Source of the DNA: Synechococcus sp. BIOS-E4-1 | GTDB taxonomy: Bacteria > Cyanobacteriota > Cyanobacteriia > PCC-6307 > Cyanobiaceae | Length of the DNA stretch: 64,000 nt | NCBI RefSeq assembly: GCF_014279995.1 | Contig: NZ_CP047935.1 | Location: 1,571,494 to 1,635,493 of the forward strand | Direction: 5' to 3' | Part shown: in pieces, positions 1 through 64,000 of the stretch | How the letters are laid out: the number at the start of each line of letters is the position of its first letter | Position numbering within the stretch: position 1 is the first letter of the stretch | Translations under genes and position numbers: made by a program | Notes under the pieces: model-generated | Told to the model about the DNA's origin: nothing | Databases searched by the model: none | The model's input: the letters and a program-made list of their open reading frames with translations, nothing else

Positions 1-132
1 TCGAAACATACGACTTTGCTCCCGCACAAACTGTCCGAAAAGGTCCTGAAACCGAACCTCGACGGACGGTCGCCCCACTTCCATGCGTGATCCAGCGGGA
101 ATAGAACGAAAAGGTCCCACTCGGAGACACCC

Positions 133-402
133 ATGACTCAAGAACAACTCAAGGCATTCATCGCCAAAGTTCAAGCCGATACTTCACTGCAGGAACAGCT
201 CAAGGCAGAAGGTGCAGACCCTGTTGCTATTGCCAAAGCTGCTGGTTTCGCGATTAGCACAGAAGACTTAAAAGCAAATCCCCAAGACTTGTCTCAGAGA
301 GACCTTGAAAGTGCAGCTGGTGGAGCTAACTCCTGCGATATCATGACTCACCAAGTCTGGGATTCCTATATGGGAACCTGTTTTATTTGTAATAAGCACT
401 AA
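133..402 (+). CDS. procA: Prochlorosin-type lanthipeptide precursor 1 (Nif11 leader)
   Basis: This is an 89-residue precursor peptide. Residues 1-64 form a Nif11-type leader (start MTQEQLKAFI) ending in the double-glycine site SAAGG. Residues 65-89 form the core, with Cys68, Cys83 and Cys86 and acceptor Ser/Thr at 67, 72, 78 and 82. In this family a promiscuous LanM-type synthetase dehydrates the Ser/Thr and joins them to Cys as thioether rings, and a C39-type transporter-protease cuts after GG. No such enzyme is encoded in this window. It is the most divergent leader of the left group and, unlike the other units, has no copy of the shared upstream element in view. Confidence 0.93.
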   Translation: MTQEQLKAFIAKVQADTSLQEQLKAEGADPVAIAKAAGFAISTEDLKANPQDLSQRDLESAAGGANSCDIMTHQVWDSYMGTCFICNKH

Positions 403-440
403 ATATGTGTGGTGAATGTGTTATGTGAGCCTACTCATCA

Positions 441-470
441 AAGCCTCTGCGTTGACAGGGGCTTATTATT
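441..470 (+). terminator. Rho-independent-like terminator after precursor 1
   Basis: An inverted repeat (AAGCCTCTG, short loop, CAGGGGCTT) is followed by the T-rich ATTATT. It lies about 40 bases after the stop of precursor 1 and just before the first copy of the shared 55-bp element. Confidence 0.6.
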
Positions 471-472
471 GC

Positions 473-527
473 TTCAATCTCGCCAATAATCCCACAAATC
501 AGCCTTCAATACCTGGCACGATTGAGC
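473..527 (+). repeat. procA intergenic element, copy R1
   Basis: This is the first copy of an element of about 55 bp found between the precursor genes, with the core CCTGGCACGATTGAGC. It matches the reverse complement of 9049-9103 at 54 of 55 positions by eye; the only difference is A versus G just before CCTGGCAC. It sits between the terminator of precursor 1 and the promoter of precursor 2. Confidence 0.85.
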
Positions 528-550
528 GCAGTAAGTATTAGCCAAAGACG

Positions 551-575
551 CTGCAGTAGACCGTTGTTATGACTG
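551..575 (+). promoter_or_regulatory. Conserved promoter box of precursor 2
   Basis: The block CTGCAGTAGACCGTTGTTAT and the following GACTGCTGAA recur, with small changes, ahead of precursors 3 and 5. The TTATGA/TATAAC hexamer sits 20-30 bases before the ATG and is a plausible -10. Its conservation suggests that each precursor has its own promoter. Confidence 0.5.
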
Positions 576-594
576 CTGAACAGACCTGATACCC

Positions 595-819
595 ATGTCC
601 CTAGAACAACTCAAGGCATTCCTCGCCAAGGTCAAAGGTGATTCCAATCTTCAGGAGAAACTAAAAGAAGCTAAGTCACCTGAAGATGTTGTAGGCATTG
701 CTAAAGAGCACGGCCACGAATTCACTGCTGATAAGGTCACTGAACTCAGTGAAGAGGAACTAGAAGGCGTGGCTGGTGGCCAGATGTCTTTATCGGACTG
801 GAAGTGTGTCCATAACTAA
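595..819 (+). CDS. procA: Prochlorosin-type lanthipeptide precursor 2
   Basis: This 74-residue precursor has a Nif11-type leader at residues 1-62, with EHGHEF in the middle and EELEGVAGG at the end. The core is short, residues 63-74 (QMSLSDWKCVHN). It holds a single Cys71 with Ser65 and Ser67, so at most one thioether ring can form, between Cys71 and one of the two serines. The leader is close to those of precursors 3 and 4, which suggests tandem duplication followed by core change. It has its own promoter box at 551-575. Confidence 0.9.
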   Translation: MSLEQLKAFLAKVKGDSNLQEKLKEAKSPEDVVGIAKEHGHEFTADKVTELSEEELEGVAGGQMSLSDWKCVHN

Positions 820-915
820 ACCTACGTAAAGAACATAAGAAACTAAACAACAGGCTGCAGTTGTGTCCATAACTTTTCTCCTCGGCTTCAAAACTTACAC
901 ACTCAAAGCCTCTCC

Positions 916-936
916 AGCAGACTGTTGCTATAACTG
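916..936 (+). promoter_or_regulatory. Conserved promoter box of precursor 3
   Basis: CAGCAGACTGTTGCTATAAC followed by TGCTGAA matches the box before precursor 2. TATAAC at 929-934 is a good -10, about 22 bases before the ATG at 956. The 55-bp element itself is not clearly present in this spacer. Confidence 0.5.
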
Positions 937-955
937 CTGAAAGGACCTACTACTC

Positions 956-1207
956 ATGTCAGAAGAACAACTCAAAGCCTTTCTAGAGAAGGTCAAAGCA
1001 GACACAAGCCTTCAGGAAAAGCTGAAAGAAGCTAGCGAATCAGTATGTATAACAAACCTTGCTAAGGAACATGGTCACGAATTCTCTTCAGACACATATG
1101 AAAAACTCAGCGAAGAGGAGCTAGAAAGTTTGTCAGGTGGTGCTAATACGCCCAATCTCTGCTGTTGCACAGCTGCCACATTCAAAGTCGGCTATTCTGG
1201 TTTTTAA
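956..1207 (+). CDS. procA: Prochlorosin-type lanthipeptide precursor 3, Cys-Cys-Cys core
   Basis: This 83-residue precursor has a leader at residues 1-62, ending ELESLSGG, and a core at 63-83. The core has three adjacent cysteines (69-71) with Thr65 before them and Thr72, Thr75 and Ser81 after. The leader carries its own Cys31, which is unusual beside its neighbours. Three adjacent Cys would force very small or overlapping rings, or leave thiols free for disulfides. The stop is only 10 bases before the start of the broken precursor 4, so the two are probably co-transcribed. Confidence 0.88.
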   Translation: MSEEQLKAFLEKVKADTSLQEKLKEASESVCITNLAKEHGHEFSSDTYEKLSEEELESLSGGANTPNLCCCTAATFKVGYSGF

Positions 1208-1217
1208 AAAACATCTC

Positions 1218-1478
1218 ATGTCAGAAGAACAACTCAAAGCCTTCCTGGAGAAGGTCAAAGGCGACAAAAGTCTTCAAGACAAACTAAAGGCAGTAAAGAC
1301 TCCTGAAGACGTCGTAGGGATCGCTAAGGAGCACGGTCATGAATTCACTGCTGATAATATCGCTGAACTCAGTTAAGAGGAACTAGAAGGCTTGGCTGGC
1401 AGAGGTTTACCATCTCTTTGGACTGCCTGTAACCTCAGGTTGTGTAGGAGATTTACTGACCCTCCTCCGGGCTCCTGA
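1218..1478 (+). pseudogene. procA: Broken prochlorosin precursor 4 (in-frame stop in leader)
   Basis: Translation starts with MSEEQLKAFLEKVKGDKSLQ and follows the leader of precursor 2 closely. A TAA at 1374-1376 replaces the Glu codon at position 53 (LS-stop-EELEGLAG). The same frame then continues, with the double glycine changed to GR, into a core of about 24 residues with two Cys, stopping at TGA 1476-1478. The preserved frame after the stop suggests a recent single-base nonsense change. No separate promoter is seen; it lies 10 bases after precursor 3. Confidence 0.85.
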
Positions 1479-1522
1479 TTCTACTTATCAAACACCCTGC
1501 CGTCGTAGTGGCTTTTTATTAC

Positions 1523-1598
1523 TTCAACAGTCTGAATAATCCCATAAATTAGCCTCCAATACCTGGCACGATTGAGCGTAGTAACCATTAGTTAAAGG
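1523..1598 (+). repeat. procA intergenic element, copy R2, at the left island edge
   Basis: This diverged copy shares AATACCTGGCACGATTGAGCG with R1 and stays similar beyond it (GTAGTAACCATTAG against CAGTAAGTATTAG) to about 1598, where similarity stops abruptly. At R1 a promoter and precursor follow; here the island sequence begins. This marks the probable left junction. Confidence 0.75.
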
Positions 1599-1754
1599 CA
1601 ATTCACAGTCGCTGACAGGGTGGTGAAGGCGCATCCCCCAAAATGACCAAAGATCCTCAATGACGGACCACTGGTGGTCGGTATGCGCACACTCTTGCGC
1701 ACAGCGTTGCAGAAACTCAGTCAGTAACTGGTGGACCCGTTGCTTACGAAGCAA
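1524..1754 (-). other. In-frame continuation of the 1755-2282 gene past a TGA
   Basis: This 76-residue frame opens with TTG directly after the TGA that ends the neighbour at 1755-2282 and is in the same frame. It could be a separate coupled gene, but it reads more simply as the C-terminal part of one longer protein cut by a nonsense codon. Its last 15 or so residues are encoded by the reverse strand of repeat R2, so the natural C-terminus has been replaced by repeat sequence. I recognise no family. Confidence 0.45.
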
Positions 1755-2282
1755 TCAAACGTCGATTGCCTGCTGATTCCACTGTTCTGCAGAGAGCTTG
1801 CCCTGAGCATCGCCCTGCTGGATGAAATCCTTCACGACATTGACCTGCATCGCCTGGACGCCTGCATCAGGGCTGAGCTGATTGTTCAACTGGCGAGCAC
1901 GGCGATCGTGATGCGTTGAGAGTGCGCGGAGCAGAGCTGGATCGACACCAGGCTCGTACGTGGTCTTCACGGTGGTGCGCCCCATGGCGTCGGTGACTGT
2001 TTCGGTGACGGTGCGTCCGTGTTGGCGTTGCACCGCAATCTGCTCGCGTAATTCCCGCTTAGACAGATTCCAGCGCTCTTCGCTGACTGCCATCCGCTCT
2101 TCGAGCGTCAGCTGATTGATCGGGTGCGCCTTGGCTGATTGCTTGATGAATTGGCTCACCCTGGCCTGGGTTATCTCCAACTCCGCAGAGATTGCAAATT
2201 GCGGGGCATCGTTCAGATGTAATTGACAATCACGATTGCGCTTAATTTTGGCTTGTCTTCTCTGCTCAATCGATGCAGCCAC
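1755..2282 (-). CDS. HTH protein of the island, possibly small-terminase-like
   Basis: This 175-residue basic protein has a helix-turn-helix-like stretch near residues 30-48 (ISAELEITQARVSQFIKQ) and a charged helical middle. Size, HTH and position at the end of the island's - strand row would fit a phage or satellite small terminase subunit, but I see no diagnostic motif and this is an inference. The frame continues past its TGA into 1524-1754, so the protein may be truncated. The nearest upstream gene on this strand is the broken ATPase, after a 347-base gap holding direct and inverted repeats. Confidence 0.55.
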   Translation of the reverse strand: MAASIEQRRQAKIKRNRDCQLHLNDAPQFAISAELEITQARVSQFIKQSAKAHPINQLTLEERMAVSEERWNLSKRELREQIAVQRQHGRTVTETVTDAMGRTTVKTTYEPGVDPALLRALSTHHDRRARQLNNQLSPDAGVQAMQVNVVKDFIQQGDAQGKLSAEQWNQQAIDV

Positions 2283-2629
2283 GATGTTACTAACTCTAAG
2301 CCTTTCAAAAATTATATGACGTCATAAATAGATGCGGCAAAACTCTTTTGTTCACCCTGCGCAGGGGGAGGGGGACACATGGGGCTATGTGTAGCGGGGA
2401 AATCGGGTAAATATGGCTGAGAGGCGCTGCAAACACTGAAAAAGAGGGTTCATCTGAGTCGGGAAAAGTGTTGGGATAGCCGGGAAAGTGGAATTATGTT
2501 TTCCCGATTGCTTCCCGATGTTTTCCTGTGGTTTTCCCGATAGGTCTATAAGTAAAAAGCTTGTTATAATGAGGGTTTATAAAGATATTTTCCCTTTCTC
2601 CCGATACATAGGTAGGGGGTGTGGGTCCC
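2283..2629. repeat. Iteron-like TTTTCCCGAT repeats in the island spacer
   Basis: This spacer has no gene. It contains short repeats in both directions: CGGGAAAAG near 2460 and CGGGAAAG near 2481, then TTTTCCCGAT at 2499-2508, TTCCCGAT at 2512-2519, TTTTCCCGAT at 2532-2541 and CTCCCGAT near 2599. A TATAAT lies at 2565-2570. Closely spaced repeats of one motif next to a replication-type ATPase resemble a plasmid or satellite origin with initiator-binding sites. That role is an inference. Confidence 0.45.
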
Positions 2630-3905
2630 CTATTTCATCATCCGATCAATTGCGAGTTTGCCTCTATGCGTGAGATGCCATGAGCTGCCGGATTTATTGA
2701 TGAATTGGCGCTGTCTATGCGTCGTGAGGTTGTTTGAAACGGTGGCTGGAGCGATTGTTGGATTCAGGTTTTTAATTGCATGCGTGGTGGTTGCAGTTTC
2801 GAGCCCTTCAAGATCAGAAATGGAGATGAGGAGTTGATCGGCGCAGTTTGTGATGACCTCGCCTTCAACGACTTGAAAGCCGTCATCTGAGAGGCGGTAG
2901 AGAAACTCTCTGGATTGATACCCACGGAGCTTGTGAGCGATCCAGCGAACGCACTTAGGGCGATCTTCTGAAGAGGGCTCAACGCGCAGCTCGTGGACGG
3001 CGTAGGGGATCTGATTGACGTTCTGGTTTCCACCTGCCCCGCTAATGCCTTTCCCTTTTGTGTTGCCGGATGGGTGGTGAAGGTAGAGAGCTGCAGTGTT
3101 GGCCGATGAGTGCTTGAAGGAAGCGCACGACGGTGCCGACTGGGCCGATACCGAAATCAATGCCCGCACGTTCCAAGACGGCTTTCCAAGAATCAAGGAC
3201 CACAAGGGCTTAGTCATTTGATTCCAGCTCTTCTTTCAGCTCGCAGAGATTGGATGGAGAGCAGGACCAAGCGCCAGTACCAGCTTCCTGATCAGCACCC
3301 CAGAAAACGCAGCCTTTTTCCCATCGAAGATCGTTGGCGATGCCGAAATCTTCAGCAGTGTTTTGCCACATCTCATAGGCACCATCACCGCCGTCAGAGC
3401 CAATCCAAAGGACTTTGCCTTTGATTTCAGAGGAGATGTCGTAATCAAGGAATGACTTGCCACTGATGACACACCAAGCCATCGCGACTGCTGCAGTTGT
3501 TTTGCCAACTCCGCCTGGGCTAAACAGCAGCGCATCGTGTTTCCAAGGCAGGAACCCATCAATGAGCATCTGCTGGCGTTCGCCTTCTCGTGACTGATTG
3601 GCGTGACGGTTGCGGCGCTTGCCTGAATGGTGCTGGCTGATCGATAGGTTCCAGCGATCGGCAAGAGCTTCGAGCACTCGGCCTTCTATGTCCTGACGTT
3701 GAACTCTGCGGCAGGTGAGTTCAGAGATGATTGCCATCTCCTTGTTCCAGGTATCGATACTGCGGAGCCTGAGGTCTAGTAGCTCATCAACTTTCCGCTC
3801 GATGAATTGATCAAGCGGGAGATCTTCATCAGCAACCTCTGGAACTAGTTCAACAGGTGAGATCCCGTAAACCTTGGCCAGATCTGAATCTGGAGAGAGT
3901 GTCAT
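2630..3905 (-). pseudogene. Broken RepA/RecA-like AAA ATPase of the island
   Basis: Translation starts at ATG 3905 (MTLSPDSDLAKVYGISP), overlapping the stop of the upstream frame as TAATG. A Walker A motif SPGGVGKTTAA lies around residue 130. A TAA at 3210-3212 stops the frame after ELESND, but the same frame goes on with ALVVLDSWKAVLERAGID, a Walker B-like strand. Near 3091-3100 a one-base shift then moves to the frame encoding LYLHHPSGNTKGKGISG and a C-terminal domain ending at 2630. The intact ancestor would be an RSF1010 RepA-like or AAA_25 helicase of about 420 residues. Two lesions make it a pseudogene. Confidence 0.75.
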
Positions 3906-4306
3906 TAGGTTGCCTCCAGCAGTTCTTGAACAGCCGCGGGGCAAGGAAGACCGAGTTCGTTCTGTTGAAACTGTCTGAGATCTTCTGCGATATAGGCGAT
4001 GGATTTTAGCTGCGCTTCAACGCGTAGGCGATGCAGCTGTGAGAGGTCGTCGTGATCCCTCCAGATGGTCCTGAGGTGTGGTCGAAGAGCTGCTGCTTTG
4101 GCCTGTGCGTCTGATCCGGCTGCGCAGGCGGATTGGAATTGATTAGGGGTGCAGGTGTAGAGGTCGGGAATGTTCCACGCCTCGTCGTAGGCATCGTGAA
4201 ATTGATCAAGGATGTGCGCCCATTGAGAGCGCTTGGTCTGGCTGGATAGAAGTTCCTGCGTAGTGGTAGGGGTTTGGAGGCGTTGACCCCTAGTCAGCTC
4301 CTTTCT
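3905..4306 (-). other. Open frame of unknown function without canonical start
   Basis: A frame of 133 codons is open between TAG 4307-4309 and TAA 3905-3907. Its product contains QWAHILDQFHDAYDEAW and ends VQELLEAT, rich in charged helices. Its stop overlaps the ATG of the ATPase (TAATG) and its 5' end overlaps the stop of the upstream gene, as expected inside an operon. No ATG, GTG or TTG lies in frame; a CTG at 4297 is the only near-start. It may use a rare start or have lost it. I recognise no family. Confidence 0.45.
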
Positions 4307-4512
4307 CTATGGGGCATGAAGACTGCGGCCATGCCGCTGAACCCGCCTTTGTGGTGAATGAATGCCCATTGCGCCCCGCTGATGGTGATGGTGTCGCCTG
4401 GGCGTAGATCAGTGCCGGTATGGCAGAGGACAACTTCATCGTTGAATCTGCAATCAGCGTCTTTGACCCTGGAACAAACGGGGCAGGGTTGATTGTGCCC
4501 TGATGATTTCAC
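4294..4512 (-). CDS. Small zinc-ribbon protein, primase N-terminus-like
   Basis: This 72-residue protein has CPVC at residues 10-13, a further Cys in DADCRFND and LCHTGTD. The spacing resembles the CHC2-type zinc-binding domain at the front of phage and satellite primases, here as a stand-alone domain. Its start overlaps the stop of the upstream gene (ATGA), and it precedes the frame leading to the AAA ATPase. A zinc-ribbon plus ATPase pair would fit a satellite replication module. The primase link is inferred from motif and context. Confidence 0.6.
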   Translation of the reverse strand: MKSSGHNQPCPVCSRVKDADCRFNDEVVLCHTGTDLRPGDTITISGAQWAFIHHKGGFSGMAAVFMPHRERS

Positions 4513-4742
4513 TCACCCGCCTCCCAGGTATCAAGTTGCTGGATGATAGTTGTGCCGCGTTGCTTTGCGATCTGTCTGATGGCGCAGAGCAAAGCAGCGA
4601 ATTGAAGATCGTTCTGCACGTCTGCTTGAAAGTCGTATTCAGGAGGCAGCGGGAGCGGTTCTGCAAACCGTGCTGCAGCTGCTTGTGTGACCGATTGAAT
4701 GTGTTGGGTGTCGGTTGACTGCCGACCTCGGATAGAGTTCAT
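4509..4742 (-). CDS. Island hypothetical protein, 77 aa
   Basis: I do not recognise this short acidic to neutral protein. It has a helical middle (FAALLCAIRQIAKQRGTTII) and no clear DNA-binding motif. Its stop overlaps the start of the zinc-ribbon gene by four bases (ATGA), so it belongs to the same operon. Confidence 0.55.
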   Translation of the reverse strand: MNSIRGRQSTDTQHIQSVTQAAAARFAEPLPLPPEYDFQADVQNDLQFAALLCAIRQIAKQRGTTIIQQLDTWEAGE

Positions 4743-4800
4743 TTGTAGAAAGCACGTTGTCTGAAGACCGCTGAGGGTGTGGAGACCCGAGGCGTTTTTT

Positions 4801-5094
4801 TCATAGTTGTGTAAAAGGCTTAAAACCCCATGCTTGCAGGTACTCGTAAACCGCTTGGCGGATGACGGTGCTGATGTCGGAGTTGTTTTGCCTGGCGATT
4901 GTTCCGAGGTGAGCGAACATCGGGCGAGGCATTCGAACCATGGAGCTACGATCTTTCACGCCGCCAAAACGGCACTCTTGATAGATGTATGCCTTGTGAT
5001 CCGTGGGGGTCTGTAGAGCGTTCATGATCGCAATGTAGAACTGCTGATAGGGAGTCCCAACCCCCCAATCCGTGAGTTTCCGTATACCAAACAC
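4801..5094 (-). CDS. Ribbon-helix-helix-like DNA-binding protein
   Basis: The C-terminal half of this 97-residue protein, SMVRMPRPMFAHLGTIARQ followed by DISTVIRQAVYEYLQAWG, has the pattern of an Arc/CopG/MetJ fold: a short strand and then two helices. Such proteins usually repress their own operon or control copy number on mobile elements. A second start at MNALQTP is possible. It stands apart from the next gene by a 58-base spacer and may have its own promoter. Confidence 0.6.
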   Translation of the reverse strand: MFGIRKLTDWGVGTPYQQFYIAIMNALQTPTDHKAYIYQECRFGGVKDRSSMVRMPRPMFAHLGTIARQNNSDISTVIRQAVYEYLQAWGFKPFTQL

Positions 5095-5152
5095 CTGCTG
5101 ACATTTGATGGCAGCTGTTAATGGACTTACGGGAAAATTAGGGTAAAAATAC

Positions 5153-5359
5153 CTACCCTTTTTTCTGATTGTTCAGGTGGTTAGTGAGGGCTGTCTCGTA
5201 TTCATTGGCGCGATTACGGCAATCAATCGCCAGTTCAAGGTGATTCAAACCACCCCAGAAACCAGCCCGCAATGATTCCCACCTTTGCCCCGTTGTGAGA
5301 ACGGTGGCGGTGTCTTCTTTGGCTTTGCCAACGACACGAGAGATGCGACTTGGCATCAA
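5153..5359 (-). CDS. Island hypothetical protein, 68 aa
   Basis: This is a small basic protein of unknown family. Its start overlaps the stop of the upstream gene by four bases (ATGA), which supports real translation as part of the 5153-5969 operon. Confidence 0.5.
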   Translation of the reverse strand: MMPSRISRVVGKAKEDTATVLTTGQRWESLRAGFWGGLNHLELAIDCRNRANEYETALTNHLNNQKKG

Positions 5360-5655
5360 TTGCCCTCCAGCGCTTCGAGGCGCATGGAGACCGTTGTGGT
5401 TTGCACCTTGAACGTCTCTTTCAGGTCTTTAACAATTTCCAGTAGGCATTCGAAGTTTTCATTCGCCTTTTCAGCTGTTTGCCTGTGTGAATTGGAGAAG
5501 AAAGCCGTTGTTGCCATTGCCATGGCGATCATTGGAATGACCTCATTGATGCCGTTCTCTTCGACAGCCTTGGTCAGTTCGTTCCTCAACTTCTCGGAGT
5601 AAGCCTGCATCTCATCGCTGGTGGATGGGAGGGTGCTCAGATCGAAGTCAGCCAT
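5356..5655 (-). CDS. Island hypothetical protein with helical/coiled-coil character
   Basis: This 99-residue protein has a short hydrophobic patch (VIPMIAMAMATTAFF) and long flanking amphipathic helices (ENFECLLEIVKDLKETFKV). It may be membrane-attached or a coiled coil. The family is unknown. It overlaps its neighbours at both ends: four bases with the downstream gene and one base with the upstream gene. Confidence 0.55.
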   Translation of the reverse strand: MADFDLSTLPSTSDEMQAYSEKLRNELTKAVEENGINEVIPMIAMAMATTAFFSNSHRQTAEKANENFECLLEIVKDLKETFKVQTTTVSMRLEALEGN

Positions 5656-5969
5656 CAGCTCTGCACCTCTGCGATCAGTTGATCCAGATGCGGGGCGTCG
5701 TAGGTCTCGACAGCATTTCTGCGTGTCGTTAGCTCTCTTTGACGGCGCTGATCCTCTTCCTTAGCTGCAGCAATCGTCAGCTCAATTAGGTGCTTGCGGA
5801 TCGCAGCGATGTCGTAATGCACTGGGCCATTGGGTTTGCCAGTGGCGAAGATCCAATGATCACCAGGCAGCAGTTTGCGCTCACGGCGCATGAGTCGAAG
5901 GGTGCTTTGTGCGATACCAAGAAGCTCTGAAGCTTCCTGCTCGCGCACCCATTCAGGTGCGGTTTTCAT
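5655..5969 (-). CDS. Excisionase/MerR-like HTH protein
   Basis: This 104-residue protein begins with a short basic region and the pattern WVREQEASELLGIAQSTLRL followed by MRRERKLLPGDHW. That matches the winged-helix HTH of excisionase-like (HTH_17) proteins. On mobile elements such proteins direct excision or repress the integrase. No tyrosine recombinase is found in the window, so its partner seems lost or lies elsewhere. It begins nine bases after the upstream gene. Confidence 0.65.
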   Translation of the reverse strand: MKTAPEWVREQEASELLGIAQSTLRLMRRERKLLPGDHWIFATGKPNGPVHYDIAAIRKHLIELTIAAAKEEDQRRQRELTTRRNAVETYDAPHLDQLIAEVQS

Positions 5970-5978
5970 TTGCGGGCT

Positions 5979-6221
5979 CTAGATCAGCCCCTTGGCTCTC
6001 AACACTGCAGCGCGAAGACCTTTCAATTCAGACCAGCGTTGAACCGCTGCTTCTTTCGAAGCAAACGGACGCCAGTCATCATCAGCAATCTTGCGATCAA
6101 TAACTGAAACCACACGTTCAATCTCAGCTCGATCACTTGGATGGGCGAGCTTGATTGTGTGGCCGTTGACTACGACCTGCGCGGAAGCTGATTTAGAGAA
6201 ACGGTCCTGCTTGCGTGCCAT
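5979..6221 (-). CDS. Island hypothetical protein, about 80 aa
   Basis: This basic protein starts MARKQDRFSKSASAQVVVNG; an extra MQ upstream (from 6227) is possible. Its family is unknown. It is the first gene of the island's - strand row and is followed nine bases later by the excisionase-like gene. A TTTGCACAA site of the repeated set upstream lies right at its start, so it is a candidate for repression. Confidence 0.5.
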   Translation of the reverse strand: MARKQDRFSKSASAQVVVNGHTIKLAHPSDRAEIERVVSVIDRKIADDDWRPFASKEAAVQRWSELKGLRAAVLRAKGLI

Positions 6222-6222
6222 T

Positions 6223-6482
6223 TGCACAAGGGATAAACAGAAACCGACTCATCAGCCCGCAAACGGATGTAAGCAGTACGACCCGAAAAACGGGGAATAG
6301 CCAGAGGATCTGTGGGCTCTTAGGCGATGCGCTGCCAAGTCCCGCGACTATTTCATTCGGTGGCAACAAGAAGTTGCTGGGCCAATCTTCATCCGCAGGC
6401 GTAATCCTGTCAACAGGTGATCAGAAATATGTGTGCAAAAACCGCTATATGTGGTGCCCGGTTGCACACCGTTTGCACACAC
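6223..6482. promoter_or_regulatory. Operator-like TTGCACAC repeats ahead of the island operon
   Basis: The spacer between tRNA-Pro and the first island gene contains TTTGCACAA near 6223, TGTGTGCAAA near 6430 (reverse orientation), GTTGCACACC near 6461 and GTTTGCACACAC near 6470. The reverse and forward copies make a palindrome-like array. The position is right for repressor operators or a replication or excision control site. No protein can be assigned to it. Confidence 0.45.
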
Positions 6483-6510
6483 CCCGTAAGGTCAATCGCT
6501 GAGAAACCAG

Positions 6511-6584
6511 TCGGGGCGACAGGATTCGAACCTGCGACCTAGTGCTCCCAAAGCACCCGCGCTACCAAACTGCGCCACGCCCCG
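6511..6584 (-). tRNA. tRNA-Pro (anticodon TGG)
   Basis: On the - strand the sequence folds as a 74-base tRNA. The seven-pair acceptor stem is CGGGGCG/CGCCCCG, the anticodon loop is TTTGGGA, and the T arm is GGTTCGAATCC. No CCA is encoded. The island's - strand genes lie directly on its 3' side, the usual side for tRNA-directed integration. I found no second copy of its 3' end that could be the other attachment site. Confidence 0.95.
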
Positions 6585-7033
6585 TTACCTGCATATAGTA
6601 GGGCCTGACGGGGATGTCGCCAAAACCATCTGCTGCAGAGGGTTTCGCTCTCGTGTCAGAAGTGGTCAAGAACCGCCATCTGCAAGCTTTTTGTCGCAGC
6701 TTTGTCGCTAGCTCACAAATTTTTTCACTAATTGTCTTTGGCTTGGCGTAGCCATTTCCCTGACTGGATTCTGGGTCTCTGAACCAGCTAAGTTCAACAG
6801 CCTCCCCCGCATAAAGGGTGATGGAGCAGAAATTATTTAGCAGATTGAGCCTGATTCCCCGAACTGCTCTGAGACGAGGTTGGATTGCATCTATAACCCT
6901 GCTTTCTCTTGTTTGCTCGTTCTTTCTATCTAAGCTTGACAATGATAGAAAAGCGTATGAATTGAAAAATACTAAGATTTTTATCCTGAAAGTGTTAGCT
7001 TTAAATCTATCACACGGGAATGAAGTTGGCCAT
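6585..7033. other. Gene-free spacer between tRNA-Pro and the kinase gene
   Basis: These 449 bases hold no coding frame that I trust. The open frame at 6562-6942 runs through the tRNA and has no recognisable domain. The part near 6930-7030 is A+T-rich. The tRNA-Pro promoter should be here, but no clear -35/-10 pair stands out. Confidence 0.5.
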
Positions 7034-8116
7034 TTATAAGATCTCAGAGAGATTCAATTCCACTGATGCTTCTATATGGCGAAAGATAAAGCATTCGGCC
7101 AACTGTGCTTCCTTGGCGTTCTTGAAGTTAGGTCCACCCAGCTCTGCAAAAGCCTTGATCGGAGCTGATAGACATGCAAGAGAAGCCAGTCGAACATCAC
7201 TATACGCTTCAGAAAAGGAATAATTTTTCACTCCTAATGAAACTAAACGTGAGTGCCAGTGTGAAACAAGATCCTTAAAGTGGCCGTGCCTTTCAGCGGG
7301 GGGCTCGCTACCAAGAATTAAAAAAGCGACGTCTATTGCAGCAGCACTAATGGTGACTGTCTGCCAATCAATGATGAGAATACTAGGATTATTCTGATCA
7401 TTGTTGTCGATCAATAAGTTGTCTGCTCTCAGATCTCCATGGACGATTGTCCGTGGACATTTTTGGAGTCGACTAAAAATCTCATCATGACGCATGACAT
7501 ATTCATCTAACAAGGTTACTGCTTCTTGTCCAATCCGTAGCCCGTAACATTCTTTGAGGTTTGTCCACAAAGGTTGAGGATCCACACGAAACCAGAAGTC
7601 ATCGGTTGGAAGCCATGGGTAAGAATATTGATCGCAAGCCTGCCAGCAATCAGCATGCACAGAAGCAATACTTGAAAGTGATGCTTTTACTCCCTGATTA
7701 TTTAGCCCATAAACCTGATCACCATTTTTCATGTATGATAGATCCTCCATTAGAATCCAACCCTTTCCACCCTGCGAATACGAAGCGAAGATTTTGGGCA
7801 ATCGACCGTATATATGGGGGCTGATATGCCTATAAAATCCACTCTCTCTGTCGAAAGCCTTTAATCTTTCTCCAACTGAAAAAAACTCTGGTCGGTTTGT
7901 ATGTATTTTTAGAATGATAGATTCGGGCAAGCCTTCATTCTCTTCTGAATATCTTGGAATAATGCGAAAAATCCTAGAAAGAAACCCTGTAGACTCGCCA
8001 ATAGGCTCGAGTTTAAGATTAAGAATCACCTGATGATTAATAAAGCCTGACTTACGTAATACTGCTGTTAGCCATGAAGAAGTAATATTCAAGGGATTTT
8101 CAATTATTTGATTCAT
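7034..8116 (-). CDS. APH/ecdysteroid-kinase-like phosphotransferase
   Basis: This 360-residue protein has the aminoglycoside-phosphotransferase fold pattern: LKIHTNRPEFFSV near the N-lobe lysine, WILMEDLS at the hinge, the catalytic IVHGDLRADNLLID, and ILIIDWQTV as the metal-binding Asp. The order and long N-lobe resemble the ecdysteroid kinase-like/CHK group more than resistance kinases. The substrate is unknown; small alcohols or amino-sugars are usual. The gene is visibly richer in A+T than the core genes and stands alone between tRNA-Pro and a strip of pseudogenes, so it is probably an acquired cargo gene. Confidence 0.8.
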   Translation of the reverse strand: MNQIIENPLNITSSWLTAVLRKSGFINHQVILNLKLEPIGESTGFLSRIFRIIPRYSEENEGLPESIILKIHTNRPEFFSVGERLKAFDRESGFYRHISPHIYGRLPKIFASYSQGGKGWILMEDLSYMKNGDQVYGLNNQGVKASLSSIASVHADCWQACDQYSYPWLPTDDFWFRVDPQPLWTNLKECYGLRIGQEAVTLLDEYVMRHDEIFSRLQKCPRTIVHGDLRADNLLIDNNDQNNPSILIIDWQTVTISAAAIDVAFLILGSEPPAERHGHFKDLVSHWHSRLVSLGVKNYSFSEAYSDVRLASLACLSAPIKAFAELGGPNFKNAKEAQLAECFIFRHIEASVELNLSEIL

Positions 8117-8247
8117 GCTGCTGATGTATAAAATGTATAAACTTCAATTTTAAAACGGAACCATGATTTTTGGTAAAAACTGCTTATCTTGAATTTTTAG
8201 AGGTCTAAGTTATAATAATCCACTGTTCTATCGAGAGTGATAGGGCT

Positions 8248-8665
8248 TTGACGATTGCAAACAGCGCCATCGACGCAAGGTCAATTCGGCTACCGGGGAA
8301 AGTTATCGGAATGCAAGCCATCGTCAACGATCTGCTTGAGCGAACCAATGCCATGGCAGAAAGCTGCAAAGACTGGTGAACAGCTACAGCAGCAGTCACT
8401 GGCACTGCTGAAAAACAATTAAGAGCAGATCAACGGAAGTTTTGAGACGTATCGCCTAGCTCTGGCAGACCTGCAGCAGCAAACCAACGATGCAAGCCGT
8501 TCAGTCGGTGCTTTGAACACTGCTGCTCAGAGCAACCGAGAGCTGATCAAAAAAGCAGTCAACATCACAGAACAGGCGATCCGCATCGCTGGTCTAGAGG
8601 CAAAGAAGGCAGTCGCCGAGGTCATGGAAGACCTGCTCAGTAGCCTTTTTTGGCCCTGGAAGTGA
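8248..8665 (+). pseudogene. Broken coiled-coil protein gene
   Basis: The + strand frame starts near TTG 8248 and gives IVNDLLERTNAMAE. It then shifts within an A run near 8360 to KAAKTGEQLQQQSLALLKNN, meets TAA at 8420-8422, and continues in the same frame as EQINGSFETYRLALADLQQQ to FWPWK at TGA 8663. The heptad-rich, Gln-rich sequence suggests a phage structural or coiled-coil protein. It has at least two lesions. The family is unknown. Confidence 0.6.
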
Positions 8666-9019
8666 TGGGCATCAGTGAGCAACAGCAGGCGCTGCAGTTG
8701 AACACCGATGGGGTTGACCCCAACCGAGGCGTCTACTTGACCCGTGATATCTGCGCCGGGTGAATGACATCCACAGCGGCAAGTGCAACGCCAGAGGTGC
8801 CGACATTGAGCGACCGCTGCTTTGACCTTCAATGCACAAGAGCTACATCAACCCGATATTGGGGATTAGTGGCATGACTGAGGAGTCGGCCCGTGAGGAA
8901 GTGACTGGGGATTCCTGCAAGCCAAACGGTTCACCGGTGCTCGGGCGTCCTGGTGGATCGGGCTGCCGCTGAACGAGTATTGGCCGGAGTTGCTAGTTGA
9001 TTGCAGCCTTGATTACTAA
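8665..9019 (+). pseudogene. Broken small genes at the right island edge
   Basis: An ATG overlapping the previous TGA gives MGISEQQQALQLNTDGVDP, which reaches a stop at 8761, while another frame continues it as VNDIHSGKCNARGADIERPL. A following piece (MHKSYINPILGISGMTEES) also shifts frame near 8910 to give LQAKRFTGARASWWIGLPLN, ending at TAA 9017-9019. These look like two or three small phage-type genes decayed by frameshifts. They end 30 bases before element R3. Confidence 0.5.
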
Positions 9020-9048
9020 GCAAGCCCTGACTATCTCTGCTCAACTGT

Positions 9049-9103
9049 GCTCAATCGTGCCAGGCATTGAAGGCTGATTTGTGGGATTATTGGCGAGATT
9101 GAA
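9049..9103 (-). repeat. procA intergenic element, copy R3, at the right island edge
   Basis: Its reverse complement matches R1 (473-527) at 54 of 55 positions. It follows the terminator of precursor 5, where a further precursor would be expected, but the next sequence on that side is island DNA. R1 and R3 therefore form a long inverted repeat about 8.5 kb apart. Confidence 0.85.
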
Positions 9104-9110
9104 AAAATAA

Positions 9111-9134
9111 GAAGCCCCTGCAGTTGCAGGGGTT
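9111..9134 (-). terminator. Terminator of precursor 5
   Basis: On the - strand, ACCCCTGCAACTGCAGGGGC forms a strong hairpin followed by the T-rich TTCTTATTTTTTC. It lies about 70 bases after the stop of precursor 5. Confidence 0.75.
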
Positions 9135-9203
9135 TTGTGGGCGTAGGCTACATTGTAATAAAGGCACGATAAATAATATTAAAAATCAGGTAATAAGGCT
9201 TTT

Positions 9204-9443
9204 TTAGCACAAAGTCTGGTGGTGCTCGTCTGTGCAGCAGCCATAAAATGACCCGCCAGCAGCTGTACCTTCCAACTCCTCGTCTGAAATCTTGGTCCGA
9301 ACTTCATCAGCAGAAATACTAAACCCAGCCTCTTTCGCAATTGCAACTACTGCATCAGGATTAGCAGCTGCTTTAAGTTTCTCTTGCAAACTGTCGTCTC
9401 CCTGAACCTTCTCAATAAAGGCTTTCAACTGCTCTTCTGGCAT
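9204..9443 (-). CDS. procA: Prochlorosin-type lanthipeptide precursor 5
   Basis: This 79-residue precursor has a Nif11-type leader at residues 1-64, with AIAKEAGFSISADEV and ending EGTAAGG. The core at 65-79 (SFYGCCTDEHHQTLC) has Cys69, Cys70 and Cys79 with Ser65, Thr71 and Thr77. The spacing allows a small ring at Ser65-Cys69 and a C-terminal ring ending at Cys79, though ring pattern cannot be read from sequence. Its leader is closest to that of precursor 6. It has its own promoter and terminator. Confidence 0.92.
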   Translation of the reverse strand: MPEEQLKAFIEKVQGDDSLQEKLKAAANPDAVVAIAKEAGFSISADEVRTKISDEELEGTAAGGSFYGCCTDEHHQTLC

Positions 9444-9459
9444 GGGTATCAGGAGTCTT

Positions 9460-9490
9460 TAATGGTTATAGCAATGGTCTACTGCAGCGT
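9460..9490 (-). promoter_or_regulatory. Conserved promoter box of precursor 5
   Basis: On the - strand CTGCAGTAGACCATTGCTAT then AACCATTAAAGACTCC matches the boxes before precursors 2 and 3. TATAAC lies about 20 bases before the ATG. A similar TTGCTATAACCGTTAAAGAC precedes precursor 6 (about 9890-9910). Confidence 0.5.
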
Positions 9491-9510
9491 CTTAAGTTAA
9501 TACTTAATGT

Positions 9511-9566
9511 GCTCAATCGTGCCAGGTATTGAAGGCTGATTTGTGGGCTGTTTGGAGTGATTGTAG
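9511..9566 (-). repeat. procA intergenic element, copy R4
   Basis: The reverse complement carries AATACCTGGCACGATTGAGC and CCCACAAATCAGCCTTC as in R1; the distal part differs. It lies between the end of precursor 6 and the promoter of precursor 5. Confidence 0.75.
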
Positions 9567-9620
9567 AAATAAAAAATACCTGAGGTCGTAGGGGTTTTGG
9601 TTGGCTTACCCTGCCCGTCT

Positions 9621-9878
9621 TCAGTGTTGGGTACAGCATCGCAGACCAGTGTATTGGCACTTCGTATCGCACCACTCGTAAGAAGTAATACCACCAGCGG
9701 CGCTTTCCATCTCCTCATCTGTCAGTTCTGATCGAATCTCTTCAGCAGTAATTACAAAACCAGCATCCTTAGCAATAGTCACTACTGCATCGGGGTCTGC
9801 TGCGGCTTTGAGCTTCTCCTGAAGGCTGGTGTCGCCTTGAACCTTCTCCATAAAGGCTTTGAGTTGCTCTTCTGACAT
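9621..9878 (-). CDS. procA: Prochlorosin-type lanthipeptide precursor 6, four-cysteine core
   Basis: This 85-residue precursor has a leader at residues 1-63, ending EEMESAAGG. The core at 64-85 has four Cys (70, 74, 81, 82) and five acceptors (Thr65, Ser66, Thr72, Thr77, Thr83), the richest core in the array; three or four rings are conceivable. The leader is nearly that of precursor 5, while the core is unrelated. This is the usual picture for prochlorosins, where one enzyme modifies many cores. Confidence 0.92.
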   Translation of the reverse strand: MSEEQLKAFMEKVQGDTSLQEKLKAAADPDAVVTIAKDAGFVITAEEIRSELTDEEMESAAGGITSYEWCDTKCQYTGLRCCTQH

Positions 9879-9947
9879 GGGTTTCAGGAGTCTTTAACGG
9901 TTATAGCAACAACAACATGAAGTGTCTTTGGCTAACAATTACTGCAG

Positions 9948-10000
9948 TCAATCGTGCCAGGTATTGAATGCTGATTGATGGTCTTTTTGGGGTAATTGAA
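9948..10000 (-). repeat. procA intergenic element, copy R5
   Basis: This diverged copy (reverse strand TCAATACCTGGCACGATTGAC) lies between precursors 7 and 6. Its position relative to the terminator and the next promoter is the same as in R1 and R4. Confidence 0.65.
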
Positions 10001-10002
10001 GA

Positions 10003-10038
10003 AATAAAAACTCCCTTGAGGCGGCAGGGGCTTTTGAA
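10003..10038 (-). terminator. Terminator of precursor 7
   Basis: On the - strand, an AGCCCCTGCCGCCTCAAGGG hairpin-like sequence is followed by AGTTTTTATTTC. It lies about 50 bases after the stop of precursor 7 and immediately before R5. Confidence 0.5.
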
Positions 10039-10084
10039 GGAGTAACTTAGAGAGTGTCAGTACATAAATCCGTCACTATTTACA

Positions 10085-10360
10085 CTATAAATCTGACAGC
10101 GTATCGGGGCAGCAATACACAGAAAAGCAAGCGACGCTGTCGCTTTTCAGAGAGTCACCTACCCCAGCCGCACGTTCCAGCTCTGCGTTTGAAAGTTCTG
10201 ATTGCTGAGCGTTCTTCAAGTCGTCAGCAGAGATACTAAAACCAGCCTCTTTTGCAATCGCACAAACTCCATCAGAATTAGCAGCTGCTTTGAGCTTCTC
10301 CTGAAGGCTGGCGTCGCTTGTGAACTTTTCCAGGAATGCCTTAAGTTTTTCTTCTGACAT
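10085..10360 (-). CDS. procA: Prochlorosin-type lanthipeptide precursor 7, altered GG site
   Basis: This 91-residue precursor starts MSEEKLKAFLEKFTSDASLQ and has the Nif11 leader pattern. The double glycine is replaced by AAGVG (residues 64-68), and the leader has its own Cys33. The likely core, about 69-91, has Cys78, Cys83 and Cys84 and several Ser/Thr (70, 73, 75, 80, 87, 89). If the leader protease needs GG or GA, cleavage may be shifted or poor. It is the outermost gene of the right group. Confidence 0.88.
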   Translation of the reverse strand: MSEEKLKAFLEKFTSDASLQEKLKAAANSDGVCAIAKEAGFSISADDLKNAQQSELSNAELERAAGVGDSLKSDSVACFSVYCCPDTLSDL

Positions 10361-10909
10361 GAGATAGCCGCAAATACCGCAGTCACAGCACTGTTCTACT
10401 GCAGATTCTTTGGTTTGTAATTTCTGTTCTTATTTGTGCCAGCTATTGCAAGACGATTTAGGCTGTTATTTGAACCAATAAAGAAACAAAAAGCCCGCGC
10501 CATCTTAGCGAGGATTTGATTGTTAGACCTAGATGAATTCACTGCATCGACAGTATTCATCAATCCACTCTTATGCCCTCCAGGAATCGATGATCATTCC
10601 TCTTGAGATAGGTCGACCATTTTCATATGTTGGCTTTTAGCGTTTCCTGCCAGGTTTCTCTGTATCCCGCATCAGCGGCAGGTTTTGCTGCATCTTCTGG
10701 ATAAAAGGGCTTTAACTACTCGCCCTTTGCATGAGTTGTTTGCTTTTTATCAGAATTCAAGAAAAGCCTGATTTTGCTTCTGCCTGATTGATTTCCTCAA
10801 CTCCAGGAGCATCGTGATTGAGTGAAGTGCAATCAAATTGGTTTTGCTAAACGACTCAAATTCTTCATCTGGTCTCCAGGTCTAGTTTTTTTCCATTGAT
10901 GGATACGAT
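10361..10909. other. Gene-free spacer with degenerate element R6
   Basis: The part next to precursor 7 carries a CTGCAGTAGAACAGTGCTGTGA-like promoter box on the - strand (about 10375-10400) and a weak copy of the intergenic element at 10432-10495 (GTGCCAGCTATTGCAAGACG). I see no gene, RNA or clear repeat in the rest up to 10909. This is where the array meets the core genome. Confidence 0.5.
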
Positions 10910-11299
10910 TTAACTTGTACTTCTTGGAGTTTTGAGATGTCGATCCAGCAGTTCAGGAAGACGCTCAAAAAGATCCGGTTTGAAAACGTAGTCAACCGCA
11001 CCATTGTCCATTGATTCCTGCCGCTTGACATCGTCATTGAATGCTGTGACGACAAGGATCGGAACATTTTCTGTGCGCTTGTTTAGCTGTCGCAGACAAG
11101 TCAGCCCATCCATAACCGGCATCATCAGATCGATGAGGATCAGGTCAATCTCTTCTGCCTCCACGCACTCGAGTAATTCCTGACCGCTGCTGAAAGCGAC
11201 AGGGAGTACACCTTCATCCAGCAACTCTTCCGCGATCAGACTGCGAAGCCGCGGATCATCATCGACAAAAGCGACCCGTGGTTTTTCATCCATGGTCAA
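10910..11299 (-). CDS. Single-domain response regulator (receiver only)
   Basis: This 129-residue CheY-like receiver has no output domain. The acidic triad is DDD at residues 13-15, the phospho-acceptor is Asp57 (LILIDLMMP), and the switch Thr (VVTAF) and conserved Lys (YVFKPD) are present, so it should be phosphorylatable. No histidine kinase lies nearby. It is separated from the prochlorosin array by a 549-base spacer, and nothing in the sequence links the two. A start at the second Met (MDEKPRV) is equally possible. Confidence 0.88.
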   Translation of the reverse strand: MTMDEKPRVAFVDDDPRLRSLIAEELLDEGVLPVAFSSGQELLECVEAEEIDLILIDLMMPVMDGLTCLRQLNKRTENVPILVVTAFNDDVKRQESMDNGAVDYVFKPDLFERLPELLDRHLKTPRSTS

Positions 11300-11350
11300 C
11301 TCTGGTCAGATGTCCCAATCATCACTTGGGTCCCAGCGGTGATGGTGAAG

Positions 11351-11422
11351 TGGGTCGCCTGAGATTCGAACTCAGGACCAATCGGTTAAAAGCCGAGTGC
11401 TCTACCGCTGAGCTAGCGACCC
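11351..11422 (-). tRNA. tRNA-Lys (anticodon TTT)
   Basis: This is a 72-base tRNA on the - strand. The acceptor stem is GGGTCGC/GCGACCC, the anticodon loop is CTTTTAA, and the T arm is GAGTTCGAATCTC. No CCA is encoded. It lies 51 bases upstream of the receiver gene on the same strand. Confidence 0.95.
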
Positions 11423-11619
11423 TCACTTGAGCCGGAACAACCGATCCGGAACAGGCTGTGCCCTCAAGCACCCAAGAAAAATATCACCCTGACCCACCGT
11501 CGTCCACGAGCTCTCCAGAATGGAGGTCCGCTTGAATTGGCTTGATGATTTGATCTGATCTGGTCAGGCGTTGATCCCAACCGCTTGAATCGGCATTCCG
11601 AGTTCAGGACTGTGAGCTG

Positions 11620-12153
11620 ATGAATGGTTCGCCCAATCCAGAGCCGTTGAACATCGGTTCTCCAAGGATTGATCCTCAGGCCTGGGTTGCAGATAGTGCT
11701 GTTGTGATGGGAGATGTCGAGATCGCTGCAGGTGCAAGCCTTTGGCCGACTGCCGTGGCAAGGGGTGACATGTCAGCCATCGTGATCGGACCAGGCAGCA
11801 ATGTTCAGGATGGTGCCGTTCTTCACGGTGATCCTGGATCGCCGGTGTTGATCGGATCCGATGTCACGATCGGCCATCGCGCAGTGGTTCATGGAGCCAC
11901 CCTCGAAGACGGTTGTCTGGTTGGGATCGGAGCGATCGTTCTCAACGGTGTCACCGTTGGGGCAGGCGCGCTGGTTGCCGCCGGTGCAGTTGTGACACGT
12001 GATGTTCCACCCCGCAGCCTGGTAGCGGGTGTGCCCGCTCAGGTGAAGCGCGAACAGAGCGATTCAGCAGTGCTTGAACAGAAACAGCACGCAGTCCACT
12101 ACGCCCATCTGGCTGCCAATTGGGCTGAATTGCTGCAAAACCAAACGGACTGA
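11620..12153 (+). CDS. Gamma-carbonic-anhydrase-like hexapeptide protein (YrdA family)
   Basis: This 177-residue protein consists of left-handed beta-helix hexapeptide repeats (IGPGSNVQDGAVLHGD onward) and a C-terminal helix. The three metal-binding histidines of gamma carbonic anhydrases are present (His69 in VLHGD, His86 and His91 in IGHRAVVHG), with Arg48 and Asp50. The family binds zinc or iron; not all members hydrate CO2, so activity is uncertain. psbY follows 60 bases downstream. Confidence 0.88.
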   Translation: MNGSPNPEPLNIGSPRIDPQAWVADSAVVMGDVEIAAGASLWPTAVARGDMSAIVIGPGSNVQDGAVLHGDPGSPVLIGSDVTIGHRAVVHGATLEDGCLVGIGAIVLNGVTVGAGALVAAGAVVTRDVPPRSLVAGVPAQVKREQSDSAVLEQKQHAVHYAHLAANWAELLQNQTD

Positions 12154-12213
12154 CGCTTTCGATCCTTCGTTGCTCATGCATTCATTAGGATCTGCCGACC
12201 ATCCCTAGAAACC

Positions 12214-12336
12214 ATGGACCTTCGCGTCGTCATCGTGGCAGCTCCAATCCTGATTGCCCTGGGCTGGGCTGGATACAACATCAGCCGAGCTGCCATCGGT
12301 CAACTGCAAATGATGCTCAAGCGCGGAGAAGTCTGA
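12214..12336 (+). CDS. psbY: Photosystem II protein Y
   Basis: This 40-residue single-span membrane protein starts [19 protein letters not shown], followed by [10 protein letters not shown] and a basic tail. The arrangement (short N-terminus, one helix, an N-I-x-x-A-A-x-x-Q stretch) fits PsbY, a peripheral subunit near cytochrome b559 in the thylakoid membrane. The identification is from recalled family pattern. Confidence 0.8.
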
Positions 12337-12393
12337 CCCTTTTGCTCACTTCTGTACCGATCGATAGGGTTGAGATCGGTTGATTGATCATTC

Positions 12394-13770
12394 TTGAGCG
12401 TCGGACCCGTCGTTGTCATTGGAGCCGGTTTGGCCGGTACCGAAGCTGCTTGGCAGGTTGCGCAAGCGGGGGTGCCGGTCCATCTGATCGAAATGCGCCC
12501 GCTTAGAAGATCTCCAGCTCATCACAGCAGTGAATTTGCTGAGCTTGTCTGCAGCAACAGCTTTGGGGCTCTCAGCAGTGATCGCGCAGCTGGTTTGCTG
12601 CAGGAGGAACTGCGTCGACTGGGATCATTGGTGATCCGAACCGCGGATGCTCATGCAGTGCCGGCAGGTGGTGCATTGGCTGTTGATCGCGGACGATACA
12701 GCGCCGCTTTGACAGAGATCCTTCAGCGGCATCCTCTGGTCACGATCGAACGTCGTGAACAGATGGATCTGCCTGACGCAGATCAAATCACGGTCCTGGC
12801 GACAGGCCCGCTGACCAGCGATGCACTGGCCAATCACCTTCGCGCCTTCACAGGCCGTGATGACTGTCACTTCTTTGATGCTGCAAGTCCGATCGTCGAT
12901 GGTGAAACCATTGATATGAAAAAGGCTTTCCGAGCCAGCCGTTACGACAAGGGCGACGCTGATTACATCAACTGCCCGATGGATCAGCCTCGCTATAAAG
13001 ACTTTCTGGGAGCGCTGCTGAGCGCCGAACAGGCTGAGCTGAAGGACTTCGAAAAAAACAGCGCCACTTTTTTTGAAGGGTGCTTACCGATCGAGGAACT
13101 TGCACGCCGTGGTGAAGACACCATGCGCTATGGACCGCTGAAGCCGATTGGTCTCTGGGATCCACGCTGGGGTGATGTCAACGATCGGGATGTGCGACGT
13201 GCCAGACGCGCCCATGCCGTTGTCCAACTGCGTCAGGAGGACAGAGACGGCCGCCTCTGGAATCTGGTTGGCTTCCAGACAAATCTCAAATGGGGCGAAC
13301 AGAAACGGGTCCTGCGCATGATTCCAGGTCTTGAACAAGCTGAGTTCGTGCGCTTCGGCGTGATGCATCGCAACACCTTTCTCGAGGCCCCTGAGCTGTT
13401 GCACCCCACGCTTCAGTTCCGAACGCGTGAACGTCTTCTCGCCGCTGGGCAGATCACGGGTACCGAGGGGTATGCCGCTGCAGTTGCGGGTGGCTGGCTT
13501 GCTGGCACCAATGCAGCTCGCCTGGCTCTAGGACAATCAACGTTCGATCTGCCTCCCACGACCATGATTGGAGCGCTCACCCATTTCGTCAGTGAGGCCC
13601 CATCGGGCAAATTTCAGCCGATGCCTCCAAACTTTGGTTTGTTGCCTGCTCTGCCTGAAAGGATCAGAGACAAACGCCGTCGCTATGGCGCTTACAGGGA
13701 CAGAGCACTGAATGATTTGCTGCTAGCAACACAGAAGCAGGAGTCTGTTGATGTCGCCTGTCCTGCCTGA
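12394..13770 (+). CDS. trmFO: tRNA (uracil-5-)-methyltransferase TrmFO
   Basis: This 458-residue flavoprotein makes 5-methyluridine at position 54 of tRNA using methylenetetrahydrofolate and FADH2. The N-terminal dinucleotide-binding motif is [18 protein letters not shown], followed by the family blocks [23 protein letters not shown] and [16 protein letters not shown], then [13 protein letters not shown]. It is full length. The start is TTG at 12394. Its stop lies inside the next gene's start region, so the two are coupled. Confidence 0.95.
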
Positions 13771-14704
13771 AGACCGGCTGATTGAGCGCCGATCGCTGAA
13801 GATCGGTGTTTATGCCAGCGCCCTGATGGCGGTGGCAGGTGTCTGCGTTCACTTGATTTCAGGCTCATACGCTTTATTGCTGGATGGCCTCTATTCAGCG
13901 GTGATGGTGGGTTCTGGCCTTGTGGCCGCAAGGATCAGTCGCAACGTCGTGCGACCGCCAGATCGCGCCTATCCCTTCGGCTACGACGGACAGGAAGCGT
14001 TGTACGTGCTCTTTCGTTCTCTGCTGCTGATGGGGGTGCTTTCTTTTGCTGCGATTTCAGCTCTCAGCACCGTGATTGATTACGCCTACGGAGTTCCCGT
14101 GAGCTCCGTTCGCCTCGGGCCTGTCGCGTGGTATTCGATTGCCATGGTGGCCACATGCTGGGGGCTGGCCTGGCGCCATCATCACGACTGGTGCCGGACA
14201 GGGCGTCACTCCCAGATCCTGCTCACCGAAGCCAAGGCAGCACGGCTTGATGGACTGATTAGTGGTCTGACTGGTCTGGCATTGCTCGGGGCACCGTTGC
14301 TCAATGGCACGATGCTGTCCGATCTGATTCCGGTCACCGACTCGTTACTGGTGCTGGTGGTGAGTCTTTTGGTGTTGCGCGAGCCCTTACAGGGCTTTCT
14401 GATCGCTCTGGGACAGGCAGCTGGTGCCTCGGCCGAGACCGATCTGATCCGCAGCACCCGGCTCGCCCTGGAGGATCTGCTGGCAGGTCTGTCTTGCTGG
14501 CTTCTTGATCTCACGGTTTATCAGGTCGGTCGGACGGCCTTTGTGGTCGTTTATTTGAATCCAAGTCAACCGATGGACGGAGGCTCCATCGACCTGATCC
14601 GTGATCGCATCCAGCAGCGATGTCAGTCCCTGCTCAACTGTCCTGTTCGCACCGAAGTGATTCTGACCGCAACTCCACCCTTCGCTGCAGCCGGTGTTTC
14701 CTAG
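13751..14704 (+). CDS. Cation diffusion facilitator-like membrane protein
   Basis: This protein of about 317 residues has six hydrophobic segments in a CDF layout, beginning [27 protein letters not shown]; the D in LLLDGLYS and the H/D in ARLDGLISG match metal-site helices 2 and 5 only in part. The substrate, perhaps a divalent metal, is unknown. The ATG at 13751 lies 20 bases before the stop of trmFO. crtH follows 28 bases after its end. Confidence 0.75.
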
Positions 14705-14732
14705 GGTCTAAGGCTGCAGCAATTTCTGAGGT

Positions 14733-16283
14733 GTGGCCGTGAGCTCAAACCCAGACTGGGATGTGATCGTGATCGGCTCAGGTATAGGAGGGCTGGTGAC
14801 GGCATCACAGCTGGCTGCCAAAGGAGCCAGAACCCTGGTGCTTGAGCAGTACCTGATTCCAGGAGGTTCAGGTGGCAGCTTTCAACGCAGGGGTTATACC
14901 TTCGACGTTGGTGCTTCGATGATCTTCGGATTCGGCGAGCACGGGCACACCAATTTGCTCACGAGGGCTCTTGCCGATGTGGGGCAGAGCTGCGAGACGG
15001 TGCCAGATCCGGTGCAACTGGAATACCACCTCCCTGATGGTCTGACCATGGCCGTTGATCGAGACTATGAGGGATTCATCGCCAGGATGAGCGCCAGATT
15101 TCCCGATGAAGCGAAGGGGATCAGAGCCTTTTATGACACCTGTTGGCAGGTCTTTCGCTGTCTTGATGCCATGCCGCTTCTCTCGCTTGAGGATCCGGCC
15201 TATCTGGCCAAGGTCTTTTTCAGGGCACCCCTTGCTTGCCTGGGACTGGCTCGCTGGCTGCCTTTCAATGTGGGGGATGTGGCTCGCAAACACATCCGCG
15301 ATCAGGACTTGCTTCGGCTGATCGATATGGAGTGTTTCTGTTGGTCGGTGATGCCAGCCGATCGCACCCCCATGATCAATGCCGGCATGGTCTTTTCCGA
15401 CCGCCATGCCGGCGGCATCAATTACCCCAAGGGTGGCGTCGGGACGATCGCCGAGAAGCTGGTGGCAGGTCTTGAAGCTCATGGCGGCACCATCCGCTAT
15501 CGGACCCGCGTCAAGAAGGTTCTGATCGAACAAGGTCGTGCCGTCGGCGTTAGCCTTACCGATGGTCAAGAACTCAGAGCCAGTCGCATCGTGAGCAATG
15601 CCACTCGCTGGGATACCTTCGCTGGAGAAGGTTCACCGGAGAGCACGCTGGTCACAAAGGATCACACGCCTGCAGCCGAATCCACCTGGCGTCGTCGTTA
15701 TCAACCTTCCAGTTCGTTTCTTTCAGTCCACCTCGGGGTAAGGGCAGATGTTGTGCCCGAGGGGTTCCACTGCCATCACTTGTTGCTGGAGGACTGGAAT
15801 GAACTTGAAGCCGAGCAGGGAGTGATCTTTGTTTCCATTCCAACCCTGCTGGATCCATCCCTGGCACCTGAGGGTCGGCATATCGTTCACTGCTTCACCA
15901 TGAGTGATATCCAGCACTGGAACGATCTGAAGCCCAAGGAATACAGAGCCAAAAAGCAGCTTGATGCGACCCGACTGATCCAGCGGCTCGAGTCAATTCT
16001 TCCGGGTTTATCGCAGGCCATCGAACTTCAGGAGGTCGGAAGTCCTCGTACCCATCGTCGCTTCCTCGGGCGGATGGGCGGTTCCTATGGACCAATTCCG
16101 GCAGGTCGACTGCCGGGGCTGCTGCCGATGCCGTTCAATCGAACGGGTTTGAACGGTCTCTATTGCGTTGGAGACTCCTGCTTCCCGGGCCAGGGATTGA
16201 ATGCGGTTGCCTTCAGTGGCTATGCCTGCAGCCATCGCATCGGAGCGGATCTCGGTCTGAATCCCTGGGCCCTTCCCGCCTGA
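14733..16283 (+). CDS. crtH: Carotenoid isomerase CrtH (prolycopene isomerase)
   Basis: This 516-residue enzyme is a flavoprotein related to phytoene desaturases that converts poly-cis-lycopene to all-trans-lycopene in carotenoid synthesis. It has the N-terminal FAD motif DVIVIGSGIGGLVTASQLAA, the blocks GGSGGSFQRRGYTFDVGAS and INYPKGGVG, and the C-terminal GLYCVGDSCFPGQGLNAVAFSG typical of CrtISO. The GTG at 14733 is used as start; a second GTG lies two codons later. It is full length. Confidence 0.9.
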   Translation: MAVSSNPDWDVIVIGSGIGGLVTASQLAAKGARTLVLEQYLIPGGSGGSFQRRGYTFDVGASMIFGFGEHGHTNLLTRALADVGQSCETVPDPVQLEYHLPDGLTMAVDRDYEGFIARMSARFPDEAKGIRAFYDTCWQVFRCLDAMPLLSLEDPAYLAKVFFRAPLACLGLARWLPFNVGDVARKHIRDQDLLRLIDMECFCWSVMPADRTPMINAGMVFSDRHAGGINYPKGGVGTIAEKLVAGLEAHGGTIRYRTRVKKVLIEQGRAVGVSLTDGQELRASRIVSNATRWDTFAGEGSPESTLVTKDHTPAAESTWRRRYQPSSSFLSVHLGVRADVVPEGFHCHHLLLEDWNELEAEQGVIFVSIPTLLDPSLAPEGRHIVHCFTMSDIQHWNDLKPKEYRAKKQLDATRLIQRLESILPGLSQAIELQEVGSPRTHRRFLGRMGGSYGPIPAGRLPGLLPMPFNRTGLNGLYCVGDSCFPGQGLNAVAFSGYACSHRIGADLGLNPWALPA

Positions 16284-16340
16284 ATCTGACCACATCAGAC
16301 CTGATCAGCTGTTTAGGGTCAATCTGAGAATTTCATCGCC

Positions 16341-16625
16341 ATGGCATCAGCTCCTCAACCCAGTTCTGCTGAACTTGCGCGCTACCTGGAACAACGCGGT
16401 GAGCTGGGGAAGCCCTGGATGCTGCAGATGCTGCGACTCTCAAAACTGAAGGAAGCGCGTGATCAGATGACCCCTGAGACCTACCTCAAATCAATTCAGG
16501 AGGCCCACGCTGACCTCATGCGTCTGGGTGAATTCTGGAAGGGTCGAGAACAAGAAGTCTTCAACGGTGATTACCGCCCCAACGATGTCATCGAGCCATT
16601 GCCGGGTTCACCGGAGGATCGCTGA
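16341..16625 (+). CDS. Conserved cyanobacterial protein, 94 aa
   Basis: This soluble, helical protein starts MASAPQPSSAELARYLEQRG with a central TPETYLKSIQEAHADLMRLG. I cannot assign a function. Its stop abuts the GTG/ATG start of the next gene, so they form an operon. Confidence 0.75.
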   Translation: MASAPQPSSAELARYLEQRGELGKPWMLQMLRLSKLKEARDQMTPETYLKSIQEAHADLMRLGEFWKGREQEVFNGDYRPNDVIEPLPGSPEDR

Positions 16626-17189
16626 GTGATGCCTGCCGCGCTTCAGGAGCGGTTTCGACTTTCGCCGTTGATCAGGTGGACTTTGATCAGCGTTTATCTG
16701 GCTCTCGTTCTGCCGTTGCCGTTGATGGCACCTCCAGGGTTGAAGCTCAGCCTCTGGGTTGCTGCACCGATCGGACTGGCACTGGTGCTGGCCATGCTCA
16801 GTGAGCAGGTGAACGTGGATGAAAACGGGATCAGCGTGGGCCATCCCACTTGGTGCAACTGGTTGATTCGTCGTGGTTGGCAGCTGCAGTGGAATGAGAT
16901 CAAGCGGCTGGTTCCCGTCGGCACAAGCCAGGGAGGAAAGGTTTATTACCTCACCACAACCAACCAGGATCAACGGCTGCTTCCGCAACGCCTCGAAAAG
17001 TTTGATCGTTTTCTCTCAATCATTGAGCAGAGAACAGGTCTTAAGACAGCCTCGATTCGACGGTTAACTCCACCCTGGACCTACCAGCTGCTGTTTGGTC
17101 TGGCGCTTGGCATGCTGATCGTGGAATCCGCGGTAGCCATGGGCGTCGGATACGGGTGGATTGTTATTCCGGAAGGTTATCCAGGCTGA
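16626..17189 (+). CDS. Membrane protein with PH-like domain
   Basis: This 187-residue protein has two N-terminal membrane helices (about residues 17-60), a soluble beta-rich middle (VDENGISVGH, WQLQWNEIKRLVPVG, KVYYLTT) resembling bacterial PH domains, and a C-terminal helix (LLFGLALGMLIVESAVAMGVG). The role is unknown. The start is GTG at 16626 or ATG three bases on. Its 3' end overlaps the convergent regulator gene by 26 bases. Confidence 0.75.
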   Translation: MMPAALQERFRLSPLIRWTLISVYLALVLPLPLMAPPGLKLSLWVAAPIGLALVLAMLSEQVNVDENGISVGHPTWCNWLIRRGWQLQWNEIKRLVPVGTSQGGKVYYLTTTNQDQRLLPQRLEKFDRFLSIIEQRTGLKTASIRRLTPPWTYQLLFGLALGMLIVESAVAMGVGYGWIVIPEGYPG

Positions 17190-17928
17190 ATCGGTAGCCC
17201 TGCTGACGAACCGTGGTAATGCCACCACCCTCACCAAGACCGGCCTGTTCAAGTTTGCGTCGGAGCGTCAAGACTTGTGTGTCCACAGAGCGTGGGCCGC
17301 CGCTGAAAGGAGGCCAGGCCATTCTCAGAAGCTCCTGTCGGCTGCGCACCATTCCAGGTGGCATAAGCAGTGCACACAACAACGCGAATTCGCGAGGGCT
17401 GAGTTCCACCGGTTGCTCGCGCAGGGTCACCTGCCGAAGAAGCAGATGCACCTCAAGGGGGCCAACGGCAACACGTTCCTGAAGTCCGCTACGACCTCGC
17501 TTGAGCAAAGTGCGACAGCGTGCCGCCATCTCTTCAAGACCAAAGGGTTTGCGCAGCACGTCATCCGCGCCGTCATCAAGCAATCCCACAACAGGTTCAG
17601 CCCCGTTGCGGGCTGTCAGCACAATCACCGGACAGCGCAATTGCTGGCCAAGTCTCAGGGCAGAACTCTGTTCCAGCAGTTCAGCACTTACCAGTAGGTC
17701 CGGGGACTGCTCCTGGCAGAGCTCAAGGGCTTCCTGCGATGACGACACCGCAGCAGTGAGATGGCCGTCCTGGCGCAGACGCTGAACAAGGACGGTTCTC
17801 AGTGTCGGATGAGGTTCAACAACAAGAACACGTGCGGGTTCTCGAGAAGGAATCGCGGGAACAGTCAGTTGCTGCACAGGAGCCTGACCGGTTCCATGGG
17901 CGAGGAGATCGCGGGAGGAGGAGGTCAC
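17164..17928 (-). CDS. OmpR-family regulator with degenerate receiver
   Basis: This 254-residue protein has an N-terminal extension, a receiver at residues 33-148 and an intact winged-helix DNA-binding domain (VELSPREFALLCALL, SVDTQVLTLRRKLEQAG, TTVRQQGYRFSL). The receiver has lost its acid residues: EPH replaces the usual D/E-D-D, and the acceptor strand reads PDLLVSAELLEQ where PDLVVLDxMLP is expected, so Asp is Ala. Thr and Lys are kept. It probably works without phosphorylation, as NblR-type regulators do. I do not assign a target. Confidence 0.85.
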   Translation of the reverse strand: MTSSSRDLLAHGTGQAPVQQLTVPAIPSREPARVLVVEPHPTLRTVLVQRLRQDGHLTAAVSSSQEALELCQEQSPDLLVSAELLEQSSALRLGQQLRCPVIVLTARNGAEPVVGLLDDGADDVLRKPFGLEEMAARCRTLLKRGRSGLQERVAVGPLEVHLLLRQVTLREQPVELSPREFALLCALLMPPGMVRSRQELLRMAWPPFSGGPRSVDTQVLTLRRKLEQAGLGEGGGITTVRQQGYRFSLDNLPE

Positions 17929-18005
17929 AAGGCGTCCGAAAGCCGTCTTACGCTAATGCCATTCCTAAGGCACGCTGGTAACAGAGGCTGCCGTCCTCAC
18001 CAAAG

Positions 18006-18275
18006 ATGACATCTCTTCAGCACCCGGAGGCCATTCGCCACTTCCAGGCGCTCTGTGATGCATGCCAGGAACTGACGACTCGCTATCACGGCCCATCCGA
18101 GCTTCGCCTCTATGCAGACGGTTACTTGCACGCTCTGCGCAGAACTGGTGATCTCGACCCAAGGGAATTGTCCAAGCTCGAGACATTGATTGAACGCTGG
18201 ATTCTGGATCCATCCAGTTTCATCGGTCCTGACGGGGATGTGAGCGCTCTCTACAGACACCCGAATCAGTATTGA
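18006..18275 (+). CDS. Conserved cyanobacterial protein, 89 aa
   Basis: This small soluble protein is helical (MTSLQHPEAIRHFQALCDAC, ELSKLETLIERWILDPSSF). The family is unknown to me. It lies divergent to the OmpR-type gene and 12 bases upstream of the peptidase gene, likely in one transcript. Confidence 0.7.
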   Translation: MTSLQHPEAIRHFQALCDACQELTTRYHGPSELRLYADGYLHALRRTGDLDPRELSKLETLIERWILDPSSFIGPDGDVSALYRHPNQY

Positions 18276-18287
18276 GCCTCTGCGGTC

Positions 18288-19154
18288 ATGGGCATCAATC
18301 GCCATTCACTTGAGGCGGTCAGAACGGTCAGCGTCAGCGGAGGGCAGATTGAGCTCCGCTGCTACCGACCTCACTGCGACGAAGCTGCTGATCGGGTTCC
18401 CCTGCTGCTCACACACGGCGGTCCGGGTGGTTCAAGTGTTGGGCTCTATGACGCTCTGCACCCCCTCGCAGACCGACGACCGACGATTTTCTACGACCAG
18501 CTGGGGTCCTATGCATCACCGGCTGATCTGTCGCCTGAGCAGATGACCCTGAAGCGCTTCGCGACGGAGCCGCTGCGCATTCTTGATCAGCTCAGAATGC
18601 CCCGTGCCCATGTATTCGGACATTCATGGGGTGGTGCCGTCATGACGCAGTTCTGCCTTGATCATCCAGATCGAGTCAAAGCCCTGTTGCTCTCATCTCC
18701 TCTGTTGTCCACACAAAGGTGGATTGCCGATTGCAATCAATTGACTAAAAACATTCAACTGGAGCTTGGGGGATCAGTACATCTGGAAGAGGAATTTGAA
18801 CGTCGACACTTCTGTCGTTCTGCGCGGGCATCAGATCAAGATGCTTTGCGTTGTGAACGTGAACGAGGGAACCACAAGCTGTACACGCAGATGTGGGGGC
18901 CGAGTGAATTCCAGCATCACGGAATGCTCAGCGACCTTGACCTATTTCCAGGCTTTAAGGATTTGTCGAATCCTACGCTACTCATCTGCGGTGAATTCGA
19001 CACAGCAACACCTCAAACCATGCAGGATGCACGATCCGCAATTGGTGAATGTGCACAACTGGAAGTGCTCAAGGATGCAGGACATAAAACCTACATTGAT
19101 CGCAACCAGGCATTCGTTGAGCTGATCAACGATTTTCTGATTCAGCTGGACTGA
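18288..19154 (+). CDS. Prolyl aminopeptidase-like alpha/beta hydrolase
   Basis: This 288-residue S33-family hydrolase has the oxyanion HGGPGGSS near residue 43, the nucleophile elbow GHSWGG, the acid in CGEFDTATP and the histidine in DAGHKTYID. It is full length. The family releases N-terminal proline or related residues from peptides, though other amides and esters are known. It converges on grxD, with no gap between the stops. Confidence 0.88.
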   Translation: MGINRHSLEAVRTVSVSGGQIELRCYRPHCDEAADRVPLLLTHGGPGGSSVGLYDALHPLADRRPTIFYDQLGSYASPADLSPEQMTLKRFATEPLRILDQLRMPRAHVFGHSWGGAVMTQFCLDHPDRVKALLLSSPLLSTQRWIADCNQLTKNIQLELGGSVHLEEEFERRHFCRSARASDQDALRCERERGNHKLYTQMWGPSEFQHHGMLSDLDLFPGFKDLSNPTLLICGEFDTATPQTMQDARSAIGECAQLEVLKDAGHKTYIDRNQAFVELINDFLIQLD

Positions 19155-19478
19155 TCAGCTGGCCAGAGCGATCTCCAACTTCTCCTTAAGAGTGCCCTCG
19201 TTGTACATCTCGATCAGAATGTCGGAACCACCCATAAATTCGCCTTTGACATAGACCTGAGGGATTGTGGGCCAATCGGAAAACTCTTTGATCCCCTGAC
19301 GAACTTCGGGATCCGAGAGCACATCAAAACTCTCAAAGCTCACACCAAGTGCATTGAGAATCTGCACAACATTGTTGGAGAAGCCGCACTGTGGCATCAA
19401 CTTGGTGCCCTTCATGAACACGAAGATCGGGCTCGACTGGATCAGGCTCTCGATGCGGGATTGGGTCTGTGAGTCCAT
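19155..19478 (-). CDS. grxD: Monothiol glutaredoxin (CGFS type)
   Basis: This 107-residue glutaredoxin has the CGFS motif at residues 31-34, plus WPTIPQVYVKGEFMGGSDI, which binds glutathione. CGFS glutaredoxins carry [2Fe-2S] clusters and pair with BolA proteins in iron-sulfur trafficking. The bolA gene lies 30 bases upstream on the same strand, which fits that partnership. Confidence 0.96.
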   Translation of the reverse strand: MDSQTQSRIESLIQSSPIFVFMKGTKLMPQCGFSNNVVQILNALGVSFESFDVLSDPEVRQGIKEFSDWPTIPQVYVKGEFMGGSDILIEMYNEGTLKEKLEIALAS

Positions 19479-19508
19479 GGGAATCGGGCGATGAGAGAAA
19501 GAGGTGAA

Positions 19509-19742
19509 TCAGTTGGGTGTGGAGGTGTTGAGAGCAAGGGCGTGAATCGCCTCAGAAGCCAGCTCCTCCCGCAAGGCTCGGTAAACAAGCTGATGTTGCC
19601 GGATGCGGTTGAGACCGTCGAAGGCAGTCGACACAACACTCACCTGAAGATGATCACCACCACCGGTGAGATCCTCAACGCTCACCTGCGCATCTGGGAT
19701 AGCGCGACGAATTGCGGAAGAGACGGCGTCAGGCTGAACCAC
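19509..19742 (-). CDS. BolA-family protein
   Basis: This 77-residue BolA fold protein has [19 protein letters not shown] followed by the conserved H-x-x-V-Y ([14 protein letters not shown]) and IHALALNT. It binds an iron-sulfur cluster together with the monothiol glutaredoxin encoded just downstream. This supports an operon for cluster transfer or iron sensing. Confidence 0.93.
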
Positions 19743-19798
19743 GGAACAGAGCTTGAACTCAATTGATGCTGGCAGATGGATGTCGCGTGTGACTCAGA

Positions 19799-20332
19799 TC
19801 ACTCACCAGCGCTCGCGCCCCGGTAGGGGGTATCGACGAAGCCGAGTTCGAGTAAACTCTGATAAGCCTTCTGACCTTCCGGCTTGGCTGGTGTCATCAA
19901 TCGAACAACTTCAACCAGCACAGGCACAGCAATTTCGGGCTGTCCCTGCCGGCGGAAGAGCGCTGCAAGACGGAGGTTTGACTGAGCGAGCAGGGCCAGT
20001 GCCGCACGTCCCTTGGTATCCATTTCCCTGGGGATCCGGGCATCGAGACCACGGAATGATCCAGAGAGGTCGCGGTAGAAGGCCAGAAGTTGCTTGGACG
20101 CTGTCCTGGCGTTGTCGTAATCCTTCTTGGCCTGAGCCAGGTTGCCGGATGCCACTGCTGCATCTCCACGCTGAATCAAGGCTTCAACGGACGAGACATT
20201 GAATCCCGATCCACTTGAAGCAAGCACTTTGGTGGTGGATCCGGATGGATCTGATTCCGACTGGGCCAATGCAGGGGTGATGCACAAACCTGCAGTCAGG
20301 GCAAACGCTGTGCAAAGAAGGCGGGTGCCCAT
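19799..20332 (-). CDS. Exported helical-repeat protein
   Basis: This 177-residue protein has a signal peptide (LLCTAFALTAGLCITPALAQ), then helical repeats resembling TPR units (ALIQRGDAAVASGNLAQAKKDYDNA and a second pair near residue 115). It is likely periplasmic or lumenal and conserved in cyanobacteria. The function is unknown. Confidence 0.75.
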   Translation of the reverse strand: MGTRLLCTAFALTAGLCITPALAQSESDPSGSTTKVLASSGSGFNVSSVEALIQRGDAAVASGNLAQAKKDYDNARTASKQLLAFYRDLSGSFRGLDARIPREMDTKGRAALALLAQSNLRLAALFRRQGQPEIAVPVLVEVVRLMTPAKPEGQKAYQSLLELGFVDTPYRGASAGE

Positions 20333-20357
20333 GAAACCAAACTTGAATGCGCGGACT

Positions 20358-21053
20358 TTAAGTGCAATTCAGCGGTCGTCCGATGGCCTCTCGGGCCGCT
20401 TGTTCAGCCGTATGCATCCGCTCGGCCAGCAGATGATTGAAGCGAAGGGCCTCCTCCTTGCCCCTGCCATCAACAAACAAAGGTTGGCCGAAACAGATTG
20501 CTGAGCGGCTGCGTGGACCTGGAACAGCAGGGTTGTAGGCAAGACCAACAGGGACAACCTGCACATCGATCCCACGCCGATGAGCCAGTTGTGCCAGTCG
20601 GACTGGTCCCTGTTCCAACGTGATTGGTGCGTCTGTTCTCCTGATGCGTCCCTCAGGAAAGACAACCAGCTGCTGACCGCTCTCAAGCAGGTCGAGAGCG
20701 AATCTCAGGGTTGTCAGCGAAGGTTTGTCTTGGTCGACCGCGAAACAGCCCAGGCGATGCAGGAACCAACCCTGCAATCCGGACATTTCTGTTCTTGTGA
20801 CCATGAAACGGCAGTCACGCCCAGTGATCCGTCGTCCGGCTGCCATGGGGATCATCAGGGCATCCCACCGGGCTCTGTGCGTTGGAGCGAGAAGAACCGG
20901 ACCATCCTTCGGAAGGTTCTCGGAACCAAGAACGATTCTGGCGCGTAGGTAATGAAGAGCCATGTCCTGGGTCAAAAACATGGCAAGCGGCGCCCAGAAG
21001 GGATCGATCCCCGTGTCGAGGGCAGATGAACGCTTCGTCAGGCTGCTGGACAC
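20358..21053 (-). CDS. plsC: 1-acyl-glycerol-3-phosphate acyltransferase
   Basis: This 231-residue acyltransferase makes phosphatidic acid from lysophosphatidic acid at the membrane. The catalytic H-x4-D is in PTHRARWDALM, and the phosphate-binding block is VVFPEGRIRRTD. It is divergent to pdxJ. Membrane attachment is weak; a single hydrophobic stretch lies near the N-terminus. Confidence 0.88.
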   Translation of the reverse strand: MSSSLTKRSSALDTGIDPFWAPLAMFLTQDMALHYLRARIVLGSENLPKDGPVLLAPTHRARWDALMIPMAAGRRITGRDCRFMVTRTEMSGLQGWFLHRLGCFAVDQDKPSLTTLRFALDLLESGQQLVVFPEGRIRRTDAPITLEQGPVRLAQLAHRRGIDVQVVPVGLAYNPAVPGPRSRSAICFGQPLFVDGRGKEEALRFNHLLAERMHTAEQAAREAIGRPLNCT

Positions 21054-21187
21054 CGCCTCGAACTAAAAATCCACTCATGAGAAATTACCGGGGAAGACCC
21101 AGCAGCAAGGACTCTGCTGGGCAGTTGATCCTTCGGCCGCATCGGATCACGTGCTGAATAGGATTCACGCCTTTGCAACAACTGATC

Positions 21188-21934
21188 GTGGCCAGCCTCG
21201 GGGTGAATATCGACCACATCGCGAATGTCCGGCAGGCCAGGCGCACCGTGGAGCCCGATCCTGTTCCCATGGCTCTGCTGGCAGAACTCGGAGGAGCTGA
21301 CGGCATCACCGTTCATTTGCGTGAAGATCGTCGTCATATCCAGGACCGTGATGTGGATCTGCTCAGGCAGACAGTCCGCAGCAGGTTGAATCTGGAAATG
21401 GCGGCCACCGACGAGATGGTTGAGATTGCTGTACGGGTCAAGCCCGACATGGTCACGCTCGTGCCAGAACGACGTGAAGAGGTCACCACCGAGGGTGGGC
21501 TGGATGTGGAAGGTCAGCTCCCGCAACTGAAAAAAATGGTGCAGAGACTCCATGACAAAGGCATCCCCGTCAGCCTTTTCGTGGATCCGGATCAGTCGCA
21601 GCTGACGGCCAGTCGCGATGCGGGAGCACGCTGGGTTGAACTGCATACCGGCACCTACGCAGAAGCCGCTTGGACTGAACAACCCCGTGAGCTGGCACGT
21701 TTGACTGAAGCCACGGCTTTTTCCCGTTCCCTCGGTTTGCGCGTCAATGCAGGCCATGGCCTCACTTACCAGAACGTGGAACCAGTAGCGGCCATCGAGG
21801 GAATGGAGGAGCTAAACATCGGCCACACGATCGTGGCCCGTGCACTGGCTGTGGGTTTGAAAACCGCAGTGAGTGAGATGCGCTCCCTGGTTCAGAATCC
21901 ACGCCGTGAGCCCTTGTTCGCCAGCAAAAATTGA
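21188..21934 (+). CDS. pdxJ: Pyridoxine 5'-phosphate synthase PdxJ
   Basis: This enzyme condenses 1-deoxyxylulose 5-phosphate with 3-amino-2-oxopropyl phosphate to form pyridoxine phosphate (vitamin B6). It has the family blocks [33 protein letters not shown] and [13 protein letters not shown] with FLELNIGH-like EELNIGH. I chose GTG 21188, giving [11 protein letters not shown] as in other members; a TTG 15 bases earlier is possible. Its TGA overlaps the ycf54 ATG by one base. Confidence 0.95.
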
Positions 21935-22254
21935 TGACCACCTACTACTTCGTTGCAGCAAGCGAGCGATTCCTCACAGAGGAGGAGCCCTTGGAGGAAG
22001 TTCTCAAGGAAAGACGGCGCAACTACAAAGAAAACGGCAAGGAGATCGACTTCTGGCTGGTTCGCCAACCTGCTTTTCTCAATGCGGAGGAGATGAAGAC
22101 GGTCTGTGATCAGCTGCCGCAGCCCGCTGCGGCTGTCGTTTCCACAGACTCGAACTTCATTACTTTTATGAAATTGAGGCTTGAGTTTGTTCTTGATGGA
22201 TGTTTTGAGGCACCCAGCGCTGAGATTCCAGATGCCATCGCAACGGCTGATTGA
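21934..22254 (+). CDS. ycf54: Ycf54, Mg-protoporphyrin ester cyclase partner
   Basis: This 106-residue protein ([63 protein letters not shown]) matches Ycf54, which is needed to build or stabilise the aerobic cyclase that forms ring E of chlorophyll. Its catalytic partner AcsF is encoded in this window at 29694-30785. The ATG overlaps the pdxJ stop, so translation is probably coupled. Confidence 0.92.
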   Translation: MTTYYFVAASERFLTEEEPLEEVLKERRRNYKENGKEIDFWLVRQPAFLNAEEMKTVCDQLPQPAAAVVSTDSNFITFMKLRLEFVLDGCFEAPSAEIPDAIATAD

Positions 22255-22331
22255 AAACTTTTCAATCCTCATTTATGGAAAGAACCGCAACTCTCTAGCC
22301 TGATGTTTGAGTATTCATCAGAGACAAAAGA

Positions 22332-23132
22332 TTATGAATTAAGTAGTTTCTCTTCAAGCATCATGTTAAAACCTAAAAGTTGTTCGTCACTGAGCTGCTG
22401 CCTTGAGCTGGCCTGGAGGTTCTGGTTCAGAAAATCCTTTGCCTGTTGCTGACTCCACTGCAGCCGTTTGAGAATTTCATCACCCTGTGTGACTAAATCC
22501 GATCGACGTAAAGGAATCTCCGCGTGCATGGGATCACTTCCTGGTGAAAGCACACGAAGACGTTTGAGATAGGACACAAGATCACTGAAGCGTGTGAGCC
22601 GATGGCGACTTGCATGGCCGAAGGCTCGCTCGAGATAGATCTTTTCACTGTCACGATCCCATCCCACCCTTTGAAGTTCGAGGTCAATGGCGGTGAGCTC
22701 CTCACTCCAGTCCTCTGGATCAATGGGTGCTTCGCTGGGTGTTTGAGGATCAGGCCCCCTCTCAACCATTGAGGAGGCATCAACAGATGGAGTCAACTGA
22801 GGCGCCATGGACTGCAGGACCTGCATGGGTTCCTCGGAAGCCGTTATCTCTGGCGGGGCGACTCGCTTGATCGGCACGGGCTGCTTCGAGCCAGCAGTCT
22901 GAGTTTTGCTCTCGATGCTTGTCTCAGCGGACGTGATCGCTGCCTCCTCGGCTGTGGGTGGCTTTGAGGAACTGAACCTTGAATGAAGTCGCTCGAGAGC
23001 CTGATCCTCTGCCTCTGAGACGCTGCGACCCTCACCGAGAGAGCTCCCGAGCGGTGTGGTTCCCTCATAGGCCTCAACGAGAACAACGCATCGGTCGGCA
23101 CTGATATGGCAGAGCTGGGCGTGGGTTCGCAT
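22332..23132 (-). CDS. Conserved picocyanobacterial protein
   Basis: This protein of about 266 residues has an N-terminal module (CHISADRCVVLVEAYEGTTP to SEAEDQALERL) that resembles a double-stranded-RNA-binding-like fold, a Pro/Glu/Thr-rich linker, and a helical C-terminal half ending LLGFNMMLEEKLLNS. The function is unknown. A start four codons earlier is possible. It is divergent to terC. Confidence 0.7.
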   Translation of the reverse strand: MRTHAQLCHISADRCVVLVEAYEGTTPLGSSLGEGRSVSEAEDQALERLHSRFSSSKPPTAEEAAITSAETSIESKTQTAGSKQPVPIKRVAPPEITASEEPMQVLQSMAPQLTPSVDASSMVERGPDPQTPSEAPIDPEDWSEELTAIDLELQRVGWDRDSEKIYLERAFGHASRHRLTRFSDLVSYLKRLRVLSPGSDPMHAEIPLRRSDLVTQGDEILKRLQWSQQQAKDFLNQNLQASSRQQLSDEQLLGFNMMLEEKLLNS

Positions 23133-23169
23133 TCCACTAATCAATGTCTTCCATTTCTAGGCTGTAGGT

Positions 23170-23889
23170 ATGGATACAGCTGCCCTCTCGTCACTCACGG
23201 CCTGGTTGGATGGCGTTGACCAGCTGGGTGAACTGCTGCCGCTGTTGCCGGTCCTTATCACACTGGAATTCATCCTATCCGCTGACAATGCGATTGCATT
23301 AGCAACAATCGCACGAGAACAACGTGATCCCAGACTGGAACGTCGAGCGTTAAATCTCGGCATTGTGATGGCGTTCGGTTTGCGCGTCGGACTGATTTTG
23401 ATGGCGCAATATGTACTTGCTTTTCCTCCGATTCAGCTCATTGCAGGCGTTTATCTGCTCTGGCTCTGCTTCAGTCATTGGAATTCTTCAACGGATCAGA
23501 TCAGCGAGAAATCACAGGAAACATCAACCAACCCGATTCGTTTCAGTCGAACGGTGTTGACCCTGGCGATTACCGACCTCGCCTTTTCGATTGACAGTGT
23601 TGCTGCAGCGGTTGCGATCAGTGATCAGTTGCTACTTGTATTGACGGGTGCCTTGATCGGAGTGGTCGCTTTGCGTTTCACCTCAGGACTCTTCATTCGA
23701 TGGCTGCAGATTTATCCACGACTGGAAACGGCCGGCTTCCTAGCCGTGGGATTTGTTGGTCTCAAATTGCTGGTGTTAACGGCTATGCCGACGCTGCATC
23801 CATCAGAACTGCTGACTCTTGCGGCTGTGATCGGCTTGATGATCTGGGGATTTTCACTGCGTGAATCTCCTGCAGCAGAGGAGTCCTGA
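23170..23889 (+). CDS. TerC-family membrane protein
   Basis: This 239-residue protein has seven hydrophobic segments and the TerC signature acids in LEFILSADNAIALATIA and ITDLAFSIDSVAAAVAISD. TerC-family proteins export manganese or help insert thylakoid membrane proteins. Given the cyanobacterial context either role is possible. The next gene begins four bases after its stop. Confidence 0.9.
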   Translation: MDTAALSSLTAWLDGVDQLGELLPLLPVLITLEFILSADNAIALATIAREQRDPRLERRALNLGIVMAFGLRVGLILMAQYVLAFPPIQLIAGVYLLWLCFSHWNSSTDQISEKSQETSTNPIRFSRTVLTLAITDLAFSIDSVAAAVAISDQLLLVLTGALIGVVALRFTSGLFIRWLQIYPRLETAGFLAVGFVGLKLLVLTAMPTLHPSELLTLAAVIGLMIWGFSLRESPAAEES

Positions 23890-23893
23890 GCTG

Positions 23894-24229
23894 ATGCTCG
23901 TGGAACTCCGACAAACCGGTAGCGAGCAACTGCTTGATCGTGTGGAGCTGGATGAGCCACCTTCCCCAGGACGTTGGTTCCTTCACGAAGACAACAGTTT
24001 TCTGGTGATGCAGCGCCGTCACCGTTACCGACTCCATTCCGGTCATTACCAGTTGAGTTCAGTTGTGTTGATGGTGAAACCTCAGAAGCGACCTGCCGAT
24101 GCACACTGGTTTCAGCATGGATGGGTCATTGGTGATCCAGCCTGTCGTTTCAATGCCCGAAGTCCGCTGATGCGCTGTGCCGTGATTCCGGAAGGCCCAT
24201 GCGAGCGTTGCAGTCACTGGTCCGCATGA
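23894..24229 (+). CDS. Conserved cyanobacterial protein, DUF6464-like
   Basis: This 111-residue soluble protein has FLVMQRRHRYRLHSGHYQLS, WVIGDPACRFNARSPLMRCA and a C-terminal CERC, which could bind a metal. The pattern agrees with what I recall of DUF6464, a family of unknown function. It sits four bases after terC and overlaps the next gene by four bases (ATGA). Confidence 0.7.
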   Translation: MLVELRQTGSEQLLDRVELDEPPSPGRWFLHEDNSFLVMQRRHRYRLHSGHYQLSSVVLMVKPQKRPADAHWFQHGWVIGDPACRFNARSPLMRCAVIPEGPCERCSHWSA

Positions 24230-24459
24230 CATCAATGAAACGTGAGCGTTGTTGGGTCTGGTTTCGCGGTGGTCTGAATCAGAAGTCCCATTGGCAAGGC
24301 GGCTTTTATGCCACCACAGATGAACAGGAGGGTGTTTTGATCCAATATGGCAACTACCGCGATACCAGGGTTCCCGCTTGGCGGGTGACGCAACAAGAAC
24401 CCTCCGATCCACATGCTGCTCCAGAGATTCCTGAGAATGCCGTCTGGAAGATCACCTGA
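24226..24459 (+). CDS. Conserved hypothetical protein, 77 aa
   Basis: This small protein is rich in aromatic residues (RCWVWFRGGLNQKSHWQGGF) and of unknown family. The ATG at 24226 overlaps the upstream stop as ATGA, which is a better start than the ATG at 24199. It is the third gene of the terC operon. Confidence 0.65.
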   Translation: MTSMKRERCWVWFRGGLNQKSHWQGGFYATTDEQEGVLIQYGNYRDTRVPAWRVTQQEPSDPHAAPEIPENAVWKIT

Positions 24460-24540
24460 ATGTGTTCTGCTCAAGCCTTTGCAACAGTCAAAGAGCGGGT
24501 TTTGGCCGCCTCCTAGGGTGAAAGATTCGGCTTCATCACG

Positions 24541-25818
24541 ATCGTCGAGTCCTCTGTCACGGTCAATTCACAGGTCGGTTTCGAAGACCTGGGACTTGGA
24601 GAACCCCTGCTCAAGGCGCTGAGGGAAAAGGGGTACATCCACCCGTCGCCGATTCAGGAACAGGCCATTCCAGCGGTGATCCGTGGTCGCGACGTGATGG
24701 CGGCGGCACAGACTGGTACTGGCAAAACAGCTGGATTCACCTTGCCGATGCTTGAGCGACTTCGACATGGCAGGCGCTCTGGTCGTGGTCAGGTGAGGTC
24801 GCTGGTCTTGACACCGACCCGTGAACTGGCTGCTCAGGTCCATGAGAACGTGCGTGCTTACGGGCATCACCTTCCCTTGCGCAGTGATGTGGTGTTTGGC
24901 GGAGTCAAGATCAATCCGCAGATCGAGCGACTGCAGGGCGGTGTGGATCTGCTGGTGGCGACACCGGGCCGACTGCTTGATCTCCATCAGCAGAGTGTTG
25001 TGCGTTTTGATCAGTTGGAATGTCTCGTGCTGGATGAAGCGGATCGAATGCTTGATATGGGCTTCATCCATGACATCCGCAGATTGATTCGGCTGATGCC
25101 CGAGCATCGACAGACCCTGCTCTTCTCCGCCACGTTCAGCCCACCGATCCGAAAGTTGGCAACCGGATTGCTGCTTCAACCCCTGCAGATTCAGGTCACA
25201 CCGGAAAATCAGACCGCACGTTCCGTTGAGCAGGTCGTTCACCCCTGTGACATGAAACGGAAATCGGAGCTTCTGAGTCATCTGATCAGAAGCGGGAATT
25301 GGCGTCAGGTTTTGGTGTTTTCGCGGACCAAGCATGGAGCCAATCGGGTCGCGGAGAAACTCAGCAAGGAAGGACTGGAAGCGGCCGCGATCCATGGCAA
25401 CAAGAGCCAGGGGGCTCGTACCCGTGCCCTTCAGGGCTTCAAGCAGGGCAGTGTGCGGGTGCTTGTGGCGACCGACATTGCTGCACGGGGAATTGATATC
25501 CAGCAGTTGCCGCACGTGGTCAACCTTGATCTTCCCAACGTGGCGGAGGATTATGTCCATCGCATTGGTCGCACCGGGCGCGCCGGTGAAACCGGTCATG
25601 CCATTTCGCTTGTTGCCGCTGAGGAATCCCTCCTCCTGAAGGCAATTGAGCGACTCACAGGCGAAGCGTTGCGCAAGGAACAGGTGAAGGGATTCGAGCC
25701 AACGATTTTGACGGCACCACCCCTGGACCTTGGCGGTGGTAAACGGCGCAGTCATCAACGCAGCAATCAGCGCACTCGTCACAGCACAACTCCCGAATCA
25801 CGCCAGCGCAGACGCTGA
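24541..25818 (+). CDS. DEAD-box RNA helicase, start unresolved
   Basis: This ATP-dependent RNA helicase has all core motifs: Q motif ([27 protein letters not shown]), [43 protein letters not shown] and HRIGRTGR, with a short basic tail. The Q motif lies upstream of the first GTG (24676), yet no ATG, GTG or TTG is in frame between TAG 24514 and that point. A GTG at 24518 opens a different frame ([16 protein letters not shown]) that resembles a normal Ser-rich N-terminus. A frameshift or rare start (for example ATC 24541) is likely. Confidence 0.9.
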
Positions 25819-25843
25819 ACAGTGCCATGGGAGCGATCGATCG

Positions 25844-26857
25844 TCAGACGAGCGTGTCGCCCGCAATGGCCTGCAATTGCTGAACGAGAGCCCGACCATT
25901 GCTCCGACTCTTCCCTTCCAGTTGTGCTTCACGAATCAGCAGCGGACAACCCGAACTGCTGACCACCAAACCCTGCTCATTGCTGTCCAGAACAGTTCCA
26001 GCCTGATGTTGACCGGTGGGCCAGCGGCCAAGCAACTGTTGTGCGCCGGGGCTGAGCTCGTCTCGAAGCCTTTCGATCAGCGGTTCAGAGGCCAGCAGTT
26101 TCAGTCTCTTTCCCTTCCAGAAGGTCATTGCACCTGGATACAGGCCCATCACTTTGCGATGGATTGCCAATGCTGAAGCGGACCAGTCGACCTGGTAGTC
26201 ACTCTTGACGAGCATCCGCGCGTAGCTGACGTCAGGTGTCTGGCAGCGCAGGCCCAACCTGCGATGTCGCTCCTGTTCCGTCCCGGGTCCTGCGGCCTCA
26301 ATCCGTGGGATCGCCTCCACCATCAGCTGAGCTGTGAGTTGGCTCAGTCGTGCTCCGAGTTGATGCGCGTTCTCAAGCAATCCGATATCGAGCTTTCGTT
26401 CCATGAGGACTGGACCGGTGTCCAGTCCTTCCTCCATCGCCATCACACCTACTCCGGTCTGAACATCACCCTCAAGGATGGACCATTGAATTGGGCCAGC
26501 TCCCCTCCACCTGGGCAGCAGTGAGCCATGGCCGTTCCAGCAGCCGAGAGGTGGCTGAGTCAACACTTCGGTGGGCAGTATCTGTCCGAACGCCACCACG
26601 ACAGAAAGATCAGCTCCGAGATCAGCAAGCTCTTGTTGACAGGCATGATCACGGCGAATTTTTTCCGGGGTGTAAACCTTCAGCCCGAGTTCCAGAGCCC
26701 GTGCTTTCACAGCTGATGCCATCAGTTGTTTACCGCGCCCTCGACGACGATCAGGCTGAGTGACAACTCCGACAATCTGATGGCCTGCCTTGTCCAGTGC
26801 ATCCAGTGTGGGGACAGCATAAAGGGGAGTTCCCCAGAACAGGATTTTCACGACCAA
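25844..26857 (-). CDS. fmt: Methionyl-tRNA formyltransferase
   Basis: This enzyme of about 337 residues formylates initiator Met-tRNA using 10-formyltetrahydrofolate. It shows ILFWGTPLYAVPTLDAL at the N-terminus, the catalytic block NGHGSLLPRWRGAGPIQW and GVGVMAMEEGLDTGPVL. TTG at 26857 or GTG at 26851 may be the start. It lies 18 bases downstream of tldE on the same strand. Confidence 0.95.
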   Translation of the reverse strand: MVVKILFWGTPLYAVPTLDALDKAGHQIVGVVTQPDRRRGRGKQLMASAVKARALELGLKVYTPEKIRRDHACQQELADLGADLSVVVAFGQILPTEVLTQPPLGCWNGHGSLLPRWRGAGPIQWSILEGDVQTGVGVMAMEEGLDTGPVLMERKLDIGLLENAHQLGARLSQLTAQLMVEAIPRIEAAGPGTEQERHRRLGLRCQTPDVSYARMLVKSDYQVDWSASALAIHRKVMGLYPGAMTFWKGKRLKLLASEPLIERLRDELSPGAQQLLGRWPTGQHQAGTVLDSNEQGLVVSSSGCPLLIREAQLEGKSRSNGRALVQQLQAIAGDTLV

Positions 26858-26875
26858 TGAATCAGCCGTGACTGG

Positions 26876-28249
26876 TCAGGCTTCACCGGTGATCGCCAAA
26901 CCATCAACCCATACGTAGGGACTGACACCTTCATGGGTGATAACGGATTCAGGTTCAAGATGCACGATCGAACGTAAGAGTTCGCGGATGTCTCCAGCCA
27001 CAGTTGCTGCTTCAACGGAAATGCGCTCGCCACCTTTGACAAGCCAACCGTCGAATGGCAGGGAGAACGCTCCTTGACTGGCTTTCACACCGGCATGAAG
27101 GGCACTGAGACTTTCAATCAATACGAAGCTGTCAGGAGTGGTGGTGTGGTCAAGATGGTCGGCTCCTGTGCTCATCGACGGAGTGCGACTGACTTCAAAC
27201 CAGTCGGGACCGACAGACACCTTGGCACCCATCCCCGCATGACCTGTTGGCTTCACTCCGAAATGCCGTGCAGTGGCTTCCGAATGTAGAAAGTTTTCCA
27301 GGCATCCCTCGCGAATCAAGGGAAGGGCTCGAGTTGGCGTTCCTTCTCCATCGAAGGGCATCGCTCCGACATGGGCAGGATGCAGACCGTTATCGGTGAG
27401 ATTGAAGAAAGGAACAGCTAGTTGATCACCTATCGAGTCGGCTTTGCTGAGACTCACACCATCGAGAACGGCACGGGCGTTGAGCATGCTGCTGAATGAA
27501 CCAATCAGATCAAGAAAGGCCTCAGGCGTGAAACACACGAGGTAACGACCGGTGTCGATCGGCTGATAGTTGAGATGGCTGATGGTGCGTTCTGCCGCTT
27601 CATTGATGCACCCCTCCAGATCAAGATCGCGGCTGCCAAGGGCTATTCGGACTGCTCCACCGCTGCGTGGTTTGCGACCGCTTTCCTCAGCGCGAGCCAT
27701 CAGGAAAATGCTCGCCTGAGTGCGCTGAGCCTGTCGCAAGGCACCTTCACTGTTCAGGTAAATGCGTTCACTACTGCCCTCGTTCATGGCGTTGTAGGGG
27801 AGCGTGCCGATCGCCGGATGACGATCCAGCAGTTGTTTTTCAGCATCCAGAAGTTGAATCAGAAGACTCTGAATACCCTGAGCATCCTGAAGCGGGCGGT
27901 GCAGATCCGGCTCAGGTGCAGTGGCGAGAGGGGAAAACCCAGGAACATCATCTGGATTCCCAAAACCACTTGCCTGGTAAGCACCCATCAGCGCTTTTTC
28001 CAGCCCCGAATCGGAAAGATCAGAGGTACTTGTGATGCCAACCAACCCCTGTTGATTCCACACTCGAATGGTGATCGAACTGCGTTGTGAAGCTTTCAGC
28101 TGCTTGGCCTCACCACGGTCAACCTGTACAGAGGCGCTGCTGCTGCGACTGGCGCCCAGGTCCCATCTCGCAATTCCTTCACGGCTGGCCAGCGATTGGA
28201 GTTGATCCTGAAGTGACCTGACGTTGAGTGGTGCATTGGCCATGATCAA
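26876..28249 (-). CDS. tldE: TldE/PmbA-family protein
   Basis: This 457-residue protein is the non-catalytic-looking partner of TldD. TldD/E heterodimers are zinc proteases that unfold and cut peptides, known from microcin B17 leader removal and CcdA decay. It contains GGAVRIALGSRDLDLEGC, MPFDGEGTPTRALPLI and a C-terminal GGERISVEAATVAGDI. Its start overlaps the tldD stop by four bases. Confidence 0.9.
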   Translation of the reverse strand: MIMANAPLNVRSLQDQLQSLASREGIARWDLGASRSSSASVQVDRGEAKQLKASQRSSITIRVWNQQGLVGITSTSDLSDSGLEKALMGAYQASGFGNPDDVPGFSPLATAPEPDLHRPLQDAQGIQSLLIQLLDAEKQLLDRHPAIGTLPYNAMNEGSSERIYLNSEGALRQAQRTQASIFLMARAEESGRKPRSGGAVRIALGSRDLDLEGCINEAAERTISHLNYQPIDTGRYLVCFTPEAFLDLIGSFSSMLNARAVLDGVSLSKADSIGDQLAVPFFNLTDNGLHPAHVGAMPFDGEGTPTRALPLIREGCLENFLHSEATARHFGVKPTGHAGMGAKVSVGPDWFEVSRTPSMSTGADHLDHTTTPDSFVLIESLSALHAGVKASQGAFSLPFDGWLVKGGERISVEAATVAGDIRELLRSIVHLEPESVITHEGVSPYVWVDGLAITGEA

Positions 28250-29694
28250 CGACCTCCCACGGTGATTGAATCCACTTTCACGTGGGGCTGACCCACAGTC
28301 ACAAACACGCTGCCACTGACCGATCCGCAGTACCCGGCCGCCAGCTCAAGGTCATCAGCACACATCGAGATTCTGGGCATGACTTCCTTGGCATCGCCGA
28401 TCAGCGTGGCGCCTTTGACCGGTTGGCCAAGCTCACCGTTTTTGATCAGGTATCCCTCTTCCACAGAGAAATTGAACTGACCGGTCGCACCTACGCTGCC
28501 CGCCCCCATGGACTTGCAGTACAGGCCATGGTCAACGGAACTGATCAGATCATCAATACTGTGAGGGCCTGCGGCGATGTAGGTGTTGCGCATGCGGCTT
28601 GCAGCAGCAAAACCATGACTCTGTCGACGACCGCTGCCAGTACGGGCATGCCCTGTACGCATTTCACCGGCTCGATCACTGAGGAAACATTGCAGGATTC
28701 CGTTCTCAATCAGGACGGTTTTCTGCGGCTCCATGCCTTCGTCATCCATGGAGATGGATCCAAAAGCACCACCACTCATGCCTTCATCGATTGCGGTGAC
28801 GGCTGAATGGGCAATGCTTTCACCGATGCTGTTAGCAAAAGGTGTAGAGCCACGTTCCACCTGAGTGGTTTCAAGCAGGTGACCGCAAGCTTCATGGAAG
28901 ATCACACCACCGAAGCGGTTGGCCAACACCACGGGCATCTGGCCACCGTCGACGTAATCAGCCCGAAGCATCTTGACTGCACTGTCGCAAACCTCCTGAG
29001 CCGAGGCATCAACGTTCCAGTTGCACAAATCATCAGGACGATCGGTGCTTCCATAACGACGGGCAATGCTGGAGCGATGTTCACCATCGGCAGCCAGCAC
29101 ACTCAGGCCACTGGACTGATGCAGCCTGATGTCACGGGCAAACGTTCCATCGCTGGCTGCCACAAGAACCTCCTGCCAGTCGCGAGCGAAGCTGCCCCGA
29201 CGCACGTCGAGATGCTGCCCACGCTTCTCCAGACAATCGGTGCCCTCCAGCAGTCGCTGAGTGATCGTGAGCAGGTCAGGAGTTCTGCCCAGCCAATTGT
29301 TTTTTGAGGACCCGTAGTCACGAAGTGGACCGAGCCCGTCAAATCCGCCAGAGCTCGCAAGCGTGGAAGTATCGAGCTGGAGCATGGCCAGAGCCTGCTG
29401 AAGAGCGTCTTCCAGCCCTTGATCACTGAGATCATTCGTACTCACGAAACCGTCTCTACCGGACCGAAACACGCGGATTCCAGCTCCCATGCCGAATGAC
29501 GGACTCACGCTTGTGATCTTGTCCTGTTCGGCTAAGACACCGAGATGATCCGTACGTTCAAGAAACACTTCAACCAGATCTGCTCCGGCACTGACACCGA
29601 TATTCAGCAAAGAATCGAGGCGCTGACGCCATGGATGGTGGCCTGGGTCCAGATCATTGAACCCAGCCAGAGACTTTTGAAGAGTTGACTGCAT
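28246..29694 (-). CDS. tldD: TldD zinc peptidase
   Basis: This 482-residue catalytic subunit has the metal-binding HEACGH (H-E-x3-H) at residues 267-272 in GGVIFHEACGHLLE, followed by the glycine-rich block GSISMDDEGMEPQKTVLIENG. It is expected to act with TldE on unfolded or leader-bearing peptides. It overlaps acsF upstream by one base and tldE downstream by four. A role in prochlorosin maturation is only a speculation; the two loci are 18 kb apart. Confidence 0.93.
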   Translation of the reverse strand: MQSTLQKSLAGFNDLDPGHHPWRQRLDSLLNIGVSAGADLVEVFLERTDHLGVLAEQDKITSVSPSFGMGAGIRVFRSGRDGFVSTNDLSDQGLEDALQQALAMLQLDTSTLASSGGFDGLGPLRDYGSSKNNWLGRTPDLLTITQRLLEGTDCLEKRGQHLDVRRGSFARDWQEVLVAASDGTFARDIRLHQSSGLSVLAADGEHRSSIARRYGSTDRPDDLCNWNVDASAQEVCDSAVKMLRADYVDGGQMPVVLANRFGGVIFHEACGHLLETTQVERGSTPFANSIGESIAHSAVTAIDEGMSGGAFGSISMDDEGMEPQKTVLIENGILQCFLSDRAGEMRTGHARTGSGRRQSHGFAAASRMRNTYIAAGPHSIDDLISSVDHGLYCKSMGAGSVGATGQFNFSVEEGYLIKNGELGQPVKGATLIGDAKEVMPRISMCADDLELAAGYCGSVSGSVFVTVGQPHVKVDSITVGGR

Positions 29695-30785
29695 CAGCGA
29701 ACACTGGGCTGATAGTTTTCGCTGCGAATAGGTGACATCAAGAAGAGAGATGCCATCTGTGCACCGTTAGCGATCCAGTGTGGAAGTTTACGCACAAACT
29801 TAAGAGGTTTTGAAGCCGAACTCTGATCGACAGATTCCAAAGACTCGTTGTTGACGATAATTTTTTCCAGGCGTTCGTAGAAACGGGGATTCTTCACATC
29901 AAGAACCACCGGGAACACCCGAGCGGATGTTTCGTTGGTTTTGTCAATGACCATTCGGTCATATTCACGTGCATCTAGACCAAGGGCCTCATAAAACTCC
30001 TTACGAGCCACATCTCTGACATACATCGTGGCAAAGACGGCCAGTAGAAAAAAGCGACACCACAGTCGAGCGCGAAGACCACGGACGGTTTCCGGTTGCG
30101 ATTTCATGAGGGCATCAAAGAAATCGCCATGGCGGTTTTCATCTTGACACCAGTTTTCAAAAAAGTTGAAAATAGGGAATATTTTGCTCTCAGGATTTTT
30201 TTCAAGATGCCTGAAAATAGCAATGTAGCGCCAATAACCAATTTTTTCAGAGAGATAAGTCGCGTAGAAAATGAATTTTGGCTTGAAGAAGGTGTATTTC
30301 TTATTTGCAGTAAGGAACCCCAGATCCAATTGGAGTCCAAAATCACTCATGGATTTGTTGAGGAAGCCAGCATGTCTGGCTTCATCCCTGGCCATATGCG
30401 CAAAGCATTCAGCAAGCAGGGGATTCTTTGCCTTGATACGACGGCTCAGCTCCTTGTAAAGAAGAAAACCTGAAAATTCAGAAGTACAACTCTGTTCAAG
30501 GAACTCGATGAACACGCGACGCGTCTCCGGGTCGAGTTTGTCTGCTGCACCGTCGAATTCCTCGTTGCGAACAAAGTGGTGACGGTTGTAATCCTTGCGA
30601 AATTCTTCGCAGATTGCTTCGAGCTCAGCCTCATTGGGCCTGAGATCCATCTCCGCCATGGCTTCAAAGTCCGTTGTGTAGAAGCGCGGAGTGAGGATTG
30701 TGTCCTTGACCGGATCTTTTACAGAGACTCCGGAGCCCCCGGATTTTGCGTCATTCACAGCGGTGGGAGGCACCATCAGATCCAA
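29694..30785 (-). CDS. acsF: Mg-protoporphyrin IX monomethyl ester cyclase (aerobic, di-iron)
   Basis: This 363-residue di-iron oxygenase forms the isocyclic ring of chlorophyll. The iron-binding motifs are [11 protein letters not shown] and [14 protein letters not shown], with [21 protein letters not shown] upstream. It is full length. A start at the fourth codon ([12 protein letters not shown]) is also possible. It leads the acsF-tldD-tldE row. Its known partner Ycf54 is encoded at 21934-22254. Confidence 0.97.
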
Positions 30786-30848
30786 CGTGTGTTTCCTGCA
30801 TCGTAAATGCAGTCCAGACTCAGCTGGGGCTAGGTGTAACCCATTGGT

Positions 30849-31994
30849 TCAGTTGCCCCCGAACCACTTCTGGCCATTGAGACGTTGAAGCAATCGGGAT
30901 TCAAGCAGGGCCTGGTTGATGCGTTTCTCATCAATCAGGAATGATTCCAGCAGGCTTGGATCTGAACCGGATTCAGCAAGGGCAATCGTTTTGCCAGACG
31001 TGATCGAATCGGATTCGAAGCAGAGCCAGAACCGTCGCCCTGCGGGCAATTCAGCTTGAACCATCCAACAAAGACCACCCACAACCGGTCGTTCTCCCTC
31101 AACCAGCAGGAGACTGATCGGCGCTTGCTCGCGTTCTGTCAAGGATTTGGTCAGTGATGGCAGCAGATCCTCTTGAATGAAGCTGGCAAAGGGCTTGTCC
31201 TCTGGTTTGGGCTTTGGAGCAGGTTTTGCGGGTTTGACCGGTTTGTCCGCACTGTCTGGTTTGGAAGGTTTGGCTGTTTTGTCAGTTGCATCAGCCTTCG
31301 TGGCCTTGTCGGCAGCTGCATCAGGACTGGCCTTGTCAGCTTTGACGGCGGCAGTCTTCTGCTGCACTGGGTCTGACTTCTCTGCTCTATCCGGTTTGGA
31401 AGCTGTTTCAGTCTTGGCGGGCTTATCGGCTGGTGCTGCAGCTGCTTCGACGTTCTCCGCCGTTTCTGACTTGGATGCTGCTTCGCTCTTGACGGGCTTA
31501 GCTGCTGCTGCCGCAGGCTCGATGTTCTCCGCCTTTTCTGGTTTGGATGCCGCTTCGCTTTTGAGGAGCTTGTCGGTTGCAGCCGCAGGCTCGATTTTCT
31601 TCGCCGTTTCTGATTTTTCCCCTGCGTCGGTCTTGTCGAACTTGACCGCTTCTGTCACAGGCTCGACGTTCTCTGCTGTTTCTGCTTTCGCCGCTGCTTC
31701 GTTCTTGACGGGCTTGTCCGTTGCTGCCGCAGGCTCGATTTTCTTCGCCGTTTCTGATTTTTCCCCTGCGTCGGTCTTGTCGGACTTGTCCGCTTCTGTC
31801 ACGGGCTCAACGTTCTCTGCTGTTTCTGCTTTCGCCGCTTTTTCGCTCTTGGCGGGCTTGTCCGATGCTGCCGCAGGTTCGGTCTTGTCTGAGGAGACAG
31901 TCGCGTCGGCTTGCGCTGAACCTTCAGCACCTGCAGCCGATGCCGGCACTTCAGGCGTTTCGGGCTTGGCAGGAGTGACGGGGGTTTCGCTCAA
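30849..31994 (-). CDS. DUF2996 protein with expanded Lys/Ala/Glu repeat region
   Basis: The last 120 or so residues (FASFIQEDLLPSLTKSLTE to INQALLESRLLQRLNGQKWFGGN) match DUF2996, a cyanobacterial domain linked to thylakoid or photosystem biogenesis. Ahead of it lie about 260 residues of low-complexity K, A, E, P and D sequence. This includes a nearly exact 48-residue repeat (from residues 54 and 102; 144 bp), further degenerate units and short KPxKSEAA blocks. The tail is probably disordered. The DUF is normally a protein of about 130-160 residues, so the extension is unusual. Confidence 0.85.
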   Translation of the reverse strand: MSETPVTPAKPETPEVPASAAGAEGSAQADATVSSDKTEPAAASDKPAKSEKAAKAETAENVEPVTEADKSDKTDAGEKSETAKKIEPAAATDKPVKNEAAAKAETAENVEPVTEAVKFDKTDAGEKSETAKKIEPAAATDKLLKSEAASKPEKAENIEPAAAAAKPVKSEAASKSETAENVEAAAAPADKPAKTETASKPDRAEKSDPVQQKTAAVKADKASPDAAADKATKADATDKTAKPSKPDSADKPVKPAKPAPKPKPEDKPFASFIQEDLLPSLTKSLTEREQAPISLLLVEGERPVVGGLCWMVQAELPAGRRFWLCFESDSITSGKTIALAESGSDPSLLESFLIDEKRINQALLESRLLQRLNGQKWFGGN

Positions 31995-32048
31995 CGGACA
32001 TCAATCGTTCGCGGGACTGTAGACAGCCCAGGGCACTTCTCACCAGCT

Positions 32049-32552
32049 TCACCAATCTGCCGGAAGCGGCTGATCCCAATCATCAGCGACTGTTGTTGAG
32101 GTCTGAGCAGGATCGGAGACAGCCCGCTCCTTCAGATCCGACTGAGCAACGCTGTCCTTCGTCGTTCGGCCCGTCCGAATCACCCTGAAGGGAACAGAGA
32201 CGGTGGGCGCAGGTTCTCGCAGGTCTCTCTCTGGCCAGGGCATCGTTGCTGCTGCAGCGCCAGCACGCTCACTGTCAAGCTCTGGGGATTCTTCCTGCCA
32301 TGAATATGGTCGTCGAACCTCCCGTTGAAGTGTTTGTTGAGTTGACGATCCGGCCGCCAGGACAGCACCAGATCCGAGGACGGCTCCAGATGTGGCGGCC
32401 ACAGCCATCCATACGCCAAGGGGAAGTCTGGGTAGTTCCCAGGTGAGGATGCGAAGACTGCCTGTCTTTCCGAGGTTGAGACCGCCGACAAGCAAGGTGA
32501 GCAGTAGCGGTAAAAGAGAAGGGATCAGTAACAGGCGTTGTAGAGGGGTCAT
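32049..32552 (-). CDS. Membrane-anchored hypothetical protein
   Basis: This protein of about 167 residues has two N-terminal membrane helices (LLLIPSLLPLLLTLLVGGL and a second near residues 45-65) and a hydrophilic, probably disordered tail. The ATG 32552 overlaps the ubiX stop (ATGA). The function is unknown. Confidence 0.65.
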   Translation of the reverse strand: MTPLQRLLLIPSLLPLLLTLLVGGLNLGKTGSLRILTWELPRLPLGVWMAVAATSGAVLGSGAVLAAGSSTQQTLQREVRRPYSWQEESPELDSERAGAAAATMPWPERDLREPAPTVSVPFRVIRTGRTTKDSVAQSDLKERAVSDPAQTSTTVADDWDQPLPADW

Positions 32553-33157
32553 GACTGGGGTCCCTGCCAACGCTTCTGATCCGTAAGCGTTTCCCCTAAC
32601 GCGTCAAGGAGCCTCATCACCAGAAAATCGAGCATGTCGTCGATGCTTTCAGGCTGGGTGTACCAGGCCGGTATCGGCGGAGCAATTTTTGCTCCTGCTT
32701 CCGCAAGGGTGGTGAGGTTACGCAGATGCAGCAGGTTCCAGGGCATTTCCCTCGGTGCAATCACCAGAGGACGCCCTTCCTTGAGATGGACATCAGCACA
32801 GCGCTCGAGCAGGTCACCTCCGAGTCCAGCCGCCAGACGACCAACTGTTCCCATGGAACAGGGCACAACAAGCATGCCTTTGGTGGGAACGCTGCCACTG
32901 GCGACAACAGCTGACTGATCGTCCCAGCGATGACAGATGAGTTGACCTTCCTTGACCCCAAGTCGATCACGCCAGAAGCGTTCCTGAAGTCTGGGATCCA
33001 CAGGAACAGAGATGGATCGTTCCGCTCGCCAGACTCCATGGGCGCCACGACTGACAATCACATGCACACTCAGATCACGGCGCAACATCGACTGCAATGT
33101 GCGTTCAGCCAGCTGTTGAGCGGAGGCCCCGCTGATGCCGATCACATAGGGAATCAT
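32549..33157 (-). CDS. ubiX: Flavin prenyltransferase UbiX
   Basis: This 202-residue enzyme prenylates FMN to make the cofactor of UbiD-type decarboxylases. It has the N-terminal IGISGASAQQLAERTLQ, PCSMGTVGRLAAGLGGDLLERCADV and RPLVIAPREMPWN motifs. It is full length. Its start overlaps the stop of the upstream RNB-like gene by four bases. Confidence 0.93.
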   Translation of the reverse strand: MIPYVIGISGASAQQLAERTLQSMLRRDLSVHVIVSRGAHGVWRAERSISVPVDPRLQERFWRDRLGVKEGQLICHRWDDQSAVVASGSVPTKGMLVVPCSMGTVGRLAAGLGGDLLERCADVHLKEGRPLVIAPREMPWNLLHLRNLTTLAEAGAKIAPPIPAWYTQPESIDDMLDFLVMRLLDALGETLTDQKRWQGPQS

Positions 33158-35520
33158 TCCTCGCTCACAGCCACCGGCATGGGATCGTCAGCAACAGGGG
33201 TCGTGGCAGGAACCACTTCGAGATCAATCTGATTTCTAAGAACATCAACCTTGAGAACTTTTACCTCGACGGTGTCGCCCAACTGATAGACACGCCTGCT
33301 TCTTCGGCCAACAAGACGATTTTGCCTTGATCGATATTCATACCAGTCATCATTCAATGAACTGACATGAACAAGACCTTCCACCATGGAAGGAGCAATT
33401 TCAACAAAAAATCCGTAGCTCTGAACTCCACTGATCACACCAGTCTGATGCTGATTGAGCATCGGCTCGGCGCTGCGCGCCTTTGCCATTGCAAGAAGAT
33501 CCCTTTTCAGCTCTTCAACCTGGCGACGCCGAACATTCAACCTCTGCACGGTGCGCTCTCGTATCATGTCAATGATTTTCTGCTCTTGAGAAGCCGTAAA
33601 CAAAGGCCAGCTCACTGAGGCTTCAACACCTTTTTCACCCAGTTTGACTTTGTTTTTCTGACGCACAGTTGGGCGATCTTTCCCGTCATTGAGCAGGGAA
33701 CAAAGCACCTGCTGGTTCATCAGATCGGCCTGATGCAGCGTTGGGCAACACCATGGTGCAAAAGGATTGAGATGATGCTTGTCCGATCCATCATCCTCGC
33801 TGTTACCAGCACCTTGATTGGGCGACTGATCTGCAACGGACTCGCCGGATGCCTCTCCAGATTTTGCAGAACTGGATTCCTTTCTGTTCGCTGAAACCCG
33901 ATAAAAACTCTCTGGTAAAGCCTGCTTGAGTTGAAGATTGAGCACATGGCTCGAATCACTGCTCGCCAGAGCCATGGCCAATTCGGAAGGAGAGGGTGCT
34001 CCGTCTTCGTCCAATTCAAGGGGAACGTCCAGGGCGACAGCAGCCTTGGCTACGTCATTGAGAGCAGCGTCATCCGGCGCTGGAGCATCAAGAAGAATCG
34101 CTGGCAAACCCAGTTGGCGACTGTGCTCTTCCCAGACACGATCGGCATTCCTGATGAGCACGGACAGGATTGAATTAGGGCAACTGGGGTTGAGTGGCGT
34201 CGACCAGCTCTGACCATCACCATCGGGCGACACGCTGTTGAGATCTCCCAGATCATCAGCTTGAGCACGCTTCAGATCCAGTTCGATTCGACCCTCTCTT
34301 CGTTCAGCTTCTTGCAACTTTGTTGCACAGAAAATGAGAGTTTCCAGCTGACCAATCTGGTCTTTGATCGACTTCAGAGCGACAGGAACTGCTCTGGACT
34401 TCGGTTTTCGAGATTCCAGAGCATGGAGGGCCCCAGCATTCACTTCAGCAACAGGGCGAATCCGACTCAGACAAAACTCCCAGTTGCGCCACTCACCGTC
34501 GGGACCCATGTCCAAACGCAGTGACACTGCGTCTTGAACCTCCCCGACTGAGAAGCAACAGGCTTTAGCAAGAGCAGGGCTCAGCAATGGCATCCAGTGC
34601 CCACCCAGACAGAGGCTTTCCGATTGATTGAGAAGCCACTGGTCGTAACTATTCCCCGGGCTTAGACGTTCAGCAACAGCGGGGGCATGAATCCAAAGAC
34701 GAGTACCACCGTCGTGAGGGATGACATGCACAGCTGGAAGAGCTGGAGCACCATCAGCAGCCCAGCCGCTGATGATCAGGGCGGGCTCGTCACTCAGGTC
34801 TTCACGTTTCTTGGCTGAGGGTGCCTTGAAACTGGCACGAGGTGGAGCCGGTCGCTGATGAAGATTGGCCTTCGTGAGCATCAGCTCGCGGTCTGCACAG
34901 GAACCGCCATCGAGGGGAAGCGATCGTGCAACGTGTCCACGTGCCGGAAACTGTGCGATCGGATAGCGATCCAGCACCACCTCGGCAACAGCCATGCCGA
35001 TGGGTTTTTCTGCATGGGTGGCGTCCTCTTGAGTCAATTCAATCGATGCCAACAAACGGTCGTCGAGAGGAACGGCGATGACCCGTTCATCCTGTTGCTC
35101 CACCGATGCAAGCAAGCTTGTGGTGGCTCGCTCAAGAATGCATTGCACGCCCCCTTCAGGAGAACGACGCCTGCCTCCCTCACGGGTCAGCCTCACAAGC
35201 ACCCGATCGCCGTTCCAAGCGTGATTGAGCTGGTGATCACGGATATAGATATCGTCTCCACCGTCATCGCGAATCGCGAAACAGAACCCCTTGCTGCTGC
35301 AGCGAAGGCGCGCTTCGACCAGATCGTCAGCGGCACCCTTGCTGATGCCTCCATCGCTGTCGAGAGCAAGGATTCCCAGCCTTGATAGACCTTGAACAGC
35401 GAGACCGAGCGAATGTTTCTCGGCGCGATTGGTGAGCCGGAGGATTTTTTCAAACTTGGCAATCTCCAAGTTGCCCTCATCGGGAACCTGATCGAGCAGG
35501 TCAGCGACCGTGAATTTCAT
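33154..35520 (-). CDS. RNB/RNase R-like protein with degenerate active site
   Basis: This protein of about 788 residues has the outline of the RNase II/R family: an N-terminal winged helix (KFTVADLLDQVPDEGN), cold-shock-like domains, an RNB-like core (TRLWIHAPAVAERLSPG) and a C-terminal S1 domain (TGVISGVQSYGFFVEIAPSM). The catalytic stretch, normally a four-aspartate T-I-D-x5-D-x2-DD pattern, reads IISGWAADGAPALPAV with no such aspartates. It may bind RNA without cutting it. I chose ATG 35520; a longer form to 35613 is Pro-rich. Confidence 0.8.
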   Translation of the reverse strand: MKFTVADLLDQVPDEGNLEIAKFEKILRLTNRAEKHSLGLAVQGLSRLGILALDSDGGISKGAADDLVEARLRCSSKGFCFAIRDDGGDDIYIRDHQLNHAWNGDRVLVRLTREGGRRRSPEGGVQCILERATTSLLASVEQQDERVIAVPLDDRLLASIELTQEDATHAEKPIGMAVAEVVLDRYPIAQFPARGHVARSLPLDGGSCADRELMLTKANLHQRPAPPRASFKAPSAKKREDLSDEPALIISGWAADGAPALPAVHVIPHDGGTRLWIHAPAVAERLSPGNSYDQWLLNQSESLCLGGHWMPLLSPALAKACCFSVGEVQDAVSLRLDMGPDGEWRNWEFCLSRIRPVAEVNAGALHALESRKPKSRAVPVALKSIKDQIGQLETLIFCATKLQEAERREGRIELDLKRAQADDLGDLNSVSPDGDGQSWSTPLNPSCPNSILSVLIRNADRVWEEHSRQLGLPAILLDAPAPDDAALNDVAKAAVALDVPLELDEDGAPSPSELAMALASSDSSHVLNLQLKQALPESFYRVSANRKESSSAKSGEASGESVADQSPNQGAGNSEDDGSDKHHLNPFAPWCCPTLHQADLMNQQVLCSLLNDGKDRPTVRQKNKVKLGEKGVEASVSWPLFTASQEQKIIDMIRERTVQRLNVRRRQVEELKRDLLAMAKARSAEPMLNQHQTGVISGVQSYGFFVEIAPSMVEGLVHVSSLNDDWYEYRSRQNRLVGRRSRRVYQLGDTVEVKVLKVDVLRNQIDLEVVPATTPVADDPMPVAVSEE

Positions 35521-35641
35521 CGGAACGGTTAATGGGAACCGGCCTTCAGGACCGGGAGGGGGCATCTCGGGTGCGCGTGCAGCGAAAGACCGCGCTTTCC
35601 CTTGATTGTTCAATCCTAAGGGCCCCTAGTGCCCCCCAGAT

Positions 35642-35947
35642 TCAGTCGTCGGCGGTCGCTGTTGATTCCGCACCACTGAGAAGTGGCCAGAGCAGTTTCA
35701 GACCAATCGCCAGAAATCCGAGCGATGCCATGAGCTGTAACCAGTCGGCGGGAACAACGCCAGAGAGTGATCCACCTGCTATGGCACCGATCAGACTTGC
35801 CAAGACGAGCGCTGATGATGAGCCGAGGAACACGGCGAAGGGGCGGTTGGACGTACCGCTGATCGCCACTGTGGCGAGTTGGGTCTTATCCCCGAGCTCC
35901 GCCAGGAAAACCGTGGCGAACGTGGAAAGAAGCAGGGTCAGATTCAT
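35642..35947 (-). CDS. Half-size UPF0016/GDT1 cation transporter, copy A
   Basis: This 101-residue protein has three hydrophobic helices with the family signature ELGDKTQLAT at residues 17-26. UPF0016 members move Mn2+ or Ca2+ and usually hold two such halves, as in cyanobacterial Mnx. Here each half is a separate gene; the partner lies 42 bases upstream. They probably form a heterodimer. Confidence 0.88.
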   Translation of the reverse strand: MNLTLLLSTFATVFLAELGDKTQLATVAISGTSNRPFAVFLGSSSALVLASLIGAIAGGSLSGVVPADWLQLMASLGFLAIGLKLLWPLLSGAESTATADD

Positions 35948-35989
35948 GTCAAGACAACGTTCAAAGGCAAATGGATCAAGGGAAGACCT

Positions 35990-36322
35990 CTAAACAGGGT
36001 TGGCAGCGATCAACGACTGCAGTGCCTGGGAACCAAGCCACAACCCAAGTCCCAACATCAACAGTCCGGCCATCTGCTCGAGCCGTTCCGGTTGCATCAC
36101 GGTTGACAGCCAACGTCCCACCAGAACGCCAACCAGGCTGGAGCAGATCAACGCCAGAGCAGCACCACCGAACACAAGCCAGGGCTGACCCGATTGTGCG
36201 GAAAGCAGGAGTGTGGCGAGCTGGGTTTTATCGCCAAGCTCAGCAAGGAAAACCGTTGTGAAGGTTGTCAGGAGGACAGTCGTGAATCCAGGACGTTGTG
36301 TGGTGCCGGAATCAGTCATCAC
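35990..36322 (-). CDS. Half-size UPF0016/GDT1 cation transporter, copy B
   Basis: This 110-residue second half has the same signature ELGDKTQLATLLLS after FTTVFLAE and three helices. It overlaps the upstream YkgJ-like gene by four bases. With copy A it would supply the two signature motifs of a full transporter, likely for manganese export to the thylakoid lumen or out of the cell. Confidence 0.88.
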   Translation of the reverse strand: MMTDSGTTQRPGFTTVLLTTFTTVFLAELGDKTQLATLLLSAQSGQPWLVFGGAALALICSSLVGVLVGRWLSTVMQPERLEQMAGLLMLGLGLWLGSQALQSLIAANPV

Positions 36323-36702
36323 AAAGGTTCCGTTGAGCGGATGAGACGTTCGAACTTACGCAGTTCCCTGCTGCGGCCGCCATGAACTGAACGGATCTGT
36401 TGTCGGCAGCAGGCGACCGTAAATGAGTCCGCGTGATCAGCGGCAATACCGAACAAGTCGCAGAGACTGCTGACGCGGCAGAAATCCGGACGGGTCTCAT
36501 AGATCCGACAACGTCTGGATCCACTGTCGAAATGAATGCACCAGCCATCGTCACCCACCATCGACAGGTATTGCTTCTGCTGAAGAGGATCAAGAGCCTC
36601 CACTGCTTCTGGGCGTTCCTCAGGTGCCAGTCGGCAACAGGCACCGCACTGGTCCATGCAGGACCACTGCTGTTCAGGCCGTGTCATGAGACCTCCTCGC
36701 AA
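36319..36702 (-). CDS. YkgJ-family cysteine cluster protein
   Basis: This protein of about 127 residues is rich in Cys: CMDQCGACCRLAPEERPEAV, then CIHFDSGSRRCRIYETRPDFCR. This is the pattern of the zinc- or iron-chelating YkgJ family. The start may be MTRPEQQ, five codons in. It is co-transcribed with the two UPF0016 genes. Confidence 0.87.
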   Translation of the reverse strand: MRGGLMTRPEQQWSCMDQCGACCRLAPEERPEAVEALDPLQQKQYLSMVGDDGWCIHFDSGSRRCRIYETRPDFCRVSSLCDLFGIAADHADSFTVACCRQQIRSVHGGRSRELRKFERLIRSTEPL

Positions 36703-36822
36703 CCATGTTCAGTGGATTGAGGCTGTGACAAGCCATCACAGAGGTTGAGTTCGAGCTGTACGGGAGGGGTGCCTTCCTCGTAGCCTGCATAAGGCAACAT
36801 GCCCCTTATTTGCTTCCGTTTC

Positions 36823-36930
36823 ATGGGACTCGATTTCCACCTGATCGCCAATTTCGCGGCACTGGCCTTGATTACCTTGGCCGGCCCCGCAGTGATCTTT
36901 ATTCTCTTCTACCGCCGTGGTGCTCTCTGA
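36823..36930 (+). CDS. psb30: Photosystem II protein Psb30 (Ycf12)
   Basis: This 35-residue single-span protein ([20 protein letters not shown], then [15 protein letters not shown]) agrees closely with Psb30/Ycf12, a small subunit at the edge of photosystem II near cytochrome b559. Its last 22 bases overlap the 3' end of the convergent ClC gene. An in-frame ATG upstream at 36799 would add eight residues and is less likely. Confidence 0.93.
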
Positions 36931-38297
36931 AGTTTGCTGAGTCCGTGATACACCGGATCTCTGCAGACCAGGCGTCCGGTGTAGGCAGCCAGCACTGAAG
37001 CGAGAACCACACCAGCAAACAGCTGTTGATCTCCGGCCAGTCTCCAGGCGAATACGATTGAAACAAGGGGTAGTTGGGTGGCTCCAGACAGCCCTGCAGC
37101 AAGACCCAAACCGATGCCGACCTGTGAGCTGATTCCTGCCACTGCACAGATCGTGTAGCCGAGAACGGCACCGAAGGTCAGAGAAGGATCAATCAAGCCG
37201 CCAGGCACTCCAGGGCTTAACGCGAGCATCGGTCCAATCACCCTGACCAGTGTGATCCAGATACTGGTGAGCCCACTGATGTAAACCTGATCATTACCCA
37301 TGGCATTGGGCATGCCCTGTTCGATGAGCTGCCGCACGAGCGCTTCGCCATCTGAGGTGGAGGTTCCCCAGCTCAACAGTGCAAGAACGGTCAATCCCCC
37401 ACCAAGATAAAGACCTGTCCGCAGAGGTTTTCTTTTGATCACAGGGGCAAGACGTCCGGTCAGCCAGACCAGGCCCTTGTTGAAGAATCCACCAACGAGT
37501 CCGCAGACGATTCCGATCGGAAAAGCAAGCATCAGTTGCTCCACTTCCGGTAGGGCGACGTTGAGAACGCCGAGTCCAAACATTGGTTCTCCTCCGATGT
37601 TGGAGAACCCTGCGGCGGCCACGCTGATCACCAACGCTGGCCAGATCGTCACGATCGAATAATCAGCGGTGAGTTCTTCGAGCATGAACACGGCTCCCAG
37701 CAGAGGCGTGTTGAAACCACCGGCAAGACCCGCCCCCCCACCGATCGCCACAATCTGCCGTTCACTCAGAGAAGGCAGCCAGTTGCGGAAGCGTCGGTGG
37801 CAGGCCCTCGAAACTGCAGCACCGAATTGAACAACCGGACCCTCCCTTCCAAGCGGAAACATGGCGATGGTGGCTATGGACCAAAGAACCCCGCGCTGCA
37901 CTGTTCCTGGTGCTGCCATCGCTTTCGGCAGTTGGGAAGGGTCCTCTAATCCATTCATGGTGGATGGAATGCCTGAGCCTGCACCGGCTTGCCAGGGACC
38001 ACGCTGAAGCAGCAGCAGAATCGGCATCACCACGAGGGGCAAGAAGGCAATAACCACCCCCCTCCAGCTCCAACTTTCATCGGCGGAGGTCGGCATCAAG
38101 GCATACAGATGATCCTGAACACCATCAACAAGATTCAGAGGCAGACATGCCAGTCCGATCAACACTCCGACCAGAACGAGACCGATGAAATGCCGCACAA
38201 CGCCTTTGAGCCGGCTCTGTGACGGCAGTGTTCCCGGAATCAGGACTGGTTCGTGACGACTATCCGGACTCATGGGCGTAAACCGAGGCCGATACAA
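36909..38297 (-). CDS. ClC-family chloride channel/transporter
   Basis: This protein of about 455-462 residues has many membrane helices and the ClC selectivity motifs [22 protein letters not shown] and [21 protein letters not shown]. The gating Glu in GREGP is present. The first motif has Ser where GSGIPE is common. MSPDSRHEP eight codons in may be the true start. It overlaps the recJ 3' end by a few bases. Confidence 0.93.
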
Positions 38298-40189
38298 GCC
38301 TCCTGAAGTAAAGCTGCAACGTAAGGGTGTGAGGCGCGACTGTCGTCGCTTTCCAGCACACCCTCGCGATTGACCCGGCTCACCAGTGACTTGCCCTCTG
38401 GATTGATCAACTCAAGGCTTGTGCTGTCGATGCGCTGGACGCGGTAACTGCCGCGCGAACGACGCAGTTCCATCACTTCCAGATGGGGACGAAGAGCCTG
38501 AATCTCCAGCTGAAAACGGGTCTCACCACGCCAGTGATTCTGAGTGACGGTGTACATCGCATCGATGATCTGACTGAGCACAGCCGTTTCAGGCCAGCGC
38601 CAGACAATCGCCTCACGCTCCACTCCGTTCTGTTCAAGTTTCAGCCGTAAGTGACCTCCGCGCAGGGACTGTTGGTCAGTGATTCGGCAACCGCGTGACC
38701 AGAAAAGAGGTTTTGGATGACCAGCCCCGAAAGGTTCCAGCCTTTGCAGGGCTTGCCAGAAAGAATGATCAATTTGATCGAGCTCCAACAACGCTTCGGG
38801 TTCCACCAGCAGATCCTCACCTCTGCCCTGCAACCATTGCGTCGCTAGAGCGTTGAGGGCCTGATGAAGTGCAGTGACAGCAGTGACCTGAACGGTGAAT
38901 CCACCTGCGGCTGGATGGCCTCCATGCCGTTCGAGAAGATCACTGCATTGCTGCAACGCACGATCGACAGCAAAACCGTCGGGTGCACGCACCGAAGCGC
39001 GCATGCTTCCTTCGCCGTCACTGGCAAGAAGCGCTGCGGGTCTTTGATATCGCTCAACTAGACGTGCGGCAACGATGCCAATCACCCCGTGATGCCAATG
39101 CCCCTGCGCAAGCAACAGAAAGGGAGGTAAAGGTGATGGATCACTTTCAAGCAATGCAACAGCCTCCGCTTCGATCGCATCACAGAGCTCGCGTCGCTGA
39201 CGATTGAGTGCGTCGCACTGACGGCCGAGCTCGAAGGCGCGATTGGGATCATCAGCTGTGAGCAGGTCAACCACCAGGGATGGTTCACCGATGCGGCCAA
39301 CCGCATTGATTCTCGGTGCCAGCTGGAAACCGATGTCGTCAGCACGCAAAGGACGATCTCCAAGCCCGGCCAGTTGCTGCAGAGCCTGAACTCCGGGGCA
39401 GCTGCTTCGATGTAGATGACTCAGCCCTTCCCGCAGCAGGGTTCGATTAGCTCCGGTGAGTGGTGCCATATCGGCCACCGTTCCAATGCAGAACAGATCC
39501 CTTGCTGTGGTGATCGCATCAGGTTTCTTCAACTCCTGCGCCAAAGCTCTGGCCAACACATAGGCCAGTCCCACCCCTGCCAGACCCCCATAAGGAGAGT
39601 CCTTCGGAGTGGTTGCAGGATGAATCAGAGCCAGTGCTGTCGGACGATTGGCAGGAAGGGTGTGGTGATCAGTGAGGATCACTTCGACGCCCAGTTCTGA
39701 AGCCTTCTGCAGAGCTTCATGAGCAGCAACACCGTTGTCGACCGTCACCAGCAAACGGACGCCCTCTGCATGAAGCTGCTCAACCATGCCGCTGTTCAGA
39801 CCATATCCATCGGCCATTCGGCTTGGAATCGCCGCTTGTGGAGTGGCGCCCATGGCCTCAAAAGCACGCATCAAGAGAGCAGTGCTGGTCATGCCATCGG
39901 CGTCGTAATCGCCACAGATGGCCACTGCCTCGTTGTTGAGGCATGCCGTTTTAAGCCGTTTGAGTGCCGGGCACAGCTCAGGGAAATGATCATCTGCTGC
40001 GGGCAACGGTTGATCGCTGAGAAGCAACATCACCTGCTCAGGACTCTGGAGTCCTCGTCTGAAGAGGACTGCTTTCAGAGCCAATGGAAGATTCACTGAG
40101 GGCAGTGGGTCCCCCTCGATCGGTTGTGGGAGTCGCCACTGCTGATCCCGGGCGCCCGCCACCATGCCGAAGGAAATAATTGGCTGCAT
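38270..40189 (-). CDS. recJ: Single-stranded-DNA exonuclease RecJ
   Basis: This DHH-family 5'-3' exonuclease is used in recombination and repair. Motifs are AICGDYDADGMTSTALLM, TVDNGVAAHEAL, ILTDHHTLP, GHWHHGVIGIVAARLVERY and the DHHA1 block RHGGHPAAGGFTV. The start at MQPIISFG (40189) leaves 60 bases to the divergent phosphatase; MVAGARDQQ (40165) is an alternative. Confidence 0.95.
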   Translation of the reverse strand: MQPIISFGMVAGARDQQWRLPQPIEGDPLPSVNLPLALKAVLFRRGLQSPEQVMLLLSDQPLPAADDHFPELCPALKRLKTACLNNEAVAICGDYDADGMTSTALLMRAFEAMGATPQAAIPSRMADGYGLNSGMVEQLHAEGVRLLVTVDNGVAAHEALQKASELGVEVILTDHHTLPANRPTALALIHPATTPKDSPYGGLAGVGLAYVLARALAQELKKPDAITTARDLFCIGTVADMAPLTGANRTLLREGLSHLHRSSCPGVQALQQLAGLGDRPLRADDIGFQLAPRINAVGRIGEPSLVVDLLTADDPNRAFELGRQCDALNRQRRELCDAIEAEAVALLESDPSPLPPFLLLAQGHWHHGVIGIVAARLVERYQRPAALLASDGEGSMRASVRAPDGFAVDRALQQCSDLLERHGGHPAAGGFTVQVTAVTALHQALNALATQWLQGRGEDLLVEPEALLELDQIDHSFWQALQRLEPFGAGHPKPLFWSRGCRITDQQSLRGGHLRLKLEQNGVEREAIVWRWPETAVLSQIIDAMYTVTQNHWRGETRFQLEIQALRPHLEVMELRRSRGSYRVQRIDSTSLELINPEGKSLVSRVNREGVLESDDSRASHPYVAALLQEACIGLGLRP

Positions 40190-40249
40190 TGTGGGTCTTC
40201 GTCGCCTCAAAAGCGATCGGTCAAGCTGGTGCACGATCGGATCACCGAC

Positions 40250-41008
40250 ATGACCCGTTTGCAGGCTGTTTTCTGGGATGTGGATGGAACACTTGCTGAC
40301 ACCGAGCTGAATGGCCATCGCCAGGCGTTCAATCAGGCTTTTGCAGACTGTGGCCTCAGCTGGAACTGGAATGAGCAGCTCTATTCCGAATTGCTGAGCA
40401 TTCCTGGAGGACGACAGCGGATGCAGTCCTACGCGCAGCGATTGGGAGACACGCTTGATGCTGAATTACTGGAACGATTACGTCGATCAAAACAACAGCA
40501 CTATCTCAAGGTCGTTTCTTCCGGAGCCATCACTCTGCGACCAGGTGTCAGTCGACTTCTGCATGAACTCAACCGAGCCGATGTACAGCAGTGGATTGTG
40601 ACCAGCAGTGGAGAAGCATCGGTTCTTGCATTACTCGAGTCTTTTTCAGGTGAGCTCACCGGAATGTTTGAGGGAACGGTCACTGCCGATGACGTGGACA
40701 GGCACAAACCGCATCCTGACCCATATCAACTGGCGCTTGATCTCAGTGGATCAGATCGTGCCTCTGTTGTGGTTTTTGAGGATTCAACCCCTGGACTGCA
40801 GTCAGCCCGTGCAGCCGGTCTGTGCTGTGTCCTGACCCCATCCCCATGGGACAGAGAGCTTGAAAACAGCCAGCAGCATGCTTCAGCCGTGATCGATCAG
40901 CTCGGAGAGGATGAGCAAAAGGCAAGAATCTTCAGTGGACCCCCTTGTGCAGAAGGTCTGATCACGCTGGAGTATCTGGAGTTGCTGCTTTCGGCCACCT
41001 CGCGATGA
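40250..41008 (+). CDS. HAD-family phosphatase, CbbY-like
   Basis: This protein of about 252 residues has HAD motif I FWDVDGTLADTE, motif II WIVTSSGEAS, the Lys in DVDRHKPHPDPY and motif IV VVFEDSTPGLQSARAAG. It resembles CbbY, which removes the inhibitor xylulose bisphosphate produced by Rubisco. I chose MTRLQAVFWDVDG as start; an upstream ATG (40124) would overlap recJ. The stop overlaps ycf20 by four bases. Confidence 0.9.
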   Translation: MTRLQAVFWDVDGTLADTELNGHRQAFNQAFADCGLSWNWNEQLYSELLSIPGGRQRMQSYAQRLGDTLDAELLERLRRSKQQHYLKVVSSGAITLRPGVSRLLHELNRADVQQWIVTSSGEASVLALLESFSGELTGMFEGTVTADDVDRHKPHPDPYQLALDLSGSDRASVVVFEDSTPGLQSARAAGLCCVLTPSPWDRELENSQQHASAVIDQLGEDEQKARIFSGPPCAEGLITLEYLELLLSATSR

Positions 41009-41343
41009 CCCTTCAGGCCACTCGCTACGAGCAGTTGCAGCGGCGCACCGGCAGGCTATTGAACCAGACCCTGATTGGCCCGTGGAGACGGCGCAGTGTC
41101 GGGGTTCTCGCTTTGCTGTTCGGCTTCATCATCGGCAGCAACGTGACGATGATCTGGTTTCAGAGGTCCGGTCAGAACCGTCCTGTAGCGGTGCTGGCGA
41201 TGGTGCTCATCATTGAACTGATCGTGCGCCTGCGCAGCAAAGTGCGTCCCGGACCGTGGCCACTCCCCTGGCTAGCCCTCGACAATTTGCGCATCGGCAC
41301 GGTCTATGCCGTTGTGCTTGAGGCTTACAAACTTGGATCCTGA
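41005..41343 (+). CDS. Ycf20-like membrane protein (DUF565)
   Basis: This 112-residue protein has two membrane helices (VGVLALLFGFIIGSNVTMIWF and PVAVLAMVLIIELIVRL), matching DUF565/Ycf20, a family linked to photoprotection in plants. The ATG overlaps the upstream stop (ATGA). Confidence 0.8.
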   Translation: MTLQATRYEQLQRRTGRLLNQTLIGPWRRRSVGVLALLFGFIIGSNVTMIWFQRSGQNRPVAVLAMVLIIELIVRLRSKVRPGPWPLPWLALDNLRIGTVYAVVLEAYKLGS

Positions 41344-41359
41344 TCGCCAAAGCGATTCC

Positions 41360-42319
41360 ATGCCCCAGCGGGTCCCTGACGGTCTGCTGCCTTTGCTTGC
41401 AAACCTCGATTGGTTCAATGTTGAGGACTGGTGGGATCGATGGGAGCGCGTCGGCGGCCTCAACCTGGCCAGAGATCAATGGTCGGTGCCAGTTGTTGAT
41501 GGCTGGGTTGCCTTCGTTGGTCTTCCATTGCTGAGCCGAGTTGAGTCGGCTGTGAATTGTGGAGAGCGTGTGATCCTTGGTGTCAGCGCCCTGCCTGGTT
41601 GCGGCAAGTCAACCCTGTGCAGCTGGGTTAAATCAGCGTCTCAACAACTGGGTTGGCCGGTGGAACATCTTTCACTTGATGATTTCTACTGGCCCGCGGA
41701 GCTGCTGGACAAAAGGATGCAAGGCAATCCCTGGTCTGTGCCGAGAGCTCTTCCGGGCAGTCACGACATTGATGGTCTGCTGCAATCGCTTGATGAGTGG
41801 AAAACAAACGGGCAGATCACCGCTCCACGCTTTGACAAATCACTTCGCAATGGCCGGGGAGATCGATACGGAAGCAGCAGTTCACGACCACAAGTGGTGC
41901 TGATGGAAGGTTGGTTTCTGGGGGTCTCCCCGCTCCCCTCGATTGAAACCGAAATCCTTGAAGCATTATCAGAACAGGAGCTTTCTTGGCGGTCCAGAGC
42001 CGTTTCCTTACTCGCTGACTATCAGGAGATCTGGGCGTTCCTTGATGACCTCTGGCATTTGCGAGCTGTTCGTAGCGACCTGTCCTCTCGCTGGAAGCAG
42101 CAGCAACTGGTCACTCTGGAGCAGCAAAGCGGTGTGGGCTACCGCACGAGCGACCTATCAGACTTCAACCGCATGGTGCTTGCCGTATTGCCACCGAGTT
42201 GGTTACGCAACCTTCGCCTGAGCAGTGCTGTGATGGATCTCACGGAATCACGCGACGTGCGTGAGATCCATGTGCTGAACACTCAGCTTTCAGCCTCGTC
42301 CTCTTCAGCAACGGGATAG
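41360..42319 (+). CDS. Glycerate 3-kinase-like P-loop kinase
   Basis: This protein of about 319 residues has Walker [35 protein letters not shown] and [13 protein letters not shown], matching D-glycerate 3-kinase, the last step of photorespiration. I chose [10 protein letters not shown]; an earlier ATG at 41306 overlaps ycf20. Its last 37 bases overlap the 3' end of the convergent rpmF. Confidence 0.87.
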
Positions 42320-42459
42320 ACGAAGCCCTGAGCACGGCCACTCAGCACAGACTTGCCAATGGAGAGAGCACGCTGAGCCGCAGTGGCAGCCTTGGCCTTC
42401 CAGACAGCATGACGCTGGTTGCGCTTGCTTTTTGAGGTTTTCTTCTTCGGGACGGCCAT
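42283..42459 (-). CDS. rpmF: 50S ribosomal protein L32
   Basis: This 58-residue basic protein ([37 protein letters not shown]) is L32 of the large ribosomal subunit. The four-cysteine zinc form is absent, as in other cyanobacterial L32. The gene is too short for usual ORF cut-offs and runs against glycerate kinase with a 37-base overlap. Confidence 0.95.
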
Positions 42460-42528
42460 CGCGGGCGGTTCACTGCCAAACAGCCATGATCCACTTCGAA
42501 GAGGCCACTCGTCAAATCGCTAGTCTTT

Positions 42529-44409
42529 GTGCAACGCATCAGCGGTGTGAGTTCAGAGCAGCCGACCCAGTCAGAACAGGGAACTCCAGCGCCCAAGTCC
42601 AAGCCTGAGGAGCAACAGAAGAATCCGTTCGCCCTTTTTCAAAGGCAACCGGAGGTGAGCTACAGCACCCTGCTGAAAGAAATTTCCTCCGGCTCCATCA
42701 AGGAACTGGTCCTGGTACCTGGTCGCCGTCAGGTGATCGTCACCTATCCCGATGGCAAGCAAATCACAGTTCCGGTACTGGCGAATGATCAGCAGATCCT
42801 CAGAGTCGCCGAAGCATCGGGTACACCACTGAATGTCAAGGATGTCCGTCAGGAACAGGCACTGGCCGGACTCGCTGGCAATCTCGCCCTAATCGTTCTG
42901 ATCGTTGTCGGGCTGTCATTGCTGTTGCGACGTTCTGCCCAGGCTGCCAACAAGGCGATGGGGTTCGGACGTAGCCAGGCAAGAACCAGCCCTCAGGACG
43001 AAATCACAGTTCGCTTTGAAGATGTCGCCGGGATCGGTGAGGCCAAGGAAGAGCTGCAGGAGGTCGTCACTTTCTTGAAACAGCCGGAGACCTTTATCAA
43101 GCTTGGAGCCCGGATACCTCGCGGTGTGCTGTTGATCGGTCCACCCGGCACCGGCAAGACTCTTCTTGCCAAGGCGATCGCGGGTGAAGCAGGTGTTCCA
43201 TTTTTCTCCATTGCAGCCTCTGAATTCGTTGAATTGTTCGTAGGGGTCGGGGCCAGCAGGGTGAGGGACCTGTTCCGAAAAGCCAAGGAGAAAGCTCCTT
43301 GCATCGTGTTCATCGATGAAATTGACGCTGTCGGTCGCCAGAGAGGAGCTGGGATTGGCGGCGGAAACGATGAACGCGAACAAACCCTGAATCAGTTGCT
43401 GACCGAAATGGATGGATTCGCCGACAACTCCGGGGTCATCCTTCTTGCAGCGACAAACCGTCCTGATGTTCTGGACACAGCACTCATGCGGCCAGGACGG
43501 TTCGACCGACGGATTCAGGTAGGCCTTCCCGATCGCCGCGGTCGGGAATCGATACTCGCTGTGCATGCAAGAACACGTCCGTTGTCAGACGAGGTTTCGC
43601 TCGCTGACTGGGCTTGCAGAACCCCTGGTTTTTCAGGCGCCGATCTGGCGAATCTTCTCAACGAGGCAGCCATTCTCACGGCTCGTCATCAGGCGTCCTT
43701 CCTCGGTAACAGAGAACTTGAGGAGGCACTGGAGCGCATCACCATGGGCCTGACTGCCGCCCCACTCCAGGACGGAGCAAAGAAGCGTTTGATTGCTTAT
43801 CACGAAATCGGCCATGCCCTGGTGGCTGCGCTGACTCCCTATGCCGACCCGGTCGACAAAGTCACTCTCTTGCCCCGCAGTGGGGGTGTTGGAGGGTTCA
43901 CCCGTTTCTTCCCTGACGAGGAAATCATTGACTCCGGTCTCGTGACCCGCGCCTATCTGAGAGCACGACTGGTGATGGCCCTGGGGGGTCGTGCAGCGGA
44001 GATTGTCGTTTTCGGAGACTCTGAGGTGACACAGGGCGCCAGCGGCGATCTCCAGATGGTGTCCCAGCTTGCGAGGGAGATGGTGACGCGTTTCGGATTC
44101 TCTGATCTGGGCCCCGTTGCTCTTGAAGGTCAGGACCAGGAAGTCTTCCTTGGACGGGACCTGGTCAACACCAGGCAGTCCTATGCCGAAAGCACCGGTC
44201 GGGAAATTGATCGCCGAGTGCGTGCGCTGGCACAAGAAGCACTGCATCAGGCCATTGATCTGCTCCAGTCGAGGCGGCAGCTGATGGATCGTCTTGTTGA
44301 GGCACTGATTGAGGAGGAGACCCTGCATTCCGATCGTTTTCACGTTCTGGCAGGTATCGACGTACCCAGCAGGAGCTCTAGCCTGGATCAGTTGCCGGCT
44401 GGGGCTTGA
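42529..44409 (+). CDS. ftsH: ATP-dependent zinc metalloprotease FtsH
   Basis: This 626-residue membrane AAA protease has Walker A GPPGTGKT at 204-211, Walker [17 protein letters not shown], the SRH in [20 protein letters not shown] and the zinc site HEIGH (about residue 425). Such proteases remove damaged photosystem II D1 and other membrane proteins. Only one strong membrane helix is seen (about 116-134), where many FtsH have two. The start is GTG at 42529. The next gene starts at a TTG overlapping its stop. Confidence 0.95.
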
Positions 44410-47216
44410 GCCTGCTCAAACGGGGCCTTCCCTTCCTATTGCGTCGATCAGGGGTATGGCTGCTGCTGGCGTTTCCCGCTTTCTGGCTGTTCGCCAGACT
44501 TCAGGTTGAGTGGTCGTGGTTCTCCCAGTTCGGGCATGAAGGGATCTACCTCCAGCGACTGGGCTTTCAGGTTCTTGGTGCTGGGTTAGCACTGTTGCTG
44601 GTGCTGCTCACCGCCTGGTGGCGACACCGATGGATGCGGGCCTATGTCCCCACACCACGTGGAGAGATCCCAGCGCTGCGAGGGGGCGTCTATTCCCTTT
44701 CATTGCTCGCCTGCCTCTCAATCCTTCTCAGCGTTCTTGCCATCACGACACGGCTGGCTTGGCTGGCATGGAAGCAACCTTTTCTGCTGGCCCACTGGTG
44801 GAGTGTTCCATTTCAGCCGGAATGGACCGTTCTCATCATCAGCATTCTGCTGATCCTGCTGATCACGATTGGCCTTGGACGCAGGCGACGAATCAACCTT
44901 GCCTTCCTTTATGGAAGCCTCTGCATCTGTGTTGTGGCAGGTCGGAGCTGGGGCCTCTGGGCACTGGCTATCACGATTCCTGATGCAGGCTCGACGGATC
45001 CACTGCTGGGCGCAGATCTCAGTTTCGGATTAGGTCGCTTTTCAGCAATCGCGCTGGTCCTTGAGCTGTTGTTGCTGCAGATCCTGCTGACGTTGAGCAC
45101 GTCGGCCTGGAGTCGCCTGACCCGGCCCCCCTGCCTGAGTGACTGGGGCTTTCCAGGCTGGAACACCCAGGAACGTGCATTGCTGCGTCCTGTACTGGCA
45201 CTGCTGCTGCTGGTGCTAGCTGCACTCACATGGCTTGTGCGTCATCAACTGCTCTGGACCCAGAGCGGATTGGTTGCCGGTGCTGGCTGGCTTGATATCC
45301 ATTTGAGGCTGCCTCTGCGGCAGTGTGTTGCACTTCTGCTGGTGCTGATGGCCGGGACCTTTGTGCCATGGCCGGGAGAAAGACAATTCCCTCGACGACG
45401 GCTGAGAACAGCACTGTTCACTCTTGCTTTGATCGCCGTCCTCGCGGAACTGCTGCTTTCGCCGATTGTTCAGTGGATCGTGGTCCGCCCTAAAGAACTG
45501 CAACTCGAAACTCCCTACATCAGTCGCTCAATTTCAGCCACACGTCAGGCCTATCAACTGGATTCCATCAAAGCCCGGGGCAGCACGCCAACTCAGGAGA
45601 TCAGTGAGCAGGATCTGGTCAAAGGAGCAAGCACGCTGCAAAACATCAGGCTCTGGGACAGCCAACCGATGCTGGACACCAATCGTCAGCTGCAACAACT
45701 GAGGGTTTACTACCAATTCGCGAATGCATCCGTTGATCGATATCCGCTCCATGAAGAAATCAATGAAAACCAACAGGTGATCATTTCAGCGCGCGAATTG
45801 GATCAGGCTGCACTTCCAAAGCGTTCGCGAACCTGGCAGAACCGTCATTTTGTTTTCACTCATGGTTTTGGCTTCACACTGAATCCTGTCAATACACGTG
45901 AACCTGATGGTCTCCCCGCTTACTTCATCAGCGACCTGGGACAATCCACACAAATTCAAGGAAATGAGTCGCTGGGTATTAGCAAGGAAGATGTTGAGCG
46001 TGAAGTACCGATAGGCCGAGCCGCTCTTTACTTTGGAGCCCTGCATTCCCCCTACGCAGTAGCACCCACACTCATCGAGGAATTTGATTACCCCGAGGGT
46101 GATGACAACACCTACAACCATTACTCAGGGTCAGCTGGTGTCTCGCTTGAACATCAGTGGCAGAGGATTACCGCCGCGACTTACCTTGGTGATCCCCGCT
46201 TTCTAAACACAGGAGCTCTGACCACTGAGTCTCGATTGCTTCTGAGGCGCGATGTCAAAGAAAGAGTCAGAACGCTTGCACCATTTCTTGATCTGATGGG
46301 AGATCCTTATCTTGTATCCGTTCCCATCGATGATGCTCCCAGTGGCTATCAGCAAAGTCAGCACCAATACTGGATTGTTGATGGATTTACATCATCAAGA
46401 ACAGTTCCCTATGCAGCAAAGCTTCCTGACGGTCGACCTTTGCGGTATCTCCGCAATTCTGTGAAGGCGGTTGTTGATGCCTATAACGGCACAGTTCATC
46501 TTTACATCAATGAACCGAATGATCCGATCATTCAAGCTTGGGGCAACGTTTTCCCATCACTATTTGAATCCTTGCAAGAGATGCCTGCCAACCTGAAACG
46601 ACACTTGATGGTCCCTAAGGCACAGTTTGAATTGCAAGTTCAGCAACTGCTGCGTTACCACGTTACTAATCCTCGAATTTTTTACAGCGGGGATGATGTC
46701 TGGCAAGTACCGATGGAGTTGTACGGAAAGAATCAGGTTCCCGTAGCTCCCTACCGCATCACCGCACAGATCAAACAAAGTCCAAGTTCAGAGTTTCTTT
46801 TACTTCAACCGCTCACTCCACTCGCACGTCCCAATCTTTCAGCCTGGTTGGCGGCACGTAATGATGGTGAGCATTATGGAGAGCTTGTTCTGCTGCGATT
46901 CCCCAGCGATGTTCCAATTTTTGGCCCTGAACAGGTCCAAGCACTGATCAATCAAAATCCTGAAATCAGTCAGCAGTTCGCTCTCTGGGATCGGGCAGGC
47001 TCACAGGTTGTGCAAGGAAATTTACTTGTCGTACCTGTGGGTGATTCGCTTTTGTATGTGGAACCGATTTATCTTCGAGCTCGGCAGGGGGGGCTGCCGA
47101 CATTGACAAGAATCGTGGTCAGCGATGGACGTCGCGTCGCAATGGCAGCTGATCTGGACAATGGTTTGACGACACTCCTCAACAAACGAAGACAGGAAAC
47201 AAAGGAAACGCCATAA
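44406..47216 (+). CDS. UPF0182-family large membrane protein
   Basis: This 936-residue protein has seven or so N-terminal membrane helices (to about residue 345) and a large soluble domain with LYFGALHSPYAVAPTLIEE, DYPEGDDNTYNHYSGSAGVS and LRYLRNSVKAVVDAYNGTVH, as in UPF0182. The function is unknown. The TTG start overlaps the ftsH stop, suggesting a shared transcript. Confidence 0.92.
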   Translation: MSLLKRGLPFLLRRSGVWLLLAFPAFWLFARLQVEWSWFSQFGHEGIYLQRLGFQVLGAGLALLLVLLTAWWRHRWMRAYVPTPRGEIPALRGGVYSLSLLACLSILLSVLAITTRLAWLAWKQPFLLAHWWSVPFQPEWTVLIISILLILLITIGLGRRRRINLAFLYGSLCICVVAGRSWGLWALAITIPDAGSTDPLLGADLSFGLGRFSAIALVLELLLLQILLTLSTSAWSRLTRPPCLSDWGFPGWNTQERALLRPVLALLLLVLAALTWLVRHQLLWTQSGLVAGAGWLDIHLRLPLRQCVALLLVLMAGTFVPWPGERQFPRRRLRTALFTLALIAVLAELLLSPIVQWIVVRPKELQLETPYISRSISATRQAYQLDSIKARGSTPTQEISEQDLVKGASTLQNIRLWDSQPMLDTNRQLQQLRVYYQFANASVDRYPLHEEINENQQVIISARELDQAALPKRSRTWQNRHFVFTHGFGFTLNPVNTREPDGLPAYFISDLGQSTQIQGNESLGISKEDVEREVPIGRAALYFGALHSPYAVAPTLIEEFDYPEGDDNTYNHYSGSAGVSLEHQWQRITAATYLGDPRFLNTGALTTESRLLLRRDVKERVRTLAPFLDLMGDPYLVSVPIDDAPSGYQQSQHQYWIVDGFTSSRTVPYAAKLPDGRPLRYLRNSVKAVVDAYNGTVHLYINEPNDPIIQAWGNVFPSLFESLQEMPANLKRHLMVPKAQFELQVQQLLRYHVTNPRIFYSGDDVWQVPMELYGKNQVPVAPYRITAQIKQSPSSEFLLLQPLTPLARPNLSAWLAARNDGEHYGELVLLRFPSDVPIFGPEQVQALINQNPEISQQFALWDRAGSQVVQGNLLVVPVGDSLLYVEPIYLRARQGGLPTLTRIVVSDGRRVAMAADLDNGLTTLLNKRRQETKETP

Positions 47217-47246
47217 AAAAAGGTCCGCTGCAGGCGAAGCGGACCT
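47214..47246 (-). terminator. Terminator of the peroxiredoxin gene
   Basis: AGGTCCGC and GCGGACCT form a perfect eight-pair stem with a ten-base loop (47221-47246). On the - strand it is followed by seven T. It lies 27 bases after the peroxiredoxin stop and also separates it from the convergent UPF0182 gene. Confidence 0.85.
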
Positions 47247-47273
47247 AGAAGACAGCCAAGGAGGTTGGGCGAC

Positions 47274-47867
47274 TCAGTTGATCGCAGCGAAAAACTCTTT
47301 GCTGCCAACGGGGTCAGGCTTCATGGTCTTTTCACCTGGAGTCCAGTTTGCAGGGCAAACCTCATCTGGATTTGACTGCACGTACTGGAAGGCCTGCAGA
47401 ACGCGCAGGGTTTCATCGACGTTTCGCCCAACAGGAAGATTATTAATGGTTGAGTGCATGATCACACCCTCGGGATCAATGATGAATAATCCACGCAGTG
47501 CAACACCTTCCTCTTCATCGAGCACGTTGTAGGAAGTGGCAATCTCTTTCTTAAGATCGGCCACAAGGGGATAGTTGATATCACCAAGACCACCCTGGTT
47601 TCGTGGGCTCTGGATCCATGCCAGATGGCTGAACTGACTGTCTACAGAAACACCCAGAACTTCGGTGTTTTTGGAGGAGAAATCTGAGTAGCGATCACTG
47701 AATGCGGTAATTTCAGTGGGACAAACAAAGGTGAAATCCAGCGGATAAAAGAACAGCACGACGTATTTACCGCGATACTGCTCGAGGCTAATTTCCTTGA
47801 ACTCCTGGTCAACCACTGCTGTAGCAGTGAAATCGGGAGCCTTTTGGCCCACGCGCAGCGAAGACAT
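47274..47867 (-). CDS. 2-Cys peroxiredoxin
   Basis: This 197-residue typical 2-Cys peroxiredoxin reduces hydrogen peroxide and organic peroxides using thioredoxin. The peroxidatic Cys49 is in [10 protein letters not shown] and the resolving Cys171 in [10 protein letters not shown]. The GGLGD and C-terminal YF-like features linked to overoxidation sensitivity are partly present (GGLGDINYP). It is a single gene with its own terminator. Confidence 0.96.
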
Positions 47868-48034
47868 GTTGGTGATGCGAGGTTTGGCAAGGAAGTGAAC
47901 AGGCCTAGGTCGTAGTCGTTCCGACTTCCAATTGCTCGCGACAAGTTATCACGGCTGACCTGAAGACTGCGGGACAACAGGGCTTCTGTCTGAGCATGTC
48001 CCACTCTTATTATCGACGGATGATTCACTCCTCC

Positions 48035-48316
48035 ATGAGCTGGGATCCAGCGCTTCTCCGAAAATTCAGCAGCACCGGTCATTTCCGACTGCTGAATCAG
48101 GTACGAAGTGAGCTGAGCAGCCAACCGCTCGAACGTGATCCGAACACAAGGGCACTGCTGCTCAAAGCTCGACCGCACCGTGGCCAACCAGTGAGACAAC
48201 AACGGCGTCCTAATGCGATTCCCGAGGGCCATGTCGCTTTGACTGATGATGTGGCAACAGCGCAGTCATCTCCCAAATCCTTCAGAGAACGTCTCAACGC
48301 CATCGAGATGCGCTAG
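48035..48316 (+). CDS. Conserved cyanobacterial protein, about 93 aa
   Basis: The protein starts MSWDPALLRKFSSTGHFRLL with NQVRSELSSQPLERD, a block I recall as conserved in marine picocyanobacteria. The rest is basic and probably disordered. A start at 47996 adds 13 less typical residues. The function is unknown. Confidence 0.7.
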   Translation: MSWDPALLRKFSSTGHFRLLNQVRSELSSQPLERDPNTRALLLKARPHRGQPVRQQRRPNAIPEGHVALTDDVATAQSSPKSFRERLNAIEMR

Positions 48317-48367
48317 CTCTTCAGGACATCCCAAGATGTATGATGGTCAGTGGCCTGATGGCCTTTC

Positions 48368-48441
48368 GTCAGAGTAGCTCAGCTGGTTAGAGCACAGGAT
48401 TCATAACCCTGAGGTCGAGAGTTCAAGTCTCTCCTCTGACA
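48368..48441 (+). tRNA. tRNA-Met (anticodon CAT)
   Basis: This is a 74-base tRNA with acceptor stem GTCAGAG/CTCTGAC, anticodon loop TTCATAA and T arm GAGTTCAAGTCTC. The lack of three G-C pairs in the anticodon stem argues against initiator tRNA. Elongator Met is likely; Ile-CAT (lysidine) cannot be excluded. Confidence 0.93.
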
Positions 48442-48557
48442 TTTATTTCCAAAAACAATATATAAAGCAATTAATTATTGTCTAGATAATAATATTTATT
48501 TTCAATATATATGTCTTAGAAGCTGACCCTTTGAACTAACCAGATGTGTCAGTGCAA

Positions 48558-49550
48558 TCAGACACGGCGTGCAGGAAGCATGGCCATTGGATCAAGGGCG
48601 GCACCACCTGGACGACGAATCTCGAAATGAAGATGAGGGCCTGTACTACGACCAGTGCTTCCCATCAAGGAAATACGGGAGCCCTGGGGGACCATCTGAC
48701 CTTTTCTGACCAGTAGACGACTGTTGTGGGCGTAGCGTGTGGAGGAACCGTCTGCGTGGGACATCTCAACGAGATAGCCATAACCACTGCTCCAACCTGC
48801 ATACGCAATCACACCGTCCTTGGCCGCCAGAATCGGAGTGCCGACATTGTTGGCGATGTCGATGCCCTTGTGCATCCGACCCCATCGCCATCCGTAACCG
48901 GAGGTGAAAACACCTTTTGTCGGCCAGATGAAGGACTGAGAAGCGTGAAAGTCATCCGATCCTGAGAAGCCAGGAAGATCGGGCCAGCTCGCACCGCCTG
49001 ATCTCAAAGGACGTATTCCCAGCAAAGGACGTGCTTTGGCAACCCTGACCTTGCTTCCGGTGACCAACATCCTGGAAAGCTGAACACCAGGGTTGAGATC
49101 CTTCAATTGCTGAAGAGTGATGCCATGGTCCCTGACAAACGAAGACAAGGACTGATCTGACTTGATCTCAACCACATCTTTCGGAGTTGGTGGAGAACTC
49201 AAAGGAGCGGTGGTGCGCAGTGAACCAGGAACAAATCGGGATGAATCAGCGACATCACCACGACTGGCTTCAGGTAGAACCAGCCAGCTGCCTTCCTTGA
49301 GGATGGCCCCGGCTGACTGTTCATTCAGTTCTGATAGCTCTTTCAAAGAGAGATCAAGCTCTCTGGAAATCACACTGAGATCGCTGTCTGCTGCAAGCTC
49401 GACCCAGATCAGAGAGGTGACATTGGGCAATGCAGAGAGGAGCTGCTGCGGGGTGTAGTGGTCGGAATCGGCATACCCTGAAAGCTGTGAAACCGCGAAC
49501 AGCGCACTGCTGGAAGTAATCGCGGTAACAGCTAAGAAAAGGGGCTTCAT
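48558..49550 (-). CDS. M23 metallopeptidase with LysM-type repeats
   Basis: This 330-residue exported protein has an N-terminal hydrophobic signal (LAVTAITSSSALFAVSQL), two LysM-like segments (about 55-95 and 135-175) and a C-terminal M23 domain with SGYGWRWGRMHKGIDIANN and STGPHLHFEIRRPG, which carry the zinc ligands. It likely cuts or binds peptidoglycan in the periplasm. A 116-base A+T-rich spacer separates it from tRNA-Met. Confidence 0.92.
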   Translation of the reverse strand: MKPLFLAVTAITSSSALFAVSQLSGYADSDHYTPQQLLSALPNVTSLIWVELAADSDLSVISRELDLSLKELSELNEQSAGAILKEGSWLVLPEASRGDVADSSRFVPGSLRTTAPLSSPPTPKDVVEIKSDQSLSSFVRDHGITLQQLKDLNPGVQLSRMLVTGSKVRVAKARPLLGIRPLRSGGASWPDLPGFSGSDDFHASQSFIWPTKGVFTSGYGWRWGRMHKGIDIANNVGTPILAAKDGVIAYAGWSSGYGYLVEMSHADGSSTRYAHNSRLLVRKGQMVPQGSRISLMGSTGRSTGPHLHFEIRRPGGAALDPMAMLPARRV

Positions 49551-49658
49551 TCAGGCATGCTTGAGGATGATTCCCGATGGAGCCGCCACAGCCCGGGATT
49601 CGGCTGAAAGTAGCGAGCGGAACACGTCCCCGCAAGGGCTTTCGTGGCAGATCTCCAA

Positions 49659-50171
49659 TTACCACAACTGAAGCTGCCATCCGGCGTGATAACTGACGAT
49701 TCCGCAGGCGACGGACAGGTTCAGACTGCGAACACCTCCGCGACCATCATCAGCCGCGCTGCATGGCATCGGAATGGTGAGAATTTGATCGCACTGCGTC
49801 CTGATCGGATCAGGCAGTCCGATGTCTTCGCGTCCGAACAACAGAACATCACCCTGCTGAAAACGCATGGTCTGAAGGGTCTGCCCACCGCGACGGCTGC
49901 AACCAATCAAGCGTGAAGGCTTAGGAAGACTGCTCAGAAACTGATCGAAATCCTGATGGACGGAGAGATCAACAAAGGGCCAGTAGTCCAGCCCAGCTCG
50001 CTTGAGATGACGGTCATCAATCGAAAATCCGAGTGGCTCGATCAGGGCAAGAGGTAAGCCGAATGCTGCACAAGTCCGCGCGATGCTGCCAGTGTTGGGT
50101 GGAATCCTGGGTTCAAACAGAGCAACCCTCAATGGTGTGGGAGCCAAAATCATTCCTGGGGCAGCGGACAT
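49659..50171 (-). CDS. trmL: tRNA (cytidine/uridine-34-2'-O)-methyltransferase TrmL
   Basis: This 170-residue SPOUT enzyme has FEPRIPPNTGSIARTCAAFG, LLFGREDIGLPD and RSLNLSVACGIVSYHA, the three motifs of the SpoU/TrmL family. It methylates the wobble base of Leu tRNAs. It overlaps cobU by 22 bases in a different frame. Confidence 0.92.
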   Translation of the reverse strand: MSAAPGMILAPTPLRVALFEPRIPPNTGSIARTCAAFGLPLALIEPLGFSIDDRHLKRAGLDYWPFVDLSVHQDFDQFLSSLPKPSRLIGCSRRGGQTLQTMRFQQGDVLLFGREDIGLPDPIRTQCDQILTIPMPCSAADDGRGGVRSLNLSVACGIVSYHAGWQLQLW

Positions 50172-50701
50172 CCAAGTGCATGAAGGTCAAGAGCCCTTCC
50201 CTGGACAACGAGCCAACTTGCTGAGGCAATGGTGTCCAGCTGTTGAGCGAGTTGACCTTGACGATCACGAAATCGTCCACCGATGGCCGTTGCTGGCACC
50301 ACTCCCCAGCCTGTCTCCTCAATCACCAGAACCACGGGTCTTTGTCGCTGCTGAAGGCTTTTGATCAGATCGGCTTCAAGTTGCGCCCAGTCATTGGGAG
50401 ACGCTTCAAGATGCCACGCCGTAAAAGCTCCCAGAGCATCGACCAAGACGGTGTGATTGGTTGGAATCGTGTCCAGAGCCAACGACAGATCGGCTCCACT
50501 TTCAATCACCTCCCAGTGCGGGGGACGCCGATCACGATGCAGCCGTATTCGTTGCTGCCATCCACTGTCATCAGGACGTGAATCGGATGTCGCGATGTAG
50601 CTGACAGGACTGTATTGAGCAACCAGATGTTCGGCCCAGCGACTCTTGCCACCTCGGCTGGGACCGCAGACAAGGACTAGTCCATCTAAAGGCTTAACCA
50701 C
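50150..50701 (-). CDS. cobU: Adenosylcobinamide kinase/guanylyltransferase
   Basis: This 183-residue bifunctional enzyme of cobalamin nucleotide-loop assembly has P-loop VCGPSRGGKSRWAEHL, the guanylated His in RIRLHRDRRPPHWEVIE and LVDALGAFTAWHL. It overlaps pxcA by eight bases upstream and trmL downstream. Confidence 0.93.
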   Translation of the reverse strand: MVKPLDGLVLVCGPSRGGKSRWAEHLVAQYSPVSYIATSDSRPDDSGWQQRIRLHRDRRPPHWEVIESGADLSLALDTIPTNHTVLVDALGAFTAWHLEASPNDWAQLEADLIKSLQQRQRPVVLVIEETGWGVVPATAIGGRFRDRQGQLAQQLDTIASASWLVVQGRALDLHALGCPLPQE

Positions 50702-51842
50702 CGCCGTTCATACCGCGCAAGGTGGCCACAGAGGACGGGCTGACACGATTGAGATAACGGAAGATCCAATACTTGAAAATGGTGGCAAGAATCACTGGGA
50801 ACGTGGCAATGAAGAGAAGGATGAAGTTCTCTCTTGCTGGGAAGCCGAAGTGATTGGCGATTCCATCCAAGAGAACGGTCCATCCCTCAGGACTGTGGAA
50901 GCCGACAAAAATATCGGTGAACAGAATGATGGCGAAAGCCTTGGCTGAATCACTGAGTCCGTAGACAGCTTCATCAAAGAATCCACGCAGCACTCTCAGT
51001 TCTTCGCGACTGAACAGACACACCACAACGAATGCCACCGTTGCAGCAAGATCCGCCAAGACGTTTTTCACTGCATGGGTGCTTTCCGAGTCAGCCTCTT
51101 CTTTTAATTCCTCGGCTTTAGCAGAGAGTTTCTGCTGAAGTTCCTCCTGAGTGGGAATGGAATCACCGCGCAGAAGTGCATCAAATTCAATCTCAGCCTT
51201 GAAAACCCTCAGTTTTTCAACGGCCTGTTCCTCGAGTTGAGGCTTTGGATAGCTCAGGAAAGGAAGATCTGGGGCGAAGTGATCAACAGCTGGACTGATG
51301 ATGTAAGTGCGGCTGACCTGTTGGACCAACAACGGCACAAGAATCAGCAGGAGCAACACCTTCAGGGAAATCAGAGTTGAATCCCTGCGACGTCGGAAAC
51401 CTGCCACCAGCGTTGCTTCCGCTGCAGGATTGAGCTGACGACGCAATGTGTCAAAGATGCCTAGCAGGGAGCGTGGCAGAGGATCAGGGGCTCGACTGAT
51501 CGTTGGCGCTGACGCTGAACGTCTGGGGTTGTAGCGGTTGACAACGCTTTCAATAAGTTGAAGCTGACGAAGCTCTTGAGTATCAAACTGTGATCGTTGA
51601 TACTCAAGTTTATCGAGTGATGAGCGACAGACGTTAATGGCGGCCCTGAACTTACGAAGGATCGTGGCCTGAACAGTTGCTGGAACGGAGAGCTCAAGAT
51701 CTGGACGAATTGGGCGGTCGCCGTAGTATTCAAGTTCGAGACTTTGAATCAGAAGCGCGGCTTCGTAACCACGATCCAGTTCTGAGTTCACATTGAAAGA
51801 TTTGGTTCCGCCGAAGGTCCCAAGCCAGTTACGTCCTGCCAT
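50694..51842 (-). CDS. pxcA: Proton extrusion protein PxcA (CemA-like)
   Basis: This 382-residue protein has a long soluble N-terminal region (to about 155) and four membrane helices (LLLLILVPLLVQQ, VLADLAATVAFVVVCLFSRE, AFAIILFTDIFVGFHSPEGW, FILLFIATFPVILATIFKYWIF). The pattern FHSPEGWTVLLD near the C-terminus is typical of CemA/PxcA, which supports light-driven proton release and inorganic carbon uptake. Confidence 0.93.
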   Translation of the reverse strand: MAGRNWLGTFGGTKSFNVNSELDRGYEAALLIQSLELEYYGDRPIRPDLELSVPATVQATILRKFRAAINVCRSSLDKLEYQRSQFDTQELRQLQLIESVVNRYNPRRSASAPTISRAPDPLPRSLLGIFDTLRRQLNPAAEATLVAGFRRRRDSTLISLKVLLLLILVPLLVQQVSRTYIISPAVDHFAPDLPFLSYPKPQLEEQAVEKLRVFKAEIEFDALLRGDSIPTQEELQQKLSAKAEELKEEADSESTHAVKNVLADLAATVAFVVVCLFSREELRVLRGFFDEAVYGLSDSAKAFAIILFTDIFVGFHSPEGWTVLLDGIANHFGFPARENFILLFIATFPVILATIFKYWIFRYLNRVSPSSVATLRGMNGGG

Positions 51843-51849
51843 CGTGTCG

Positions 51850-52527
51850 TTAGCTGGAGAAAATCCACCAGGTCGCCATTGGTACTATGGTGCCGACGAC
51901 AAGAAGAACGACAACCCATGTGAAGGCGTTGCTGCTTTCAGTCTCCTCAGCGGTTGGGATATTCGTAGGGTTGGCGACGCGTTCAAGCTGCACTGGTGGA
52001 CCAGGGTCCTCTCCCCCGTTGAGGACAACTTCGATTCGGCTGATCCCGTCAAGGGTTGCCTGTCGAAAGCGATCCCCATCGCGTAGGGGCTGACTCATGG
52101 TGGTCCGCCCTGTACTGCGCAACAGGGACTCTGGTAATTGTTCAAGCAACTCCTTGGCCGCAACCACTGTCGCCTGCTTGCTCTGAGTTTCCTCGAGGAA
52201 GAACAGCAATGGGCGGTCAGTCAGGTTGGACTCCTCCCCCCAGCGATCAAGAAGTTCGTCTCCAAAACCGGAAAGACTGAGTCCATAGTCGAGTCGTCGC
52301 AATGTCACCAAACGGGCATCGACGTGGAACTGATTCAAGTCCTGCAAACGCGTGCTGATCTCATTCCTGGTGGCTCTGCTCAGCACATCCGCTGAATCCA
52401 ACACAACTTCATCGGGCAGAGCCGGCGGAAAATCCTGAGCAGACACTGCCAGCGCCGCTGGGACCGCAAGCAAAAGACAGAACAGAGCAGACAGAATCCC
52501 TCCGACGAGGTGGTTCAGACGCTTCAT
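51850..52527 (-). CDS. psb32: Psb32/TPM-domain protein
   Basis: This protein of about 225 residues has a signal peptide (MKRLNHLVGGILSALFCLLL to AVSAQ), a TPM domain (VVLDSADVLSRATRNEISTRL, LDRWGEESNLTDRPLLFFLEE) and a C-terminal membrane helix. Psb32/TLP18.3 proteins sit on the lumen side and aid photosystem II repair. MKRLNHL (52527) is preferred to the upstream start. Confidence 0.87.
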   Translation of the reverse strand: MKRLNHLVGGILSALFCLLLAVPAALAVSAQDFPPALPDEVVLDSADVLSRATRNEISTRLQDLNQFHVDARLVTLRRLDYGLSLSGFGDELLDRWGEESNLTDRPLLFFLEETQSKQATVVAAKELLEQLPESLLRSTGRTTMSQPLRDGDRFRQATLDGISRIEVVLNGGEDPGPPVQLERVANPTNIPTAEETESSNAFTWVVVLLVVGTIVPMATWWIFSS

Positions 52528-52558
52528 AGTCATGGGCATTGAGGCTGCCAGTCTGCCT

Positions 52559-52966
52559 TCAGGTGGAAAGGCTGTCTCGATGTAAGGCCGTGATGGCCTC
52601 CATCACGGCAACAGCACGGCCGTCAGGAAGCGACAGACGCTCACAGAGTTGGTTGAGGAACAACTGTTCTGCAGGAGAAACATCCCTATCGGCATGCGTG
52701 AGCTGTACCGCCACAGCCAATGCCGTCTCCTGCTGGATAGGAGTCAGTGCTGGCAGTGCCTCAGTCACCAGCTGGTTCACCCCCTGTTCGCGGAGTGTGA
52801 CCAGGAGTCGATCGAACAGGGCACCCATCTCCTGTTCCGTTCGATCTTTGTAGGGAGTGCGGTACTCCAGTGATCGTCGCAGCGCATGGGCTTCCTCACG
52901 ACCCAGGGTGCCGTCGCATGCCACCGCAGCGAGTGCGATTGAGGCAAAAGCTTCTGCGTCCGTCAT
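52559..52966 (-). CDS. TerB-like protein
   Basis: This 135-residue helical protein (MTDAEAFASIALAAVACDGT, LAVAVQLTHADRDVSPAEQLF) has the DG and D-x-D acid pattern of the TerB/DjlA fold, which may bind a metal. The role in cyanobacteria is unknown. It is divergent to the complex-C assembly gene and 19 bases from psb32. Confidence 0.8.
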   Translation of the reverse strand: MTDAEAFASIALAAVACDGTLGREEAHALRRSLEYRTPYKDRTEQEMGALFDRLLVTLREQGVNQLVTEALPALTPIQQETALAVAVQLTHADRDVSPAEQLFLNQLCERLSLPDGRAVAVMEAITALHRDSLST

Positions 52967-53033
52967 CACCACTGGTCAGTGCTGCCCCATTTGAGCAAGA
53001 GTGAGCTCTTCTGACCGCAGGACTCTCGAGACC

Positions 53034-53699
53034 ATGCCAGGCTCCGCGCGACTCTGCCTGATCTCCGGACTGCTGGTGCTGGGTCTTGCCATCTTCAACG
53101 CTGTAACTGCAGGGACGTTCACGCCCGCCTTGCAGCGAGCAGAAGTGCTGTCCGGGATGGCGGCGGTTGGTTTGATGCTTGTTGCGGTGCTCTGGACTAG
53201 GGCTGTCCCACGCAATCCCAAGGCAGTCAACCTTGAAGGCGAACAGGGTCTGGAAATCACCGCAGGACTCCCCGAAAGCCTGCGCACTGAACTGGCCTGG
53301 GGGAGCCACCAGTTTCTGACGGCAACTTCGGCCGCCACGATCCTGGTGAACTGGGACGAGACGGTCCTGCTCAGACGAGGTCTGATCACCAAGGATCCAT
53401 TTTCTCCAGGTGAAATCTGTCGACGCAGTACTGAGCGACAGGCCCTGGTGTCCCTGGTCAGAACCGCGCTATACCCTGGTCGTCAGGAATTTGATGCTGT
53501 TCTGCCAGGTCTGCCGGCGGTGATGGTTCAACCACTTGGACAGCGTGGCTGGATTGTGCTCGGTGGCTGGTCAGAGCGATGCTTCACCCGCTCCGATGAA
53601 CGATGGCTGGCGGGTTGGGCAGAACGACTCAGAACTCAACTGGAGCTGATTTCCGTGGACGGGGACTCTCATCCTCAGACTGATCTGAAGGGAATCTGA
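53034..53699 (+). CDS. Cytochrome b6f heme c(i) assembly factor, CCB2/CCB4-like
   Basis: This protein of about 221 residues has two N-terminal membrane helices (LCLISGLLVLGLAIFNAVTAG and VLSGMAAVGLMLVAVLW) and a soluble GAF-like tail, the layout of CCB2/CCB4 proteins that attach heme c(i) to cytochrome b6. An earlier start at 53001 is possible. Its 3' end overlaps lptC by 71 bases. Confidence 0.75.
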   Translation: MPGSARLCLISGLLVLGLAIFNAVTAGTFTPALQRAEVLSGMAAVGLMLVAVLWTRAVPRNPKAVNLEGEQGLEITAGLPESLRTELAWGSHQFLTATSAATILVNWDETVLLRRGLITKDPFSPGEICRRSTERQALVSLVRTALYPGRQEFDAVLPGLPAVMVQPLGQRGWIVLGGWSERCFTRSDERWLAGWAERLRTQLELISVDGDSHPQTDLKGI

Positions 53700-54816
53700 C
53701 CTGGGATTCCACCTTTCCTCCTGGAGCGGTAAAGGTGATCCTGCCTTTTTCACCAACCTGACCCGCCAGCTTGCTGGCGCGGGTCAGCTGGTCATTGGCG
53801 TCACGTTTTAACAGCACATTCCCTTCCGCAAGGACCTCCTCAGTCCCCCAGTTCCAGCGACAGGTGGTCGCATCGAGCGCTTCTCCGGGCTGTTCAATCC
53901 TGCAATCACCATTGATCAGAACCGTGTTGTCATTCAACTCAGCCTGAAACGCTTTGCCAAAGATCCTGGTGCGATCCAGTTCCGCTTCGAAGGGTTGATC
54001 GCTGCGCACAATCTGAGTTCGGAAATTCCAGGTGGTGTCCTGAGCCTTGAGAATCCCTTTCTGGCGAGGCATCTGAACAATGACTGGAGCCATCACCATC
54101 AGATCACCAACTTGCGTGTTGCCCTGAAGACTCATGCCCTGAAGCTGCTCAAGCACCGTTCCTTCCTGGTCACGACGCTGTGCCAGAACAGGGCCTTCGG
54201 CATTCAACAGGCCGGAATCAAGATTCCACTGAGCGAGGCCGGTTCTGAGTGTTGTATCCGGCTTGGATGGATCGGAGTCTTCGGACCAACGCTCAAGCCT
54301 GACGACACCCTTGAGAGTCAGGTCGTTGGTGGTCTGGAGAAGCTGCGCTTCACTGGCACTGATCCGGGACTGCTTGTCCGTCGCTCTCGGACGCTGCTCG
54401 ATGAGCAGGATCCCCTGCTGCGGACGCCAACGCAGACGGTCTCCCTGAATCAGAAGATTGGAACCGTTGAGTTGCTGCAGCCTGACATCACCTTCAAGCA
54501 GGATCTGTTCGCCATCGTTGACGACGAGGGCCAGATCCGACTGCACCCTGAATGATGGTTTTCCCTTCCTGTAGAGAACACCAACAGGCTGGCGGGCCCG
54601 AACGAGACGACGATTGAGCTCATAACGAGCTTCAGGACTGTTCAGACTCCAGTCCATCAACCCTTGCTTGGTCTTCTGTTCGAGTTTCAGCGATCGAAAC
54701 ACGAAGGGTGGCGACTGAACCGTTGATGTGGGTTTCTCACTGACACAACCTGTCAGGAGCAACAGGGTGATCAGCAGACCACCCCTCAGGTGACCGAAGG
54801 CTTTGGTCAAGGTCAT
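53629..54816 (-). CDS. lptC: LptC-like lipopolysaccharide export protein
   Basis: This protein of about 395 residues has a lipobox (LLITLLLLTGC) and repeated beta-jellyroll units of the LptC/OstA type (ILLEGDVRLQQLNGSNLLIQ; VLINGDCRIEQPGEALDATT; VLAEGNVLLKRDANDQLTRA). It should bridge inner-membrane LptBFG to LptA. ATG 54816 overlaps the metG stop; longer starts are unlikely. Confidence 0.82.
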   Translation of the reverse strand: MTLTKAFGHLRGGLLITLLLLTGCVSEKPTSTVQSPPFVFRSLKLEQKTKQGLMDWSLNSPEARYELNRRLVRARQPVGVLYRKGKPSFRVQSDLALVVNDGEQILLEGDVRLQQLNGSNLLIQGDRLRWRPQQGILLIEQRPRATDKQSRISASEAQLLQTTNDLTLKGVVRLERWSEDSDPSKPDTTLRTGLAQWNLDSGLLNAEGPVLAQRRDQEGTVLEQLQGMSLQGNTQVGDLMVMAPVIVQMPRQKGILKAQDTTWNFRTQIVRSDQPFEAELDRTRIFGKAFQAELNDNTVLINGDCRIEQPGEALDATTCRWNWGTEEVLAEGNVLLKRDANDQLTRASKLAGQVGEKGRITFTAPGGKVESQVRFPSDQSEDESPRPRKSAPVEF

Positions 54817-56360
54817 CAGAGTGGTGATTCGAGCTCGAGCCTCTGCATCACAGGTTCCGGTTGAGGCAATGGCGAGCCGGGAACCAGACTCCCCCAGTTC
54901 AGATGCTCCTTCCACGATCCAGAAATCGGGCAGAGACCCAGCTGGGCGAGGATACGTTCACTGAGATCAGGCACGATCGGCTGCAGAAGAATGCCCACAA
55001 TCCGGGAACATTCCAGAACGGCATAAAGATCTTCACCAACCTGCACCTCCTGACCTGGTTGCTTCATCTGACTCCAGGGAGCCTGTTCGTTGAGGAAGCC
55101 ATTGGTTTCGATTGCCAACTGAAGCACCGCTTCAGCAGCTTTTTGGAAGTTGAGCTCCAGCATCGACATCCGAACCTGCTGAATCGTCAGCTCTGCTTTG
55201 CCGCGAAGAGCATGGTCTTCGCGAATACTCATATCCACAGGAGGCAAAGCATTCTCAAACCACTTCCTGGACATCGATGAGGTGCGGTTGAGCAGATTCC
55301 CGATCGTGTTGGCGAGATCGTTGTTGACCAGATCCACAAACCGTTGCTGCTGGAAATCACCGTCATCACCGAACTGGATGTCGCGAAGGAGATACCAACG
55401 CACTGCATCAGTACCGCAGCGCTGAAGCAACAGTTCAGGGTCCAGCACATTGCCAAGGGATTTGCCCATTTTCTGACCTTCGCGAGTCAGGAATCCATGG
55501 CCGAAAACGCTCTTGGGCAAGGGCAAACCTGCCGACATCAGCATCGCTGGCCAGTACACGGCATGAAAACGCAGGATGTCCTTGCCGATCACGTGAACGC
55601 TCACCGGCCAGCCGGCACTGCTGAGACGATCCAGATCCACTGGACCTCCATCATCCAGCAGAGCTGTCAGATAGCCGAGCAGCGCGTCAAACCAGACGTA
55701 AAAGGTATGACCGGAGTGACCAGGGACCGGCAGCCCATGGGAGACATTCACCCGTGAGATTGAGAAATCACGCAGGCCACCGGCCACAAAATTTTCAACC
55801 TCTTTCCGGCGACTTGCCGGAGCAATGAATCCGGGCGTTGAGATCAGTGACTCGATTGGCTTTTGAAACTTTGAGAGACAGAAGAAGAGGTTCTCTTCGT
55901 CGCGCCATTCAAGAGGCTTGCGGTGAGTCGGACAACATGGAGAGTCAGCATCAGCAGGGTCGTCCTTGAATTCCTCGCAGTCGACGCAGTACCAACCCTC
56001 CTGATGGCCGCTACGGATGTGACCTGAGGCTTCACAGCGATTGAAAAACTCCTGAACTAAGGGCAGGTGACGCTCGCTTGTGGTTCGCACAAAACGGTCA
56101 TTGCTGATCTCCCACCGTGACCAGAGATCGATGTATTCCTGGCTGATCAGATCACAGTGGTCCTGAGGGCTGATCTTGCGCGCCTCAGCCGTGCGCTGGA
56201 TCTTCTGACCATGCTCATCCACCCCGGTGACAAACAGAACCTGTTGTCCCTCAAGGCGCTGGAAACGAGCCAAGGCGTCACAGGCAATGGTCGTGTAGGT
56301 ACTGCCGAGATGGGGCTTGGCATTGACGTAGTAGAGCGGGGTTGTGAGGCTGTAAGTCAT
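54816..56360 (-). CDS. metG: Methionyl-tRNA synthetase
   Basis: This protein of about 514 residues has the HIGH-type motif TTPLYYVNAKPHLGSTYTTI, TGVDEHGQKIQ, a zinc knuckle region (CVDCEEFKDDPADADSPCC) and the KMSKS-type QKMGKSLGN. It ends after the anticodon-binding domain without the C-terminal dimer domain. MTYSLTTPLYYV (56360) is the natural start. lptC follows with a one-base overlap. Confidence 0.96.
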   Translation of the reverse strand: MTYSLTTPLYYVNAKPHLGSTYTTIACDALARFQRLEGQQVLFVTGVDEHGQKIQRTAEARKISPQDHCDLISQEYIDLWSRWEISNDRFVRTTSERHLPLVQEFFNRCEASGHIRSGHQEGWYCVDCEEFKDDPADADSPCCPTHRKPLEWRDEENLFFCLSKFQKPIESLISTPGFIAPASRRKEVENFVAGGLRDFSISRVNVSHGLPVPGHSGHTFYVWFDALLGYLTALLDDGGPVDLDRLSSAGWPVSVHVIGKDILRFHAVYWPAMLMSAGLPLPKSVFGHGFLTREGQKMGKSLGNVLDPELLLQRCGTDAVRWYLLRDIQFGDDGDFQQQRFVDLVNNDLANTIGNLLNRTSSMSRKWFENALPPVDMSIREDHALRGKAELTIQQVRMSMLELNFQKAAEAVLQLAIETNGFLNEQAPWSQMKQPGQEVQVGEDLYAVLECSRIVGILLQPIVPDLSERILAQLGLCPISGSWKEHLNWGSLVPGSPLPQPEPVMQRLELESPL

Positions 56361-56548
56361 CGCTTCGGCGCTCTCCTTTGGCCCCTGGCTCTGGGGCTGG
56401 ATCTTAACGACCCTCTTTCCAGGTCCCTGATCGAGCGATCCCGCTGCCTGGCGCATGCGACTGGATGAGATCTGATCGAGCTGCATGCTTCTCAATCAAA
56501 CAATCTGCAGACTGAGGGCACCTTCCTCATACGGGAACGGAAAGGACC

Positions 56549-58315
56549 ATGACCGTCAGCATTGATTCGGTGGATGTGTTGGTCTGGGGAGGGGGAACTG
56601 GCGGCACGGCAGCAGCGATTCAGGCAGCCCGTGGCGGTGCCTCCACACTTCTGCTCACCCCGGGGGTATGGCTGGGCGGAATGGTCAGTGCAGCGGGTGT
56701 GTGCTGTCCTGATGGCAACGAACTGAGCCAATGGCAGACAGGGCTTTGGGGAGCTTTTCTGCGTGAACTGGAACAAAGTGAACCGGAAGGACTGGACCAC
56801 AACTGGGTGAGCTGTTTCGGCTACCGACCACTGACGGCGGAGTCGATCCTTCAGAACTGGCTGCATCAGGAGTCCAGATTGCTTTGGTGGCCTGATTGCC
56901 AGCTCCTGAGCGTTGAGCGTGCAGGCTCTCTGATCACCGGCTTGCGCATTGAGGTGGATGGAGAAATCCGCGGGGTGACGTGCCGCGTTGCCATCGATGG
57001 CAGCGATCGAGGAGATTTGCTGCCTTTGGCGAATGCACCGTTCCGTTTCGGCTGGGAAGCCAAGGAACACTGGCAGGAACCCAGTGCACCATCTCGGCAA
57101 CGCCTGAGCACAGATCCCTTTTTCAGAGATCAACCCGTGCAGTCACCCACCTGGGTGGTGATGGGACAGCTGCAGAGCGATCAGCTTCACGATCCGCGAC
57201 TTCAAGGTGATCAACCGATTGGATCACAACTACCCGATCCTTTTCGCGGGGCCTCTGACACATTCGGACTGGAAAAAACCATCACCTACGGCCGCTTGCC
57301 ATCAGGACTGGTGATGCTCAATTGGCCATTGCACGGCAATGACTGGCACCGAGGACTGGAGCGAGCATTTCTTGCTGATCCAGACCAGGAGGCTGCACTG
57401 TTCAGCGAGATGCAGAACCATAGTCTCTGCTTCGCTGATGAGTTGCGCAAAGCCACTGATGGATGGCTGCAGCTTGGCCAGGCCTTTCCCAGCAGTGCTG
57501 CAAGCCCTGCGCCCTGGATTGCTGCCATGCCTTACTGGCGCGAGGGCCGGCGGGTGGTTGGTCGCACCACCGTGATTGAGCAGGATCTGCTCCCCTTGAC
57601 TGAGGGCGTTTGCTGGCCTGGTCCACCTCTCAATGACAGTGGAATTTTGCAGTCAATTGCGGTGGGCAATTATGCCAATGACCATCACTACCCAGGCGAT
57701 GACTGGCCATTGGCTCCCAAAAGTTGCCGTTGGGGCGGTCGCTGGACAGGGACACCCTTCTGCATCCCTTTCGGAGCCCTGCTGAGTGATGCAATCGACA
57801 ATCTGCTGATGGCGGATAAGGCTTTCAGCACAAGTCACATGGCCAATGGCGCCACCAGGTTGCAACCGTTGATCATGAACATTGGTCAGGCTGCAGGAGC
57901 CGCTTCCGCTCTCGCCTTGGAATCAAACCTGCAACCTTCTGAACTGCCGGTGCGCAGCCTGCAGAATCGACTGATCGGAGACGACAGGGCACCAGCCGCA
58001 GTCGCACCACTCTGGGATACACCCTGGCATCACAGCCAATGGTTGGAGCGGCAGAGAGCAGCCCTCGATCGCAGGCCTTTGGCAGCAGCCCTTCCCGAGA
58101 CATTGGACTCAGGCAGATCAGTGCACGCCATGGTCAGTCCAGACGGTGAGGGTGCCTACAGAATCCAACTCCAGGACGCTGAGTCCTGCCAGTTGATCAC
58201 GCTGGAACCCGCCGTCAACGCAAGGCTTCAGATGCTCGAAAAGCCGACAAGCGTCATGGTTCAAGGCAGCCACAACCCCTGGGGAGGATGGTTTAGGACC
58301 TCCTCAATGCGCTGA
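56549..58315 (+). CDS. FAD-dependent oxidoreductase
   Basis: This 588-residue protein has an N-terminal FAD motif VDVLVWGGGTGGTAAAIQAA, GGMVSAAGV, DGSDRGDLL and a C-terminal ATRLQPLIMNIGQAAGAASALAL, as in the FAD_oxidored (fumarate reductase-like) group. The substrate is unknown. It lies divergent to metG. Confidence 0.85.
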   Translation: MTVSIDSVDVLVWGGGTGGTAAAIQAARGGASTLLLTPGVWLGGMVSAAGVCCPDGNELSQWQTGLWGAFLRELEQSEPEGLDHNWVSCFGYRPLTAESILQNWLHQESRLLWWPDCQLLSVERAGSLITGLRIEVDGEIRGVTCRVAIDGSDRGDLLPLANAPFRFGWEAKEHWQEPSAPSRQRLSTDPFFRDQPVQSPTWVVMGQLQSDQLHDPRLQGDQPIGSQLPDPFRGASDTFGLEKTITYGRLPSGLVMLNWPLHGNDWHRGLERAFLADPDQEAALFSEMQNHSLCFADELRKATDGWLQLGQAFPSSAASPAPWIAAMPYWREGRRVVGRTTVIEQDLLPLTEGVCWPGPPLNDSGILQSIAVGNYANDHHYPGDDWPLAPKSCRWGGRWTGTPFCIPFGALLSDAIDNLLMADKAFSTSHMANGATRLQPLIMNIGQAAGAASALALESNLQPSELPVRSLQNRLIGDDRAPAAVAPLWDTPWHHSQWLERQRAALDRRPLAAALPETLDSGRSVHAMVSPDGEGAYRIQLQDAESCQLITLEPAVNARLQMLEKPTSVMVQGSHNPWGGWFRTSSMR

Positions 58316-60354
58316 TCAACGAGCCAAGGCAAGCAGTCTGAGTTGATCACACTGTGAATCGACTTGATCGACTCTCAGCAAAAGAGCGTCTCCAGGCAGC
58401 GATCCCGCAGGGCACTCAGCGGCAACATCCATGGCCAGTTCATCAAGACGAACCAATCCCAGCCGGTCCTGAGGTCTCAGCCAGCGCAGGAAATCCACAG
58501 GCCATTGATGGCTCTGATGACGCTCGAACCAGACCTGTTGCCAATGACGCTGATCTTCCCTGGCGATCGTCAGACCTTCACGCACAGCTGAATCAAAGTG
58601 TTGATCAGGTCCTGCATCAACTCCTCGCTCAGTGGGCTTTCAGCGTTGATCACAGCAGCAATCTGGCGTTGCACAACAAGATCGCCGTAGCGCCGGATCG
58701 GCGAGGTGGCCTGGGCATAGGCATTGAGGCCAAGGCTGAAATGAGCTGAGGGTTGAGTTCCCATCAGACCTCGGCTCAGGCAACGCTTGATGGCAGCAAA
58801 TCGAACGGCACCATCTGGTAGCCGCTCAAGCTCAGTTGCCGAGGGAAGCTCGGCGGGAAGCTGACTGCGATAGGGCAAAGCCAGATTGTGAGTCGATCCG
58901 AATCGGGCTGCAACGGCACCAGCGAGGATCATGGCTTCAGCCACCATCGTCCTGGAGGCACCCGGCTCCGTGACCTGCACGGACAGCTCACCATCACGAC
59001 AACGGATACGACCTTCCGGCAAGTCCATCTGCAGCGCGCCCTGATTGGTCCGCCAACGACGTCGCCGCTCCAGCAGCTTGTGAAGATCAGCTAGATCCGC
59101 CTCTTCAGGTGGAGCAAAATCAATCAGCTCATCGGCATCGTCATAGGTCAGGCGGTATCTGGGGGTGACCCAGCTGCGCAGGATCCCGAAATCGCTGATC
59201 TCACCGTTCTGATCGAGATCCACCCAGGTGCTCCAGGCAGCGTTGCGTCGACCTGTTCTGAGACTGAAGGGCCCGGTAGAGAGCTCGGCCGGGAACATTG
59301 GAAGATTCCCCCTCGACAGATAAAGACTGCTGCCACGGCGTCGAGCCTCAAGATCCAAGGGTGAACCCTCGGGGATCAATCGACCTGGATCGGCGATATG
59401 GATCCAGAGACGTTCGGATCCGTCTCGACGACGCTCCAGAGCGATGGCATCGTCAATGTCTCTCGTCTCAACATCATCAATGGTGACGCAGGCCTGAGCT
59501 GTGAGGTCAAGTCTGTTCTCGTCTCCCGGAAGCTGCGCATCACTGTTCTCGACAAGCTGCCTGGCTTCAAGCAGCAGAAGCTCACTGAATCCGTCGCTCC
59601 AGGGTGTGCCAGCGATCGATGCCAATTGATGTTCGTCCCACTGTCCGAGCTGAATCAGCAGATGCCGGAGCTCCCTGGGATTGGCTTCAATTCGAGCGGT
59701 TTGGAGTGACTGCAACAGCTGAGCGTCGAGCTGGATCGCTTCAGCACCTTCACCGACCAGCTGTTGCAGAGACTTGATCCACTGCTGGTGCACACAATCA
59801 AGCGTGTCGAGCACCAATGGTTGAGGCGCTTTCAAGAGTTGCAGCCATTGCTTGCTTCGCCGCTCAGCTTTGGCCTGCACCCGGCGTTCAGCGCGTCGGC
59901 TGCGGATCTCGGAAGCGGGCCTTGCTTGTACAGCACCCTGCTTCCAGCGGAAAAAATCCTGGTCTGCATGCAAAGCCAGCCAACAGGCAGCTTTGTTCAC
60001 GGCAGCATCGATACCGCAGGCCAACTCGGCAAATCCAGCAAGATCAACCGTCTCGCCTGACTCCAGGATCAGGACCCATGCTTCGCCCCAATCGCGACAG
60101 CTGGGACTGGATTGATCAAGATCCTGCTGGCTGAATGTCCATGGAAAAGCCCCCAGCCGAGCTGACGGATCAACGTCGCCAGGCAGGGGGTGAATCAAAT
60201 CGATGGTCCGAGCTGGAACAACCTGTTCCTTGCCTCGATAACCAACACTTAAACGACGTTTACTTCCCTGAACGGCAAGTACCACCGCAAGTTGGGATGA
60301 TTTGAGGTCGCTGATGCCGACCAGATCTCCCGGTTTGCAATCAACAGTGGCCAG
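58316..60354 (-). CDS. RNB-family exoribonuclease with C-terminal frameshift
   Basis: The main frame (58570-60354) carries an intact RNase II/R active site, VTIDDVETRDIDDAIALERR, with RLWIHIADPGRLIPEGSPLD and ATSPIRRYGDLVVQRQI. It then ends after ELMQDLINTLIQLCVKV. The expected C-terminal part (SAVREGLTIAREDQRHWQQV to QLRLLALAR) continues in another frame to 58316, so a one-base loss lies near 58590. Upstream the frame reads MATVDCKPGDLVGISDL if CTG 60354 is a start; the first canonical start is GTG 60285. It follows rpsR directly. It is either damaged or carries an assembly error. Confidence 0.82.
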
Positions 60355-60357
60355 GAA

Positions 60358-60579
60358 TCAACCCTCGGGGTTCACGAAAGGCAGTAAAGCCACGATCCTT
60401 GCGCGCTTGACAGCATTCGTGAGATCACGTTGCTGCTTTGCGGTGAGGCCAGTGAGACGGCGAGGCAGGATCTTGCCGCGCTCTGTGATGAATTTCTTCA
60501 GCAGATCCACATCCTTGTAATCGATGGGATCGCCGGGCTTGATTGGAGAAAGGCGCTTCTTGAAGAAGGAGCTGGACAT
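60358..60579 (-). CDS. rpsR: 30S ribosomal protein S18
   Basis: This 73-residue protein ([37 protein letters not shown]) is S18 of the small subunit. It lies between rpmG (38 bases upstream) and the RNB gene, whose frame opens immediately after its stop. Confidence 0.97.
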
Positions 60580-60617
60580 GAATCAGAAACGATTGGAAAA
60601 CTGGATGAACAGCAGAC

Positions 60618-60818
60618 TCACTTGATCTCTTTGTGGAGAGTCATCTTGTTGAGTTGCGGGCAGAACTTCATCAGTTCCAGCCTTTCAGTGGTATTCCGAC
60701 GATTTTTCTCGGTCGTGTAGCGAGACACACCGGGAGAACGCTTTTCGGAAGCGGGAACGGACCGGCATTCGGTGCACTCAATGGTGACAACGATCCGGAC
60801 GCCCTTGTTCTTGGCCAT
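60618..60818 (-). CDS. rpmG: 50S ribosomal protein L33
   Basis: This 66-residue protein ([38 protein letters not shown]) is L33. One Cys pair (CTEC) is kept and the second is reduced to a single Cys in this copy. MAKNKG at 60818 is the family start; the upstream ATG is not needed. Confidence 0.96.
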
Positions 60819-60946
60819 AAAGGACGTAGCGCCGCAGTTGCGAAGCGAAATGACGAACAATCACTTTACAGGTCAACCTCATCCCACTCCAAGCGTCCGG
60901 CTGCGATTGCGAGTTCGTAGGATCACGCGCTGACTTCAAGCTCCCG

Positions 60947-63403
60947 ATGCGGGTTTCTCTGTCCTGGCTGCAGGATCTGGTGCAGGTGAATGAGCCCGCA
61001 GATCAACTGGGTGAACGATTGTCGATGGCTGGTTTTGAAGTGGAGGAGCTGGAGGATCTCTCACTGCTTGCCCAGGGTGTCGTTGTTGGTGAAGTCGTGG
61101 CCTGCGATAAGCATCCCAATGCCGACAAGCTCAGTGTCTGCAAGGTGAATGTGGGTGCTGACCAGACCCTGCAGATCGTCTGCGGAGCCAAGAATGTGCG
61201 TGCAGGCATTCATGTTCCCGTTGCCATGGTCGGGGCCGTTCTTCCTGCCGTGAACCTCACGATCAAAGCAGGAGAACTGCGTGGTGTGAGCAGCGAGGGA
61301 ATGATCTGCTCGCTGTCAGAACTGGGCCAAAGCAGCGATGTGGATGGGATCGCCATCCTTGAGGATCTTCTCCCTGGCTTGCCATCTCCGGGAGAACCCG
61401 TGGCGCCATCCCTGGGTCTCAACGACAGCGTTCTCGAACTCGCCATCACAGCCAACCGTCCTGATGGTCTTTCGATGACAGGCATTGCCAGGGAAGTGGC
61501 TGCGCTCACAGGAGCAGCGCTTTCTCTGCCCGAGGCAGCCGCTCCATCAGAGACCCAAACGTTGGCAACCGATCAGCAATCTTCAGCTGCCATGCAGGCC
61601 GGTGGCCTTTACGGCCTGACTGAAGTCAGGGGCATCGATGGCTCATCACGCTCACCGCAATGGTTGCAGCAACGGCTGACCCGTGCCGGAGTGAATCCTG
61701 TGAACGCCGTGGTCGACATCACCAATCTTGTAATGCTTGAACAGGGCCAACCTCTGCATGCCTTCGATGCAGATGCACTGGAGTCACTCTGCGGAACAGC
61801 GATCAATGCAGCGGATTTTGGTCTGCGGCAGGCACGTGAACGGGAGTCGTTCACTGGGCTGGACGGACGCGAGATCGAGCTCGATCCCCGTGTTCAAGTG
61901 GTGACCTGCCGGGATCGTGCCGTCGCCGTGGCCGGTGTGATCGGCAGTACCGAAAGCGGCGTCACCGATAGCACTCGCACAATCTGGCTGGAATCAGCCC
62001 TGTTCACTCCAGCCTCCGTACGCAACGGCAGTCGAGCCACAGGACAGCGCACCGATGCCAGCAGTCGTTACGAGAAAGGTTTACCCAGGGAAATCACCCT
62101 GATCGCAGCAGGCCGCGCTCTGTCTCTCTTCAGGGAAATGCTTGATGCTGAGGTCGGCGAAACCTGGGTTTGTTCATCAGAACAGGCAGAAGATCCGGTC
62201 GTAACCCTGCGTCGCCATGCACTTCATCGACTGCTTGGACCACTCGACTCCACGGACAGCAGTGCTCTGCCTGAGTCGCTTGCTGATGCTCAGGTCGAGG
62301 CCTGTCTCGCAGCTCTCGGTTGCGATCTCTCTCGCTGTGCCGAAGGATGGAAGGTGGTCGTTCCCCCATCGAGGCGAATGGACCTGTTGCGTGAGGTTGA
62401 CCTGATCGAGGAGGTGGCACGACTGGTGGGATTTGATCGCTTCCAGTCCCATCTCCCAAACCCGCTCCAGCCCGGTCAGCTGACGCTCATCCAGCAGGCG
62501 GAACGACGCTTGCGTCAGCGTCTGAGCGCCTCAGGACTTCAGGAAATCACCACGTTGTCTCTTACCGGGGCGGATGAAGCCGATCCCACGCGCATTGCTA
62601 TCAGCAACCCTCTGTTGACGGAGACCAGTCATCTGAGGACCGCTCTCTGGAAGGAGCATCTTCAGGTTTGTCAGCGCAACCTTCAGGCCTCACAGCCCGG
62701 TTGCTGGGTGTTCGAGATCGGGCATGTGTTCAGTTCAGATGGCGCAACGATCGATCAAGAAGCTCGGCTTTCGGGGGTGATCTGTGGGGAACGTCGCCTT
62801 TCGCGATGGCAGACCAGCGGCAAGCCACAACCTCTCAGCTACTACGAAGCCAGGGGTTTACTCACCACGGTTCTGAATGCATTCGGAATCGAGTCCCAGG
62901 ATCGTCGGCTCAGCGATGATGAACGTCTTCATCCAGGCCGGGCCGCATCTGTGCTGGTTGAGGGTCGCCCTCTTGGCAGCTTCGGCCAGTTGCACCCTGC
63001 TCTGTGTGAAAGCCATGAGCTACCAGCTGAGACCTATCTCTTTGATCTTGAACTGACACGCCTTCTGGAGGCAGCCACCCGCAGCACTCGCTGGAGTCCG
63101 CAGTTCAAGGCCTATTCCACCCTGCCTTCGTCGGAAAGAGATCTGGCCATGGTTGTTCCGCGCAGCCTGGCGGCAGGTGATCTTTTGCAGGCCATCCGCA
63201 AAGCCGGCAAACCACTGTTGGAGTCGGTCGAATTGATCGATCGTTTTGAAGGCGGACAGCTCGACTCCGATCAGTGCAGTCAGGCGTTCCGCCTGCGCTA
63301 TCGCGGCAAAGACAGCACACTCACCGACGACATGATTCAGCCTGTGCATGAGAAGGTGCGCAAGGCACTGGTCGAGCAGTTTCAGGTGCAGTTGCGCAGT
63401 TGA
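60947..63403 (+). CDS. pheT: Phenylalanyl-tRNA synthetase beta subunit
   Basis: This 818-residue protein has in order a tRNA-binding OB domain (VVGEVVACDKHPNADKLSVC), B3/B4 (NRPDGLSMTGIAREVA; VVDITNLVMLEQGQPLHAFD), B5 (PPSRRMDLLREVDLIEEVARL), a catalytic-like core and the C-terminal FDX-ACB domain (YSTLPSSERDLAMVVP). It pairs with PheS, which is not in the window. Its 3' end overlaps the convergent methyltransferase by 83 bases. Confidence 0.97.
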   Translation: MRVSLSWLQDLVQVNEPADQLGERLSMAGFEVEELEDLSLLAQGVVVGEVVACDKHPNADKLSVCKVNVGADQTLQIVCGAKNVRAGIHVPVAMVGAVLPAVNLTIKAGELRGVSSEGMICSLSELGQSSDVDGIAILEDLLPGLPSPGEPVAPSLGLNDSVLELAITANRPDGLSMTGIAREVAALTGAALSLPEAAAPSETQTLATDQQSSAAMQAGGLYGLTEVRGIDGSSRSPQWLQQRLTRAGVNPVNAVVDITNLVMLEQGQPLHAFDADALESLCGTAINAADFGLRQARERESFTGLDGREIELDPRVQVVTCRDRAVAVAGVIGSTESGVTDSTRTIWLESALFTPASVRNGSRATGQRTDASSRYEKGLPREITLIAAGRALSLFREMLDAEVGETWVCSSEQAEDPVVTLRRHALHRLLGPLDSTDSSALPESLADAQVEACLAALGCDLSRCAEGWKVVVPPSRRMDLLREVDLIEEVARLVGFDRFQSHLPNPLQPGQLTLIQQAERRLRQRLSASGLQEITTLSLTGADEADPTRIAISNPLLTETSHLRTALWKEHLQVCQRNLQASQPGCWVFEIGHVFSSDGATIDQEARLSGVICGERRLSRWQTSGKPQPLSYYEARGLLTTVLNAFGIESQDRRLSDDERLHPGRAASVLVEGRPLGSFGQLHPALCESHELPAETYLFDLELTRLLEAATRSTRWSPQFKAYSTLPSSERDLAMVVPRSLAAGDLLQAIRKAGKPLLESVELIDRFEGGQLDSDQCSQAFRLRYRGKDSTLTDDMIQPVHEKVRKALVEQFQVQLRS

Positions 63404-64000
63404 ATCTCGACATCAACACAAGACATTCCAGGTGGGAGGTCTGAGGAAAGAAATCCATCGGCTGAACGCGCTCAATCCGATAAGGACCTGACTCTCCCGC
63501 CAGATGTTTGAGATCTCTCGCCAGAGTTGCAGGATCACAACTCAGATACACAAGTCGCTGTGGTGGATGGTTGACGATCATGGCCAGGACGGTGGGCTCC
63601 AGACCCTTGCGAGGTGGATCAACCACCAGAGCATCGTGCATCGGCAAAAGAGCGTGCAGATGCCGAGCCACATCGCCATCCAGAAATTGTGTCGTGTTGA
63701 GCCTGTTGCGTGCTGCATTGCGCCCGGCATGGCGCACGGATGCAGAGCTGATTTCCAGTCCGGTGACACTGTGGCCAGCAGCCGCAAGCGGTAAAGCAAT
63801 CGTGCCGATGCCGCAGTAGGCATCAATCACGCGTTGATGCGCCTGCGCGCGGCTGAGCCAGTCGCGGATCTGCTCCACCACCCGTTCTGCACGAGGTGTG
63901 TTGACCTGAAAAAAGGTGGTGGTTCCCAGCTCAAGAGACAGAGCACAAAATCGCTCCTCGATCGCATCCTGACCTTGAAGGCAAATGGTCTGCTCCCCGA
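63321..64000 (-). CDS. RlmD/TrmA-type RNA (uracil-5-)-methyltransferase, partial
   Basis: Only the C-terminal part is inside the window; the 5' end runs past base 64000. It has FFQVNTPRAERVVEQIRDWL, the SAM motif VIDAYCGIGTIALPLA, VVDPPRKGLE and YLSCDPATLARDLKHL with the catalytic Cys, typical of m5U methyltransferases of 23S rRNA (RlmD/RlmC type). An unusual Cys/Pro-rich tail of 28 or so residues after LVLMSRFN overlaps pheT. Confidence 0.92.
   Translation of the reverse strand, partial: GEQTICLQGQDAIEERFCALSLELGTTTFFQVNTPRAERVVEQIRDWLSRAQAHQRVIDAYCGIGTIALPLAAAGHSVTGLEISSASVRHAGRNAARNRLNTTQFLDGDVARHLHALLPMHDALVVDPPRKGLEPTVLAMIVNHPPQRLVYLSCDPATLARDLKHLAGESGPYRIERVQPMDFFPQTSHLECLVLMSRFNCATAPETARPVPCAPSHAQAESCRR

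Follow-up and report, generated by a model that had tools for sequence, protein, structure and literature searches.

Whether two near-identical inverted repeats let the segment between them flip is the question raised by a locus near the start of the window, the 64,000-nucleotide stretch of Synechococcus sp. BIOS-E4-1 analyzed here. The initial annotation had reported a 55-bp pair, R1 and R3, and proposed that the 8.5 kb between them might invert, or that the pair recorded a recent inversion or gene conversion. The pair itself was confirmed: window 473-527, set against 9049-9103 in reverse complement, agreed at 54 of 55 bases, the sole mismatch being A/G at window 511. The likeness continued weakly into arms at 439-532 and 9044-9137 (94 nt, 87%) and then ended. 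Beyond the arms, R1 is followed downstream by a precursor leader and R3 by an unrelated module. The drift ascribed to the other window copies was also found: R1 matched the copies whose cores lie at 9511-9541 and 9946-9976 in 49 and 44 of 55 bases, respectively, and R2 (1523-1577) matched R3 at 44. The locus contains the following features, in which G028 is a relative from the same genus; the candidate scoring behind the precursor entries covered 150 of 281, which makes their counts lower bounds.

133 to 402, + strand: Nif11-type precursor 1, heading the + group, without R upstream; its cassette matches a different array site in G028
473 to 527, + strand: R1 (core 497-527), a copy of the repeat R whose end lies 68 bp before the start of precursor 2
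595 to 819, + strand: Nif11-type precursor 2
956 to 1207, + strand: Nif11-type precursor 3; no R was found between precursors 2 and 3
1218 to 1376, + strand: precursor 4; an in-frame TAA seen in the sequence truncates it before the leader end
1523 to 1577, + strand: R2 (core 1547-1577), an array-terminal copy of R that has drifted, on the edge of the island
1664 to 6227, - strand: degenerate island beside tRNA-Pro, with an AAA_25/primase-like ORF and weak CopG-like and excisionase-like ORFs; three pieces are collinear in G028
6510 to 6584, - strand: tRNA-Pro(tgg), used as an orientation marker
7034 to 8116, - strand: EcKL/APH-like kinase
8256 to 9048, - strand: module B1 and broken ORFs beyond
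9049 to 9103, - strand: R3 (core 9049-9079), an array-terminal copy of R with module B1 after it in place of a precursor
9204 to 9443, - strand: Nif11-type precursor, last of the - group
9511 to 9565, - strand: copy of R between precursors (core 9511-9541)
9621 to 9878, - strand: Nif11-type precursor
9946 to 10000, - strand: copy of R between precursors (core 9946-9976)
10085 to 10360, - strand: Nif11-type precursor, head of the - group, with a degenerate R upstream by eye

The Nif11 leader domain (PF07862) scored above the cut-off in all three window precursors searched. A duplicate of the tRNA-Pro 3' part was considered as an attachment trace and dropped, since a search of the window for the 27-nt piece, allowing up to 3 mismatches, gave a single occurrence.

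R1 and R3 are members of a dispersed repeat, R, of about 55 nt, with a conserved 31-nt core and variable flanks. There were 77 genome copies at up to 3 mismatches in the core and 129 at up to 7, the latter count covering the window and the fetched genome stretches, with none dropped at edges. The core pattern read backward had no occurrence in the genome, indicating that the likeness of R1 and R3 is not due to chance. The core was found in 12 of 400 genomes of the family, all from one genus; 19 of the 31 genomes examined from that genus lacked it at up to 3 mismatches. One candidate scoring behind the dispersed family covered 40 of 153 candidates, and its counts are thus lower bounds. One pattern searched in viral_contigs yielded no stretch with R. 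An Rfam search of window 1-12000 (E up to 0.1) returned only two tRNAs and one sub-threshold match, and the idea of R as a known RNA was dropped. By eye, the ends of R look complementary, which is no basis for claiming a hairpin.

The identity of R1 and R3 is not unique, because 7 of the 8256 pairs among the 129 copies matched at 54 or 55 of 55 bases: three at 55 and four, including R1/R3, at 54. In two of these seven pairs, the copies lay within 10 kb of each other, versus 0.39 pairs expected. Of 5000 permutations, 1.4% gave an inverted pair within 10 kb with at least 54 identical bases; this test is post hoc, and nearly every close inverted pair belongs to the window locus. The evidence speaks against the general idea that copies are alike because they are close; mean identity was 37.2 of 55 bases for pairs within 10 kb and 38.3 of 55 otherwise. 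Among the 128 other copies, R1 was best matched by its inverted neighbors, namely R3 at 54 bases and, at 53, the copy at genome 1568117. Of the 129 copies, 4 carried the 24-nt 5' half of R1 and R3 exactly, and 3 of those belong to the window locus (post hoc P ~0.001); two further copies were one base off this local half; these local-sharing tests are all post hoc and mutually non-independent. With three of the four exact halves at one locus, local gene conversion is the best reading, which lends plausibility to the gene conversion named in the initial annotation. The 54/55 identity may plausibly have arisen by local conversion of the shared 24-nt 5' half, as opposed to inversion of the segment.

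Across the genome, R mostly tags Nif11/prochlorosin-like precursor cassettes at their 3' end, with differing modules after it. Gene positions were counted for 204 genes, including one visible duplicate (2724784/2724785), the window contributing its first 16,000 bases. R lay downstream of 98 of 152 genes having a next gene and of 22 of 52 last array genes, and upstream of 2 of 51 array-first genes. Single genes outside arrays had R downstream in 7 of 17 cases and upstream in none. The rule is not absolute, because three array-first genes have a degenerate R upstream by eye. R is followed either by the next precursor's 67-bp leader or, as at R3, by an array-terminal module, and the spacing from core to start codon was 67 bases in 58 of 81 copies with a recognized start. 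The module B1 stretch and core resemble the stretch downstream of the R copy at genome 1958479 (84.6% over 829 bp).

Likeness across R was one-sided. Among the 31 pairs of R neighborhoods alike upstream (≥78% over 120 nt), only two were also alike downstream (≥80% over 140 nt), indicating that R lies within a zone of cassette exchange. Pairs alike downstream numbered 1328, among which a single leader family, with 116 copies, predominates; two of the 1328 were alike upstream too. Recent copies were counted where they held one of three exact sub-words. The copies 1957840-1958509 and 2489954-2490623 (96.6% over 670 bp) end at the last base of the core, and the near-identical stretches 439276/760136 and 1268393/1465317 start at its first base. 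Other breakpoints were scattered, some before the terminator and some after it; this scatter over terminator, R, and leader favors homologous recombination.

Cassettes also appear to have been exchanged at array sites. The stretch C12:345-361k of G028 occupies the site of the window, yet precursor 1 and R1 match another array, C12:155.7-156.5k (91.6% over 788 bp). Conserved array sites were seen at four places only. When the flanks of 27 clusters (18 from G028, 8 from G025, and 1 from G016) were mapped to the source genome, the two flanks matched different places in at least 6 (G028 C25:248.7k and C32:107k; G025 815k, 2003k, 2257k, and 2265k), mostly by short or multicopy matches. Several other cluster flanks were missing or unmatched in the sequence compared. 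The G028 array C12:142-156k, considered as joining 1.27 Mb to 1.81 Mb of the source genome, was dropped; its 9-kb flanks both map to 1813-1819k.

We consider it probable that the terminator-R-leader tract, of which R1 and R3 carry two copies of R, serves as homology for the exchange of precursor cassettes. R would sit after the terminator of a Nif11/prochlorosin-like precursor gene and be followed by one of several unrelated modules, and the shared tract would allow cassettes to be exchanged by homologous recombination or gene conversion, presumably with RecA-type recombination as the agent. The proposal that the repeats rearrange precursor arrays would thus hold as an apparent exchange of single cassettes around R, and not as a flip of the whole segment. 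A broader reading, put forward tentatively, is that R may be the joint of a genome-wide shuffling system diversifying natural-product precursors, in which more than a hundred copies would allow precursor genes to be cut at a shared 3' repeat and joined again elsewhere among the array sites, perhaps aided by recombinases with genes ending against that repeat.

Inversion of the whole 8.5-kb segment through R1 and R3, reversible or single and recent, would fit the 54/55 identity in inverted orientation and the fact that both best matches of R1 are inverted neighbors. Besides, the window cluster is the only mixed-strand one among 21 clusters with at least two copies in the source genome, and the stretch 457-779, with R1 and precursor 2, aligns at 87% to a same-locus stretch of G028 in the opposite relative orientation. 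Comparison with relatives, however, did not bear out the flip. tRNA-Pro and tRNA-Lys lie on the same strand in the source genome and in all 9 relatives showing both in the fetched stretch, with no second orientation among them; these stretches came from 12 of 30 other genus genomes, one assembly per species, which cannot show a minority orientation. For the remaining three, G016 and G030 show tRNA-Lys only, and the stretch from G005 is a different locus. In G028, collinearity extends over tRNA-Pro, the two flanks, and the island pieces 1664-2341, 3871-5358, and 5653-5951. Moreover, the near match of R1 that includes both its flanks is elsewhere in the source genome (1989093-1989217, 94.4% over 125 bp), one member of the + group, precursor 1, is located outside R1-R3, and an invertase gene was sought as PF00239 or PF00589, with no match anywhere in the window. 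We regard inversion of the whole segment as very unlikely. A smaller inversion or an inverted insertion of the + strand precursor group is possible, because the cluster is the only mixed-strand one of the 21. A 3-kb block inversion (84-bp match at window -1682) was dropped, as the element is multicopy and hence no marker.

It is also unlikely, on balance, that R is the attachment site of a dedicated tyrosine or large serine recombinase moving cassettes, like attC of integron cassettes. R lies mainly at the cassette 3' end, and two unrelated recombinase-like ORFs end against R plus B1. From the core at genome 2807528, the end of a large serine recombinase of 516 aa is ~90 bp away; from the core at 1181592, the distance is ~110 bp to the end of a 362-aa ORF, which we take from its motifs to be tyrosine-recombinase-like. 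Seven of nine Phage_integrase matches (E up to 0.01) lay within 15 kb of R, a zone making up 24.7% of the genome (P 0.0013); but five of the nine passed the Pfam cut-off, three of these near R, and two weak ones are neighbors. Only one of three Resolvase matches adjoins R, Pfam gave no match for the 362-aa ORF and only E 0.056 for its relative in G025, and the window lacks both domains, as noted. The breakpoints do not fall at one base, either. As a regulatory DNA or RNA element under selection, with shuffling as a by-product of gene duplication, R would account for the prevalent 67-base spacing and for the conserved core amid variable flanks. Nevertheless, 49 of 51 array-first genes lack R at the threshold used, array-terminal copies directly precede no precursor, and the Rfam search returned tRNAs and one sub-threshold match only, so that this explanation is improbable as well.

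Exchange over the terminator-R-leader tract can be compared with known systems. Integron cassette arrays carry attC/VCR repeats, and the R cassettes likewise pair a gene with a 3' repeat, have many similar repeats, and lie in arrays mostly on one strand. No integrase platform was identified for them. The genome has PF00589 matches, none of them typed as an integron integrase. R, though mainly downstream, follows only the above 22 of 52 last and 98 of 152 other genes. Exchange is not confined to one fixed base, with breakpoints that start ahead of the terminator and reach as far as the end of the core, there are many separate array sites, and the precursors carry their own leaders. REP/BIME and dRS3-like intergenic repeats offer homology for conversion or rearrangement; R is likewise short, dispersed, and intergenic between coding units, but it goes with a single gene family, for the most part on the 3' side. 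A bioRxiv preprint by Laurenceau et al. reportedly associates the precursor genes with TnpAREP transposases, which is a mobile-element tie for the same gene family, and may contain a prior description of R. Both Y1_Tnp matches of G028 lie within ~2 kb of an R copy, whereas the sole match in the source genome (2096494) has none of the R copies found in its vicinity. Y1_Tnp counts do not track R: G021 has 10 and no R, and the incomplete G016 and the 99% complete G025, the latter with 13 cores, have R and no Y1_Tnp match, unlike REP elements, whose transposase is expected in repeat-bearing genomes.

According to PMC10783134, the prochlorosin (procA/syncA) expansions of marine Synechococcus and Prochlorococcus likewise have precursors with Nif11 leaders, in arrays both tandem and scattered, together with genomic LanM-type synthetases (here three PF13575 matches, outside the locus) and recombination genes near the arrays. 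The words 'intergenic' and 'repeat' do not occur in its main text; what the present analysis describes in addition is the repeat next to each cassette, together with the exchange around it. Some marine Synechococcus carry at least 100 different Nif11/prochlorosin-like precursors and their relatives few. If true, a joint repeat in part of one genus would offer a testable route for reshuffling the library and spreading it between array sites. The precursors are putatively modified to lanthipeptides by a ProcM-type enzyme, and LanM-type genes lie elsewhere in the genome.

The initial annotation described a near-identical inverted pair of copies of the ~55-nt repeat R in the window, R1 (473-527, + strand) and R3 (9049-9103, - strand), and this was confirmed, with 54 of 55 bases identical between R1 and the reverse complement of R3. 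On the 5' side the similarity was lost gradually within the terminators, and on the 3' side it ended a few bases past the 31-nt core, where R1 gives way to the precursor 2 leader and R3 to an unrelated module. G000, the single-contig 3.31-Mb genome of which the window covers 1571494-1635493, contained 77 copies of the core with ≤3 mismatches, split 50 to 27 between the strands; the core pattern read backwards, used as the control, gave 0 matches. At ≤7 mismatches, 129 R copies were counted in the window and 33 further stretches of G000. Among 400 genomes of the family, an even sample from a larger group, the core (≤3 mismatches) was present in 12, all belonging to one genus (12 of its 31 genomes, G000 included), and in 0 of the other 369. 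An exact 21-mer search, from which records of or close to G000 were possibly omitted, returned 12 stretches in named records (AG-679-A04, AG-679-C18, AG-673-A03, and UW105), every one marine Synechococcus. G000 also had at least 150 Nif11 matches (150 scored among 281 candidates) and three LanM-type dehydratase matches. Precursors have been described as both scattered and in tandem, with recombination genes close by, and the portion of that paper available mentions no repeat (PMC10783134). No paper announcing an R-like repeat was found, the available portions of PMC10783134 and PMC2887384 included, and an earlier description is possible.

The 200 bp on each side of 209 R copies (129 from G000; 57, 22, and 1 from its congeners G028, G025, and G016) were compared. 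Only 2 of the 31 pairs alike upstream (11 within genomes and 20 between) were alike downstream too, and only 2 of the 1328 pairs alike downstream, which came mostly from one leader family of 116 copies, were also alike upstream. A recent duplicate in G000 (1957840-1958509 and 2489954-2490623, 96.6% over 670 bp) ran up to the core's final base, other near-identical stretches started at its first base, and further pairs broke before the terminator or just past it, indicating that the exchange zone is the terminator-R-leader tract rather than a single base.

Among 204 Nif11-like genes, with one visible duplicate entry, R lay upstream of 2 of 51 array-first genes and of 0 of 17 genes without neighbours, by counts that miss degenerate copies below threshold; degenerate copies were seen by eye upstream of three array-first genes (1283268, 1581853, and 2502518). 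Downstream, R was found at 7 of the 17 genes without neighbours, 22 of 52 last genes, and 98 of 152 genes with a next gene. Therefore, R is mainly a 3' tag of precursor genes. The sequences 3' of R fell into several unrelated classes, namely the leader of a precursor, a longer (~180-192 bp) leader, module B1 (at R3), and others. The core-to-start-codon spacing was 67 bases in 58 of 81 copies with a recognised start codon, some shorter values being probably false starts.

The flanks of 27 R clusters from G028, G025, and G016 were mapped to G000. For six clusters, at four sites, both flanks mapped to one place.

R clusters of G028 with both flanks at one G000 site
C12:142-144k and 152-156k, G000 site 1813-1819k
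C12:345k and 360-361k, the window's locus
C4:17-26k, G000 site 1958-1991k
C4:84.9k, precursor site near 2049k

Of the other clusters, some lacked a flank or had one that was unmatched or one-sided, and some, at least 6 of the 27, had flanks that matched different G000 places. The G025 array at 1475-1480k occupied a place without an array in G000. Precursor 1 with R1 matched G028 C12:155.7-156.5k (91.6% over 788 bp; ~7 differences in the first 330 bases, by eye) rather than the array that G028 has at the window's locus, and in this match the 5' half of R1 was of another type. Backbone identity between the two genomes was higher in the island (88-93%) than at the flanks (84-86%). A 19-kb stretch of G000 with a large precursor array (1397960-1417188) had its flanks joined directly in G025 near 1487313.

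Inversion of the whole R1-R3 segment, as had been proposed, was not borne out. Of the 30 relatives, 12 entered the orientation check, with 13 stretches in all; two of these relatives (G016 and G030) showed tRNA-Lys alone and one (G005) another locus. tRNA-Pro and tRNA-Lys were on the same strand in G000 and in all nine relatives showing both (G002, G008, G010, G012, G017, G022, G023, G025, and G028). G028 was collinear with G000 across tRNA-Pro, the pieces of the island, and both flanks; the kinase had no match there. In G017 (L084, C37:210-4749), unlike G028, G025, and G008, the ppgk-orf-Fur block was flipped with respect to the response regulator and tRNA-Pro, which could be an assembly artefact. 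Two observations nevertheless count in favour of inversion: the locus is the sole mixed-strand cluster among 21 with at least two R copies in G000, and the best matches of R1 are its inverted neighbours, a likeness reached in 1.4% of permutations (post hoc). It is possible that just the + strand precursor group at the window's left was inverted, or was inserted in inverted orientation. Mixed-strand clusters also occurred in G025 (two) and G028 (one). The proposed gene conversion is plausible. The exact 24-nt 5' half of R1 and R3 occurred in 4 of 129 copies, three of them at this locus (P 0.0009, post hoc), and this sharing is read, from sequence, as probable local conversion; two further copies elsewhere were one base off, and nearby copies in G000 were in general no more alike than others (also post hoc).

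Homologous recombination through the shared tract would explain why breakpoints scatter and why R occurs on both strands. It is conceivable that a dedicated enzyme acts at R, as two recombinase-like ORFs, one large serine and one tyrosine-like, end against R with B1 at two places outside this locus.

Recombinase-like ORFs near R
G000 2805864-2807435 (L023:365-1936), large serine recombinase, Resolvase (E 6.4e-29) and zinc ribbon, with ~90 bp between its end and an R copy followed by B1
G000 1181735-1182865 (L005:1736-2866), tyrosine-recombinase-like, near an R copy
G025 1039336-1040469 (L126:837-1970), tyrosine-recombinase-like, near an R copy

The latter two were 36% identical to each other and were detected by Pfam barely or not at all; the label is tentative, drawn from tyrosine-recombinase motifs and from a relative's Pfam match at E 0.056. 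Of nine Phage_integrase matches in G000, seven were no more than 15 kb from R (P 0.0013); however, only five of the nine passed the Pfam cut-off, three of these near R. Relatives of the tyrosine-recombinase-like ORFs, with stops or breaks, were present in G000 near 1954.7k and 1974k. The decayed island beside tRNA-Pro (window 1664-6227) carried primase/helicase-like and excisionase-like ORFs, and a profile search gave no integrase match within it. An 86-aa frame in the sequence flanking the locus on the left (G000 1562364-1562621, ~9 kb outside the window) had a weak Phage_integrase match below the Pfam cut-off. Precursor 4 (window 1218-1376) contained an in-frame TAA ahead of the end of its leader.
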